Assembly (NCBI GenBank): GCA_949283305.1
Contig: CASDRU010000007.1
Coordinates: 1-50,283, forward strand
Length of the DNA stretch: 50,283 bases
Reading direction: 5' to 3'
Origin: an uncultured Spirochaetales bacterium
Lineage (GTDB): Bacteria; Spirochaetota; Spirochaetia; Sphaerochaetales; Sphaerochaetaceae
Below, one piece after another: positions 1-50,283 of the stretch (its first letter is position 1; every line of letters starts with the position of its first letter). Under the pieces are notes generated by a model. It was given only the letters and a program-made list of their open reading frames with translations, made no database searches and had not been told where the DNA came from. The position numbers and the translations under genes are program-made.

Positions 1-11
1 ATTCATGAATA

Positions 12-126
12 TCCTGGTGACCATAGCAGAGTGGAAATACACGTTCCCATCCCGAACACGTAAGTAAAACGCTCTAACGCCGATGGTACTTGAGCTTGCC
101 TCAGGGAGAGTAGGTAGTTGCCAGGT
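12..126 (+). rRNA. rrf: 5S ribosomal RNA
   Basis: The sequence has the conserved 5S body (ACCATAGCAGAGTGGAAA, then CCCATCCCGAACACG, then GGGAGAGTAGG). Its ends, CCTGG near 13 and CCAGG at 121-125, pair to form helix I. A run of T follows directly, so helix I plus this T-tract probably ends the operon. The 16S and 23S genes must lie to the left, outside the window. The exact 5' end is uncertain by a few bases. Confidence 0.95.
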
Positions 127-281
127 TTTTTTATTGTCTTTTTGCCATTAAATTTAATTTATTTATGATATTATAATTCTATTATTAATAATAAATATAA
201 TATTATATTTATATCATTCTAATTTATATACAATACTGAATAGTAAGTTACATATTTTTCATTGATTCCATCTGCACATTC

Positions 282-310
282 TTGAAACACTTTTAATTTC
301 TTCTGATTAT
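282..310 (+). promoter_or_regulatory. Promoter of the purine gene, leaderless type
   Basis: TTGAAA (282-287), 17-base spacer, GATTAT (305-310). The ATG at 317 begins only 6 bases after the -10 box, and no Shine-Dalgarno motif lies between, so transcription should start at or next to the start codon. Confidence 0.6.
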
Positions 311-316
311 TTAAGC

Positions 317-2149
317 ATGAGAGTTGAGGATTATTACAAGGCTGTTGCTTACCCGGGGCGATCAATTGCCGCAGGCTTTGACTTTGAGGGAGAATTCTTT
401 ATCTCCTATATCGTGACAGGGAGAAGTGCATCAAGCAGAAACAGGATAATGAAAGAAAAGGATGGTGGGCTTTGCCTTCTTTCTGCTGACGAGAGCAGCA
501 GCAAGAACTCCCATCTGATTTACTATGATGCTTTGCATGAGAACAGCGATTATCTTGTTCTTGCAAACGGAAGCCATTCTTCCTTTATATTCAGCTCTCT
601 TGTATCAGGGCTCTCCCTTTCAGAAATCATTACCAAGATGGATTATGAAGATGATGAAGTATCGACTGCCAGGATTGCAGCAGTGTTTTATAAAAAAGAA
701 AGATCATATGCACTGATGAGCGTATATAAAAACGAGAAAGGAGGTGCGAAGCGCCGGATATACAGATATGATGAAACTCCATTTGTTCATGCTATAAGCA
801 CATATTCCGGCTCTCTTTATGATATTTCTCCTTTTAAAGAGGATCCTCCTTCTCTTTTTCTCTCTTCCAGCTGTGCATCTGATGCAGCTGAAGCATTATA
901 TTCCTCAGTAAGTGAAGATGTAAGGGTATCTGTGTATGTATCATATAAAAATGAAAAAAGAGTATTAAACAGGATTTCAGATGAAAGGATTGATTTGAAA
1001 TATGGCCTGAATCCCGAGCAGAAAGGTGCATACTGTTATAAAGAATATTCTCTGCCGCTTAAGATTCTCAATGGAAAGCCCGGTTACATAAACATTCTTG
1101 ATGCTCTAAATTCATATGCTCTTGTACGTGATATGAGAAAAGTATTTTTAATTCCCTCTGCTGCAAGCTTCAAGCATGTATCCCCCTCTGGTGCTGCATT
1201 AGCTATTCCTTTAAGCGAAGAGGAAAGAAAAATGTATTATGTGAAGGAAGGTGAAAATCTTTCTGATATCGCAGTCGCATATATCAGGAGCAGGGGCACT
1301 GACAGAATGTCCAGCTATGGTGATTTTATAGCTCTCTCAGATCCTTGTGATGAATGCACTGCAAGAATAATCAAAAAGGAAGTTTCTGACGGAATCATTG
1401 CCCCTTCCTATTCAGATAAAGCGCTTGAAATCCTCAAAGAAAAGAAGAAAGGAAACTATGTTATTCTCAGAATCGATGAGAATTATGTTCCAAATAATTT
1501 CGAGAAAAGAGAAGTTTATGGTATAACACTGGCTGAGGAAAGAAATACAAGACTTCCAGAGGCAGATGATTTAAAAGACATAAGAACGGATAACAAGGAA
1601 ATAAGCGAAGAGAAAAAAAGAGATCTTCTGCTTGCGCTCTTAGTCTTGAAATATACACAGTCCAATTCTGTTGCAGTTTCCTATAACGGACAGAGTGTTG
1701 GAATTTCAGCAGGACAGCAGTCCAGACTTCATTCAGTGCGTCTTGCATGCACAAAGAGCGAGCGCTGGATTCTCCGTCATCATCCGTATGTGCTTTCCCT
1801 TCCATTCAAGGACAGCCTCAGCAGAAACGATAAGGACAATGTAATTGAACAGTATCTGTCTTGTGATCCTGAGATAGATGTAATCTCATCCTGGCAGGAT
1901 TATTTTACTCATGAGATAGTAAGACTGACTGAAGAGGAAAAGCATGCCTTCATATCATCTTTCTCTACTCTTTCTCTAGCAAGCGATGCATTCTTTCCTT
2001 TCAGGGATAATATTATAAGATGCGACAAGACAAATATAAAATATATAGCAGTCCCATCAGGATCTATTAGGGATTTTGATATAATTGATGAGGCAAATAA
2101 AAGGAATATGATAGTATCTTTCCTGCAATACAGATTATTTCATCATTAA
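317..2149 (+). CDS. Fused PurO-type IMP cyclohydrolase / AICAR transformylase
   Basis: This 610-residue protein should catalyse the last two steps of IMP synthesis: formylation of AICAR from 10-formyl-THF, then ring closure of FAICAR. The C-terminal part (about residue 215 to the end) is AICAR transformylase. It has LKYGLNPEQ, the catalytic Lys286-His287 pair in SFKHVSPSGAA, SNSVAVSYNGQSVGISAG and SDAFFPF, and ends in FHH like the clostridial free-standing enzyme. The N-terminal part (about 1-213) is not the MGS-like cyclohydrolase of normal PurH. It resembles the PurO family instead (YPGRSI near 12, GRSASSRNRI near 35, ANGSH near 83). As I recall, these two domains are usually separate neighbouring genes in Clostridia, so one polypeptide is unusual. 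The start at 317 is set by the promoter. The domain assignment is from motif recall, not a search. Confidence 0.85.
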   Translation: MRVEDYYKAVAYPGRSIAAGFDFEGEFFISYIVTGRSASSRNRIMKEKDGGLCLLSADESSSKNSHLIYYDALHENSDYLVLANGSHSSFIFSSLVSGLSLSEIITKMDYEDDEVSTARIAAVFYKKERSYALMSVYKNEKGGAKRRIYRYDETPFVHAISTYSGSLYDISPFKEDPPSLFLSSSCASDAAEALYSSVSEDVRVSVYVSYKNEKRVLNRISDERIDLKYGLNPEQKGAYCYKEYSLPLKILNGKPGYINILDALNSYALVRDMRKVFLIPSAASFKHVSPSGAALAIPLSEEERKMYYVKEGENLSDIAVAYIRSRGTDRMSSYGDFIALSDPCDECTARIIKKEVSDGIIAPSYSDKALEILKEKKKGNYVILRIDENYVPNNFEKREVYGITLAEERNTRLPEADDLKDIRTDNKEISEEKKRDLLLALLVLKYTQSNSVAVSYNGQSVGISAGQQSRLHSVRLACTKSERWILRHHPYVLSLPFKDSLSRNDKDNVIEQYLSCDPEIDVISSWQDYFTHEIVRLTEEEKHAFISSFSTLSLASDAFFPFRDNIIRCDKTNIKYIAVPSGSIRDFDIIDEANKRNMIVSFLQYRLFHH

Positions 2150-2154
2150 TATTA

Positions 2155-2174
2155 TATAAAATTTATATTTTATA
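2155..2174 (+). terminator. A/T-only hairpin after the purine gene
   Basis: A perfect 8-bp inverted repeat, TATAAAAT / ATTTTATA with a 4-base loop, lies 6 bases after the stop codon at 2149 and is followed by T-rich sequence. With no G-C pair it is a weak terminator at best and could be chance in such A/T-rich DNA. Confidence 0.3.
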
Positions 2175-2253
2175 ATTTAATTATTATATTATTTTTATGT
2201 TATTAAATACAATTTAGTCAAATATGACTTTCTCTCTCGGTACAAGTTTTTTA

Positions 2254-2281
2254 TTGATGGTATCTTAAACTGTGTTATCAT
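2254..2281 (+). promoter_or_regulatory. Promoter of the outer-membrane protein/lipoprotein pair
   Basis: TTGATG (2254-2259), 16-base spacer, TATCAT (2276-2281). It leaves a short leader containing AGGAGG before the GTG at 2303, so this unit has a conventional ribosome-binding site. Confidence 0.55.
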
Positions 2282-2302
2282 AGAAAAAAAGGAGGAAGAA
2301 AG

Positions 2303-2974
2303 GTGAAGAAAACAATGCTGATTTTGTTTGTTCTGCTCATTTGCTTGACAGGCCTTGCAGCAAAGAACGCTAATCATTATCCGATGGTAGTACTTGGCGG
2401 ACAATATTTCGACACAGAGCGATATTATAGTGATGGAGATATATGGTTTGATGGCCAGAAATTCACTTTTTCTGCAGGTGCATCTTACACAGGTTATTTC
2501 TGGGGAGGAAGCATACCGGGTGCGCAAGATACAGTAAAGCGCAGAGCTTCAGGGGATGTATATGAGCCAAGAAGGTATTCTGCAACTCAAAGTTCGCGGG
2601 GCAATGCAAATGTAGAAAAAGTTAAGCCATACCATACAGTCGGAATGAATTTTTCGACAACATATTCAAAATTTTATGAAAAACCTAATGAAATGAATGA
2701 TTATGACAGATACTTAGATTATTATGATGTATATCTTGCATCTATTTCCGTAGCTCTTCGTCAGAAAATAAATGACTTCATGTTTGTCTATGAAAATCCA
2801 GGAATAATGGGAGGTATGTGGTTTGCTGGCGTCACATGTGATGCAGGAGTTATGTTTGATTTCAAGTACGCAACGCTCAATGTCGGGCTTAAGGTATCTT
2901 TTGGCTATAATTTCATGGTAGAAATGATAGATGTTCCTACAATGATTTATTTTGGTGCAGGTTATTCATTCTAA
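2303..2974 (+). CDS. Predicted outer-membrane beta-barrel protein, function unknown
   Basis: I do not recognise the family. The first ~20 residues are a clear signal peptide (KK, then a Leu/Ile-rich core, then GLAAK). The rest alternates aromatic and small residues, and the protein ends in GAGYSF. A C-terminal Phe after alternating hydrophobics is the signal used by the outer-membrane insertion machinery, so a small barrel is likely. The middle (about 75-110) is Arg/Lys/Ser-rich and may form a loop. GTG at 2303 is chosen because AGGAGG lies 7 bases upstream. A lipoprotein gene follows 15 bases later, so the two probably share a transcript and the cell envelope. Confidence 0.75.
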   Translation: MKKTMLILFVLLICLTGLAAKNANHYPMVVLGGQYFDTERYYSDGDIWFDGQKFTFSAGASYTGYFWGGSIPGAQDTVKRRASGDVYEPRRYSATQSSRGNANVEKVKPYHTVGMNFSTTYSKFYEKPNEMNDYDRYLDYYDVYLASISVALRQKINDFMFVYENPGIMGGMWFAGVTCDAGVMFDFKYATLNVGLKVSFGYNFMVEMIDVPTMIYFGAGYSF

Positions 2975-2989
2975 AAGGAGTGTTTTGAT

Positions 2990-3499
2990 ATGAAAAAGAT
3001 TTTGTTTGTTTTAGTTTCTTTAATTGTTTTATTTGGTTTTACATCATGCAGCTCTACAGAAGCTCCAGATTACGGCTATCTTGGAATGTTCCCGATGAGA
3101 GATGTTCCTGTAGCAAATATCGATGAACTTCAGAGCGGAAGTTTTGAGGTTCTTGGAATGGTCACAGGAGAAGCAAATGTATCTATAGAATATCCATATG
3201 ATGGAGATACACAGGGTTATGGCTCTCTTGAAATCCTTGATGTTGACAGAATGTATTTTGGGGTAGATCTTTTCAGCCGCAAAGGTCAGCCTTATTTCAT
3301 AGCTCTCTCAAATGCAATAAACGAGATGACAAAGAATGCCAGGGAAATGGGAGCATCCTTTGTGACATTCCCAAGCTACACTCTTGATCTTGTGGACGGA
3401 AGGATACATGCAGTAGTTTCTGCAACAGCAGTCAAGCTTGTAAATCCTCCAGAGGAGGTTATAATCAACCATTCATTGCCTGATACAATAATAAACTGA
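2990..3499 (+). CDS. Lipoprotein, function unknown
   Basis: A 169-residue protein with a signal peptide and a lipobox (FTSC, Cys near residue 20), so it should be lipid-anchored. Around residues 53-62 it reads EVLGMVTGEA, and a later helix (about 108-125) contains AINEMTKNAREMGASFV. This order recalls the YbjQ-like small-protein fold, but the likeness is weak and I assign no function. AAGGAG lies at a normal distance before the ATG. It is second in a two-gene unit with the predicted outer-membrane protein and is followed by a strong terminator. Confidence 0.8.
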   Translation: MKKILFVLVSLIVLFGFTSCSSTEAPDYGYLGMFPMRDVPVANIDELQSGSFEVLGMVTGEANVSIEYPYDGDTQGYGSLEILDVDRMYFGVDLFSRKGQPYFIALSNAINEMTKNAREMGASFVTFPSYTLDLVDGRIHAVVSATAVKLVNPPEEVIINHSLPDTIIN

Positions 3500-3519
3500 T
3501 ATAATTAGCTTTGTTAACT

Positions 3520-3556
3520 AATATGGGCATGAGTTTTTCATGCCCATATTTATTTG
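3520..3556 (+). terminator. Strong hairpin terminator
   Basis: A perfect 13-bp stem (3520-3532 with 3538-3550, core ATATGGGCATGA) and a short T-rich loop, followed by TATTT. It ends the outer-membrane protein/lipoprotein unit. Confidence 0.8.
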
Positions 3557-3575
3557 AAATAATTTCATTACATGC

Positions 3576-3604
3576 TTTAAATTAAAATCAAATTATGGTA
3601 TTTT
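3576..3604 (+). promoter_or_regulatory. Possible typA promoter
   Basis: TTTAAA (3576-3581), 17-base spacer, TATTTT (3599-3604). The ATG is 10 bases further on with no Shine-Dalgarno motif, so the mRNA would have only a few untranslated bases. The match to consensus is modest. Confidence 0.4.
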
Positions 3605-3614
3605 CTCTTTCTGT

Positions 3615-5450
3615 ATGATTACGCGTAATGAGAATATAAGAAATATAGCTATTATTGCACATGTTGATCATGGAAAGACCACATTGGTTGATGCTCTTTT
3701 CAAGCAGAGCGGACTTGTTGGAAAAGGTCTTGATGTTGACCGTGTCATGGACAGCGGTGAAATAGAAAGAGAGCGTGGAATCACGATAAATGCAAAGAAC
3801 TGTGCAATAAGATGGAAGGGCGTTAAGATAAACATCATCGACACTCCGGGCCATGCTGATTTTGGAGGAGAAGTTGAAAGAGGACTTTCGATGGTCGATG
3901 GAGCAATCCTGCTTGTTGATGCAGCTGAAGGACCTCTTCCTCAGACAAGATTCGTTCTTGAAAAAGCACTTAAGAAAAAGCTTTCTATAATTGTTGTTAT
4001 AAACAAGATAGACCGGCCTGATGCAAGGGCTGAGGAAGTTCTGGATGAGGTTTATGATCTTCTTCTGGAGCTTGGCGAAGATGAGAGCCTTCTTGATGTT
4101 CCAGTCTTCTATGCAAACGGAAGATCAGGAAAGTGCGGAAAAAAGCTTGATGAGATAAAAGATAATCTCTATGAGCTCCTTGATGCAATTATAGAAGAAA
4201 TCCCGGCACCATCATATGATGATTCTGAGCCTTTCCAGATGCTTGTATCTGATCTTTCATATTCTGAATTCCTTGGCCGTCTTGCAATTGGTAAGGTAAT
4301 CAACGGAACTGCAAATACAAATGACATTCTTGTTTGTGTCAAGGAAGACAGGACTGAACAGCTCAGGGTAACTAGGCTGCAGGCATATGATGGCCCTAAG
4401 TTCAAGGATACAGATAAGGTTGAAAGCGGGGATATCATTGTCCTGAGCGGCGTAAATGATGTCTCAATCGGTGATACTATCTGTACTAAAGAGGAAATAA
4501 AGGCACTTGAGAGGATAACAGTTGATGAGCCTACTGTATCAATGCTCTTTTCAAAGAATATTTCACCTCTTGCTGGAAAAGAAGGAAAGATTGTTACAAG
4601 TGCTAAAATCTGGGAACGTCTTCAAAAAGAGGCTCTCAGGAATGTTTCTATCAGGATTGAGAAGAATGCAGACGATACATTCACTGTAAAGGGGCGCGGA
4701 GAGTTCCAGATGGCAATCATCATCGAGCAGATGAGAAGAGAGGGATTTGAGCTCTGTGTCGGAAGGCCAAAGATCATCTTCCATCAGGATGAGAATGGAA
4801 ACAAGACCGAGCCTGTTGAAATCCTATATATTGACTGCCCTGAGGATTCATCCGGAGTTGTAATGGAAAAACTTGGAAGGAAGAAAGGCAAAGTCCTTGA
4901 TATCTCATATCCTGGAAACGGGAGAGTGAAGATGCGCTTTGAAATTCCTTCCCGTGGCCTGATTGGATACCGCGATGAATTTCTTACAGACACCAAGGGT
5001 TTTGGAATCATGAGCAGTTATCTTAAAGGCTATGAGCGTTACAAGGGCGATTTCCCTGAGCGCTATTCAGGATCTCTTGTATGCGACAGAGCCGGAAACG
5101 CGGTTGCTTACGGAATATGGGAGCTTGAGGACAGAGGAAGATTCTTCATTGTCCCTGGTGATGAGGTATATGAAGGGGAAGTTGTCGGAGAAAGAAACAG
5201 GGATGGAGATCTTCTTTTGAATCCCACAAGAACAAAAAAACTTACAAACCTGAGGGCAAGCGGAAAGGATGAGGCAGTAACTCTTATTCCAGTTTCCAAG
5301 CCGACGCTCGAGCAGGCAATCCAGTTCATCAAGGATGATGAGCTTGTAGAGGTCACTCCAGAGAGCATCAGGATGTGTAAGAAGATCCTTGATAGCCAGA
5401 AGAGGAAAATATACCAGCAGAGGGGAGAAATCCCATCATATTTGCTTTAA
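3615..5450 (+). CDS. typA: Ribosome-binding GTPase TypA/BipA
   Basis: A translational GTPase of the EF-G/LepA superfamily that binds the ribosome and supports growth under stress and late 50S assembly in well-studied bacteria. All G motifs are present: AHVDHGKTT (15-23), RGITI in switch I, DTPGHADF with the catalytic His, and NKID. The C-terminal region has the family's RGEFQMAIIIEQMRREG, SRGLIGYRDEF and RTKKLTNLRASGKDE. The length (611) is normal. It is transcribed alone: a terminator lies upstream and another downstream. No Shine-Dalgarno sequence precedes the ATG. Confidence 0.97.
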   Translation: MITRNENIRNIAIIAHVDHGKTTLVDALFKQSGLVGKGLDVDRVMDSGEIERERGITINAKNCAIRWKGVKINIIDTPGHADFGGEVERGLSMVDGAILLVDAAEGPLPQTRFVLEKALKKKLSIIVVINKIDRPDARAEEVLDEVYDLLLELGEDESLLDVPVFYANGRSGKCGKKLDEIKDNLYELLDAIIEEIPAPSYDDSEPFQMLVSDLSYSEFLGRLAIGKVINGTANTNDILVCVKEDRTEQLRVTRLQAYDGPKFKDTDKVESGDIIVLSGVNDVSIGDTICTKEEIKALERITVDEPTVSMLFSKNISPLAGKEGKIVTSAKIWERLQKEALRNVSIRIEKNADDTFTVKGRGEFQMAIIIEQMRREGFELCVGRPKIIFHQDENGNKTEPVEILYIDCPEDSSGVVMEKLGRKKGKVLDISYPGNGRVKMRFEIPSRGLIGYRDEFLTDTKGFGIMSSYLKGYERYKGDFPERYSGSLVCDRAGNAVAYGIWELEDRGRFFIVPGDEVYEGEVVGERNRDGDLLLNPTRTKKLTNLRASGKDEAVTLIPVSKPTLEQAIQFIKDDELVEVTPESIRMCKKILDSQKRKIYQQRGEIPSYLL

Positions 5451-5471
5451 GGATAAAAAACAGCAAAATAG

Positions 5472-5497
5472 AAGGCCGCAGAACGTGGCCTTTTTTC
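5472..5497 (+). terminator. typA terminator
   Basis: AAGGCC (5472-5477) pairs with GGCCTT (5487-5492) around a 9-base loop, with a T-tract running on from the stem. It lies 21 bases after the typA stop. Confidence 0.8.
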
Positions 5498-5567
5498 TTT
5501 AATATGAATTTATATCAGCAATTGCATATAAATGCGTCTATGAGAATCCTCAGAAGAGTTTTTCCTG

Positions 5568-6323
5568 TCAATCTCTGATTTCAACGCTTACAGGACAGTG
5601 ATCAGAGCCAAATACTTCAGTATGTATTGCCGCATCTACAAGGCGGTCTTTCATATTCTCTGATGCAACAAAATAGTCAATACGCCAGCCTGTATTCTTT
5701 TCTCTTGCTTTGAACATATAGCTCCACCAGGAATATATTTCTTTTTTATCGGGATAGAAGTATCTGAACGTATCGATAAAACCAGAGTCAAGAAGCTTTG
5801 AAAAATCTTCTCTCTCCTCTTTTGTAAATCCTGCATTCATTGTATTTGTCTTAGGATTTTTCAGATCAATTTCTTTATGAGCTACATTCAAGTCTCCTGT
5901 AAAAAGAACGCCTTTATCCTCTTTCAGTTCATTCAAATAACCTCTCATATACTCATCGAATTCCATTCTCAGAGGAAGTCTTGCAAGCTCTCTCTGCGAA
6001 TTTGGAACATAACATGTGACAAGATAAAATGTTGAGAAGTCTGCAGTGATGACCCTTCCCTCTGTATCAGCAACAGGATGTCCAATTTTATATCTTACAT
6101 CCAGCGGCTTGATTTTAGAAAGCATGGCTGTTCCGCTGTATCCTTTCTTTTCCGCAGGATTTATATATATTTGATAATCAGGAAGATCAAATGAAAAATC
6201 ATCAGCAGATGCCTTTATCTCCTCAAGAGATAGGATATCTGGATTATAGCTGTCAACAAAGTTATAGAAACCTTTATTTACACAGGCTCTTATTCCGTTT
6301 ACATTCCAATTAAAAAGTCTCAT
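5568..6323 (-). CDS. xthA: Exodeoxyribonuclease III / AP endonuclease
   Basis: A 251-residue member of the exonuclease III family, which cuts DNA 5' to abasic sites and removes 3' blocking groups in base excision repair. Visible active-site motifs are NWNVNGIRA at the N-terminus, the metal-binding LEE near 33-35, GDLNVAH (catalytic Asp and Asn) and the C-terminal SDHCPV (Asp-His). The reading frame stays open about 20 codons upstream, but the ATG at 6323 is preferred because ExoIII starts at this motif and the -10 box lies 7 bases before it. It is convergent with typA. Confidence 0.93.
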   Translation of the reverse strand: MRLFNWNVNGIRACVNKGFYNFVDSYNPDILSLEEIKASADDFSFDLPDYQIYINPAEKKGYSGTAMLSKIKPLDVRYKIGHPVADTEGRVITADFSTFYLVTCYVPNSQRELARLPLRMEFDEYMRGYLNELKEDKGVLFTGDLNVAHKEIDLKNPKTNTMNAGFTKEEREDFSKLLDSGFIDTFRYFYPDKKEIYSWWSYMFKAREKNTGWRIDYFVASENMKDRLVDAAIHTEVFGSDHCPVSVEIRD

Positions 6324-6330
6324 GTACTGA

Positions 6331-6359
6331 ATTCTACATTCAGAACAAGAAGAATACAA
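6331..6359 (-). promoter_or_regulatory. xthA promoter, leaderless type
   Basis: On the minus strand: TTGTAT (6354-6359), 17-base spacer, TAGAAT (6331-6336), then 7 bases to the ATG (6321-6323). There is no Shine-Dalgarno motif. Confidence 0.6.
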
Positions 6360-6809
6360 TAATATAAAAAATATAGTAAACAAAATAAATATAATTAAAT
6401 ATAAATATTATATATAAGTAATATAATATAAAAATTATATATTAAAATAAAACATAATAGTTTCTTTTATTCGAAGCGAAACAAATTCTTATGGTTATGA
6501 TATCATAATTTAAAATAATTCATAAAAATATAATTATTATTATATGTTTTAAATTAGATTACATAGGTTAATTATAGCATAATAAATTAAAATGATACAA
6601 AAATTATTTATTTTACATGTAATTAAATTTTAACATCGAATGTTTATGGATATACAAAAAACATATCTAAAATATATCAAAGTAAAAAGAATATATACAA
6701 TAACAATATAATTAATATGTATTTATATATATAAATTATTTAATAAATGTAATTAATAATATCTAAATCTAAAAAAATAATTTAATTTACTACTTTTTTT
6801 ATTTTGATA
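6360..6809. other. Long A/T-rich non-coding gap between xthA and parA
   Basis: About 450 bases made almost wholly of A and T, with no credible coding frame. Short words recur (TGTAATTAA and TATCTAAA each twice), but I see no regular iteron array or long inverted repeat. In type Ib partition systems the centromere lies directly upstream of parA, so this is the natural place for one. Nothing in the sequence proves it. Confidence 0.4.
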
Positions 6810-6838
6810 TTGTAAGTTGTCATTTACCGTTTTATAAT
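6810..6838 (+). promoter_or_regulatory. parA promoter with possible operator
   Basis: TTGTAA (6810-6815), 17-base spacer, consensus TATAAT (6833-6838). The halves TGTCA (6818-6822) and TGACA (6839-6843) flank the -10 box as a spaced inverted repeat, where a self-repressing partner protein could bind. A normal leader with GGAGG follows. Confidence 0.65.
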
Positions 6839-6859
6839 TGACAGTACTTGGAGGATTTC

Positions 6860-7627
6860 ATGTCTAAGACTGTGGCATTTCATTTGCAGAAGGGAGGAGT
6901 TGGAAAAACTACAATTTCCGGTACTCTCGCATGCCAGAGTGCGCTTGAAGGACATAAGACTCTTATTGTTGACTGCGATCCGCAGGGCAACATATCTTCT
7001 TGGTTCCTTACCGATCCTCCAAAATTTGAGCTTGCAGATGTCCTAATGGGCAAATGCTATGTATATGATGCCATAATTCCAGTTCAGGGAATTGATAACC
7101 TTTTTATTCTTCCGACATTCGGTATTGGTGGCTCTTTAAAGACATACAGTGAAACTAAGCTTTCGGATGAACCTTATATTCTTCAGGATCTTATAAAAGA
7201 GGTCTCATCCAGCTATGATCATATTCTTTTGGATTTATCTCCGGGGCTTGGACGCCTTGAGCGCAGCTGTCTTATAGCATCTGATGAGATTGTTACTCCG
7301 ATGACACCTGAAATATTCAGCTTGGATGGCCTTGAGATATTCATCGATGAGCTTGCAAAGCTTAGAAAGAACATGCGAGTTAATATTAAACATAATAAGA
7401 TAATCATAAACTCTTTTGATACGAGAATAAGGCAGCACAGGGACATATATGAAGCTGCTCTCTCAAGCGGGAAATTCAAAGTTTTTAAAATCCCAGTTGA
7501 TCCGCTGTTCAGAAAAGCTCAGGAAAACTCAAAGGTTCCTCAGCTTTTCAAGGTGCGCGGCAGGGGATTGAAGGAACAGACGTTTTCTGCTGTCAAGGAG
7601 CTTGATTACTATATATGGAGAACATAG
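6860..7627 (+). CDS. parA: ParA-family partition ATPase, short type Ib
   Basis: A 255-residue deviant-Walker ATPase that moves DNA cargo over the nucleoid. It has KGGVGKTT (11-18, signature Lys first), VDCDPQGN (38-44) and the Walker B region LLDLSP. There is no N-terminal helix-turn-helix, the mark of the small type Ib ParA proteins that pair with ribbon-helix-helix partners. ATG 6860 is chosen over a TTG four codons earlier because GGAGG (6850-6854) is correctly spaced only for the ATG and overlaps the other start. It is followed after 14 bases by its likely partner gene. There is no parB. Whether it serves the chromosome, an integrated element or another cargo cannot be told. Confidence 0.88.
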   Translation: MSKTVAFHLQKGGVGKTTISGTLACQSALEGHKTLIVDCDPQGNISSWFLTDPPKFELADVLMGKCYVYDAIIPVQGIDNLFILPTFGIGGSLKTYSETKLSDEPYILQDLIKEVSSSYDHILLDLSPGLGRLERSCLIASDEIVTPMTPEIFSLDGLEIFIDELAKLRKNMRVNIKHNKIIINSFDTRIRQHRDIYEAALSSGKFKVFKIPVDPLFRKAQENSKVPQLFKVRGRGLKEQTFSAVKELDYYIWRT

Positions 7628-7641
7628 GAAGGAGTGGTAAT

Positions 7642-7881
7642 ATGGCATTGAAGAAAACTGATGAGAATCTTGAATCTGTTAAGGATGAAAGCATGAGCGG
7701 AAAGAAGGCTAAGGCTGTTTTTTCCCAGAATGTGAAGGAAAAGAAGGTTCTTACAACTTTTTCTGTTGAACCGTCATTCAAGGCAGAGCTTGAAGAGCTT
7801 TTTGCAGATCTCGGGCTCGGATGGTCTGCAGGCATCAGATTTGCACTTAAAGAATTCTATAAAAAGTATTCTTCTAACTGA
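7642..7881 (+). CDS. Small ribbon-helix-helix protein, likely ParA partner
   Basis: A 79-residue protein with a polar, Lys-rich N-terminal tail (1-35). A beta-strand (KVLTTFSVE, 35-43) and two helices (about 44-57 and 61-75) follow. This is the layout of ParG/omega-type partition proteins: the folded part binds centromere and operator DNA as a dimer, and the flexible tail stimulates the ParA ATPase. The tail here has Lys but no Arg, so an arginine-finger role as in ParG is not evident. GGAG sits 7 bases before the ATG. Function is inferred from fold and position. Confidence 0.75.
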   Translation: MALKKTDENLESVKDESMSGKKAKAVFSQNVKEKKVLTTFSVEPSFKAELEELFADLGLGWSAGIRFALKEFYKKYSSN

Positions 7882-7903
7882 TAATTTCTATTTTCATATA
7901 ATT

Positions 7904-7943
7904 TACTTCTCATATTTTTTCTATATGAGAAGTAGATTTTTTT
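7904..7943 (+). terminator. Terminator of the parA cassette
   Basis: A perfect 12-bp stem (TACTTCTCATAT at 7904-7915 with 7923-7934), 7-base loop, followed by GA and seven T. Confidence 0.9.
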
Positions 7944-8037
7944 ATTTTATTTTTAATGTATAACTTAATTATTATAATATTAAAATTAAATAAAATAATA
8001 TAAATTCATATAAATTTACTATATATTAAACTAATAA

Positions 8038-10011
8038 TTATATCTGTTTATTTTTCTGTAAGAGCTCAATGAGTCTAGCCTTGCTTCTGTTTTTCTCATC
8101 AGCTTTAAGATCCTCGGCTTTTTTGAAAAGCCCAAAGGGAATTTCCTTTATAAAACGTGATGGCAGGGCTGCTTTGATCTCCCCATCTCTTGTCTGCCTT
8201 GTTTTTGCATGATTTATTATCAAAAGCTGTTTTGCTCTTGTTATTGCAACATAGAAGAGTCTTCTTTCTTCATCTATGTTAAGAGGATTTTCCTCCAGCG
8301 CTCTGCTTGATGGAATTATATTGTCTTCGATTCCAGTAAGATATACTATGTCAAATTCAAGTCCTTTAGATGCATGCATTGTCATCAAATTGACTTTCTC
8401 TGCATTCTCCTCATCTTCGTCTGCTAGAAGAGCAGTAAGGTTTACATAATCCCTTATGTTATGATTTGGATTTTTATCAAGGTATTTCTTTATGGAGGAA
8501 GAAAGTATATCAAGTCCTCTCATTTTATATTCAACAGTCTTGACTGAATCAGGAAATTCTTCAATGAGCATGTTCTTGTATTTAATATCGGTGACAATAT
8601 CATCGATGATGGAGGATGACGAAGATTTCCTCCGCCATTTCTTTACAAGGTCAATGAAAGAAGAAATACTCTTTTTTGTCTTTTCGTTTATTTCATTTGT
8701 AAGCACAAGTTCACTCATCGCATCAAAGAGCGAAAGATAATTCTTGTCTGCGTATTCCCTGATCTTCTCGACTGTCACTCTTCCTATTGCCCTGCGCGGT
8801 GTGTTAATTATCCTCAAAAGAGATACATCATCCTTTTCGTTTACTATCACCTTGAGATAGCAGAGTATGTCCCTTATTTCTTTTCTGTCATAAAATGACT
8901 GGCCTCCAGAGACCTTAACTGGAATCTCATGTTCGAGAAAGATATTTTCTATCTGTGTTATAAGGCTATTTGTTCTGACTAATATTCCGAAATCGCTATA
9001 TTTTTTATTATTCCTGATTCTGAATTTAATATCATGAGCTATGTATTCAGCCTCTGCAAAGCCATCATCATGCTCTTTTATTATTATATCTGCATCATTC
9101 TTGTTTTCAGTCCAGAGGGCCTTATCCTTTCTTTCTTTGTTGTTTTTTATCACGCTGTTTGCCGCTTCAAGTATGCTCTTGCATGAGCGGTAGTTCTGTT
9201 CAAGAAAGTATTCATTTCTCTCAGGAAAATCGTGCTCGAACATCACTATGTTCTCATAGTTTGCTCCTCTCCAGGAATATATTGACTGATCATCGTCTCC
9301 GACAACAGCTATGTTTCTGTATTTCTTCGCAATCATGCTGATCATTTTGTACTGAAGAAGACTTGTATCCTGAAACTCATCAACAAGGATGTACTTATAT
9401 CTTTCCTGGATTTCCTCAAGAATGAAGTTCTTCTTCTCGAAAAGCCTTACTGGAAGAATGATAAGGTCATCAAAGTCAACTACATTGTATGCTTTTTGAA
9501 GCATGAGAAATTCATTGTATATCTGGTAAATTGCTGTATCTTTTTCTGGCTCTTTCTTCCTGCCTGTTTTGAAATCTGAGAAATAGGCAAGAAGTGTATA
9601 TATGTTATAGTCTGCAATCTGATAGCCAAGACTTATGATTGCATTCTTCAAAAGCGCCTGATTGTCATTTGAGTCATAAAGGGAAAAATCATTATGATAA
9701 CCAAGATGATGGATATATCTTTTCAAAAGTGAAAGTCCGAATGAATGGAAAGTTGTAGCAGTCAGATCACTCAGCTTCCTGCCTGTCACAGTTTTTATTC
9801 TCTCACTCATTTCCTTGGCAGCCTTGTTTGTGAATGTGAGTGCAAGAATGTTTTTCTCATCTATTCCAGAGCTGAGCATATAGGCAATCTTATATGTAAG
9901 CATTCTTGTCTTGCCGCTCCCAGCCCCTGCTATTATCAGCGATGCGCCGTCAATCTGGCTCGCAGCTCTTGCCTGCTCCTTATTCAAAAGCGTGTTTAAA
10001 TCTACTTTCAC
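8038..10011 (-). CDS. pcrA: UvrD/PcrA-type 3'-5' DNA helicase
   Basis: A 657-residue superfamily 1A helicase used in nucleotide excision repair, mismatch repair and clearing of replication blocks. Motifs in order: Q-motif LNKEQARAA (9-17), Walker A AGAGSGKT (28-35), TFTNKAAKEM, DEFQDTS, VGDDDQSIYSWRGA, QNYRS, TMHASKGLEFD and VAITRA. It is slightly shorter than E. coli UvrD, as in many non-enteric bacteria, so Rep, UvrD and PcrA cannot be separated by motifs alone. The start is GTG 10011, 26 bases after the upstream methyltransferase gene, with no Shine-Dalgarno but with its own promoter over that gene's stop codon. Confidence 0.93.
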   Translation of the reverse strand: MKVDLNTLLNKEQARAASQIDGASLIIAGAGSGKTRMLTYKIAYMLSSGIDEKNILALTFTNKAAKEMSERIKTVTGRKLSDLTATTFHSFGLSLLKRYIHHLGYHNDFSLYDSNDNQALLKNAIISLGYQIADYNIYTLLAYFSDFKTGRKKEPEKDTAIYQIYNEFLMLQKAYNVVDFDDLIILPVRLFEKKNFILEEIQERYKYILVDEFQDTSLLQYKMISMIAKKYRNIAVVGDDDQSIYSWRGANYENIVMFEHDFPERNEYFLEQNYRSCKSILEAANSVIKNNKERKDKALWTENKNDADIIIKEHDDGFAEAEYIAHDIKFRIRNNKKYSDFGILVRTNSLITQIENIFLEHEIPVKVSGGQSFYDRKEIRDILCYLKVIVNEKDDVSLLRIINTPRRAIGRVTVEKIREYADKNYLSLFDAMSELVLTNEINEKTKKSISSFIDLVKKWRRKSSSSSIIDDIVTDIKYKNMLIEEFPDSVKTVEYKMRGLDILSSSIKKYLDKNPNHNIRDYVNLTALLADEDEENAEKVNLMTMHASKGLEFDIVYLTGIEDNIIPSSRALEENPLNIDEERRLFYVAITRAKQLLIINHAKTRQTRDGEIKAALPSRFIKEIPFGLFKKAEDLKADEKNRSKARLIELLQKNKQI

Positions 10012-10019
10012 GAGGAAAG

Positions 10020-10048
10020 AAAGTAGCAGAATTGTCCTTACTCGTCAA
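10020..10048 (-). promoter_or_regulatory. Internal promoter of the helicase gene, leaderless type
   Basis: On the minus strand: TTGACG (10043-10048), 17-base spacer, TACTTT (10020-10025), then 8 bases to GTG 10011. The -35 box is formed by the last sense codons of the upstream gene, just before its TAA. Confidence 0.5.
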
Positions 10049-10844
10049 TGGCAGTATTATCTTCCTTTTTCCTAATCAGACAGCAGTAAAGAGGGCCCAT
10101 CCCATCAGCCTTGTCCGGCAGGATTATATAACCATGATCTCTTTTCTCAAAATACTCATTCTCAAGCCCTATTTCCTCAACAAGACCTTCTTTCTTCTCA
10201 AAAAGGCGGGAAATGACATCCTCGTTTTCCTCCTTGTTTATCGAGCATGTGGAGTAGAGTATCATGCCGCCGGTCTTCAGAGTTATGAATGCAGAAGACA
10301 AAAGTGCATACTGTTCTTTTTTAAGTCTTTTAGGACGGATTGGCGACCATATTGAAAGATATTTCTCATCACAGTATGTATGACGCTCTGAAGAGCATGG
10401 GGCATCTAGAAGGATCTTGTCATACTCTTCTTTCTCATGAAGGCACCAGGAGGATGCATCAAAGCCTGTAACCCTTACTCTTGAAAATATATCATCAGGA
10501 AGCTTCTCAACACTTTCCCTAAGTCTTCTTCTCCTTTCAGGAGATCTGTCATTAGCTACAAGAGTCGAGTCCTCAGACATTCTGAGCGCAAGGGAAAGTG
10601 TCTTTCCCCCGGGTGCTGCACACATGTCAAGGATCTTATCTTTTTTGCAAAGAGGAAGCATGGATGAGACAATGATGGATGCCGGATCAAGATAATACGG
10701 GCTTTTAAGGCGCTCTGAGAGACTTACATTCTCCTTTTCTCTCTCAAATGCTTTTTTGATATCATCCCACCGCGATGGATAAAGAGTGGAATAATACAGA
10801 TCAAAGAGCTCTCTGCCGTTTGGTTTTTCTCTTTTCTTTCCCAT
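10038..10844 (-). CDS. RsmB/NSUN-family RNA (cytosine-C5) methyltransferase
   Basis: A 268-residue SAM-dependent enzyme. It has the SAM-binding motif ILDMCAAPGGKT, motif IV DAPCSSERH with its Cys, and motif VI YSTCSINKEEN with the catalytic Cys. That two-cysteine set defines RNA m5C methyltransferases. It lacks the NusB-like N-terminal domain of RsmB and the PUA-like tail of RsmF. PCSSERH plus the short length recalls the mitochondrial rRNA enzyme NSUN4, so 16S rRNA is a plausible target, but this is inference. The ATG at 10844 overlaps the preceding stop (TGATG), so it is probably translationally coupled. Confidence 0.85.
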   Translation of the reverse strand: MGKKREKPNGRELFDLYYSTLYPSRWDDIKKAFEREKENVSLSERLKSPYYLDPASIIVSSMLPLCKKDKILDMCAAPGGKTLSLALRMSEDSTLVANDRSPERRRRLRESVEKLPDDIFSRVRVTGFDASSWCLHEKEEYDKILLDAPCSSERHTYCDEKYLSIWSPIRPKRLKKEQYALLSSAFITLKTGGMILYSTCSINKEENEDVISRLFEKKEGLVEEIGLENEYFEKRDHGYIILPDKADGMGPLYCCLIRKKEDNTAIDE

Positions 10845-11305
10845 CAAATCACACCATAGATAAAAAGGAAAATGATTGCAATTATAAAGCCGTGGACTGC
10901 TCCTGCGAAAGTCTGGCTGAAAGTGTGTCCAAGAAGTGTCTTGAGATTTGTCTTGTTGAATTTCTCTTTATGAATCGTGGAAAGAATCTCTGACCATTGA
11001 TTTATGACCTCTGCATGCTTTCCTGCCTCAATCCTGACTCCCATCGCATCGTGTATTACAATCAATGAGAATACAAAGGAAATGGCAAAGATGTATGTAG
11101 AGACTCCGGCAGTAAAACCTACTGCAGTTGTAAGAGCCACTACTCCTGCTGTATGACTTGAAGGCATTCCACCTGTTGATATAAACATGTCCCTTGTGAT
11201 TTTCTGCCCGCCAAGCCTTGCGATGAAGGGCTTTATGATCTGTGCACTTACTACTGCAACAACAGCTGAAACCAGAGCAACATTGTCAAGAATGCTTTTG
11301 TCCAT
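10844..11305 (-). CDS. YuiD-like divergent PAP2-family membrane protein
   Basis: A 153-residue protein of the DUF212/YuiD family, related to acid phosphatase/vanadium haloperoxidase membrane proteins. Visible signatures are GGMPSSHTAGV (about 45-55) and HDAMGVRxxAGKHA (about 85-98), with four hydrophobic segments. Its substrate is unknown. It is first in a minus-strand run with the RNA methyltransferase and the helicase. There is no Shine-Dalgarno before the ATG; a promoter-like pair lies immediately upstream. Confidence 0.85.
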   Translation of the reverse strand: MDKSILDNVALVSAVVAVVSAQIIKPFIARLGGQKITRDMFISTGGMPSSHTAGVVALTTAVGFTAGVSTYIFAISFVFSLIVIHDAMGVRIEAGKHAEVINQWSEILSTIHKEKFNKTNLKTLLGHTFSQTFAGAVHGFIIAIIFLFIYGVI

Positions 11306-11311
11306 AGCAGA

Positions 11312-11340
11312 ATTTTCACAGCTTTTCTTCCTTTTTGCAA
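11312..11340 (-). promoter_or_regulatory. Possible promoter of the YuiD-like gene, leaderless type
   Basis: On the minus strand: TTGCAA (11335-11340), 17-base spacer, GAAAAT (11312-11317), then 6 bases to the ATG. The -10 match is weak, but the geometry is the same as at other genes here. Confidence 0.4.
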
Positions 11341-11460
11341 TGCCTTTTCCTGTCTGTTGGAAAGTAGCATCTTTGAAATTGCTTAAAAAGAAGCATTTTT
11401 CTTTCTCTGATATGGAAATAATGAGAGCTTAAAGCTAAAATGAACAGAAAAGGGGTGAAC

Positions 11461-13383
11461 ATGAAGAGTACACTTACAAGGAAGATAATAGAGAGCCATC
11501 TTGTATCTGGACAAATGGAAAAGGGACAGGAGATCAAGATCAGGATCGACCATACTCTCACTCAGGATGCCACAGGCACGATGTGCTATCTTGAGTTTGA
11601 AGCACTCGGACTTGATTCTGTGAAGAACGAGCTGGCTGTAAGCTATGTCGATCATAACACTGTTCAGGTAGGATACGAGAATTTTGATGACCATGAATAT
11701 CTGAGGACCGTTGCAAAGAACAAGGGAGTGATTTTCTCCCATGCCGGCAACGGCATTTGCCATCAGGTGCAGCTTGAATCATTCAGCAGACCAGGAAAGA
11801 CACTTCTAGGATCTGACAGCCACACTCCTACAAGCGGGGGAATTGCTGAAATTGCCATCGGGGCAGGGGGTCTTGATGTTGCTCTTGCAATGGCAGGTCT
11901 TCCGTTCAATATGATTTACCCGAAAGTTGTTGGAATAAAATTAAGCGGACGCTTGAACAAGGGAGTGAGTGCAAAAGATGTCATACTGACTGTAATTGAG
12001 CATTTTACTGTTAAGGGAAATGTAAATTCAGTTTTTGAGTATTTTGGAGAGGGAGTAAAGACCCTCAGTGTCCCTGAGCGTGCGACAATCTGCAATATGG
12101 GAGCTGAGTGCGGAGTAACATTCTCAATATTCCCATCCGATGAGAGGACTCTCGAATTCCTGAAGAGGGAAGGAAGGGAGGATGAATACATTCCTCTTGC
12201 ATCTGATGAGGGTGCTCAGTACGATGAGATTTTCTCTTTAGACCTTTCATCCGTGCATCCGATGATTGCTCTTCCCCATAGTCCTGGAAATGTCAAGAGG
12301 GTGAAGGATATGGAGGGGCTGAAGGTAGATCAGGTATTGATCGGAAGCTGTACCAACTCTTCCTATGAGGACCTTTATAAGAGTGCGAAGATTCTTGAGT
12401 CTCATGTTGCCTGTCCTGACGTATCTCTTGCAATTGCCCCCGGCAGCCGTCAGGTTTTCAAGATGGCCCTGGATAACGGTCTTATTTCCCAGATGGTCTC
12501 AAGCGGTGCGCGCATTCTTGAGTCTGCCTGCGGATTCTGCATCGGAAATCATCAGAGCCCGGGAACAGACAGCGTGTCGCTGAGGACAAACAACAGGAAT
12601 TTTGAGGGCAGGAGCGGAACAAAGAGTGCGAAAGTTTATCTTGTGTCCCCTGAGACAGCAGCACTTTCTGCAATCAATGGGTATATAAGCGATCCTGAAG
12701 GCAAATATGATTTCTCCTCCATTGAGGTGCCGGAAAGATATTACTCTGATATGAGCACTTTCATATTCCCTGACGGGGAAAAATGCGAGATAAAGAGAGG
12801 TCCAAATATCGGCAATCCTCCTTTAAGCCATGCTCCGGATGATGAGATAGATGCTGTTCTTGCGCTCAAGGTCGGCGATAAAATCACAACAGACCACATT
12901 ATGCCTGCAGGAAGCCGTCTCAAATACCGCTCCAACATAAAAGAATATTCAAAATATGTGTTTGAGCCTGTGGATGAGACTTTCAGCTCAAGATGTCTTG
13001 AGAACAAGGAAAAGGGCAGGAAGAACATAATAGTAGCCGGCCTTTCATATGGGCAGGGTTCAAGCAGGGAGCATGCTGCAATCTGTCCGATGTATCTTGG
13101 CGTCCAGGCTGTTGTCGCTCTCTCAATTGAGAGGATACATCAGGCCAATTTGTGCAATTTCGGCATCCTTCCTCTCATTTTCAAAAACAGCGGGGATTAT
13201 GAGAAGATAGAGCAGGGTGATGAAATTCTTCTGAAATCTGTTCATGAAAGCATAAGGAGCGGCAATTTCACTCTCATTGACAGGACAAAGAACATTGAGA
13301 TTCCTCTCTTCCTCTTTGCATCCGCGGAGCAGAAGGAGATGCTGCTTCTTGGCGGAAGACTTAATATGGTGAAGGGTATTTGA
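11461..13383 (+). CDS. acn: Aconitate hydratase, Aquifex-type
   Basis: Interconverts citrate and isocitrate using a [4Fe-4S] cluster. Cluster ligands are visible as Cys297 (GSCTNSSYED) and Cys357/Cys360 (ACGFCIG). The domain-4 signature GLSYGQGSSREHAA lies near the C-terminus. At about 640 residues it matches the shorter aconitase group seen in Aquifex and many anaerobes, not the ~900-residue AcnA/AcnB. The ATG at 11461 is preferred because AAAAGGGG precedes it closely; in-frame ATG 11440 and GTG 11455 are alternatives. It is followed after one base by icd, so the two are co-transcribed. Confidence 0.93.
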   Translation: MKSTLTRKIIESHLVSGQMEKGQEIKIRIDHTLTQDATGTMCYLEFEALGLDSVKNELAVSYVDHNTVQVGYENFDDHEYLRTVAKNKGVIFSHAGNGICHQVQLESFSRPGKTLLGSDSHTPTSGGIAEIAIGAGGLDVALAMAGLPFNMIYPKVVGIKLSGRLNKGVSAKDVILTVIEHFTVKGNVNSVFEYFGEGVKTLSVPERATICNMGAECGVTFSIFPSDERTLEFLKREGREDEYIPLASDEGAQYDEIFSLDLSSVHPMIALPHSPGNVKRVKDMEGLKVDQVLIGSCTNSSYEDLYKSAKILESHVACPDVSLAIAPGSRQVFKMALDNGLISQMVSSGARILESACGFCIGNHQSPGTDSVSLRTNNRNFEGRSGTKSAKVYLVSPETAALSAINGYISDPEGKYDFSSIEVPERYYSDMSTFIFPDGEKCEIKRGPNIGNPPLSHAPDDEIDAVLALKVGDKITTDHIMPAGSRLKYRSNIKEYSKYVFEPVDETFSSRCLENKEKGRKNIIVAGLSYGQGSSREHAAICPMYLGVQAVVALSIERIHQANLCNFGILPLIFKNSGDYEKIEQGDEILLKSVHESIRSGNFTLIDRTKNIEIPLFLFASAEQKEMLLLGGRLNMVKGI

Positions 13384-13384
13384 A

Positions 13385-14632
13385 ATGGATAAAATAAAGA
13401 TGACAAACGGCATTCTTTCTGTACCGGATTGTCCAGAAATCCTTTATATAACAGGCGATGGAGTCGGCAGCGAGATAACTCCTGTAATGAGAAGTGTTGT
13501 AGATGCTGCTGTAAAAAGTGCATATGAAGGCACAAAGAGCATTGTCTGGAAGGAAGTCCTTGCCGGAAGCAAGGCATATGAAGAAAAGGGAAGCTTTCTT
13601 CCTGAAGAGACAGTAAGCGCGATAAAAGAAAATCTTGTTGCCATAAAAGGCCCGTTGATGACACCGGTTGGAAAGGGCATGAGAAGCCTGAATGTGCGTC
13701 TGCGCCAGGAGATGGATCTTTATGTGTGCCAGCGTCCTGTGAAATACTACAGCGGAGTAGTTTCTCCCATGAAAAAACCTGAGGATGTGGATATGACAGT
13801 ATTCCGTGAGAATACAGAGGACATCTATGCGGGAATAGAGTGGGAGAGCTCAAGCGATGATGCTAAGAAAGTGATTTCCTTTCTTTCTTCCCAGATGAAT
13901 GTGAATAAGATACGTTTCCCTTCTACCAGTGCAATTGGTATCAAACCGGTTTCTCCTGAGGGCTCAAAGCGCCTTATCCGTTCTGCAATCGATTATGCCA
14001 TAAAGAACAGAAGAAAAAGCGTGACTCTTGTGCATAAGGGAAACATCATGAAATTCACCGAGGGCGGCTTCAGAGCCTGGGGATATGAGGTTGCAAGAAA
14101 CGAGTATGGCGCAGCAGAGGAAAACGGCCTGACATACATACCGCTTTCTGACGGGGGAAGGATTGTAATAAAGGATGTCATTTGCGATGCGTTCTTGCAG
14201 AACATAATCCTCAAAAGCAGGGACTATGATGTGATTGCCACGCTGAATCTGAATGGGGACTACGTATCTGATGCACTTGCTGCCCTTGTAGGAGGAATAG
14301 GGATAGCACCGGGAGCGAACATAAACTACAAAAGCGGAGTAGCTGTTTTTGAGGCAACGCATGGAACTGCTCCTGATATTGCAGGAAAGAATGTGGTCAA
14401 TCCGCTTTCAATGATTCTGAGCGCGAAGATGATGCTTGATTACATCGGATTTAGCAAAGCATCAGAGGTTTTGGATAATGCAGTCAAAAAGACACTTATC
14501 TCACACGAATATACAAAGGATCTCTATTCATCTGCATCAGCTGAGTATCCTAATGCAAAGCTCTTTGGCACAGCTGAATACGGAAATCTCATAATAAGCC
14601 ATATGGAAAAAAATCCTCAGGAGCAATCCTGA
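13385..14632 (+). CDS. icd: Isocitrate dehydrogenase, predicted NAD+-dependent
   Basis: Oxidatively decarboxylates isocitrate to 2-oxoglutarate. The 415-residue enzyme is of the E. coli Icd type: the substrate loop has SLNVRLRQEMDLYVCQRPV, and FRENTEDIYAGIE follows. Cofactor choice is readable: after HGTAP comes Asp331-Ile332, where NADP enzymes have Lys-Tyr (K344/Y345 of E. coli). The Tyr391 and Arg395 positions that hold the NADP 2'-phosphate also appear replaced, in the segment HEYTKDLY. Asp-Ile is the pair found in NAD-dependent homologues and used to switch E. coli Icd to NAD. It lies one base after aconitase. The citrate synthase terminator is inside its last codons. Confidence 0.93.
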   Translation: MDKIKMTNGILSVPDCPEILYITGDGVGSEITPVMRSVVDAAVKSAYEGTKSIVWKEVLAGSKAYEEKGSFLPEETVSAIKENLVAIKGPLMTPVGKGMRSLNVRLRQEMDLYVCQRPVKYYSGVVSPMKKPEDVDMTVFRENTEDIYAGIEWESSSDDAKKVISFLSSQMNVNKIRFPSTSAIGIKPVSPEGSKRLIRSAIDYAIKNRRKSVTLVHKGNIMKFTEGGFRAWGYEVARNEYGAAEENGLTYIPLSDGGRIVIKDVICDAFLQNIILKSRDYDVIATLNLNGDYVSDALAALVGGIGIAPGANINYKSGVAVFEATHGTAPDIAGKNVVNPLSMILSAKMMLDYIGFSKASEVLDNAVKKTLISHEYTKDLYSSASAEYPNAKLFGTAEYGNLIISHMEKNPQEQS

Positions 14633-14634
14633 GG
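14607..14634 (-). terminator. gltA terminator embedded in the end of icd
   Basis: CCTCAGGA (14615-14622) and TCCTGAGG (14627-14634) form a perfect 8-bp stem with a 4-base loop. Read on the minus strand it is followed by seven T (14613-14607), so it terminates gltA. On the plus strand no T-tract follows. The stem covers the last icd codons and its stop. Confidence 0.85.
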
Positions 14635-14641
14635 GATCTTG

Positions 14642-15931
14642 TTATCTTTCTGAAATAGGTATGACCTTTCTCAGAGCAGGTCCTGTATAGACCTGTCTGG
14701 GTCTTCCTATCTTCTGATAGGGGTCATGGCGCCATTCAAGATAGTGCGCAATCCATCCCGGGAGCCTTCCCATCGCAAAGAGAACAGTGAACATCGATAC
14801 AGGGATTCCCATCTTATGAAAGCTCAGCCCTGTGTAGAAATCAACATTAGGATATAGATTCCTTTCGATGAAATAATCATCGTGTGTTGCCCTCTCTTCA
14901 ATCTCAAGTGCGATGTCAAGAAGAGGATCGCTTTCATTATTCTCCTCAAGAAGGCTCTTGCAGACTCTCTTTGCAATTCTGGCCCTTGGATCAAATGTCT
15001 TGTATACTCTGTGTCCGAAGCCTGAGAGACGGAAAGGATCATTCTTGTCCTTTGCCTTCTCAATCACCTTGTCAACAGAAAGACCTTCTGTATGTATTTT
15101 CGTAAGCATATCCATAACAGCCTGGTTAGCTCCTCCATGCTTGCTTCCCCAGAGTGCACAGCAACCGGCTGCAACAGATGCATATAAATTGGCCTCACTG
15201 GATCCTACAAGGCGCACAGCACTTGTTGAGCAGTTCTGCTCATGGTCTGCATGGAGAATCAAAAGCTTGTTCAGCGCATCTACATCTGTCTTGCTCGGGC
15301 GGTAGTCGTTTACAGTGGAGTAGAACATCATGTTCAGAAAATTCGCACAGTAGCTGAAGCGGCTTTCCGGCTCGACATACGGCAATCCGTTCATCTGGCG
15401 GTATGTGAATGCGGCTATTGTCCTCATCTTCGAGAGAAGCCTGGTGACAGTCAGGTCGATATTCTCTTCCGGATCCTTTTCCTCAAGCTCAGGATAGAAG
15501 GCAGACAGTGATGCAACCATTGCAGAGAGTATTCCCATGGGATGCCCGTCATGAGGAAACGAGCGGAAAAGGTCACGCATGTTCACGTGCAAAAGAGAGT
15601 GCTTATTCAGCAGCTTCTGATAATTTATTCGCTCAGCAGAATTTGGAAGGGTTCCTTTTATCAACAGGTATGCAACTTCAATAAAATCACAGTGCTCAAC
15701 AAGGTCCTCAATATCATAGCCCCTGTAACGCAGAATCCCTTTTTCTCCGTTTATATAGCATATCTTGCTTGTGCAGGAACCTGTGTTCACAAAGCCCGGA
15801 TCATATGTGATGTATCCTGTATCCTTTCTGAGGTTTGTGACATCTATGCTCTTGTCGCCCATGCTGTCAGTCATGCATAGAACTTCATATTCCTTTCCGT
15901 CAGGAAAGATTATCTTTGCTTTATCGGCCAT
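14642..15931 (-). CDS. gltA: Citrate synthase, type II
   Basis: Condenses oxaloacetate with acetyl-CoA to citrate. The 429-residue protein has the N-terminal extension of hexameric Gram-negative enzymes. Catalytic residues are visible: His in GSKHGGANQ, His in GFGHRVYK and Asp in YPNVDFYTG. It faces aconitase and icd, ending 9 bases from icd, so the whole citrate to 2-oxoglutarate branch is gathered here. No 2-oxoglutarate, succinate or malate dehydrogenase gene is in the window, which fits (without proving) a biosynthetic half-cycle for glutamate. It starts 2 bases after the hydroxyacid dehydrogenase gene. Confidence 0.96.
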   Translation of the reverse strand: MADKAKIIFPDGKEYEVLCMTDSMGDKSIDVTNLRKDTGYITYDPGFVNTGSCTSKICYINGEKGILRYRGYDIEDLVEHCDFIEVAYLLIKGTLPNSAERINYQKLLNKHSLLHVNMRDLFRSFPHDGHPMGILSAMVASLSAFYPELEEKDPEENIDLTVTRLLSKMRTIAAFTYRQMNGLPYVEPESRFSYCANFLNMMFYSTVNDYRPSKTDVDALNKLLILHADHEQNCSTSAVRLVGSSEANLYASVAAGCCALWGSKHGGANQAVMDMLTKIHTEGLSVDKVIEKAKDKNDPFRLSGFGHRVYKTFDPRARIAKRVCKSLLEENNESDPLLDIALEIEERATHDDYFIERNLYPNVDFYTGLSFHKMGIPVSMFTVLFAMGRLPGWIAHYLEWRHDPYQKIGRPRQVYTGPALRKVIPISER

Positions 15932-15933
15932 AA

Positions 15934-16794
15934 CTATACCTCCTTGCAGATTGTCTGCGTGCCCTTGTCTGCATATCCTTTTTGCATGAGAGCCTCATAT
16001 TTCTTCCTGGCAAGAGCAACTGTATCAAGCTTAAGGCTGAGCTTTTCTGCCTCCTCTTCTGCAATTTTCAGATCCTTTACAAAATGTTTTATCATGAAGC
16101 CCGGCTCAAAGTCCCCATTGATTATCCTTGGTCCGTAATTTGAAAGGCTCCAGGATCCAGCTGCTCCAGCTGAAAGCGCGTTAAGCATCAAAGAAAGATC
16201 AAGGCCGCTCTTTCTTGCAAAACTAAAGGCATCCTCCATCGCAGTCATAATTCCTGAAATGAGTATCTGGTTTGCCGCCTTCATTGTCTGACCCATTCCG
16301 GCTTTTCCGCAGTAGTTTATTGTCTTTGAAAAGCAGGACAGATAGCTTTCAGCTTCATCCAGAACATCCTTATCTCCGCCTGCCATTGCAGTAAGGATTC
16401 CTTCCCGCGCTCCCTTGTCACCGCCGCTTACAGGGCAGTCGAGAAATGATGCACCCTTCTTCTTAAGTTCATCATATATCCTTTTCTCCTGAGACGGGCT
16501 GGTTGTTGTCATGTCGATGAAAATCTGGCCGGGACGGGAAGATGCAATCAGGCCGCACTTTGAGAAGTAAATATCTTCCACATCTTCAGGGAAACCCACA
16601 ATTGTGAAAATGATGTCTGACTTTGATGCGATATCTGAAACAGAGTCACACCAGATTGCACCTTCACTAAGCAGATCGAGAGCTTTGCTCTTTGTCCTGG
16701 TGTAGAGATATATCTTTCCGTATTTTTTCAAAAGATGACGTGCCATGCTCTTTCCCATGACACCCAGTCCTACAAATCCTATAATCTTTTCCAT
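15934..16794 (-). CDS. 3-hydroxyisobutyrate dehydrogenase-family oxidoreductase
   Basis: A 286-residue beta-hydroxyacid dehydrogenase. It has the N-terminal Rossmann motif IGFVGLGVMGKSMA, the substrate-site FLDCPVSGGDKGA (about 117-129), and the catalytic Lys region GKAGMGQTMKAANQ (about 163-176). Possible substrates include tartronate semialdehyde, 3-hydroxyisobutyrate, succinic semialdehyde and glyoxylate; motifs do not decide. It is first in an operon with citrate synthase, 2 bases apart. That suggests a link to C2-C4 acids, but this is inference. The ATG follows a TATAAT box by 6 bases with no Shine-Dalgarno. Confidence 0.87.
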   Translation of the reverse strand: MEKIIGFVGLGVMGKSMARHLLKKYGKIYLYTRTKSKALDLLSEGAIWCDSVSDIASKSDIIFTIVGFPEDVEDIYFSKCGLIASSRPGQIFIDMTTTSPSQEKRIYDELKKKGASFLDCPVSGGDKGAREGILTAMAGGDKDVLDEAESYLSCFSKTINYCGKAGMGQTMKAANQILISGIMTAMEDAFSFARKSGLDLSLMLNALSAGAAGSWSLSNYGPRIINGDFEPGFMIKHFVKDLKIAEEEAEKLSLKLDTVALARKKYEALMQKGYADKGTQTICKEV

Positions 16795-16800
16795 AGGGCA

Positions 16801-16828
16801 ATTATAGCACCAGGAGGGAAAATTTTAA
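16801..16828 (-). promoter_or_regulatory. Promoter of the hydroxyacid dehydrogenase-gltA operon, leaderless type
   Basis: On the minus strand: TTAAAA (16823-16828), 16-base spacer, consensus TATAAT (16801-16806), then 6 bases to the ATG at 16794. Confidence 0.6.
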
Positions 16829-16837
16829 GCTTTTTTC

Positions 16838-16866
16838 TTGTTATTGCCTTAATTTATCATTATTAT
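16838..16866 (+). promoter_or_regulatory. arsR-type gene promoter, leaderless type
   Basis: TTGTTA (16838-16843), 17-base spacer, TATTAT (16861-16866), then 7 bases to the ATG at 16874. No Shine-Dalgarno motif. It is divergent from the dehydrogenase promoter 10 bases away. Confidence 0.6.
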
Positions 16867-16873
16867 TTTATTT

Positions 16874-17167
16874 ATGACTGATGAAGAGATAAAGGATTTA
16901 AGTGAATTTTATAAAGTGTTCTCAGACCCCACTAGGCTCAGAATACTCTTTTTCCTCGACAATAACAGTCCAAGCAATGTTAACTCGATTGCATCATCGC
17001 TTTGTCTTTCAAGCAATGCTGTTTCTCAGCATCTGAAGATCCTGAGATTGAAGAGACTTGTAAAATACAACAAGGAAGGTCAGAATATATTCTACAGGCT
17101 TTCTGATGATCATATTCATCAGCTTTTGTCCCTTGGCTTAGAGCACTACAGGGAACTTGATTCCTAG
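16874..17167 (+). CDS. ArsR/SmtB-family repressor with an alpha-5 zinc-type site
   Basis: A 97-residue winged-helix regulator; DPTRLRILFFL and LSSNAVSQHLKILRLKRLV are the family core. The alpha-3 metal motif (Cys-Val-Cys of arsenic and cadmium sensors) is absent. The C-terminal helix carries Asp78-x-His80, then ten residues, His91-x2-Glu94, exactly the alpha-5 ligand spacing of zinc/cobalt sensors such as SmtB and CzrA. So it should be a Zn(II) or Co(II) sensing repressor. No metal transporter gene is adjacent, so its targets may be elsewhere or include the divergent dehydrogenase-gltA operon. Its stop overlaps that of the convergent maf gene. Confidence 0.88.
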   Translation: MTDEEIKDLSEFYKVFSDPTRLRILFFLDNNSPSNVNSIASSLCLSSNAVSQHLKILRLKRLVKYNKEGQNIFYRLSDDHIHQLLSLGLEHYRELDS

Positions 17168-17772
17168 AGCAGTTCATAAAGCATTTCAAGGGGAAGGCCT
17201 ACGACATTGCTCCAGGAGCCTTCAATCCTGCTGATTAAGCGGTAGCCGTTCTTCTGTATTCTGTATGCACCGGCTGCTCCTATATAATCTCCTGTATCAA
17301 GATATTCATTTATCTCATCATCTGAAAGGCTTTTGAATATAACGCGGGATATTACGCTTTCAGTCCTCACACTCCTGCTGTTTTTGTTGTATACAGTTAT
17401 TCCTGTAATGACTTCCTGTGCTTTTGAGGAGAAAAGAGAGAGCATCTCAAAGGCCTCTTTTCGGCTTTCAGGCTTTCCAAGAAGCGAGCCTGAAAACAGA
17501 ACCAGGGTGTCGCAGCTTATTGCAGAAATCCTTTCATCAAAAAAGGAGGAGGAGATATAGTTTTCCATCTTCATCCTTGAGATGTTCCTGAGTATCTCGC
17601 TGAATGAAGATCCTGTTTTCTTCTCTTCAATATTCGGGCTGTAGATCCTCAATGTTATTCCCGCATCCTCCAGCATCTTCCTTCTGTTTTCAGAAGAGGA
17701 GGCGAGGGTGAGGATGCTTTCCTTTTCCTTGATCCGCAGTGCTTCCTTTGATGGCTCTTCAATCTTTTTCAA
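17164..17772 (-). CDS. maf: Maf-family nucleotide pyrophosphatase
   Basis: Hydrolyses non-canonical or modified nucleoside triphosphates. Motifs: LASSSENRRKMLEDAG, SCDTLV (metal-binding Asp), GDYIGAAGAYRIQ. The start is uncertain. TTG 17772 is chosen because AGGAG and AGAGGA lie just upstream, within the end of the ABC-F gene. TTG 17799 and GTG 17790 also read in frame, and all leave an extended N-terminus (about 20 residues or more) before the usual first motif. Overlap with the ABC-F gene implies translational coupling. Confidence 0.88.
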   Translation of the reverse strand: MKKIEEPSKEALRIKEKESILTLASSSENRRKMLEDAGITLRIYSPNIEEKKTGSSFSEILRNISRMKMENYISSSFFDERISAISCDTLVLFSGSLLGKPESRKEAFEMLSLFSSKAQEVITGITVYNKNSRSVRTESVISRVIFKSLSDDEINEYLDTGDYIGAAGAYRIQKNGYRLISRIEGSWSNVVGLPLEMLYELL

Positions 17773-19666
17773 GTTCCTCTTTCTCCTCACAGAGCTCAAG
17801 CCATGAGTTTTCCTTTTCTTCCTTGAGCATCTCCTTTTCCTTCTTTTTCTCCAGCACTTCTGTTATCTTCGCATAGTCTGAATAGATTTCTTCTCTCTCG
17901 CTTTCTTTTTTCAGCATCTCTATCTCTTCTTCAAGTGAAGAAATCTCACTTTCAAGGATTTCCATGCTGCGGACAAGGCTTTTCTTTCTGTTTCTGGCCT
18001 GGTTCTCATCCCTTCTTGTTGCCTTGACTTCTTTTTTCTCTGTTTTTTCTTCCTTTCTTTCAAAACTCAGGAATTTCTCTTCTTTCTGCTTCAATTTGTA
18101 ATTGAAATAATCATAGTCTCCCTGGAAGAACTCCGGGCCATCTTCAGAAAGATATAAGATTCTTGTTGCAAGATTGGAAATGAAGTGTTTGTCATGGCTT
18201 ACAAACACAACTGTCCCCTCATAGCTTTTAATTGCCTCAAGGAGCACTTCCTTGCTCTTGATATCAAGATGATTTGTCGCCTCATCAAGAAGGAGCAGAT
18301 TAGTAGGATGCATGAGCATCTTGCATAGAGCAACACGTGCCTTTTCTCCGCCGGAGAGGATTGAGCATTTTTTCAGGACATCATCACCTGTAAAGAGAAA
18401 TGATCCAAGAAGCGAGCGCACTTTTGGAAGATCAGCTGTATCTGTCACCGATTCAACTTCCTCAAGAACTGAATTGGCATCATTTAGAGTGTTCTCCGAG
18501 TCCTGCGCATAATAGCATGCCTTCACATTGCTTCCATAGCGGACTTCACCGGTGAAAGCTGTATCAGAGCCGGCAAGCATTCTTATCAAGGTGCTTTTCC
18601 CGCTTCCGTTTCTTCCAGTTATTGCAAGCCTTTCTCCTCTGTTCACGATGAAAGAGAAGTCCTTGTAAATCTGATTGCTGCCATAGCTTTTGCAAAGATG
18701 CTCTGCTATTATCACATCGTTTCCGCTTCTTAAAGCGATGGGGAAGGAGAATTTCATTGACTTCCTGTCTGTTTCACTTTCTATCTCTTCCATCTTCTCA
18801 AGGCTTTTTATTCTGCTCTGCACCTGCTTTGCCTTTGTCGCCTTGTATCTGAAGCGTTCAATGAAAGCCTCGGTTTTCTCTCTCTGTTTCTCCAGTTTCT
18901 CCCTCTGTTTTTCAATAAAGGCCTCATCCTCCTCCTTCTTCAAAAGATAGTATGAATAGTTGCCTTTATATTCTTTCAGTTTGCCAGATTTTATTTCATA
19001 TGTAGTCTTTACATTCTCATCAAGGAAATCTCGGTCATGACTGACAAGCATCACTCCGCCTTTGTAGTGGCTCAAAAACCCGGAGAGCCAGGTTATGGCC
19101 TCGATATCAAGATAGTTGGTAGGCTCATCGAGAAAAAGGAAATCTGGAGCTTCTGCAAGAATCTTTGCAAGTGCAATCCTCATCTGCCAGCCGCCGGAGA
19201 ACGTTGAGCATGTGCGGTCAAAATCTTCTTTCTTGAATCCAAGGCCCAGAAGAATCTGTGTAAGAGTCTTTTCTCTCCCGTAATAGCCGCCTTCTTCCAG
19301 CTCTTCATGTATACGGCTTATCTCCTCAGCCTTCTTCATGCTGCTTGAATCCTCAATCTCATCCAGGCGTGCAAGCAGTGGAAGGAATCTGTCATATGCC
19401 TTTTCTGCAGCTGAATAAACACTCTCATGAGGAAACACAATCTCCTGCTGAGGAAGATAGGATATCCTTGAGCCTTTTGTCACAGATATATTCAGGCTGT
19501 CAGGCTCGATTTTCCCGCTTATTGCCTTAAGCAGCGTGCTCTTTCCAGATCCGTTGTCCCCTGTCAGGCTTGCCCTTGTCTTCTCATCCATTGAAAATGA
19601 AATATCGTCAAGGATCTTGCGTTCTGAGAAATAGAGTGAGAGATTGTTTACATGAAGGGTTTTCAT
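17759..19666 (-). CDS. ABC-F family ATPase (YdiF/Uup-like)
   Basis: A 635-residue soluble protein with two ABC ATPase domains and no membrane segments, as in ribosome-acting ABC-F factors. First domain: GDNGSGKST (about 36-44), FSGGWQMRIALA, LDEPTNYLD. Second: GRNGSGKST, LSGGEKARVALC, LLLDEATNHLD, where the usual Pro of DEPTN is Ala. The linker (about 225-305) is charged and helical, and the C-terminal ~100 residues form a Glu/Lys-rich coiled coil typical of Uup/YdiF. There is no evidence that it gives antibiotic resistance. The ATG lies 7 bases after a TATATT box. Confidence 0.92.
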   Translation of the reverse strand: MKTLHVNNLSLYFSERKILDDISFSMDEKTRASLTGDNGSGKSTLLKAISGKIEPDSLNISVTKGSRISYLPQQEIVFPHESVYSAAEKAYDRFLPLLARLDEIEDSSSMKKAEEISRIHEELEEGGYYGREKTLTQILLGLGFKKEDFDRTCSTFSGGWQMRIALAKILAEAPDFLFLDEPTNYLDIEAITWLSGFLSHYKGGVMLVSHDRDFLDENVKTTYEIKSGKLKEYKGNYSYYLLKKEEDEAFIEKQREKLEKQREKTEAFIERFRYKATKAKQVQSRIKSLEKMEEIESETDRKSMKFSFPIALRSGNDVIIAEHLCKSYGSNQIYKDFSFIVNRGERLAITGRNGSGKSTLIRMLAGSDTAFTGEVRYGSNVKACYYAQDSENTLNDANSVLEEVESVTDTADLPKVRSLLGSFLFTGDDVLKKCSILSGGEKARVALCKMLMHPTNLLLLDEATNHLDIKSKEVLLEAIKSYEGTVVFVSHDKHFISNLATRILYLSEDGPEFFQGDYDYFNYKLKQKEEKFLSFERKEEKTEKKEVKATRRDENQARNRKKSLVRSMEILESEISSLEEEIEMLKKESEREEIYSDYAKITEVLEKKKEKEMLKEEKENSWLELCEEKEELEKD

Positions 19667-19673
19667 AACGAGA

Positions 19674-19702
19674 AATATATATCACATTTTATCCTTTTTG
19701 CC
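19674..19702 (-). promoter_or_regulatory. Possible promoter of the ABC-F-maf operon, leaderless type
   Basis: On the minus strand TATATT (19674-19679) ends 7 bases before the ATG at 19666. No good -35 hexamer is found at 16-18 bases, so only the -10 box is supported. Confidence 0.4.
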
Positions 19703-19711
19703 CACTTTGTC

Positions 19712-19740
19712 TTAAACAAAAGGAAATAGTCTGCTATGAT
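19712..19740 (+). promoter_or_regulatory. aroDE promoter
   Basis: TTAAAC (19712-19717), 17-base spacer, TATGAT (19735-19740). A short leader with AAAGGA follows before the ATG at 19764. Confidence 0.5.
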
Positions 19741-19763
19741 TCAGAAACAAAGGAATATTTCTG

Positions 19764-21209
19764 ATGATCTGTCTTACTCTTGCCCATAAAACAATAGATG
19801 AATGTGTTTCCGATGTCAGGATGAACAGGCAATACATTGACCTGTGTGAGCTCAGGGTGGATTTTCTATGCGATGAAGACAGAGAGAGGGCTTATCTTTT
19901 TCCATCGCTTGTGGATGTTCCTGTAATACTCACAGTAAGGCGCAAGGAAGACGGAGGAGCATACAGCGCAAGCGAGAGAAGCCGTAAAGAACTGATTTTG
20001 AGATGTCTTGACGGAGATTTTGCATATGTTGATATAGAAAGCGACATAAAGAAAGGGGATGTTGAGGAAAAGGCCAAGAAAAAGGGGGTGAAGATAATAC
20101 GGAGCCTTCACGATTTTTCCGGTGTCCCGTCAGATATATATTCCAAGATCTACAACTTAAGCCAGAAGGGAGGCATTGCAAAGGTCTGCCTCTATCTCAA
20201 TTCATTTTCAGATGTGCTCACCCTTTTCAGAATCCAGGAAGAGCTCAAGGGTGTCGACAAGATTGTAATAGGTATGGGGCCTTACGGGGTATGCACAAGG
20301 ATTTTATATCATTTTCTTGGCTCGATACTCACATTCGCATCCTCAAACGAGGCTGCACCCGGTCAGCTGAGTGCAGCAGAGCTGAAGAACATATACAGGG
20401 CAGATAAAATCAATGACAGGACTGCCATCTATGGAATAATAGGAAATCCTGTATCCCATTCATTCAGCCCCGTAATCCATAACCAGGGCTTCAAGACCAT
20501 AAAGTACAATGCAGTCTATGTTCCCTTCCTTGTTGACAACATAAGGGCATTCTTCTCTCTTGCAGAGACGCTGAAGATCAGGGGCTTTTCTGTGACAATT
20601 CCTTTCAAGAACGAGGTTTTGTCCTTTCTTGGAAATGTAACCAGGGAAGTGAAGCAGATAGGCTCCTGCAATACAGTCGTACGTGTTCCTGGAATGTGGA
20701 AGGGAATCAACACGGACTACTATGGCTTCATTGCCCCCGTTCTTCCTGAAATCGAGAGCTCCAGGATCAAGAGTGCCCTTGTAATCGGGGCAGGAGGAGC
20801 AAGCAAGGCAATTGTCTGGGCTCTGAGAAACTATGGTGTGAAAGTGATCATCCTCAACCGCACGCTTGAAAAGGCAGAGGATCTTGCACGCATGAATTTC
20901 TGTCAGTACGACAGTCTAGACAACATATCAAAATATTCAAAGACTGCTGATCTTATTGTTCAGACAACACCATCTGGAATGGTGCCATATGAGGATGAGA
21001 ATCCTGCAGAAGGATATGTCTTTTCCGGAAACGAGATTGCATATGACATTGTGTATAAGCCAAAGATGACAAAGTTCCTCATTGAGGCTGAGAAAGCTGG
21101 ATGCACTCTTAAGTTCGGCTCTCAGATGCTCATCGAGCAGGGAAAGCTCCAGTTTGAAGCCTTCACCGGCTATCATTATCCGCAAAGCATCATTTTAGAT
21201 GAAGAATGA
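19764..21209 (+). CDS. aroDE: Bifunctional 3-dehydroquinate dehydratase / shikimate dehydrogenase
   Basis: Catalyses steps 3 and 4 of the shikimate pathway in one 481-residue chain. Residues 1 to about 215 are type I dehydroquinase, with the catalytic His116 (RSLHDF) and the Schiff-base Lys140 (IAKVCLY). From about 216 comes shikimate dehydrogenase: GNPVSHSFSP, substrate Lys in PFKNEV, GINTDYYGF, nucleotide-binding GAGGASKA, NRTLEKAE. The same fusion occurs in plants and chlamydiae. The other pathway genes here, aroK and aroC, are on the opposite strand about 3 kb away. Its stop lies 15 bases inside the end of the convergent XPB-partner gene. Confidence 0.95.
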   Translation: MICLTLAHKTIDECVSDVRMNRQYIDLCELRVDFLCDEDRERAYLFPSLVDVPVILTVRRKEDGGAYSASERSRKELILRCLDGDFAYVDIESDIKKGDVEEKAKKKGVKIIRSLHDFSGVPSDIYSKIYNLSQKGGIAKVCLYLNSFSDVLTLFRIQEELKGVDKIVIGMGPYGVCTRILYHFLGSILTFASSNEAAPGQLSAAELKNIYRADKINDRTAIYGIIGNPVSHSFSPVIHNQGFKTIKYNAVYVPFLVDNIRAFFSLAETLKIRGFSVTIPFKNEVLSFLGNVTREVKQIGSCNTVVRVPGMWKGINTDYYGFIAPVLPEIESSRIKSALVIGAGGASKAIVWALRNYGVKVIILNRTLEKAEDLARMNFCQYDSLDNISKYSKTADLIVQTTPSGMVPYEDENPAEGYVFSGNEIAYDIVYKPKMTKFLIEAEKAGCTLKFGSQMLIEQGKLQFEAFTGYHYPQSIILDEE

Positions 21210-22871
21210 CGGAATGACTCTTATGCTGTAAAGCTTGGATATCTTTATCATTCTTTCCTTGTAGAAGATCTCATCGCCTTCAGTTTTTTCAACATAAATC
21301 ACGCTGCTCCTTCCATCTGCATCCTCCGCCTGTATCACATAATCCCTGTTTGCCTCCGCACTCTTTATGCATTTCTTCTTGCTCTGATAATTGAAGGCTG
21401 TAAAGGAAGGAAACATTCTGATTCTGTCAAAAAGAGATGGATCGAATATGATGGATGATGAGACAAGAAATCTGATGAGGTTTTTATCCTTTTTCTCAAA
21501 TCCGTCAAGAAGGGAGACAAGAGATGCCTTTTTTCCTTCATCATATTCAATTTCTCTTTCCTCCCTCAGCTTTATTTCTTCACTTTCATGGTTTTCCAGC
21601 GGAAAAAGCTTTTCCTTTCTTTTGAATTCCGCTCCCTGAGTCTCAGGCAGATCTGCAAAGCCGCGAAGGATAAGAATGTTTCTCCACTCATCCTCTGTGT
21701 AGGGATTCAATAAGAATACATCCTCAAAGGAATAGAGTATATGTGCTTCCATTTCCTTATCATGCATAAGGACAGTCTTGAGCGCGCTGTCCGCTTTTAT
21801 TATGGTAGCGTTGATGATCCGGATTCTCTTGAATTCTTCAGCCCAGAAATCTATTCTGCTTTTTACTGAAAGCGGGAGCTCATAGTTTGATATGCTTTCA
21901 AGATACCTTATTATCTCAGATGAGCTGTAGGAGAGTGAGAGCGCATTGTATATCCCTCTTTTTGTAAGTGTGAATATGTTTATTCCAGAGCAGCTCTGAG
22001 GCTCTGCTGATACTGCAATAAGAGGCGGAACAGCGTTCTTGAATGTGATAGAAAAATCATTGCTGATTGTGATGCCGTCCGCTTTTTCTTCATCGAGTGC
22101 TGAATAAACATAGCCCTCATCCTCATAAAGCACGGAAAAAAGAAACAGCTTTTCCTCTTCAATTGACACACCGGAAAGAGAAGCTATGATTCTCATCGTC
22201 ATCTCCATATTCTCTTTCTTTATTCCGTTAATCAGAAAGACATAGGAGAAAAAATGTACATATTTTGATATATCTTCTTCCCCTGATCCTCCAATCAGGT
22301 ATGAAAGAAGGGAAGGGGTATCAAGAGAAAGGAAAGAAAGAAGTCTTGAATTATCCGTCTTTATCCTTTTTTCTCCTTCCTTGATTATCCTGAGCGCTCT
22401 CAGACGCTCAAGAACATATGATGAAAGCTTTTCATCAATGCCGTATTGAGAAAAGAGATTCTTTACAGCCTTACTTGTAATCTTTCCATTTGATGCAAGA
22501 GATGAGATTATCCTGACAGCGTTGAGATCCAGGCGCTTTCTTTCATTTTTCCTCTTCTGGCCGAACAGGGGATAAAGGGAAGAAGCATCAAGAGTTGATG
22601 AATTTGACAAAATTCCATCTTTTTCCGTTATTAAATATCTTGCAATAAGGTTGTTGATTTTCCTGTTGCTTAAATGAAAGAGAGAAGAAATATTTTCTCT
22701 TCTTTCTCCTTTTTTCAGCTCAAGGTATGAGAGGACTTTCCATTCATCATCGGAGATTGATGATATGATGCTTTCCCTGTTTTCCTTTATGAAAAGAGAC
22801 CGCTCTTTTTCAGAGCCTGCCTCCTTTAAATAGAATGTGTCAGCAAGCTTTATTACATCTTCACTCTTCAT
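21195..22871 (-). CDS. XPB-associated protein (helicase-associated domain)
   Basis: A 558-residue protein without clear catalytic motifs. It is rich in predicted winged-helix-like segments (for example about 47-85 and 113-180). Its C-terminal region (about 330-475) resembles the helicase-associated domain seen in proteins encoded beside bacterial XPB helicases; this is family recall with no search. The start at ATG 22871 lies inside the last codons of the XPB gene (11-base overlap), which points to coupled translation and a complex. Possible roles are DNA loading or damage recognition for XPB. The C-terminus overlaps aroDE on the other strand. Confidence 0.65.
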   Translation of the reverse strand: MKSEDVIKLADTFYLKEAGSEKERSLFIKENRESIISSISDDEWKVLSYLELKKGERRENISSLFHLSNRKINNLIARYLITEKDGILSNSSTLDASSLYPLFGQKRKNERKRLDLNAVRIISSLASNGKITSKAVKNLFSQYGIDEKLSSYVLERLRALRIIKEGEKRIKTDNSRLLSFLSLDTPSLLSYLIGGSGEEDISKYVHFFSYVFLINGIKKENMEMTMRIIASLSGVSIEEEKLFLFSVLYEDEGYVYSALDEEKADGITISNDFSITFKNAVPPLIAVSAEPQSCSGINIFTLTKRGIYNALSLSYSSSEIIRYLESISNYELPLSVKSRIDFWAEEFKRIRIINATIIKADSALKTVLMHDKEMEAHILYSFEDVFLLNPYTEDEWRNILILRGFADLPETQGAEFKRKEKLFPLENHESEEIKLREEREIEYDEGKKASLVSLLDGFEKKDKNLIRFLVSSSIIFDPSLFDRIRMFPSFTAFNYQSKKKCIKSAEANRDYVIQAEDADGRSSVIYVEKTEGDEIFYKERMIKISKLYSIRVIPSFFI

Positions 22872-24495
22872 ATCGGATAATATCGTAGCTGTAACCTTGC
22901 TCAGAAAGGAATTTCTGGCGGTTGAGAGCAAACTCTTCCTCCTGGCTGTACTCAGTGATTATTGTATAAAAGTGGCTTTCTCTCTCTTTTGGTCGCAGAA
23001 TCCTTCCAAGACGCTGCGCTTCTTCCTGACGGGAGCCGAATGTGCCTGAAATCTGGATGGCAACAGAGCAGTCTGGAAGGTCTACTGCGAAGTTTGCAAC
23101 CTTTGAGACAATCAGGGTCTTTATCTCGCCATTTCTGAATTTTGCATAAAGCTCATCTCTCTTCTTGTTGCTCATGCTTCCGGTGATCAATGGAAAAGAG
23201 AAGGCTTTCCTGACTTCCTCAAGCTGGGACAGGTATTGCCCGATTATTATCTTCTGATCTTCCCCGTGCCTTTCAAGTATCTTTTTTATCACGTCAAGCT
23301 TGTTTTTGTTGACGCTTGCAATCCTGTATTTCTCCCTCTCTGATGCAAGTGCGTAGTTCATCGTCTCTTCCTCTGCAAGAGGTATTCTTATTTCATGGCA
23401 GAAAGCTTTTGCAATAAAGCCCTTTTTCTCGAGTTCTGACCATGGTTTGTCATACCGCTTTGGACCGACAAGGGAAAAGACTTCATCCTCCCTTCCGTCT
23501 TCCCTTATAAGGGTTGCAGTAAGTCCGAGGCGGTATATGCTCTGCATCTCTGCCGTGATCTTGAAAACCGGGGCAGGGAGCATATGCACTTCATCATAAA
23601 TTATAAAGCCCCAGTTTTCCTTCCTGATCTTCTCAAAATGAGTGAACACTTCATCCTTGTCTTTATGTGTGAATATCTGGTATGTCGAGACAGTTACTTT
23701 CTTTATGTCTTTTTTCTCTCCCGAGTATTCTCCCACATCATCATCTGTAAGGTTTGTCCATCTTTTTATCTCGCTTATCCACTGGTGCACGCTTGTGATG
23801 TTCGGTGCAAGGATGAGTGTGCGTGTCTTGATCCTTGACATCAGCAAAATTGCAAGGATTGTCTTGCCGCTTCCGCATGGAAGGACCACTATGCCGTATC
23901 CATGGCCGCAACTTCCTCCTGAGAGGAATATATCTGCAGCTTCCCTTTGATAATCCCTCACTTCAAGCTCATCTTTTATTTCAACAGAAAGTGGCTCTCC
24001 CTTTTTCATCGGTATGAGGTCAAGTGCAGGATAGCCAAGTTTTATAAGAGCAATCTTCACGCTTCCTCTTTCCTTTAAAGGGAAGGTGAAGCATCTTTCT
24101 CCTGTTTTTTCAACAAGACTTTCAATTTCCTTGTTCTTTTCAATAATAAGGGCTGCCTTGTCCGTTTTTGCATAAAGAAGACAGGATGAGGAATCATTCT
24201 CTCTTATCTCGACAGCTCCGTATCTGGATGCGGCATCCTGAATGAAAAAAAGCACACGCTCATCAATTTCATATCTGGAATGCTCTTTCAGCCTTCTTAT
24301 TATCTCATCTGCTGTCATGCCTGCTGAGATTGCATTCCAGATTGACAGACTTGAAATAGTATATGTGTGCATATGTTCAGGAGACTTTATCAGATCAGAA
24401 AACGGGATGATGGCATTCCTTGCTTTCTCTGCATCCTCATCATGAAGGTCAAGAAGTATGCTCCTGTCGCTCTGGACTAATAGGCTCTTACTCAT
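22861..24495 (-). CDS. XPB/Rad25-type DNA helicase
   Basis: A 544-residue superfamily 2 ATPase related to the eukaryotic TFIIH subunit XPB and to archaeal and mycobacterial XPB, which open DNA in repair. After an N-terminal damage-recognition-like region (1 to about 185) come EVRDYQREA, Walker A PCGSGKT, motif II DEVH, motif III GLTATL followed directly by the XPB-specific RED motif (IREDGRE), and motif VI QRLGRILRPKE. ATG 24495 is preferred over the frame's opening 12 codons upstream: GGGG lies 5 bases before it and it overlaps the aroC stop by 8 bases. It is in an operon with aroK and aroC upstream and its partner gene downstream. Confidence 0.92.
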   Translation of the reverse strand: MSKSLLVQSDRSILLDLHDEDAEKARNAIIPFSDLIKSPEHMHTYTISSLSIWNAISAGMTADEIIRRLKEHSRYEIDERVLFFIQDAASRYGAVEIRENDSSSCLLYAKTDKAALIIEKNKEIESLVEKTGERCFTFPLKERGSVKIALIKLGYPALDLIPMKKGEPLSVEIKDELEVRDYQREAADIFLSGGSCGHGYGIVVLPCGSGKTILAILLMSRIKTRTLILAPNITSVHQWISEIKRWTNLTDDDVGEYSGEKKDIKKVTVSTYQIFTHKDKDEVFTHFEKIRKENWGFIIYDEVHMLPAPVFKITAEMQSIYRLGLTATLIREDGREDEVFSLVGPKRYDKPWSELEKKGFIAKAFCHEIRIPLAEEETMNYALASEREKYRIASVNKNKLDVIKKILERHGEDQKIIIGQYLSQLEEVRKAFSFPLITGSMSNKKRDELYAKFRNGEIKTLIVSKVANFAVDLPDCSVAIQISGTFGSRQEEAQRLGRILRPKERESHFYTIITEYSQEEEFALNRQKFLSEQGYSYDIIRYEE

Positions 24496-25534
24496 AGCAC
24501 CCCGCAACAAGTAGGGCATCAAGGAGTGCAATCGCGCTCATGGCCTCGATTACAGGAAGGACGCGGAAAAGAATCACAGGATCATGGCGGCCTTTGATTT
24601 TTATAATTCTCTCTTCGTTATCAATGCTGACTGTCTTCTGCTCTTTGTATATGCTTGGTGTTGGCTTGACAAAGCAGGAGAAGATTATTTCATCTCCGTT
24701 TGAGATTCCTCCGAGAATTCCTCCGGCATTGTTTGTAATAAAACCTTCTTTGTCCATCTGGTCATTGTTCTGGCTTCCGTATAAAAGCGTGGATCTGTAG
24801 CCTGAGCCGAACTCTATTCCTTTTACAGCCCCGATTGACATTACTGCATGGCTGATGGTTGCATCAAGCTTGTCAAAAACAGGTTCTCCAAGTCCTGCAG
24901 GACAGCCAGAGATGTGTGTCTCTATAACGCCTCCGATGCTGTCGCCGTCATTTCTTGCACTCTCAATCAGCTTTAAAATTTCCTCATCATGCTCTCTTGA
25001 GGATGTGTATAAAGGCGGGGTGAACGGGGGAGTGAAGGAAGAGCATCTGATTCCCTTGACTTCCCGCACGGCTGAAAGGATTTCAATATTCCTTTTCTTC
25101 AGTACTAGCTTTGCAATGCTTCCTGCGGCAACACGGCTAAGAGTTTCCCTTCCGCTTGCTCTTCCTCCTCCGCGGTAGTCCCTTATCCCATATTTCTTAT
25201 AGTAAGTGTAATCAGCATGCGAGGGGCGGAATATGTCCTTTATCTCATCATAGTCAGAGCTTTTCTGACTTTCGTTAAAGACAATCATCATAATCGGTGA
25301 TCCGGTGCTTCTACCTTCAAAGACACCGGAAAGTATTTTCACATCATCGCTTTCTTTCCTTGCTGTCCCGATATTTCCCAATCCCGGACGGCGTCTTGCC
25401 ATTTCGCTGTTTATGAATTCCTGATCAATTTCTATTCCTGCAGGGCAGCCGTCTATTACGCACCCGAGTGCCTTGCCGTGGCTTTCCCCAAAAGTCGTGA
25501 CAGTGAAAAGAGTTCCGAATGTATTGCCGCTCAT
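24488..25534 (-). CDS. aroC: Chorismate synthase
   Basis: Last step of the shikimate pathway: EPSP to chorismate with reduced FMN. 348 residues with the family signatures TFGESHGKALG (14-24), RPSHADYTY, GGGRASGRETLSRVAAG and GGILGGISNG. The start codon overlaps the aroK stop (ATGA), and its own stop overlaps the XPB start, so three proteins are tightly coupled. Confidence 0.97.
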   Translation of the reverse strand: MSGNTFGTLFTVTTFGESHGKALGCVIDGCPAGIEIDQEFINSEMARRRPGLGNIGTARKESDDVKILSGVFEGRSTGSPIMMIVFNESQKSSDYDEIKDIFRPSHADYTYYKKYGIRDYRGGGRASGRETLSRVAAGSIAKLVLKKRNIEILSAVREVKGIRCSSFTPPFTPPLYTSSREHDEEILKLIESARNDGDSIGGVIETHISGCPAGLGEPVFDKLDATISHAVMSIGAVKGIEFGSGYRSTLLYGSQNNDQMDKEGFITNNAGGILGGISNGDEIIFSCFVKPTPSIYKEQKTVSIDNEERIIKIKGRHDPVILFRVLPVIEAMSAIALLDALLVAGCYE

Positions 25535-26055
25535 AGATACTCCTTTAATTCATCAAGAAAGTCCATTACAGTCTCTTTTTTGTCCCTGTAAGGACCTAGG
25601 TCGATTATTTTGTCCGCATACTGCTCATATATTTTGTTTCTTTTCTCATAAATGGAATAAAAGGACCCTTCAAGATCATCTTTTTCAAGGAAAGAGGGAA
25701 TGCCGTGCTTGAGAATGACAGGAAGCATATCTTCCTTCCTTCTCTTCAGATATATTATCCTGCCATTCTTTTTGAGCACTTCCATTAGCTGTGCGTTATC
25801 CGATGCTCCTCCTCCAAGTGAGAGAATGAAAGGATTCTTTTCTTTTTCAATTAATGAAAGTACAGCCTGGATCTCTTTTTTCATGAACTCATCCTTTCCG
25901 TAGCGTGAATAGAAATCCCTGATGCTGAGGGGGGTTATAATATCAGAAATAAGATCGTCACTGTCAAAGAAAGGAATTCCTGTGACAGAAGAAAGGATGC
26001 GTGCAAACGTGGTCTTCCCCGAATGTTTGATGCCTGTTATGAAGAGATTTTCCAT
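25531..26055 (-). CDS. aroK: Shikimate kinase
   Basis: Phosphorylates shikimate at the 3-hydroxyl. 174 residues with Walker A GIKHSGKTT (8-16), the substrate-binding Asp pair in FFDSDD, the GGG turn in LSLGGGAS, and RYGKDEFMKKE. It is the second gene of the minus-strand run, 28 bases after a small membrane protein gene, and overlaps aroC by 4 bases. Confidence 0.93.
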   Translation of the reverse strand: MENLFITGIKHSGKTTFARILSSVTGIPFFDSDDLISDIITPLSIRDFYSRYGKDEFMKKEIQAVLSLIEKEKNPFILSLGGGASDNAQLMEVLKKNGRIIYLKRRKEDMLPVILKHGIPSFLEKDDLEGSFYSIYEKRNKIYEQYADKIIDLGPYRDKKETVMDFLDELKEYL

Positions 26056-26083
26056 AGCTTTCTATTTTATAGAAAAAAAGCTC

Positions 26084-26539
26084 TCAGGAAAAGTCTTTCT
26101 CCATTTTTTCACGCTCGGAAGAAGAATAAAGCTGAGGCACGGTATTATATCTGACATTATCGTCTTCTTTTTCTTTCTTCTCTCTCTTCAGCCTTTTCCT
26201 TTCTATCTTCTCAATATACTTTGCCTCTGCTTTGTTGATTCTGCTGTCTCTTTTCTTTCTCTCGCTTTCTCGTTTTTTAAGCGCAGAATGCATGCTTATT
26301 ATCACAAGGTACCATATTGCTGCGCACAGAAGATTCAAAAGCACTCTCAGCGTCAGATCAAATTTAGATGTGTTCATTGAGGAGATGAGCTCATCAAGCG
26401 AGACATATGACATTATGAGAGAGAAGAAAGAGGGGAGTATCCATATAGATCCCTCTCTTGTCAGCAGAAAGCGGAGGCTTGTAAGAAAAGACATGAAGAA
26501 AAATAGCAGTGTAAGAAGCGGTAATATGAAATAAGCCAA
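26084..26539 (-). CDS. Small membrane protein with a charged tail, function unknown
   Basis: About 151 residues: three hydrophobic segments in the first ~87 residues, then a strongly charged Lys/Arg/Glu tail likely in the cytoplasm. No family recognised. The TTG at 26539 is supported by AGAGGA 8 bases upstream; the in-frame ATG at residue 16 is an alternative. It leads the aroK-aroC-XPB run and is divergent from the dGTPase gene. Confidence 0.6.
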   Translation of the reverse strand: MAYFILPLLTLLFFFMSFLTSLRFLLTREGSIWILPSFFSLIMSYVSLDELISSMNTSKFDLTLRVLLNLLCAAIWYLVIISMHSALKKRESERKKRDSRINKAEAKYIEKIERKRLKREKKEKEDDNVRYNTVPQLYSSSEREKMEKDFS

Positions 26540-26540
26540 C

Positions 26541-26569
26541 TTTAATTTCCTCTTCTCCTATGCTAACAT
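26541..26569 (+). promoter_or_regulatory. Possible dgt promoter, leaderless type
   Basis: TTTAAT (26541-26546), 17-base spacer, TAACAT (26564-26569), then 7 bases to the ATG at 26577. Moderate match; no Shine-Dalgarno. Confidence 0.45.
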
Positions 26570-26576
26570 TTATTTC

Positions 26577-27734
26577 ATGGTAAGACTACAAAATGATGAA
26601 AGGATTCTTCCTTATTTGAAGAAAAGGGAAATAAAAAGGGCAGAGGATATCAGGGGAGAGTATTATCGTGATACGACCAAGATTCTCCATTCATCCCCAT
26701 TCAGAAGGCTCAAGCATAAGACGCAGGTCTTCTTTTCTCCGAGCAATGATCATATCTGCACAAGAATCGAGCATGTTCTCCATGTTGCCTCGATTGCTTC
26801 CACCATAGCCCGCCCTCTCTCTCTTGATACTGAGCTTACCTGGGCAATAGGACTTGCCCATGATCTCGGGCATACTCCGTTTGGACATGTAGGAGAAAGG
26901 ATAATAAGCTCGCTAATGGAAAAAGACGGGCTTGATCCATTCGAGCATGAGATAAACAGTATCCGCGTTGTTGATTTTCTTGCAGACAACGGAAGGGGCC
27001 TTAATTTGACATATGCAGTCCGCGATGGAATAATCTCTCATAACGGTGAGGCGCTCAGTCAGAAAATGAGTCCTACATTCACAGTGAAGGACATTGAAAA
27101 GATAAAATCGAGAAAGCATCTTGTTCCGGCAACATATGAAGGGGTTATAGTCCGTTTTTCCGATGCGATTGCATACCTTGGCCGTGATTATGAGGATGCG
27201 ACCAGACTGGGCCTTTTGAAAGGCAAAAGCCTTCCTCTTGCTGTTACAAGAAGACTTGGAGAGAGCAACAGCCAGATAATCAACACTCTTGTCTATGACA
27301 TCATAGACAATGCCAGAGAAGGCGAGATTGGCTTTTCATCTGAAGTCTATGATGCAGTAAAGGAAATGAGCCGCTTCAATTATGAGAACATCTATAAGTC
27401 CGAGCTCCTCAATGGCTATAACAGATATTTCATGAGGCTCATCACACTCGTAGTCAGCTACCTTAAAGAGATATATTCATCCTATGCTCTTGATGAGAAG
27501 GGCTATATGAGTGAGCACAACATGCTTGCAGCCGGCTTTTATCATCATATTGCAGAAATGTATCCTGTATATATGGAAAGGGAGAAAAGCGATAAAAGAA
27601 TAATCTATGACTATGTCTCTGGAATGACTGACAACTTCATTCTTGATTCTGCAAATGAGATATTGAAGCCGGAGCATCTGAATGATGAGATAGAAAAGAG
27701 CCAGACCGGAAAATGGTTTGATGCAAAGGCCTAG
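26577..27734 (+). CDS. dgt: dGTP triphosphohydrolase-like HD-domain protein
   Basis: Members of this family cleave triphosphate from dGTP or other dNTPs and so limit dNTP pools. The 385-residue protein has SSPFRRLKHKTQVF (23-60 region), the HD metal residues in RIEHVLHVASIA and GLAHDLGHTPFGHVGE, and a distal Asp in RFSDAIAYLGRD. It belongs to the shorter type-2 group, for which dNTP specificity differs between members. It lies beside, and converges on, nrdR, the repressor of ribonucleotide reductase genes, so dNTP supply and removal are encoded together. Confidence 0.92.
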   Translation: MVRLQNDERILPYLKKREIKRAEDIRGEYYRDTTKILHSSPFRRLKHKTQVFFSPSNDHICTRIEHVLHVASIASTIARPLSLDTELTWAIGLAHDLGHTPFGHVGERIISSLMEKDGLDPFEHEINSIRVVDFLADNGRGLNLTYAVRDGIISHNGEALSQKMSPTFTVKDIEKIKSRKHLVPATYEGVIVRFSDAIAYLGRDYEDATRLGLLKGKSLPLAVTRRLGESNSQIINTLVYDIIDNAREGEIGFSSEVYDAVKEMSRFNYENIYKSELLNGYNRYFMRLITLVVSYLKEIYSSYALDEKGYMSEHNMLAAGFYHHIAEMYPVYMEREKSDKRIIYDYVSGMTDNFILDSANEILKPEHLNDEIEKSQTGKWFDAKA

Positions 27735-28192
27735 CTCTCTTTAGCTATTTTCTCTATTTCCTCTATAAAGCGCTCAAGAGAGTCAAAAGCCCTGTAGACT
27801 GCGGCAAAGCGGACATATGCGACATGATTGAGCTTATACAGCTCTTTCAGTGTCTCTTCTCCAATCTGCACGCTTGTAACTGTTCTCTTGCTTCCCGCAA
27901 GATCATGGATTCTGTTTTCTATGTTGTCAAGTGTCTCTTTAAGCCTTTCCGGATCAATGGCTATTTTCTCTGTGCAGGCCCTGATTCCACGTTCAACCTT
28001 GTTGATATCGAAATTCTGATGCTTGCCGTCTTTTTTTATGACAACAATCGGCTTAAGCTCAACTTTCTCATAGCTTGTAAAGCGGCATCCGCATTCAAGG
28101 CATTCCCTTCTTCTTCTGATTGACAGCCCGTCCTTTGAGGGCCTGGATTCTAGCACTTTGTCTTCAAGTGAACCGCATCTGGGACATTTCAT
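27731..28192 (-). CDS. nrdR: Transcriptional repressor NrdR
   Basis: Zinc-ribbon/ATP-cone repressor of ribonucleotide reductase genes. 153 residues: CPRCGS at the N-terminus and CLECGCRF form the ribbon, followed by RRRRECLEC/TSYEKVE and the ATP-cone (VVIKKDGKHQNFDINKVERG). Its stop shares CTAG with the convergent dgt stop. The ATG follows a near-consensus promoter by 7 bases. Confidence 0.96.
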   Translation of the reverse strand: MKCPRCGSLEDKVLESRPSKDGLSIRRRRECLECGCRFTSYEKVELKPIVVIKKDGKHQNFDINKVERGIRACTEKIAIDPERLKETLDNIENRIHDLAGSKRTVTSVQIGEETLKELYKLNHVAYVRFAAVYRAFDSLERFIEEIEKIAKES

Positions 28193-28199
28193 GCATAAA

Positions 28200-28227
28200 A
28201 TTATATTTCAGCGAAAGAAAATGTCAA
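28200..28227 (-). promoter_or_regulatory. nrdR promoter, leaderless type, consensus
   Basis: On the minus strand: TTGACA (28222-28227), 16-base spacer, TATAAT (28200-28205), then exactly 7 bases to the ATG. Both hexamers are perfect consensus, making this the clearest leaderless case in the window. Confidence 0.8.
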
Positions 28228-28353
28228 ACAAAAAAATTTTTAATAAATATGTATAAAATATATATTAAAACTCTATTGTTTATATAAATAAGATATATTT
28301 TTATTATTTGATTCTGCTATTGAATTATATATTTAATATGATTTTAAAAATAT

Positions 28354-28382
28354 TTGACAGCATAATAACATTTTGTTAAAAT
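28354..28382 (+). promoter_or_regulatory. Promoter of the ACT-domain gene, leaderless type
   Basis: TTGACA (28354-28359), 17-base spacer, TAAAAT (28377-28382), then 7 bases to the ATG at 28390. No Shine-Dalgarno. Confidence 0.8.
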
Positions 28383-28389
28383 ACTAACA

Positions 28390-29052
28390 ATGACAATTTC
28401 ACAGGCTGTTAAAGAGATATTGAAGGACAATACCGTGATTTCTCAGATGCTTTCTGAGAATCTTCTTTCTGTTTCAACATATTCAAGAAGAATCAAGGCA
28501 AAGGTCGAGAGCCTTGTGGGCAAGAGCGTGAATGAATCTGCTATTGTGATGGCGCTTCGCCGTGCAGAAGAAGAGGCAAGGATAAGGGGAAAGAGAAAAA
28601 TAGATCTTGAGTATGAGATGATGATGAAGAGCAGCATCTTCGACATGAGCATAAAGAACACGGGGGAAAACAGCATAAAGATCATGGAAATTTTGAAGGA
28701 AGTGAGATCTGATTCCTCCGCATTCTTCAATTTCTCTCTCTCCCAGGAAGAGATAAACATAACGCTGAGCGAGAAATACAGGGCTCTGGTTGCTGAGAGG
28801 ATAAAGGAGTGCGATATAATCTCAAGGTGCATAAACCTTTCTGGAATAACAATCACATTTTCAGGAAATTTCCTTGAAACACCCGGGGTAATATATCTGG
28901 CTCTTTCGCGCCTTGCGAGGGATGGGGTGAATATTACGGAGATATTCTCAACTTTAAACGAGCTTACCTTCATAATAAACAGCGCTGATGCTGCGCGTGC
29001 ATACAGCGCTCTTGAGAGCTTCCTGCTTTCTGATTTCATCCAAGATATTTAA
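28390..29052 (+). CDS. ACT-domain protein, probable regulator
   Basis: A 220-residue protein with no clear enzyme motifs. Residues 1 to about 65 are helical and could be a winged-helix-like DNA-binding region (VSTYSRRIKAKVESLVG). The C-terminal ~70 residues read like an aspartokinase-type ACT domain (TFSGNFLETPGVIYLA, DGVNITEIFST, FIINSADAARAYSAL), which binds small ligands such as amino acids. A ligand-responsive regulator is plausible, but the ligand and target are unknown. It is transcribed alone, divergent from nrdR, and overlaps the convergent phosphatase-family gene by 17 bases. Confidence 0.75.
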   Translation: MTISQAVKEILKDNTVISQMLSENLLSVSTYSRRIKAKVESLVGKSVNESAIVMALRRAEEEARIRGKRKIDLEYEMMMKSSIFDMSIKNTGENSIKIMEILKEVRSDSSAFFNFSLSQEEINITLSEKYRALVAERIKECDIISRCINLSGITITFSGNFLETPGVIYLALSRLARDGVNITEIFSTLNELTFIINSADAARAYSALESFLLSDFIQDI

Positions 29053-29842
29053 TCTGCCTGATCACTATATCCACCATGCTTTCTTCTGCTGCAATGAATG
29101 GCATTTTTGCCTTCTTCCTTTCAATCAGGAATTCATCAGTGTATTCGACTCTGCTTCTGTCATAGTAGACGAGGCTGTAGTCGAAATAATTTAAAACAGC
29201 ATGGCTTGATGCTATATCCCAGCAATAGCATGCCTGGGTGACAGATGCGGCTATCTCTTCAAGGATTGCAGGAAAGAGATTATGAAGTATCGATGATCCG
29301 ATTGTCCTTATTTTCCCGTCAAAGGAAGAAAAATCATATTTCCTGATATCATGGCTTGTGAACATGATCTGAGAAAGATTTTCGTTTTTCTTTTTTTTAA
29401 AGACCTCAGCGCCGTTGATATAAAGCCTGTCTCCTGGAATAAGAGAAAGCTCCATCTTCTCTTCTCCTATGCCGTATCGGGGTGCAATTATGAATGCTCC
29501 GACGCTTTTTCTTTCCTTGTTCAGTATTCCAAGAGATATTGCCCAGCTTGCAAGGCCCTGCGAGTACATGTCTGTGCCGTCAATGGGATCTAGGACAAAT
29601 GTCAGCTCCGCATTCCTGTCAAAATCTGTCATCTCCTCCTCGCTGATGATGTTCGCCTGCGGGAAAAGGCTTTTTACACATTCTATCACCTGATGCGAGA
29701 TAAAAAGGTCAACTTCTGTCAGAACAGACCCGTCCTCCTTGAAATTCCTTTTGACATTCTTCTGCATTTTTCTCGCATATTCTCCAAGCTCTCTGAGCTT
29801 TTGGAAAAGAATATGGTAATTATCGTTTATTGCCATTTTCAT
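29036..29842 (-). CDS. Inositol monophosphatase-family protein
   Basis: A Mg2+-dependent sugar-phosphatase-fold enzyme of 268 residues. Metal and catalytic motifs: ISEEE, DPIDGTDMYSQG and, towards the C-terminus, WDIASSHAVL. Possible substrates are inositol phosphate, PAP (CysQ-like) or fructose 1,6-bisphosphate; motifs do not decide. The start is either ATG 29842, 8 bases after a TATAAA box, or ATG 29836, 8 bases after AAGG. It is divergent from mfd with an overlapping promoter. Confidence 0.85.
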   Translation of the reverse strand: MKMAINDNYHILFQKLRELGEYARKMQKNVKRNFKEDGSVLTEVDLFISHQVIECVKSLFPQANIISEEEMTDFDRNAELTFVLDPIDGTDMYSQGLASWAISLGILNKERKSVGAFIIAPRYGIGEEKMELSLIPGDRLYINGAEVFKKKKNENLSQIMFTSHDIRKYDFSSFDGKIRTIGSSILHNLFPAILEEIAASVTQACYCWDIASSHAVLNYFDYSLVYYDRSRVEYTDEFLIERKKAKMPFIAAEESMVDIVIRQIKYLG

Positions 29843-29858
29843 ACCTTTGCTTTATAGT
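29830..29858 (+). promoter_or_regulatory. mfd promoter, leaderless type; overlaps a divergent -10 box
   Basis: TTGCCA (29830-29835), 17-base spacer, TATAGT (29853-29858), then 6 bases to GTG 29865. On the minus strand TATAAA (29851-29856) could serve the phosphatase-family gene, 8 bases before its first ATG, so the two -10 boxes share four base pairs. The minus-strand -35 box is weak. Confidence 0.6.
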
Positions 29859-29864
29859 CATAGC

Positions 29865-32800
29865 GTGAGCGCGGAATTAGACCAGATTATTGATGATTAT
29901 ATAAGAAACAGCTCCTGCTTTAAAGCAGTGAAGAAAGATTCAGGTCAGATTAAAGCAGATGGAATAAGCTCATATCCGCTTTCACGCCTTGTCTATCATA
30001 TTGCAAAGGTCAAGGGAGAGAAGACATTTGCCGTTCTTGCAACCGAGGATGGAGCGAGAAATCTCTATCAGGACCTGGCAAAAGTAAAAGATATCCCAGT
30101 AATTTATTATCCATCAAGCGGAAGGGCTTTATATTCAACAAGCCAGACCCTTGAGGGAGAGATAGAGCAGAAGAAAGCTCTTGAAGAGATAACTGAAAGG
30201 AAAAAAGCCCTTGTAATCCTTTCCCTGCGCTCGCTCCTTGTTCCCGCTCTTGATATAAAAGACACGCTCTCTCTTGAAATCATCATCAAAAAAGGCGATA
30301 CGCTTGATCTTGAGAAAACAGCCAAGGAGCTGGCTGAAAGCGGATATACAAGATGCGGCAACTGCTATGAGATGGGAACATTCTCCCTTCGTGGTGAAGT
30401 GCTGGACATATTCCCCTTTACAAGCAGCGTTCCGGTGAGAATCTACACAGAATGGGATGAGGTTGTAAAGATCTCCACTTTTGATGCACTCAGTCAGCAG
30501 AGCGAGGGAGAGCTGAAGAAAATAGCAATACCACGCCTTGACAGAAAGGATGATGTCAAATACGTCCATTTTGACCAGTATGTCTCTTTCTCATCGTATA
30601 TGTGTTTTCTTGGTATGGAAAGGCTCTATAGCAGCGCAAAGGCAGTTGTACGTGAGGCAGAGGAACGCTATAAGATTGCATACAGGGAAAAAAGAGAGGT
30701 GAACATCCCGTCAAAAGAAGTTCTTTCTTTTGACTCTCTGATTTCAGGAAGCAGGAATGCTCTTCTTGTCTATGACATTGTTCAAAATACATATCATCAT
30801 TTCTCTGTCACTCTTTCCCGTTCATATTTTGGAAATGTGAAATATTTCAAGGAAGATGTTTCTGCCCTTGTTTCAAATGACTGGAAAATCTTCATCATAA
30901 GTCCATCTGCAACTCAGAAGGAAAGGCTTGATGCAATATTCCGTGACATGGGACTGAATATAGCTGTCGATAAGATTTCTTCCGGCTTCCAAATCGATGC
31001 ACTAAGTCTCCTTGTCGTGCTTGACAACGAGATCTTCGGAAGGAGAAAGCAGAGAAATGAAAAGCTCATTGAGACCTCATCTTCTCAGCTTGATTCCTTT
31101 GTGGATCTCAAGAGCGGTGATTATGTGGTCCATGTGAATTATGGAATAGGGCGCTTTGTGAAGATTGAGAGAGTCAAGACCTTCAACACAGAGCGCGATT
31201 ACATAAAAATAGAATACCAGGACAAGGAATTCCTGTATGTACCGATTGAACAGACAAACCTAGTTCAGAAATATATCGGAAACCAGGGCAATGCACCCAG
31301 GCTTGAAAAGCTCGGCTCACAGAGCTGGAGCAAGAAAAAAGAAAGAGCAAGAAAGAATGCTGAAGAACTTGCGAAGAGCCTCATTGCCCTTTATGCAAAG
31401 CGTCAGGCAAGCCATGGAATTGCTTTTGAAAAGGATACGGACTGGCAGCTTGAGTTTGAAGCATCCTTTCCATTTGAAGAGACACCGGACCAGATAAAAT
31501 GCCTTGCTGAGATAAAGAAGGACATGGAAAGCGATATGATCATGGACCGCCTGATATGCGGGGATGTAGGATACGGAAAGACAGAGCTCGCCTTCCGTGC
31601 AGCCTTCAAGGCCGTGATGAGCGGGCATCAGGTAGCATTCCTTGCCCCGACTGTGATTCTTGCAGAGCAGCACTACAACACATTCCTTGAGCGTCTTGGG
31701 CGCTTTCCGTTCAAGGCTGCGCTTTTAACCAGATTCACATCCTCAGCCCAGAGCAGAAGGATAACAAAGGAGGTGAAGGAAGGAAAGATTGACGTGCTTT
31801 TTGGCACGCATAAGATTTTAAGGAACATAAGCTATAAGAGTCTTGGTCTCCTGGTTGTTGATGAGGAGCAGAGATTCGGAGTAAAGGACAAGGAGAGGAT
31901 AAAGGAGATGAGGAGCAACATTGACTGCCTGACACTCTCTGCAACTCCTATTCCAAGAACACTTTACATGTCACTGCTGAAAGTACGTTCAATGAGTCTT
32001 CTTACAACAGCTCCAAGAGAGCGTCAGAGCATTGAGACATATATACAGGGCTATGATGTTTCTGTTGCTGTTGATGCAATAAAAAGGGAGCTTGAGCGAG
32101 CTGGTCAGGTTTTCTATCTTCATAACAGGATAGAGGACCTTGAGGATATAAAAAGGATGCTCTCGTCTTATCTCCCATCTGCAATCATAGAGTATGCTCA
32201 CGGACAGATGGAAGCAGAGAATCTTGAGGATATAATGCACCGCTTCATATATGAGGGAGTACAGGTGCTTGTAAGCACTACGATAATCGAAAACGGAATC
32301 AACATCCCGAATGTCAACACCATAATAATCGACAGGGCGGACAGGCTCGGACTTGCGCAGCTTTATCAGCTGAGAGGAAGGGTAGGAAGAAGTGACAGAA
32401 AAGCATATTGCTACCTTTTTTATCCAAAGGATATGGACTTGAATGATGATGCGGTCAAAAGACTGAGAGTGATGAGTGAGAACACGGCACTCGGATCCGG
32501 GTTCAAAATCGCAATGAAGGATATGGAAATCAGGGGGGCTGGGAATATTCTCGGCAGGGAGCAGAGCGGACATCTTGAGGCAGTCGGACTTGATATGTAC
32601 CTGAAAATCCTTGAAGAGGAGATTGAGCGTCAGATGAGCGCCAATCCTGAAGAAAAGAGAGAGGTCATGCTCGAGCTTGAATATACAGGATACATCCCTG
32701 ACTCATACATCATGGATGCAGAGGTCAAGTTCGATGTATATAAGAAGATTGCCTCAATAAAGAGCGAGGAGGAAAAAGACAGCATAATCAATGAACTTGA

Positions 32801-33098
32801 AAACAGGTTCGGCCCTCTTCCTGAGGAAGTTGAGAATCTTCTTTCGATTGCTGAGATCAAAGTCATTGCAAGAAAGCTCGACATCTACCATATAAAGGAG
32901 AGGTCAGGTATAATCGAGTTCGAGCTCTCACGCATGTCCTCTGTGAACCCTGAGCGTCTTGTACGTCTTATCCAGCTTTCAGGCGGAAATGTCATGATTG
33001 ATCCAAGACGCATGAATTTCATCAAGATGAGATGTGAGAGCATAAACTTGAAGGACAAGGCCGTCTTCATTCTAGAACAGCTTAGGAGACTGATATGA
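29865..33098 (+). CDS. mfd: Transcription-repair coupling factor Mfd
   Basis: Removes RNA polymerase stalled at DNA damage and recruits UvrA. About 1077 residues, a little shorter than E. coli Mfd. The UvrB-like N-terminal module includes YPSSGRALYS and GEVLDIFPF. A CarD-like RNA-polymerase-binding domain follows (about 405-460, GDYVVHVNYGIGRF). The translocase has GDVGYGKTELAFRAAF (about 565), DEEQRFGVKDKE, LSATPIPRTL and QLRGRVGRS, and the C-terminal TRCF domain comes last. The frame is open 6 codons upstream, but GTG 29865 is chosen because the -10 box ends 6 bases before it; the earlier TTG lies inside the promoter spacer. Coupled to trmB. Confidence 0.96.
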   Translation: MSAELDQIIDDYIRNSSCFKAVKKDSGQIKADGISSYPLSRLVYHIAKVKGEKTFAVLATEDGARNLYQDLAKVKDIPVIYYPSSGRALYSTSQTLEGEIEQKKALEEITERKKALVILSLRSLLVPALDIKDTLSLEIIIKKGDTLDLEKTAKELAESGYTRCGNCYEMGTFSLRGEVLDIFPFTSSVPVRIYTEWDEVVKISTFDALSQQSEGELKKIAIPRLDRKDDVKYVHFDQYVSFSSYMCFLGMERLYSSAKAVVREAEERYKIAYREKREVNIPSKEVLSFDSLISGSRNALLVYDIVQNTYHHFSVTLSRSYFGNVKYFKEDVSALVSNDWKIFIISPSATQKERLDAIFRDMGLNIAVDKISSGFQIDALSLLVVLDNEIFGRRKQRNEKLIETSSSQLDSFVDLKSGDYVVHVNYGIGRFVKIERVKTFNTERDYIKIEYQDKEFLYVPIEQTNLVQKYIGNQGNAPRLEKLGSQSWSKKKERARKNAEELAKSLIALYAKRQASHGIAFEKDTDWQLEFEASFPFEETPDQIKCLAEIKKDMESDMIMDRLICGDVGYGKTELAFRAAFKAVMSGHQVAFLAPTVILAEQHYNTFLERLGRFPFKAALLTRFTSSAQSRRITKEVKEGKIDVLFGTHKILRNISYKSLGLLVVDEEQRFGVKDKERIKEMRSNIDCLTLSATPIPRTLYMSLLKVRSMSLLTTAPRERQSIETYIQGYDVSVAVDAIKRELERAGQVFYLHNRIEDLEDIKRMLSSYLPSAIIEYAHGQMEAENLEDIMHRFIYEGVQVLVSTTIIENGINIPNVNTIIIDRADRLGLAQLYQLRGRVGRSDRKAYCYLFYPKDMDLNDDAVKRLRVMSENTALGSGFKIAMKDMEIRGAGNILGREQSGHLEAVGLDMYLKILEEEIERQMSANPEEKREVMLELEYTGYIPDSYIMDAEVKFDVYKKIASIKSEEEKDSIINELENRFGPLPEEVENLLSIAEIKVIARKLDIYHIKERSGIIEFELSRMSSVNPERLVRLIQLSGGNVMIDPRRMNFIKMRCESINLKDKAVFILEQLRRLI

Positions 33099-33808
33099 TT
33101 GCAAGCAGGATTATGGATATAGAAGTCCGCCGCGATGACAACAAACGGGATATAAAGAGCTATGTGCTGAGAAGCAACACCCTTGATGAGAAGGATAAGG
33201 AGATTTTGGAAAAATACGGGGAAAATCATCTGCTTTTTTTTGACGATATCGATAAAATAGACTCTTCCTCGGTTTTCTTGAACAGCAATCCCCTTGTAAT
33301 GGAGATAGGATTCGGGATGGGGGACAGCACGCTAAAGATTGCGATGATGAATGAGAATGTGAACTACATAGCACTTGATGTCTATCTTGATGGGGTCATC
33401 AAACTCTTGAAGAACACAGCAGAGCTTGATGTTAGGAATCTCAGGATTATGCGCTTTAATGCAGTGGATGTCCTGACCTGCAAGGTCTCTGATGATTCTG
33501 TTGACGGTTTTCATATTTTCTTTCCGGATCCGTGGATGAAGAAACGCCATCATAAGAGAAGACTAATGAATCCTTCCTTCATTAATCTGCTTGCAAGAAA
33601 GCTAAAAAAGGGCGGATATATTTATTTTGTCTCTGACTGGGAAGAGTATGCCGATGAGGTGCTTGATCTTATGAGCAGGAATGAAAGCCTTGTTAATCCA
33701 TACACCGGCTTTGCTCCTCCGGTCAAATGGAGGCCTAGCACGAAGTTCGAGAAGAAAGGGCTAGAGAAGGATCATTTGATAAAAGAAATCTGGTTTGAGA
33801 AAAGATGA
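33095..33808 (+). CDS. trmB: tRNA (guanine-N7)-methyltransferase
   Basis: Makes m7G46 in tRNA variable loops using SAM. 237 residues with VMEIGFGMGDSTL (SAM site), NYIALDVYLDGV, the family hallmark FPDPWMKKRHHKRRL, and the C-terminal FEKKGLEKDH. The first ATG overlaps the mfd stop by 4 bases. The ~60 residues before the SAM motif are typical. A terminator follows 7 bases after the stop. Confidence 0.95.
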   Translation: MIASRIMDIEVRRDDNKRDIKSYVLRSNTLDEKDKEILEKYGENHLLFFDDIDKIDSSSVFLNSNPLVMEIGFGMGDSTLKIAMMNENVNYIALDVYLDGVIKLLKNTAELDVRNLRIMRFNAVDVLTCKVSDDSVDGFHIFFPDPWMKKRHHKRRLMNPSFINLLARKLKKGGYIYFVSDWEEYADEVLDLMSRNESLVNPYTGFAPPVKWRPSTKFEKKGLEKDHLIKEIWFEKR

Positions 33809-33815
33809 ATGAAAA

Positions 33816-33835
33816 CGGGCTGCGCCTGCAGCCCG
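33816..33835. terminator. Shared terminator between trmB and the EF-G-like gene
   Basis: CGGGCTGC and GCAGCCCG form a perfect 8-bp stem with loop GCCT. On the plus strand CTTCTCTTTATT follows; on the minus strand TTTTC follows. It can act in both directions. Confidence 0.75.
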
Positions 33836-33855
33836 CTTCTCTTTATTATTTATAA

Positions 33856-35931
33856 TCAAGCTTCCTGAGCCTTCTTGCTCTCAGCAATGACATCATCAGC
33901 GAGCTTTCCATGAAGCTCCTCATAATGGTCAAACTCAAGCTCAAAGGATCCTGTTCCGCTTGTCATGCTCTTCAAGTCAATTGCATATGTCATGAGCTCT
34001 GCCATAGGAACTTCTGCACTGACCTGTACAAGTGTGCCTTTCTCCTCCTGTCCGAGAACTCTTCCTCTCTTGGATGAAAGGTCGGAGAGAATTGAGCCGA
34101 GATATTCATTCTCGACATAGACGAGAAGTTTTACAAAAGGCTCAAGTAGCACGCATCCTGCTTTCTTCAGAGCTTCTTCCATAGCACCCTTTGCAGCAAG
34201 CTTGAATGCCATTTCTGAAGAATCGACAGGGTGTTCCTTACCGTCAACAAGATTTACTGCGATATCAACAAGAGGATAGCCTGCAAGGAAGCCCTCGCTC
34301 ATCTTCTCATGAAGTCCTTTCTCGATTCCAGGAATATATCCCTTGCTTATTGCTCCGCCCTTGATTGAATTTGTGAAGCGGTAGAACTCTCCGCGCTCAG
34401 CAGGCTCGATTTCAAGGACAACACGTCCAAACTGTCCATGTCCGCCGCTCTGCTTCTTGTGGGTATACTCAGCAAGTCCGCTCTTTTTGGTGATGGTCTC
34501 GCGGTATGCGATGCGTGGAACCTTTGTTATGATGTTGATCTTTTGCTTTTCCTTGATCTTATCCAGAATCATGGAAATCTGAAGCTCTCCCATTCCTCCT
34601 ATGATGCTTTCCTTTGTCTCCTCGTTATACTGCATCTTGAAAGTGAGATCCTCTTCACTTATCTTGTGAAGAGCGTCATTCATCTTGTCCTCGCTCTTCT
34701 TGTCCTCTGCAGAAATTGCCAGCTGATAGATAGGCTGGGGAAGGTCAAGCGGAACAAAGCGGTACTTTGTATCAGCATTTGCAAAGAAAGAAGCGTTTGT
34801 ATATGCTACATTGCTCTTGGTTATCACACCGATGTCTCCTGCTTCCAGAGCATCAGTTTCTATGAGTTTCTTTCCAACTGCACGGAATACTTTTCCCGGC
34901 TTTTCCTTCTTGTTCAGCTCCGGATTGTACATGTCTGTATCTCCGCTGAGCTTTCCGTTTACGACCTTTATGAATGAAAGCTTTCCGCTGAACTGGTCGA
35001 TAGTTGTCTTGAAGCAGTATCCCTCAAAGGAATCAAGGCTGTTGATCCTGTCTTCTTTCTCTTCTCCGTTTTCATCAATCACATGCTCAGGAGCATTATC
35101 TGGCCACGGGAAGTTGTTCTTGATGAATCTCAGCAGGCTTGTGATTCCTGCTCCCTTGTCAGTCGCACCGCAGAAGACCGGAACAATCCTGTTCTCTTTC
35201 AGTCCCGCATAAAGTCCGCTTCTGATGTCATCCATGGAAAGGGTTCCATCTTCAAAGTATTTCTCAATGAGTTCATCAGTGCATTCTGCTGCATTTTCAA
35301 TCAGCCTGTTTCTGAAGTCCTCGACTACTGCTTTATATTTTTCAGGGATGTCTGCCGGAGTTTCCTTTCCTCCTGGATGACATTCATATGCCCTGTCTTC
35401 AATCAGATTTATAACGCCATTGAATTCCTCAGCCTCTCCGAGAGCCATGACAACAGGAACAAAATGGGCATCAAACTCACTCTCAAGTGAGTCAATGACA
35501 TGACGGAAACTGGCTCTTTCCTTGTCCATCTTGTTGATGAACACAGCCCTTGGCTTGTTGAGCCTGTCAAGTCTTCTCCAGAGCTTTATTGTCTCAATCT
35601 GTGCTCCCTCTCTTCCGTCAACGATCATGAGAGCTGCCTCACATGCCCTGAAAGCACTTATAGCCTCACCGATGAAGTCCGCAGTTCCCGGTGTGTCCAG
35701 GATGTTTATCGTGCTTCCTTCCCAAGTGGTGCTGTTGAGTGTTGCATGTACACTTATCTTTCTCTGGATTTCCTCTTCTGTATAGTCACTTGTGGTCTTG
35801 CCACTTTCTACGGTCTCAGCACGGGAAAGAACGCCTGAATAGAAAAGCATCTGCTCAATCAGGTTTGTCTTTCCCGTACCGTTATGGCCAATGACGGCCA
35901 CGTTTCTAATGTCTCGTGTGCTAACGCTCAT
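33856..35931 (-). CDS. EF-G-like translational GTPase lacking the catalytic His
   Basis: A 691-residue protein with full EF-G domain order (G domain, II, and EF-G-like III-V ending in SMTSGTGSFELEFDHYEEL). The P-loop is GHNGTGKT (15-22) and the guanine-specificity motif NKMD (132-135) is intact. Two switch features are not: where EF-G has RGITI it has RKISV (58-61 region), and the DTPGH motif is DTPGT, so the catalytic His is Thr83. This resembles the divergent EF-G-like branch in which ribosome-dependent GTP hydrolysis is weak or absent. The role is unknown; ribosome recycling and stress roles are possibilities. AAGGAGG precedes the ATG closely. Confidence 0.88.
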   Translation of the reverse strand: MSVSTRDIRNVAVIGHNGTGKTNLIEQMLFYSGVLSRAETVESGKTTSDYTEEEIQRKISVHATLNSTTWEGSTINILDTPGTADFIGEAISAFRACEAALMIVDGREGAQIETIKLWRRLDRLNKPRAVFINKMDKERASFRHVIDSLESEFDAHFVPVVMALGEAEEFNGVINLIEDRAYECHPGGKETPADIPEKYKAVVEDFRNRLIENAAECTDELIEKYFEDGTLSMDDIRSGLYAGLKENRIVPVFCGATDKGAGITSLLRFIKNNFPWPDNAPEHVIDENGEEKEDRINSLDSFEGYCFKTTIDQFSGKLSFIKVVNGKLSGDTDMYNPELNKKEKPGKVFRAVGKKLIETDALEAGDIGVITKSNVAYTNASFFANADTKYRFVPLDLPQPIYQLAISAEDKKSEDKMNDALHKISEEDLTFKMQYNEETKESIIGGMGELQISMILDKIKEKQKINIITKVPRIAYRETITKKSGLAEYTHKKQSGGHGQFGRVVLEIEPAERGEFYRFTNSIKGGAISKGYIPGIEKGLHEKMSEGFLAGYPLVDIAVNLVDGKEHPVDSSEMAFKLAAKGAMEEALKKAGCVLLEPFVKLLVYVENEYLGSILSDLSSKRGRVLGQEEKGTLVQVSAEVPMAELMTYAIDLKSMTSGTGSFELEFDHYEELHGKLADDVIAESKKAQEA

Positions 35932-36041
35932 ATTTTCCTCCTTTTGAAAAACAAAGCTTTCTTTAAGCTTAAATTCTCATTTTTCATATGTAAAGAAAAA
36001 TTTGAAAAATATGAGCTTGAAGCCCTTAGCTTGAGATTATG

Positions 36042-36068
36042 AAAAAACCGCCGCTTTGCTGCGACGGT
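36042..36068 (-). terminator. Terminator of the XRE-family regulator gene
   Basis: On the minus strand ACCGTCGC and GCGGCGGT form an 8-bp stem (one G-T pair) with a 6-base loop (36047-36068), followed by six T. It separates the regulator from the EF-G-like gene. Confidence 0.8.
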
Positions 36069-36092
36069 CCTATAAAAGAAGAAGATTGATTC

Positions 36093-36413
36093 TCAGTTAG
36101 AGAAAACATCCTCAATCACATCACTGATTTTGTTCTTGAGAAGGAACTTGAGAAGCTCGTCATTCTGGTCGTAGTTGGACCTCAGCCGGTCACTGTATTC
36201 GCAGAACAGTGTCCATGCCGGGGTTGCAAGCACCTGTGAAATCTTTTCTATAGTCTGAAAGGAAGGAGCCTTCCTTCCTGTTTCCATCTCTGTGATGAAA
36301 GATGTCGAAACTCCGACAGCCTTGGCAAGATCGCTCTGTGTGTAGCCTAGCTTTTTCCTTCTCATCTTCAGATTGTTAGCAAATATTATTTGCAGATTAT
36401 TAACTTTTTCCAT
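36093..36413 (-). CDS. XRE-family helix-turn-helix regulator
   Basis: A 106-residue protein with a Cro/CI-type domain at about 8-67 (MRRKKLGYTQSDLAKAVGV, FITEMETGRKAPSFQTIEKIS). The C-terminal ~35 residues are acidic and may mediate dimers. No effector domain. AGGAG lies 8 bases before the ATG. It sits between the two EF-G-type genes in the same direction, 49 bases after fusA and with a terminator after it, so it may be transcribed with fusA. A link to the EF-G genes is only positional. Confidence 0.85.
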   Translation of the reverse strand: MEKVNNLQIIFANNLKMRRKKLGYTQSDLAKAVGVSTSFITEMETGRKAPSFQTIEKISQVLATPAWTLFCEYSDRLRSNYDQNDELLKFLLKNKISDVIEDVFSN

Positions 36414-36462
36414 GTTGTCATCTCCTGTTGTGTGTTAAAAGCTATAATTTTAATATAATACT

Positions 36463-38490
36463 TTAAACCTTTTCTGCATAGTGAGAAAATTCCATTGAGA
36501 AACTCCCTCTCCCTTGCGTGGAGGAGCGAAGAACAGTTGTATATCCGAACATCTTCTCAAGCGGAATAACTGCGTTGACAGTATCTCCGTTTGCCTTGCT
36601 TTCCATGCTCTCTACAATTCCTGACCGCTGAGTGATTGATGAGATGACATCTCCCACATATTCACTTGGACTTGAGACCTGGACATTCATCATTGGTTCC
36701 ATCAGAATAGCTCCTGCGCTCTGACAAAGCTTGTCAAAGAGCATAAAAGCACAGTTTGTATATGCAAAAGGAGTGGAAATCATCTCGTTGTATTGAATGT
36801 CAGTCACTTCAACACGGATGTCAGTGCATTCATAGCCGAATCTGATGCCGCTGGAGAGCGCACCCTTTACTCCCATCTCAACAGCTTCCAGAATCTCCTG
36901 CGGGATATCGCGGGCAGATGCAGTAAGGCAGTATTCGTTTCCTTTTCCTCTCTCCTGAGGAGAAACACGCATGGAAAGCTTTGCCCAGTTTTCCTTTCCA
37001 GCAAGAATCTTATCAAATTCAAGCGTGTCGCTTTTCTCTTCTCTGATGCTCTCGCGGTATGTGACCTGAGGATTTCCGACACGTGCATCAACTTTCATCT
37101 CATCGGTTATTCTTGTCACAAGAACATCAAGATGAAGCTCTCCCATGCCGGAAATCACAAGCTGTCCTGTCTCACTGTCATCCTTGTATGTGAATGTCGG
37201 GTCTTCCATCGCAAGGGTTTCAAGGGCTTTTCTCAGCTTGTCCATGTCAGCTGTTGTTTTTGGCTCGATTGCAACGGAAATCACAGGCTTGGGGAAAGAT
37301 ATCTTCTCAAGAAGATAAGGGGACTGCTCGCTTGCAATCGTGTCCCCTGTCTGTGCCATTTTGAAGCCCACGATGACTCCGATGTCTCCTGCCTTTATCT
37401 CTGAAAGCTCTGTAGGCCTGTCTGCATGCATCCTCAAAAGCCTGTTAATCCTTTCCTTTTTGTCCTTTGTCGCATTATACACGCTGATTCCTTTCTTGAG
37501 CACTCCGCTGTATACCCTTACAAAACACATCGCACCGGCCTGGGGATCCACCTGGATCTTGAATATGAGCGCTTCAAGAGGTGCGTTCTCTGAATGCTTT
37601 ATCAGAGCCTCCTTCCCGTTTTTCCTGTTGACAGCAGCAACAGGAGGAACATCAAGAGGAGAGGGTAGAAGAGCAATTACAGCATCAAGAAGCTGCTGGA
37701 CTCCTATGTTCTTAAGCGAAGAGCCTGTCAGGACAGGAATTAGAGATCTCTCAAGAGTGCATTTCCTGAGTGTGGAGATAATGAGATCTGCTGGTATTTC
37801 CTTGCCGTCAAAATAAAGCTCGGTGATCTCATCAGAAAAAGAGGCTGTCTGGTTGATCAGCTCCTCTCTCATCTCCTCAGCTTTAGAAAGCATGTCTTCT
37901 GGAATTTCATTTTCTGTAACAGTCAGACCATTGTCATCAGCACTGTATGTGAGGAATTTCATCTTAATAAGGTCAATTACGCCTTTGAAACTGTTCTCGC
38001 TTCCTACCGGGATATTAAGTGCAACAGGATTTGCCCCCAGCTTTTTCCTCATGTCATCAAGAACTGCATAAAAATCAGCTCCCAGTCTGTCCATCTTGTT
38101 GATGAATGCAATGCGCGGAACTGAGTATGTGTCAGCCTGGCGCCATACAGTCTCGCTCTGAGGTTCAACTCCACCCACTGCACAGAAAACAGCAACCGCT
38201 CCGTCAAGGACGCGGAGGCTTCTTTCAACCTCTGCAGTGAAATCCACATGGCCCGGGGTGTCGATTATGTTTATCTGATAATCCTTCCAGTAGCAGGTTG
38301 TTGCGGCACTTGTTATCGTGATGCCTCTCTCCTGTTCCTGCTTCATCCAGTCCATGGTGGCCTCTCCGTTGTCCACTTCTCCGATTCTATGATTCTCACC
38401 TGTGTAATACAGTATTCTTTCAGTTGTGGTTGTCTTTCCTGCATCAATGTGTGCCATGATGCCGATATTTCTTATAAAGCTGTCGTCCAT
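36463..38490 (-). CDS. fusA: Translation elongation factor G
   Basis: Drives mRNA-tRNA translocation on the ribosome, or in spirochaetes with two EF-Gs may share translocation and recycling with a paralogue. 675 residues with complete G motifs: AHIDAGKTT (13-21), [11 protein letters not shown] in switch I, DTPGHVDF with the catalytic His81, and NKMD (131-134). Domains II-V are full length, ending with the [13 protein letters not shown] signature. It is not in a str operon. The ATG lies 7 bases after a TATTAT box with no Shine-Dalgarno. I cannot tell from one window whether it is the main EF-G. Confidence 0.92.
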
Positions 38491-38497
38491 GCGTGTG

Positions 38498-38526
38498 ATA
38501 ATATCACAAAAAAAAGGCTTTGAAAA
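38498..38526 (-). promoter_or_regulatory. fusA promoter, leaderless type
   Basis: On the minus strand: TTTTCA (38521-38526), 17-base spacer, TATTAT (38498-38503), then 7 bases to the ATG. The -35 box is weak. Confidence 0.5.
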
Positions 38527-38555
38527 TTATATATAGTAAAGTTTTAGATAGAAAT

Positions 38556-39800
38556 TCACCTTACATTCTGATGATCATATATTCCGCTTTTCCCGCTTGC
38601 CAGGAAAGAAGTGAGCATGGTAAGAAAGAGGATGGCAGGTTCAGTGTATCCGAAGAGCTCGATTGCAAGGGCAAATCCTACAAGTGGAAGCTTCATTCCG
38701 GCTGAGAGGAATGCAACGGATGAAAGGGCTACGAGAGCAGATCTGTCAAGGGAAAGCAGGGTTGCAAAAGGAGATGAGAAAGTTGCTCCAAGCACAAGAA
38801 GCGGCACGACTTCTCCTCCCTGGAATCCTGCCTGGAGCGAAAGGATTATCAGGATGAACTTAAGCAGGAAATCCACTGCAGATGTCCCTTCAGTCATAGA
38901 TGTCGAAATAAGGTCTGATGAAAGCCCGTTATATGTAAATGAGCCTGTGATGAAGTAGATTGAGAAAGATATTACAGAGACAAGAAGGGCAGGGATAATC
39001 ACCTTCAGATACTCATTTGCCCTGTAAAGCCTGTTGAGACTTATCTTGAAGAATTCCATTAAAAAGCATGTGAAGCGGCTCAATGCTCCGATCAAAAGAG
39101 CAAAGAGGAACATCTTGACTGTATTGTCCAGAGTAAAGGCAAGTGGAGCAAATGCTGGGATTTGTATAATGTGAATGTTGAGTGCCGATGCTACAAAATA
39201 GCTTGTGTAACTGCTTGTAAGGCATATAAGAAATCCATCCATCCTGTTCAGGCGCGGAGATGCAAGGTGTGCGCCAAAGAGAGTTCCTGCAACAGGGGAA
39301 AGAAATAGAGCAGAAAATGCAGATGAGAATCCTGCCATGAAATAATAGTCCCTTCTTGTTCCCTCGAAGAAGCGCTTTTCAAGGCAGCTTATCTTTTCAC
39401 TGATCACTACTGCAATCTGCACCCCGCTTCCTTCTTTGCCGACACTTGCTCCCAGAAGATGGGAAAGGAATGCGGAGAAGAAGGAAAGAAAAGCCATCTT
39501 TATAGATACAATCTTCCCGTCCTCAGCATCTCTAAGATCCTCAGCATCATGGATGCGGTCTATCGCATAGCTTATGATGTTCTTGACATCGCTTTTGTAT
39601 TTTCTGAAAAGGAAAAGAATTATAACGGCTCCAACGGGCAGCAGGAGTATAAGTATCCTGTGCTCTTTGTTGTATCCATTTGCCCAGGAGATGAGGAAGG
39701 AATAAAGAGCAATAACAGGGGCAACGACAAGTCCTGTCGCTATGCCCCTGACAAAATTCCTTATATCAAGATGTATCCTTCCTCTCTTTTCTTCCATCAT
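38556..39800 (-). CDS. CLC-family anion transporter, CLC-F-like
   Basis: A 414-residue membrane protein of the CLC fold with many hydrophobic segments. The gating-Glu motif is GKEGSGVQ (Glu123), preceded by SHLLGASV. The helix-N motif is GFQGGEVVPL rather than the GIFAP-type of chloride transporters, and the usual GSGIP serine motif is missing. These changes match the CLC-F branch, whose studied members export fluoride in exchange for protons. Fluoride specificity is inferred from motifs only. No fluoride riboswitch is seen upstream. Its first ATG overlaps the stop of the preceding TPR gene; a second ATG follows directly. There are no CBS domains. Confidence 0.8.
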   Translation of the reverse strand: MMEEKRGRIHLDIRNFVRGIATGLVVAPVIALYSFLISWANGYNKEHRILILLLPVGAVIILFLFRKYKSDVKNIISYAIDRIHDAEDLRDAEDGKIVSIKMAFLSFFSAFLSHLLGASVGKEGSGVQIAVVISEKISCLEKRFFEGTRRDYYFMAGFSSAFSALFLSPVAGTLFGAHLASPRLNRMDGFLICLTSSYTSYFVASALNIHIIQIPAFAPLAFTLDNTVKMFLFALLIGALSRFTCFLMEFFKISLNRLYRANEYLKVIIPALLVSVISFSIYFITGSFTYNGLSSDLISTSMTEGTSAVDFLLKFILIILSLQAGFQGGEVVPLLVLGATFSSPFATLLSLDRSALVALSSVAFLSAGMKLPLVGFALAIELFGYTEPAILFLTMLTSFLASGKSGIYDHQNVR

Positions 39801-40696
39801 GTCAAATCTTCAAGTCTTGAACATATTTCAGCATATTTTGCACTGTCAGAGTCAAGATGGAAAGTCTGTATTTCATAAAGAGCCTTTGCATACATTAAAA
39901 GCATCACCGCTTCCTGGCGGTCGCTCATCTTGTCAATCGTGACAGATGAATAAAAGGGTTTTCCGTTTTTTCCGTTTGCACCTTCATAATATTTCATTTT
40001 CTCTGAAAGAATGCTCTCAGAATCATATTCCTTCTTCATTTTCTCTGCCTCTTTTGCCCTCTTTCCTGCATCCCAGTTCCTGTCATAGAGCATCTGCGAC
40101 AGATCATAATACAGAGTAAGGTATAGGCCGCGTCCAGAGAGCTGTGTGTCCAGACTCCTTCTCATGTAGCTTATTGCATAGTTCTTGTTTCCAAAGCTTA
40201 TCGGCCATCCTGGAAGCTGGTCATAAAGCAGTGCGAGCACATAGTATGCATCAGTATAGTCCTGGCCGTATCCGTCAACTACCTTGAGTATGTACTCCTG
40301 CATCTCAGGAGCCTTTGAAAGGCTGTTGAGCGGACCTTTTGTCTGTCCCCATCTTCCGATTGCGGAGCTCAGCCAGAAATAAGCGTTCCAGTTCTCTTTT
40401 TCTTCAAGAGAAGAGCGTGCATAGTCTTCAGCCTGCTCATATTTTGAGAACCTTCCATCCTTGTCATCCTCACTCAGCATGTCGCCCTGAGTAAGCACTG
40501 CTCTTGAGAGTCTCCATAAAATCTCGCTTTTCTCTTCTCCCTCTTCTGCCTTTTCAAGACTGTCAAGCAGGTATTCATATTCCTTCTCATAATCCTGAGA
40601 GGCATAGAAAAGCGAGTCAGAATAGGATGCATCAAAAGATGCATAAATGGAAAATGCTGAAACAAGCAGCATAAAGAGCATAATCAGTTTCTTCAT
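39797..40696 (-). CDS. Exported TPR-like protein
   Basis: A 299-residue protein with a signal peptide (first ~19 residues, LLVSAFSIYAS) and no lipobox, so probably periplasmic or processed. Tandem helical repeats follow, with Ala, Tyr and Leu spaced as in tetratricopeptide repeats (for example 88-115 and 143-185). YARSSLEEKENWNAYFWLS and the following GRWGQTKG recall RMD-type TPR proteins. A binding scaffold is likely; the partner is unknown. AAGGAGA precedes the ATG. It lies between the aldehyde dehydrogenase (16 bases upstream) and the CLC gene (overlap). Confidence 0.75.
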   Translation of the reverse strand: MKKLIMLFMLLVSAFSIYASFDASYSDSLFYASQDYEKEYEYLLDSLEKAEEGEEKSEILWRLSRAVLTQGDMLSEDDKDGRFSKYEQAEDYARSSLEEKENWNAYFWLSSAIGRWGQTKGPLNSLSKAPEMQEYILKVVDGYGQDYTDAYYVLALLYDQLPGWPISFGNKNYAISYMRRSLDTQLSGRGLYLTLYYDLSQMLYDRNWDAGKRAKEAEKMKKEYDSESILSEKMKYYEGANGKNGKPFYSSVTIDKMSDRQEAVMLLMYAKALYEIQTFHLDSDSAKYAEICSRLEDLT

Positions 40697-40712
40697 ACAT
40701 TTCTCCTTTCAA

Positions 40713-42080
40713 TCAGTGTAGCATGATGCGGATGATCTTTTCCTTCAGTCTGCCGTACGGGGGATTCCTGAGTGTGATGTCTGGAAATAGGGAATGCTTT
40801 AAAATGCTCTTTTCATGGGTGAATGTGTCAAAGCTGTGCTTTCCATGATAGGCACCGCTTCCGCTGTTTCCAATTCCGCCGAAGGCAAGAGTGTGGCTTA
40901 CGATATGCATTATCACATCATTGACACATCCTCCTCCGAATATAAGGGAAGAATGCACGCGCTCTGCTGTTTTCTTCTTCTTTGTGAATATGTAGAGTGC
41001 AAGAGGACGGGGTCTGTTTCTTATCATTTCAATTGCTTTTGAAAGATCTTCATACTCAAGCACAGGGATGACCGGTCCGAAAATCTCTTCCATCATTACA
41101 GGTTCATCTTCCCTTACAGGATAGAGGATTGTAGGAGAGATCTTCATTTTCTCATCATCGAATTTTCCCCCATAGACTACAGAGGAAGCATCAATCAGCC
41201 CCTTGACTCTTTCATAGTGATGCCTGTTTATGATTTTAGGATAGTCAGGATTGTCCAGAGGGGAAGCAGAATAGAATTTCTCGATATAGCAAGGAAGCAG
41301 ATTTATGAATTCCTTGACTTTGGATTTATGCACAAGAAAATAGTCAGGTGCTATGCATGTCTGTCCTGCGTTTATGAGCTTTCCGAATGCTATTCTTGAG
41401 CATGCCTTTTCTATATCTGCACTCTCATCTATTATCACAGGGCTCTTTCCTCCAAGCTCAAGTGTGTACGGAGTAAGGCTTTCTCCTGCAGTCTTTGCAA
41501 CAATTTTTCCGACATTCGGACTTCCTGTGAAGAATATGTAGTCCCACTTCAGGGCAAGAAGGGTGCTGTTCATCTCTCTTCCCCCTTCAAAGAGAGCTAT
41601 ATAGCTTTCATCAAAGACTGAAAGAACCTTTGCGAGGGCTTTTGATACATTTTCAGAATATCTGCTGGGCTTTATCACAGCTGTGCATCCTGCGCTGATT
41701 GCTCCGATCAATGGAACAAGGGTAAGCTGGACAGGATAGTTCCACGGACTCATTATCAGAGTGTTCCCAACCGGCTCCTTTATTACATAGCTCTTTGAGG
41801 GAAAATGAAGGAGAGCAGTCCTGACTCTTTTCCTTTTAGCCCATTTTCTCACATGGCGTATATGATATCTGAGTTCGCTGTATACAATCCCGAGCTCAGT
41901 TGAGTATGCCTCAACTCTTCCTTTTGAAAGGTCCTTGTTCAGTGCATCAAGGATCATTTCCTCGTTTTCCTTAAGCGAAGAGAAAAGCTTTTTCAGCATC
42001 GCTGTCCTGAATGACACATCCCTTGTCTTTCCGCTGTTGAAGAATTCTGTCTGTTTTTTTAGTACTTCCTGTGGATTCAT
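40713..42080 (-). CDS. Class 3-type aldehyde dehydrogenase
   Basis: Oxidises an aldehyde to the acid with NAD(P)+. About 455 residues, the short form typical of class 3 enzymes that act on aliphatic or aromatic aldehydes. Motifs: SPWNYPVQL, FTGSPNVGK, catalytic Glu in LELGGKSP, catalytic Cys in NAGQTCIAPDY. The C-terminal ~40 residues are basic and include hydrophobic patches. The frame has an ATG at 42104, but that codon lies in the promoter spacer, so ATG 42080, 8 bases after the -10 box, is the start. First gene of an operon with the TPR and CLC genes. Confidence 0.92.
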   Translation of the reverse strand: MNPQEVLKKQTEFFNSGKTRDVSFRTAMLKKLFSSLKENEEMILDALNKDLSKGRVEAYSTELGIVYSELRYHIRHVRKWAKRKRVRTALLHFPSKSYVIKEPVGNTLIMSPWNYPVQLTLVPLIGAISAGCTAVIKPSRYSENVSKALAKVLSVFDESYIALFEGGREMNSTLLALKWDYIFFTGSPNVGKIVAKTAGESLTPYTLELGGKSPVIIDESADIEKACSRIAFGKLINAGQTCIAPDYFLVHKSKVKEFINLLPCYIEKFYSASPLDNPDYPKIINRHHYERVKGLIDASSVVYGGKFDDEKMKISPTILYPVREDEPVMMEEIFGPVIPVLEYEDLSKAIEMIRNRPRPLALYIFTKKKKTAERVHSSLIFGGGCVNDVIMHIVSHTLAFGGIGNSGSGAYHGKHSFDTFTHEKSILKHSLFPDITLRNPPYGRLKEKIIRIMLH

Positions 42081-42088
42081 GGCTTTTA

Positions 42089-42116
42089 TTTTTACAAAAT
42101 GCATTTAAAGTGTCAA
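42089..42116 (-). promoter_or_regulatory. Aldehyde dehydrogenase promoter, leaderless type
   Basis: On the minus strand: TTGACA (42111-42116), 16-base spacer, TAAAAA (42089-42094), then 8 bases to the ATG at 42080. Confidence 0.6.
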
Positions 42117-42155
42117 TAAAAAACAAATATGTCGATTTTATGTAAAAGAAAACAA

Positions 42156-42179
42156 AAAATCATATAAATGTATGATTTT
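42156..42179. repeat. Inverted repeat between the divergent operons
   Basis: AAAATCAT (42156-42163) and ATGATTTT (42172-42179) are perfect complements with an 8-base gap. No T-tract follows on the plus strand, so an operator is more likely than a terminator. Confidence 0.5.
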
Positions 42180-42183
42180 GCAC

Positions 42184-42201
42184 AAACATTGGAAAATGTT
42201 T
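42184..42201. repeat. Operator-like palindrome upstream of the efflux operon
   Basis: AAACATT (42184-42190) and AATGTTT (42195-42201) form a perfect 7-bp inverted repeat around GGAA. Position and size suit a dimeric repressor site upstream of the RND genes. No regulator gene is adjacent. Confidence 0.5.
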
Positions 42202-42258
42202 CATATCATCTCTTGATTCCTGCAGAATTTGCTTTACTCTTGAAAAAAAGGAAAGGTT

Positions 42259-43320
42259 ATGAAAAACAGGAAGCTCGCAGTTTTTATAAGGATACTAGTG
42301 CTTGTACTTGTGCTTCTTCTGGTGTTTCTCTCTGTATATCTGATTATTCTGAACAAGAAAGAGGTTGTGTACAATGCTCCGCGTACGGCAGTTGCCGTCA
42401 TTAAGCCAGAGCGGCGCACGATAGAAGAGAGCGTCACGCTTTCAGGGTACACAGAAAGCACAAAGATATCACCGGTTGTTCCCTTCGTATCCGGCACAGT
42501 TGAGAGCTTTGATTTAACTGTCGGGGATGAAGTTAAAAAAGGTGATGTAATAGCTGTAATCGATGATGAGCCGTATGTGCTTCAGCTCAATATGGCAAAG
42601 GTCCAGGTCGATGTTCTCTCCTCAAGCTATGAGAGAATGGAAAAGCTTTATCAGACAGGAGCGGTGACCAAGCAGGATCTTGAGAGCATAAAGGCCCAGC
42701 TGGATGCTGCTGAAGAGCAGATGAAGCTTGCTTCTCTTCAGGTTGATTATGCCACTGTCAGGGCTGAAATGGATGGCACTGTGATTCTTACAAACACAAA
42801 TGAGGCAAACATCGCAAGCAGTTCTGACTACATTGCCGTGCTTGCTGACATGAGTAGCATAAAAGTCACGCTTGATATGAACGAGAGCTATTACAGCAGA
42901 ATCAGAGAAAACATGAGCGATGTGAGCGTATATGTGTATTCTCCTGCAACAGGAGAAAGCAGCACTGCAAGAATTGATACAGTCAGTCCTGTAATCAATC
43001 CGCTTTCAAAGACATTTGAAGTCACGGTAATCCTCGATGATCCATCCGGATTTGCAATAGGCGGATACGTGAAGGCTGATTTCATTTTCTCCAGAAACGA
43101 GAATGTCCTTTCACTTCCTTCCTCTGTCAGGAAAGCTGACGGTGGAATGTATGTATATGATGAGGATGAAGAGAAGGCGCTTTATGTAACATTCACAAGC
43201 GAGTATTCAGATGATGAGTACTTCTCTGTTCCCGAAAGCTATGAGGATACATATTTCATATCCTCCGGACAAGATCTGGTCCTTGACGGTTCTCCTGTCA
43301 ATGCAATTGTGGAGGAATGA
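42259..43320 (+). CDS. RND efflux periplasmic adaptor (membrane fusion) protein
   Basis: Links an inner-membrane RND pump to an outer-membrane channel. 353 residues: an N-terminal membrane anchor (about 8-30, no lipobox), biotinyl-lipoyl-like halves (VSGTVESFDLTVGDEVKKGDVIAVID, about 80-103, in shorter runs), a helical hairpin with YQTGAVTKQDLESIKAQL, then the second lipoyl half (ATVRAEMDGTVI) and beta-barrel domains. First gene of the operon, with AAAGGAAAGG before the ATG; its stop overlaps the pump gene start. Confidence 0.92.
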   Translation: MKNRKLAVFIRILVLVLVLLLVFLSVYLIILNKKEVVYNAPRTAVAVIKPERRTIEESVTLSGYTESTKISPVVPFVSGTVESFDLTVGDEVKKGDVIAVIDDEPYVLQLNMAKVQVDVLSSSYERMEKLYQTGAVTKQDLESIKAQLDAAEEQMKLASLQVDYATVRAEMDGTVILTNTNEANIASSSDYIAVLADMSSIKVTLDMNESYYSRIRENMSDVSVYVYSPATGESSTARIDTVSPVINPLSKTFEVTVILDDPSGFAIGGYVKADFIFSRNENVLSLPSSVRKADGGMYVYDEDEEKALYVTFTSEYSDDEYFSVPESYEDTYFISSGQDLVLDGSPVNAIVEE

Positions 43321-46300
43321 TGAGAATATCAGAGTTTTCTGTCCGTCATCCTGTTGTTTTAGGAATAATCCTCATAACACTTGCGTTTTTCGGGATAATA
43401 GCTCTCATAGGAACGAATGTAGAGTTCATGGGAGCAATAAACACTCCCCAGGTGTATGTTGTCGCAGTCTATCCGGGAGCAAGCAGCCAGGATATAGAGA
43501 ATACTGTAATTGATGTGCTTGAGGATGATTTTGTCACGCTCCAGAACTTCAAGAGCATGACAAGCCAGGCTACGAACAGCCTTGCCATGATAGTGATCTC
43601 TTTTGCTGACGGAGTTGATGCATATGAAATGCAGACAGAAGTCAGAAACAGGATAAACGATCTCTCCTCAAGTCTTCCATCCGGTCTGCAGGGAGATCCT
43701 GTTGCGATTGTCGGAGGAGCGGAGATGCTTCCCATAATCTCCTTTGCAGTAACCGGAGGTGAAGACCTTGCAAATCTTTCTGAATATGTTAGCGAGCAGA
43801 TTGTTCCCCAGATAACCAGGCTTGAAGGAGTATCGACAGTCACAGTGACAGGCGCTCTTGAGCCAGTTGTAGAGATAAAGGCAAGACTTGATGATCTTGA
43901 TTCAAAGAACATAAGCCTGCTTAATATCTACCAGGTGCTTTCATACAGCAATCTCTCAATGCCCCTTGGTGCTGCCGAGTATTACGGCCAGCAGATACAG
44001 CTTCGCTTTGATGCATCCTATGACAGTCTGGAGGATATAAGGAACCTTGCAGTTGGTGCAACAGAGGATGGAAAGGTTATACACCTTTCTGATGTTTGTG
44101 ATGTGAATCTCATTTATGAGGAACCAGAGTACATCACCAGAAGCAACGGAGCAAATGCCATTGTCGTCGAAGTCTGTAAAAGAAGTGACGGCAACACGCT
44201 TACAATCACTGATGACATAAAGGAAATACTGGACGAGGAAAGAGCAAAAAGCGGTGACGTGCTGTCATTCTCTCTCATCAGTGATGACAGCCAGACCATA
44301 AGAAGCAGTTTAAAGAACGTCATCGAGTCGGGAGTCCTTGGCGTTATAATAGCAGTTCTTGTCATCTTCCTCTTTCTAAATGACGCGAAGGCTACGCTTG
44401 TAATCGGACTGAGCATTCCTCTTTCAATCTTCTTCACGACAATAGTGATGGCAGTTATGGGAATCAGCATAAACCTGATGAGCATCTCAGGAATCGTTGT
44501 ATCTCTTGGAAGCATAGTGGATGCATCCATTGTCGTGCTGGACCAGGTCTACAGGTTCTATCAGAAAAAGAAGAGTGACGGCGCTTATGAGAACACGCTT
44601 ACTCAGGCAATACTGAAGGGAAGTGCGGTTGTTGACACATCCGTAATTGGAAGCAACCTCACGACAGTTGTTGTCTTCATTCCGATAGCAATGCTTTCAG
44701 GCATTGTGGGTATGATATTGTATCCGGTTTCCATGACATTCATGGTCGCAATCTTTTCTTCTCTCATTGTCGCAATAATATTTGTTCCATTCCTCCTCAA
44801 GCTCTTTGTCAGGGAGAAGAACAGAACCCAGGCTAAAGACAATATCGTAGGAAGGACTACTGTAAAGCTTGAAAAGGTCTTCAAGCGGGCGCTCAGATAT
44901 GCCATCGACCATGCTCTTCTTTTCATCGTCTTTGCCTTTGCTCTTCTTCTTATTTCAATTTACCTCATAACAGCACTTGGCTTTGCCTTCATTCCTTCAA
45001 CGGATAACGGCGATTTCTACATTGATCTTGCTTTCCCTGACAGCTTCACGCTTGAAATGACTGATGATGCGATGGTCAAGGCATATGAAATACTTTCAAA
45101 AAATGTTCCAGAGATGCAGGCATATCTGATGTATTCCGGAAAGGGAAGTTCGATCTTTGATTTCTCCACAAGCGGAAGTGCAAACAAGGGATCAATTCAT
45201 GTAGTGCTCACACCAAGCGAGGAAAGAGAGCGCGATATACATGAGATAATAAGCCAGATGCAGAGCCTTTTGAGCGAGAACATTGCGGGGGCTAAGGTAA
45301 GTGTAAGAAACGGAGGCTTTGACAATCTCGTATCATTCATATCATCAGGTGGCGGATACGGGCTCACTCTTGTCGGAGAGGACCAGAGCCTGCTTTATCA
45401 GGAAGCAAAGAGAATTGAGAATTATCTGAAGTCAGATCCTGAGGTCATGTCTGTAAGCATCAACAGCAATTATGACAGCCGTGTTGCTACGATGAATGCA
45501 AGCTATGACTATATGACGAGCATGGGGCTGACAAGCTACGAGGCAGGCATGACCAATGCAATCCTCTTTAACGGAGTGGATGTCGGAGTATTTTCCTCTG
45601 GTGAAGACAATTATGATATAAAACTCACCAGCGATGTGAAGGATGAAGGAATAGACAAGTCAAGTCTTTCCGGTATAAAGATATATTCAAGCCAGACTGG
45701 AGCAAAGATAGGTCTTGATGCCATTGCCTCGCTCGATACATCGACTGAGCTTTCTCAGATCAATCATGTTGACAGGAGCAGGAGCATAACCATTTCAGCC
45801 AATCTGATAAGCGAGAACACCAGCGGAGTGACATCAAGAGTTGATGATTATTTGAAGCAGAATCCGCTTGAAGAAGGAATTGAAAGAAGGACAGGCGGAA
45901 TAGGAGAGCTCATGAATGACTCCTATGGACCGCTTTTGAAGATGGGAGCAATAGGAATATTCCTTGTCTATGTGGTAATGGTACTTGTCTTTGAGCGTTA
46001 CAGGCAGCCCCTTCTTATCATGCTTACTGTTCCTTTCGGCATGATAGGAATACTCTTGACCCTTGTGGCATTCGGATCAACGCTCAACCTCATATCGATT
46101 ATGGGCATAGTCACCCTTGTCGGTATGCTTGTCAACAACGGAATCATTCTTGTTGACTACACAAACCAGCTGATGGAAGCAGGAAGGCTCAGCTACATTG
46201 AGAAGAACAATATAGAGTATGACAAGGATGAGAGCATATATGGAATCATCCCGATGGAGGAGGAAAAGAGGCTTCTGGTGGAAAATCTTGTTGAAGGAGC

Positions 46301-46541
46301 TTCCAGCAGGATAAGGCCGATCTTGATGAGTGCTTTAACGACTATTTTAGGTGTTATTCCTATGGCATTTGCAAGCGGAAGCGGTTCTGAAATCTATGCT
46401 CCGCTGGGTCAGGTAATAATGGGAGGACTGACAGCAAGTACATTCATTACGCTCTTTCTAATGCCGCTTTTCTATTACAGAAGCGAAATAAAGAGAATGA
46501 GAAGATTCTATAGCAGAAAGGAAAGGAGGATAAATAAATGA
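43317..46541 (+). CDS. RND-family efflux pump (HAE-type)
   Basis: A 1074-residue inner-membrane proton-driven exporter of the AcrB/MexB fold: one N-terminal membrane helix, a large periplasmic loop, a helix bundle, a second loop (about 560-850) and a second bundle. In the fourth helix the AcrB Asp-Asp pair reads Asp-Ala (SIVDASIVVL), and the tenth has GMLVNNGIILVDY, so the proton relay is the single-Asp, Asn-Asn type common outside Proteobacteria. The start may be ATG 43317 or 43320; GGAGG lies only 1 or 4 bases before them. Substrates cannot be predicted. Confidence 0.93.
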   Translation: MMRISEFSVRHPVVLGIILITLAFFGIIALIGTNVEFMGAINTPQVYVVAVYPGASSQDIENTVIDVLEDDFVTLQNFKSMTSQATNSLAMIVISFADGVDAYEMQTEVRNRINDLSSSLPSGLQGDPVAIVGGAEMLPIISFAVTGGEDLANLSEYVSEQIVPQITRLEGVSTVTVTGALEPVVEIKARLDDLDSKNISLLNIYQVLSYSNLSMPLGAAEYYGQQIQLRFDASYDSLEDIRNLAVGATEDGKVIHLSDVCDVNLIYEEPEYITRSNGANAIVVEVCKRSDGNTLTITDDIKEILDEERAKSGDVLSFSLISDDSQTIRSSLKNVIESGVLGVIIAVLVIFLFLNDAKATLVIGLSIPLSIFFTTIVMAVMGISINLMSISGIVVSLGSIVDASIVVLDQVYRFYQKKKSDGAYENTLTQAILKGSAVVDTSVIGSNLTTVVVFIPIAMLSGIVGMILYPVSMTFMVAIFSSLIVAIIFVPFLLKLFVREKNRTQAKDNIVGRTTVKLEKVFKRALRYAIDHALLFIVFAFALLLISIYLITALGFAFIPSTDNGDFYIDLAFPDSFTLEMTDDAMVKAYEILSKNVPEMQAYLMYSGKGSSIFDFSTSGSANKGSIHVVLTPSEERERDIHEIISQMQSLLSENIAGAKVSVRNGGFDNLVSFISSGGGYGLTLVGEDQSLLYQEAKRIENYLKSDPEVMSVSINSNYDSRVATMNASYDYMTSMGLTSYEAGMTNAILFNGVDVGVFSSGEDNYDIKLTSDVKDEGIDKSSLSGIKIYSSQTGAKIGLDAIASLDTSTELSQINHVDRSRSITISANLISENTSGVTSRVDDYLKQNPLEEGIERRTGGIGELMNDSYGPLLKMGAIGIFLVYVVMVLVFERYRQPLLIMLTVPFGMIGILLTLVAFGSTLNLISIMGIVTLVGMLVNNGIILVDYTNQLMEAGRLSYIEKNNIEYDKDESIYGIIPMEEEKRLLVENLVEGASSRIRPILMSALTTILGVIPMAFASGSGSEIYAPLGQVIMGGLTASTFITLFLMPLFYYRSEIKRMRRFYSRKERRINK

Positions 46542-47020
46542 AGAAGGCAATGATATTGTTATCAGCATTTTTAGTGCTCATTACATTCATCTCCTGCGAT
46601 ATCGTATACAGCTCTACGGTAAGCGGAACTGTAAAAATCAATAAATCAGATGAAATCAAGATTGATAAAGTGACGGTCTATGCATATATGGGCAAGAGCG
46701 ACAGAGACACCGATTTTAATAAAGATAAGCCAACACTCTTTGATGACTGGACTAGTGCGACAAATTCTGGTCAGTCCTGGGGACAAGGCGGCGCGGGAGG
46801 AAATGATGAATCAACATACACATTCTCCCTCAATAATTTCATGTGGAAGGAAAGCGGTTCTGAGTTCGGAGAAGTGGGCGCAAGAGGAGAGTGCTATCTT
46901 CTTGTCCTTGTTGAGTATAAGAATAGTGAAAACAATTCATTAATAAAAAAAGTAAAAGAAGTTGCTCCTCTTGTATCTGATGCATCAAGAGCTGTCACCA
47001 TCACAGTTGATCTGAATTAA
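46538..47020 (+). CDS. Lipoprotein encoded inside the RND operon
   Basis: A 160-residue lipoprotein (lipobox FISC, Cys near residue 20) of unrecognised family. An Ig- or carboxypeptidase-regulatory-like beta segment (SGTVKINKSDEIKIDKVTVYAY, about 29-50) is followed by a Gly-rich low-complexity stretch (SWGQGGAGG, about 79-87) and more beta segments. The ATG overlaps the pump stop by 4 bases and AGGAGG precedes it, so it is tightly coupled to the pump and precedes tolC by 12 bases. This implies a role in the pump complex or outer-membrane docking, not shown by sequence. Confidence 0.82.
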   Translation: MKKAMILLSAFLVLITFISCDIVYSSTVSGTVKINKSDEIKIDKVTVYAYMGKSDRDTDFNKDKPTLFDDWTSATNSGQSWGQGGAGGNDESTYTFSLNNFMWKESGSEFGEVGARGECYLLVLVEYKNSENNSLIKKVKEVAPLVSDASRAVTITVDLN

Positions 47021-47032
47021 TAAGGACGCGTT

Positions 47033-48397
47033 ATGAAGAAAGTCTTGTTGTTCCTGCTTTTAATCATCATCGCATTTCCTGTTTTTTCTTCCTACACGCT
47101 GGAGAGCCTTGAGGCTTTGATGTTGCTCAACAGCACTGAGATAATGAAGCAAGATGAGGTGATTGAACAGGCAGAACTGGATTTAAAGGATGCAAAGGCA
47201 AACTATTCACCGCAGATCAGTGCAACTCTTGCAGGAATTTATATGGTAAATCCTATAATCGGAGATATCTACATAAACGCAAAAGATATTTATCAAGAAC
47301 TTCCTGATACGAATATAAAGATCTATGACGGCATGAAGAACACGCTTTACATGGCTTCTCTTGACATCACTCAGCCGATCTTCACATGGGGCAAGGTGAG
47401 CAATGCCGTAAAGCTCTATGAGAACATACTGGAAATCAGGAATATAGAAAAGAGCAGCATCCAAAGCCAGAAATCAGTTGAGCTTGAGGGATATCTTGCA
47501 GCCGTTCATTACCTTTCTCAAATTCTTGAAGAGATTGGGGATGCACTCATTCTTGCTGACAGCCTTCTTGAAATAAGCAGGAATGGAGTAGAGACCGGTG
47601 TTGTGCTTGAAACTGATTATCTTGAGCAGAGTCTTGAGAAGACACAGCTTGAAGTGCAGAAAAAGAACATAGAGAACAATCTTTCTTCAGTGCTTGAGAG
47701 CATAATGGATCTTACTGGCCTTGAGAAGCTTTCCGCTGAGGATATTTCCTATATTCCGGATGAGAGCGAGTTTTCCATTCTTGCTCTCCTTGACCGCAGT
47801 TCGCTTAAGGCAAAGGCCACAAGCATCTCCAATGACAATATGAAAATGGCAAGTCTTGCTGAATCCTCATCAGAGCTTGCAGTCAAGATTGCAAAGGGAA
47901 GCATGTACGGCAAACCTGATCTTGCTCTTCAGGTCCAGCTTGGATATGGTGGACAGCTTTTCCCATTTTTAGAGCAGAACTGGCAGAAAGAGGATTCCTG
48001 GCAGCTGAATTTCACAATTGGATTGTCAACAACGCTGTGGGATGGCGGAAAGATACTCAATAATGTGAAACGCTCAGAAAGCCAGCTGAGAAGTGCCTCT
48101 CTTGATAAGGAAAATGCAAAAGAGGAAATTGAAAGCGCACTGAATGATGCTTTCTCCACATTTGATCTTGCTATGCTGAACCGTAAGTATTACATGGATC
48201 TTGATGAGCTTTACAGCAGGCAGCTTGAGATTCTTGAGAACAATGAAATGGAAGGATATTCAAGCAGCGCTGAGGTTCTGGAGAAGAAGGTTCAGATAAT
48301 AACCAACAGAATCAGCCTTGCTAGCGAGAACCTCAATGCACTTACAAGCACCCTCACGATAAAATATCTTACAGGAATAGATTTGAGCAAAATATAA
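47033..48397 (+). CDS. tolC: TolC-family outer-membrane efflux channel
   Basis: The exit duct for the RND pump. 454 residues: signal peptide (first ~20), then two repeats of the outer-membrane efflux fold, each with long helices and beta segments (ASLDITQPIFTWGKVSNAV near 105-123, LSTTLWDGGKILNNVK near 335-350). The pair TQPIFTWG and TTLWDGG at equivalent positions is typical. The Gly-Thr/Leu equatorial region is normal. Its terminator is shared with the opposite tRNA genes. Confidence 0.9.
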   Translation: MKKVLLFLLLIIIAFPVFSSYTLESLEALMLLNSTEIMKQDEVIEQAELDLKDAKANYSPQISATLAGIYMVNPIIGDIYINAKDIYQELPDTNIKIYDGMKNTLYMASLDITQPIFTWGKVSNAVKLYENILEIRNIEKSSIQSQKSVELEGYLAAVHYLSQILEEIGDALILADSLLEISRNGVETGVVLETDYLEQSLEKTQLEVQKKNIENNLSSVLESIMDLTGLEKLSAEDISYIPDESEFSILALLDRSSLKAKATSISNDNMKMASLAESSSELAVKIAKGSMYGKPDLALQVQLGYGGQLFPFLEQNWQKEDSWQLNFTIGLSTTLWDGGKILNNVKRSESQLRSASLDKENAKEEIESALNDAFSTFDLAMLNRKYYMDLDELYSRQLEILENNEMEGYSSSAEVLEKKVQIITNRISLASENLNALTSTLTIKYLTGIDLSKI

Positions 48398-48423
48398 AAA
48401 AAGCCTTCTGAAAACCAGAAGGC
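48396..48423 (-). terminator. Terminator of the tRNA unit, facing tolC
   Basis: GCCTTCTG (48403-48410) and CAGAAGGC (48416-48423) form a perfect 8-bp stem with a 5-base loop. On the minus strand seven T follow, so it terminates the tRNA transcript; on the plus strand it may weakly end tolC. Confidence 0.8.
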
Positions 48424-48433
48424 CTATGTTTGT

Positions 48434-48505
48434 CATCTCCTACCAGGATCGAACTGGTGTTGACGGGATGAAAACCCGTTGTCCTAACCACTAGACGAAG
48501 GAGAC
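48434..48505 (-). tRNA. tRNA-Glu (UUC)
   Basis: Cloverleaf on the minus strand: acceptor GTCTCCT/AGGAGAT (first pair G-U), D-arm GTCTAGTGGTTAGGAC, anticodon stem ACGGG/CCCGT with loop TTTTCAT (anticodon TTC), T-arm ACCAG-TTCGATC-CTGGT, discriminator G. The 3' CCA is not encoded. Confidence 0.95.
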
Positions 48506-48518
48506 ATGTTAAGTGCAA

Positions 48519-48591
48519 TGAGCCGCACTGGATTCGAACCAGTGACCCACGCCTTAAAAGGGCGTTGCTCTACCTGCTGAGCTAGCGGCCC
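48519..48591 (-). tRNA. tRNA-Lys (UUU)
   Basis: Cloverleaf on the minus strand: acceptor GGGCCGC/GCGGCTC, D-arm GCTCAGCAGGTAGAGC, anticodon stem ACGCC/GGCGT with loop CTTTTAA (anticodon TTT), T-arm ACTGG-TTCGAAT-CCAGT, discriminator A. The 3' CCA is not encoded. It is transcribed first, 13 bases before tRNA-Glu. Confidence 0.95.
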
Positions 48592-48607
48592 TTCGTGCAA
48601 CAGGAAG

Positions 48608-48637
48608 AAAATAACAGAAAAGTCTCTAGTCTGTCAA
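48608..48637 (-). promoter_or_regulatory. tRNA-Lys/Glu promoter, overlapping the MATE 3' end
   Basis: On the minus strand: TTGACA (48632-48637), 18-base spacer, TATTTT (48608-48613). The -35 box is made of the last sense codons of the MATE gene. Confidence 0.55.
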
Positions 48638-49972
48638 CTGTCTTTTAATATCTTTTATCAAAAAGTAATAGCAGACAGGGCATATGATTCCTGCAATGAC
48701 CCATGCAAAAGGAGAAGCCAGGACAACTCCGGTGTATCCTAAGAGGGAAGGAAGGGTGAATGCGGCCAGTGCTCGGATTATGAGCTCGCTTATGCTGCTT
48801 ATCATAGGAATGCTTCCGCTTCCAAGTCCCTGACAGCCTGTGCGGAATATGAATATCGATGCAAGGAAAGGGAAAAAGAAAGAGATTGTGCGCACATAGA
48901 AGACGCTCATGTTAATAATCTCAGGATCTGTTGTGCTCTTGTCGACAAAGAGATAGGAAAGGGGCTGGCTTATAGTCCAGGCAAGAGCAACTGTGAAGAC
49001 AGTTGCAATAAGTGAAAGGACACAGATTGCCTTGAATCCTGATACTATTCTCTTGTACTTTCCGCTTCCAAGATTCTGTCCTGCATATGTGCTGATTGCC
49101 ATTCCGAAGACGTTGTATACAACAGTAATGACATTTTCTATTTTGTTGCCTACGCTGTAGGCTGCCACGGTGTCTGAGCCGAATTTGTTTATCGCTGCCT
49201 GAACGATCACGACTCCGATTGCGCAAACACTGAAATGGAGAGCTCCCGGAAGACCTATCTTCAAAAGCCTTCTGACTAAGAAGAAATCAATCTTGAAATC
49301 TTTTTTGCCGACTCTGAATACAGGATACTTCCTGTTTATGTATACATAGCATAAAAGTGCGCTTACGGCTTGAGAAACAACTGTTGCAATTGCAACTCCA
49401 GCAACTCCCATCGGAATGACGATTACCAAAAACAGATCTCCGGCGATGTTGAGCAGGCTCGCAACAAGCAGGAAAATAAGAGGGCTCTTTGAGTCTCCGA
49501 CTGCCCTGAGAACAGATGAGAAGAGATTGTAATAGATAACTGCGATTATTCCGCCGTATATGATGCTTATATATATGTTCGCCCCATCTATTATGTTCTC
49601 CGGAGTCTCTATAAGGCGGAGCATCGGGATGCTGAAGACTATAAATATCAGGGAAATCATTATGCTGACAATGAAAGATGAGAGTATGCTCATTGCATAG
49701 CTCTTTCTCATCATATTTTTATCATCAGCTCCGTAATACTGGCTTATGAGCACAGAAAAGCCCATTGTAAGTCCCTGTCCGAATCCGATTACCATGAATG
49801 AGAATCCGCTGGTTGCTCCAACTGCTGCAAGAGCATTTACTCCTACAAAGCGTCCAACGACAATCGTGTCGACCATTGAATAAAACTGCTGGAAAAGATT
49901 TCCGAAAATCAGAGGTATCGAAAAAAAGAAGAGAAGCCTGTAGGGCGAGCCCTTCGTCATATTAGTTTCCAT
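48626..49972 (-). CDS. MATE-family multidrug/organic exporter
   Basis: About 448 residues with twelve predicted membrane helices and two MatE halves; PLIFGNLFQQFYSMVDT (near 22-38) and the FSSVLRAVGDSKSP segment (near 155-168) mark the DinF/NorM-like group. Exchange with Na+ or H+ cannot be decided. The frame has an ATG at 49981 touching the -10 box, where transcription would not yet have started; ATG 49972 is 9 bases after the -10 box and is preferred. The end of the gene carries the tRNA promoter. Confidence 0.93.
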   Translation of the reverse strand: METNMTKGSPYRLLFFFSIPLIFGNLFQQFYSMVDTIVVGRFVGVNALAAVGATSGFSFMVIGFGQGLTMGFSVLISQYYGADDKNMMRKSYAMSILSSFIVSIMISLIFIVFSIPMLRLIETPENIIDGANIYISIIYGGIIAVIYYNLFSSVLRAVGDSKSPLIFLLVASLLNIAGDLFLVIVIPMGVAGVAIATVVSQAVSALLCYVYINRKYPVFRVGKKDFKIDFFLVRRLLKIGLPGALHFSVCAIGVVIVQAAINKFGSDTVAAYSVGNKIENVITVVYNVFGMAISTYAGQNLGSGKYKRIVSGFKAICVLSLIATVFTVALAWTISQPLSYLFVDKSTTDPEIINMSVFYVRTISFFFPFLASIFIFRTGCQGLGSGSIPMISSISELIIRALAAFTLPSLLGYTGVVLASPFAWVIAGIICPVCYYFLIKDIKRQLTD

Positions 49973-49981
49973 ATCGCGCAT

Positions 49982-50009
49982 ATAGTATTCTTATGCAGAA
50001 TTTTGTCAA
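49982..50009 (-). promoter_or_regulatory. MATE promoter, leaderless type
   Basis: On the minus strand: TTGACA (50004-50009), 16-base spacer, TACTAT (49982-49987). The predicted transcript would begin within two or three bases of ATG 49972. Confidence 0.65.
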
Positions 50010-50041
50010 TCAATTTTCATATAAAAGGTCAGAAAAAATTG

Positions 50042-50069
50042 TTGACGCCATATCAAAGTGTGATAAAAT
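50042..50069 (+). promoter_or_regulatory. Upstream promoter (P1) of the right-edge transcript
   Basis: TTGACG (50042-50047), 16-base spacer, TAAAAT (50064-50069). It points to the right, away from MATE, with no reading frame behind it in the window. Confidence 0.55.
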
Positions 50070-50165
50070 GACAGTTACCTCACATTTTTTTAATCTCTAA
50101 CTTCTTATTATTTAAGATGTTGCTGTTTTTCATAAAATCAAGTCAGAAAATTTTTGAAAAACTTG

Positions 50166-50195
50166 TTGACAACGGGATGTAAAGTGGAGTAGATT
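50166..50195 (+). promoter_or_regulatory. Downstream promoter (P2) of the right-edge transcript
   Basis: TTGACA (50166-50171), 18-base spacer, TAGATT (50190-50195), with an A/T-rich stretch (50138-50160) upstream like an UP element. Two strong promoters about 120 bases apart are typical of rRNA operons. Confidence 0.6.
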
Positions 50196-50283
50196 AATGG
50201 GGCACGCGGAAAGAGCGTAGCAAGATTTTTTAAATTGAGAGCGTAAGGAAAAGAGAGAACAAGAGCTTGTGGAGAAGCACTTG
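50196..50283 (+). other. Non-coding leader, possibly of an rRNA operon
   Basis: The last 88 bases change from A/T-rich to purine- and G-rich sequence with no start codon leading to an open frame (the ATG at 50197 meets a stop after seven codons). An rRNA leader is the best guess. No conserved 16S sequence is reached. Confidence 0.4.

Follow-up and report, generated by a model that had tools for sequence, protein, structure and literature searches.

PurH is the textbook bifunctional enzyme. The DNA analysed here, a stretch of 50,283 nucleotides of gut spirochaete origin that we refer to as the window, carries near its start a gene that raises the question of whether the same two reactions have been joined a second time from other parts. 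It further raises the questions of where such a joining took place and what its product serves in this genome. The features considered are the following:

13..126, + strand: 5S rRNA, which precedes the fused gene directly and marks the end of the contig (Rfam RF00001; context only)
317..2149, + strand: fused purO-AICARFT gene, a single ORF from ATG to stop, 610 aa (Pfam/NCBIfam)
350..958, + strand, residues 12-214: PurO-type IMP cyclohydrolase domain with the Ntn-hydrolase fold (PF07826; PDB 2ntk/1kuu, by sequence and fold)
959..985, + strand, residues 215-223: junction (junction comparison and alignment of fused proteins)
986..2146, + strand, residues 224-610: folate-dependent AICAR transformylase domain (NF005492; ATIC structures)

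The frame at 317-2149 is uninterrupted over 610 codons. A sequence-only reading of the locus had proposed that the N-terminal half belongs to the PurO family and is not MGS-like, and that an AICAR transformylase follows in the same chain; both assignments held. In the profile search, PF07826 matched residues 12-214 with an E-value of 1.3e-27 (97.1 bits against a cut-off of 28.1), and no MGS-like domain was found in the 610-aa protein. PF01808 matched residues 190-480 (E 5e-56), and the PRK07106-type AICARFT model NF005492 matched residues 224-610 at full length (profile positions 3-390 of 390), with 517 bits against a cut-off of 415. The classical PurH model TIGR00355 stayed below its cut-off (249.8 of 528 bits), as did the archaeal PurO equivalogs TIGR01922 (57.9 of 158 bits) and NF003167 (67.8 of 150 bits). 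Searching the PDB by sequence matched residues 12-131 to MTH1020/PurO and residues 211/224-610 to vertebrate and fungal ATIC. An AlphaFold model of the fused protein, built from 38 sequences, reached a mean pLDDT of 90.8, and a fold search with it retrieved PurO (2ntm/2ntk, TM-score by target 0.79) as well as human, avian and fungal ATIC transformylase (Foldseek E about 1e-43).

With PurH/ATIC the protein shares the two reactions, the N-to-C order, a homologous transformylase half and a conserved K-H pair, whereas its cyclohydrolase is PurO with an Ntn-hydrolase fold in place of the unrelated MGS-like PurH2 domain. The earlier proposal of a fusion independent of PurH is supported. The clostridial tandem of purO and a PRK07106-type AICARFT has homologous domains, the same gene order and the same place in the pur operon, but there the two genes are parted by a stop codon. 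Archaeal PurO (MTH1020, TK0430) resembles the N-terminal half in PF07826 membership, fold and aligned R, Y and E residues, yet it is a stand-alone protein in archaea and the spirochaete domain scores under the archaeal-equivalog cut-offs. The halobacterial PurN-PurH1 protein is another lineage-specific fusion that uses the PurH1 domain alongside PurO, although its partner is PurN and PurO is separate there (PMC3261824). The spirochaete protein is a genuine new architecture of known parts and not a PurH member. No earlier description of a PurO-AICARFT fusion was found in the open-access articles searched.

In the PurO half, R41, Y70 and E111 align with R30, Y59 and E104 of MTH1020, which we take to be the catalytic residues proposed for PurO by Kang et al. 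2007. PurO catalysis is also ascribed, as a proposal given without position numbers, to an arginine, a tyrosine and a glutamate in PMC6797443. The single further substrate contact compared, Asn54, falls opposite Ser65 in the pairwise alignment, in a loop whose alignment is uncertain. In the transformylase half, Y229, K286, H287, D358, N450, R470 and R606 correspond to avian Y209, K267, H268, D340, N432, R452 and R589, and the alignment with avian ATIC thereby retains the catalytic pair K286-H287. Avian R208, an AICAR contact, is conservatively swapped for K228, which is common to all 13 other aligned fused proteins. From the sequence we infer that the fused protein works in a PurH-like manner: its C-terminal half would transfer the formyl group from 10-formyl-THF to AICAR, giving FAICAR, and its PurO half would close FAICAR to IMP. 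Both catalytic activities are predicted ones, and any benefit of being fused is likewise putative.

The source of AICAR was addressed by an inventory of the genome, a draft MAG of 1,492,767 bases in 22 contigs that is 95.7% complete and in whose gaps missing genes could sit. E. coli K-12 queries gave no match in this genome for purF, M, N, T, L, K, E or C, congener queries gave none for purE, C, F, M, N or L, and profiles for purM and full-length purF gave none either. An orphan purD-like gene with GARS N, A and C domains is present (L128:7327-8592, on G000:C16) in the absence of detected purF, purM, purN and purL. The genome does carry purA, purB, guaA, folD and glyA as well as a complete his operon (hisG-D-C-B-H-A-F-I), and guaB was not found with the E. 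coli K-12 query. Since no de novo purine synthesis was detected upstream of AICAR, the likely substrate is histidine-derived AICAR, and the enzyme of this genome most likely recycles it to IMP; the orphan purD-like gene counts against this reading. ATP would enter at HisG, AICAR would leave at HisF/HisH, and PurA and PurB would take the resulting IMP back to AMP and ATP, to be consumed by HisG. As guaB was not found, IMP here could reach AMP and not XMP. Five purM-less genomes have guaB immediately before the fused gene (L010, L011, L012, L013 and L045; also L184 and L185), which suggests a new IMP-to-XMP neighbourhood.

Brown et al. 2011 predicted that any organism making histidine should retain the final two steps of the purine pathway so as to reclaim AICAR (PMC3261824), and the gene pattern across the genus Candidatus Ornithospirochaeta fits this prediction. 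Among its 48 genomes purM is absent from 35 and present in 13, and 12 of these 13 have purF over the cut-off and one a partial purF. By comparison, hisF is over the cut-off in 43 of the 48 and purA in 44. The link between PurO-FT and histidine synthesis is not strict across the genus: five genomes have hisF without a detected PurO-FT, and G011, G066 and perhaps G030 have PurO-FT without a detectable hisF.

The window copy itself could be decaying or shifted in function, with an intact frame and a constraint relaxed after the pathway was lost. To ten congeners it averages 36% identity in PurO and 57% in FT, while the other ten range over 40-52% and 65-72%. This fast divergence of both halves concerns the fused gene only, as the genome's PurA and HisF diverge ordinarily. 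It is preceded by no Shine-Dalgarno-like motif, which is likewise absent before three other fused copies. Around the gene, from the 5S rRNA up to about 10.5 kb, the sequence is AT-rich (GC about 0.37 vs 0.436). Faster divergence, the lack of this motif and the AT-rich contig end together make relaxed constraint possible, and no copy is detectable in the sister genome G020. That genome is collinear with the window at 92% from position 7990 onward; its contig ends there and leaves 1-7989 uncovered, for which reason the missing copy was not taken as gene loss in G020. On the other hand, 610 codons without a stop, the core catalytic residues in both halves and the confident fold speak against decay, as do the well-conserved copies retained by other purM-less genomes. 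We therefore regard decay or a shift in function as unlikely, though it is the strongest of the competing explanations, and continue with recycling of histidine-derived AICAR as the preferred reading.

It is less likely still that the fused enzyme serves de novo purine synthesis and that the draft simply lacks the upstream genes. The fragmented state of the assembly would allow this, and in the relatives G002, G063 and G071 the fused gene does stand within a full pur operon. These are three of the 13 genus members with purM directly upstream of the purO-FT pair; those whose wider locus was inspected show purE-C-F-M-N-[purO-FT]-D-L. Against it, the pur genes adjoin purO-FT in such relatives, while the genes around the window copy encode an unannotated protein, a lipoprotein-like protein and TypA. 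Moreover, purM and purF have been lost jointly in most of the genus, including G014, G017, G061 and G067, which are 95-99% complete. Fusion and pathway loss showed no association (Fisher p = 0.19), and neither the window nor 16 genus loci gave a riboswitch hit at gathering cut-offs.

The sequence-only reading had taken the isolated position of the gene and its clostridial look as signs of transfer. With E. coli pur references no other pur gene was found in the window; the isolated position is accounted for by the disappearance of the other pathway genes. As to the clostridial look, many clostridial loci do share the operon order of the genus, with purO and FT as separate genes, and the first 10 kb of the window are compositionally unlike the rest of the genome, their tetranucleotide profile lying beyond those of the 134 other 10-kb chunks. 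Both points would suit a recent arrival of the fused gene from Clostridia. In the transformylase tree, however, the window copy falls in a Sphaerochaetaceae clade of Ornithospirochaeta and Sphaerochaeta-like sequences (support 100/93 and 97/80) that is separate from the Bacillota sampled, and the low-GC stretch continues past 7990 into sequence collinear with G020. A Sphaerochaeta-like genome of the same family has the order purM-N-O-FT-D. The likeness to Clostridia thus stands as an operon shared at the family level, while transfer of the gene is not supported, given this nesting and the three relatives that have the fused gene in an intact pur operon; a recent transfer from Clostridia appears very improbable. 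Contamination is unlikely as well, because the 5S sequence recurs at 99-100% where contigs C8 and C6 of this genome begin and because of the collinearity with G020.

One exception in the transformylase tree is the copy of G026, which falls among Bacillota. Between them, its loci L031 (G026:C81) and L040 (G026:C47) hold a split purO-AICARFT pair that belongs to a pur operon and an additional stand-alone PurO resembling the genus's own, a pattern that reflects either transfer or contamination. A second, divergent PurO without an adjacent AICARFT was seen at L037 (G031:C13) and L038 (G001:C18).

The operon is shared across the family, and the fusion came later, at the genus level. In the genus census 17 genomes have the fused ORF, 26 have purO and AICARFT as separate genes that keep this order and adjoin or overlap, and 5 have neither. 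The possibility that relatives have two separate genes was therefore borne out, in 26 of 48 genomes, while the accompanying suspicion of a sequencing join was not: the same continuous ORF in 17 separate genomes indicates that the fusion is real. Three of the 17 are also found in a named GenBank collection, and the fused gene is present on GenBank JADIMF010000073.1 and on contig G029:C31. A chimeric assembly or sequencing join of two genes, for which only the contig end beside a repeated 5S gene could be cited, can practically be dismissed given these 17 genomes and the three found in that collection.

The split pairs of the genus mostly overlap or abut, the two genes of every pair being in different frames, and the junction of the window copy stands where the split relatives have their stop/start overlap. 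The fused proteins cross it by a short link, which is 9 residues in the window copy. All 77 split pairs listed in the wider scan have same-frame genes, which was rejected as a signal: only top-scoring loci are retained there, and because tblastn alignments continue across an in-frame stop, same-frame pairs rank first. The genus set is free of this bias. Within Ornithospirochaeta, then, the fusion was formed from an ancestral tandem pair, by the joining of purO and AICARFT, which lay side by side and usually overlapped in an ancestral pur operon. The best trees imply 3-4 changes between fused and split states, although the AU test does not reject a single origin (p = 0.079). On these trees the window copy has a long branch, and its two halves are placed differently.

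Outside the genus no fusion was detected in the genomes and loci covered: in the 393 Spirochaetota genomes sampled PurO occurs in 86, with long fused frames in genus members only; in the clostridial phylum to which Evtepia belongs (398 genomes) all 24 PurO frames were <450 aa; and when 84,980 species were scanned, the fused ones among the best 80 loci were from Ornithospirochaeta only. Earlier surveys describe PurO as rare in bacteria or as archaeal only. Among Treponema-like and other Spirochaetota genomes (L154-L183), single-gene PurO is common in one large genus (g37) of the class, mostly without a neighbouring AICARFT.

Taken together, we consider it likely that the protein is an equivalent of PurH/ATIC reached by convergence, formed by a genus-level fusion of neighbouring genes and employed here in recycling histidine-derived AICAR. 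More tentatively, PurH may have been re-invented, perhaps repeatedly in one genus, and retained for histidine-to-ATP recycling, with the linking of both steps itself under selection. Human PurH has been reported to lack channelling between its domains (PMC6797443), which raises the question why both steps are fused. The non-homologous fusion seen here, with its identical order, repeats the PurH join independently. Since Ornithospirochaeta has fused and split forms side by side, both in genomes that keep the remaining pathway and in genomes that do not, what fusion is worth can be compared directly between close relatives.
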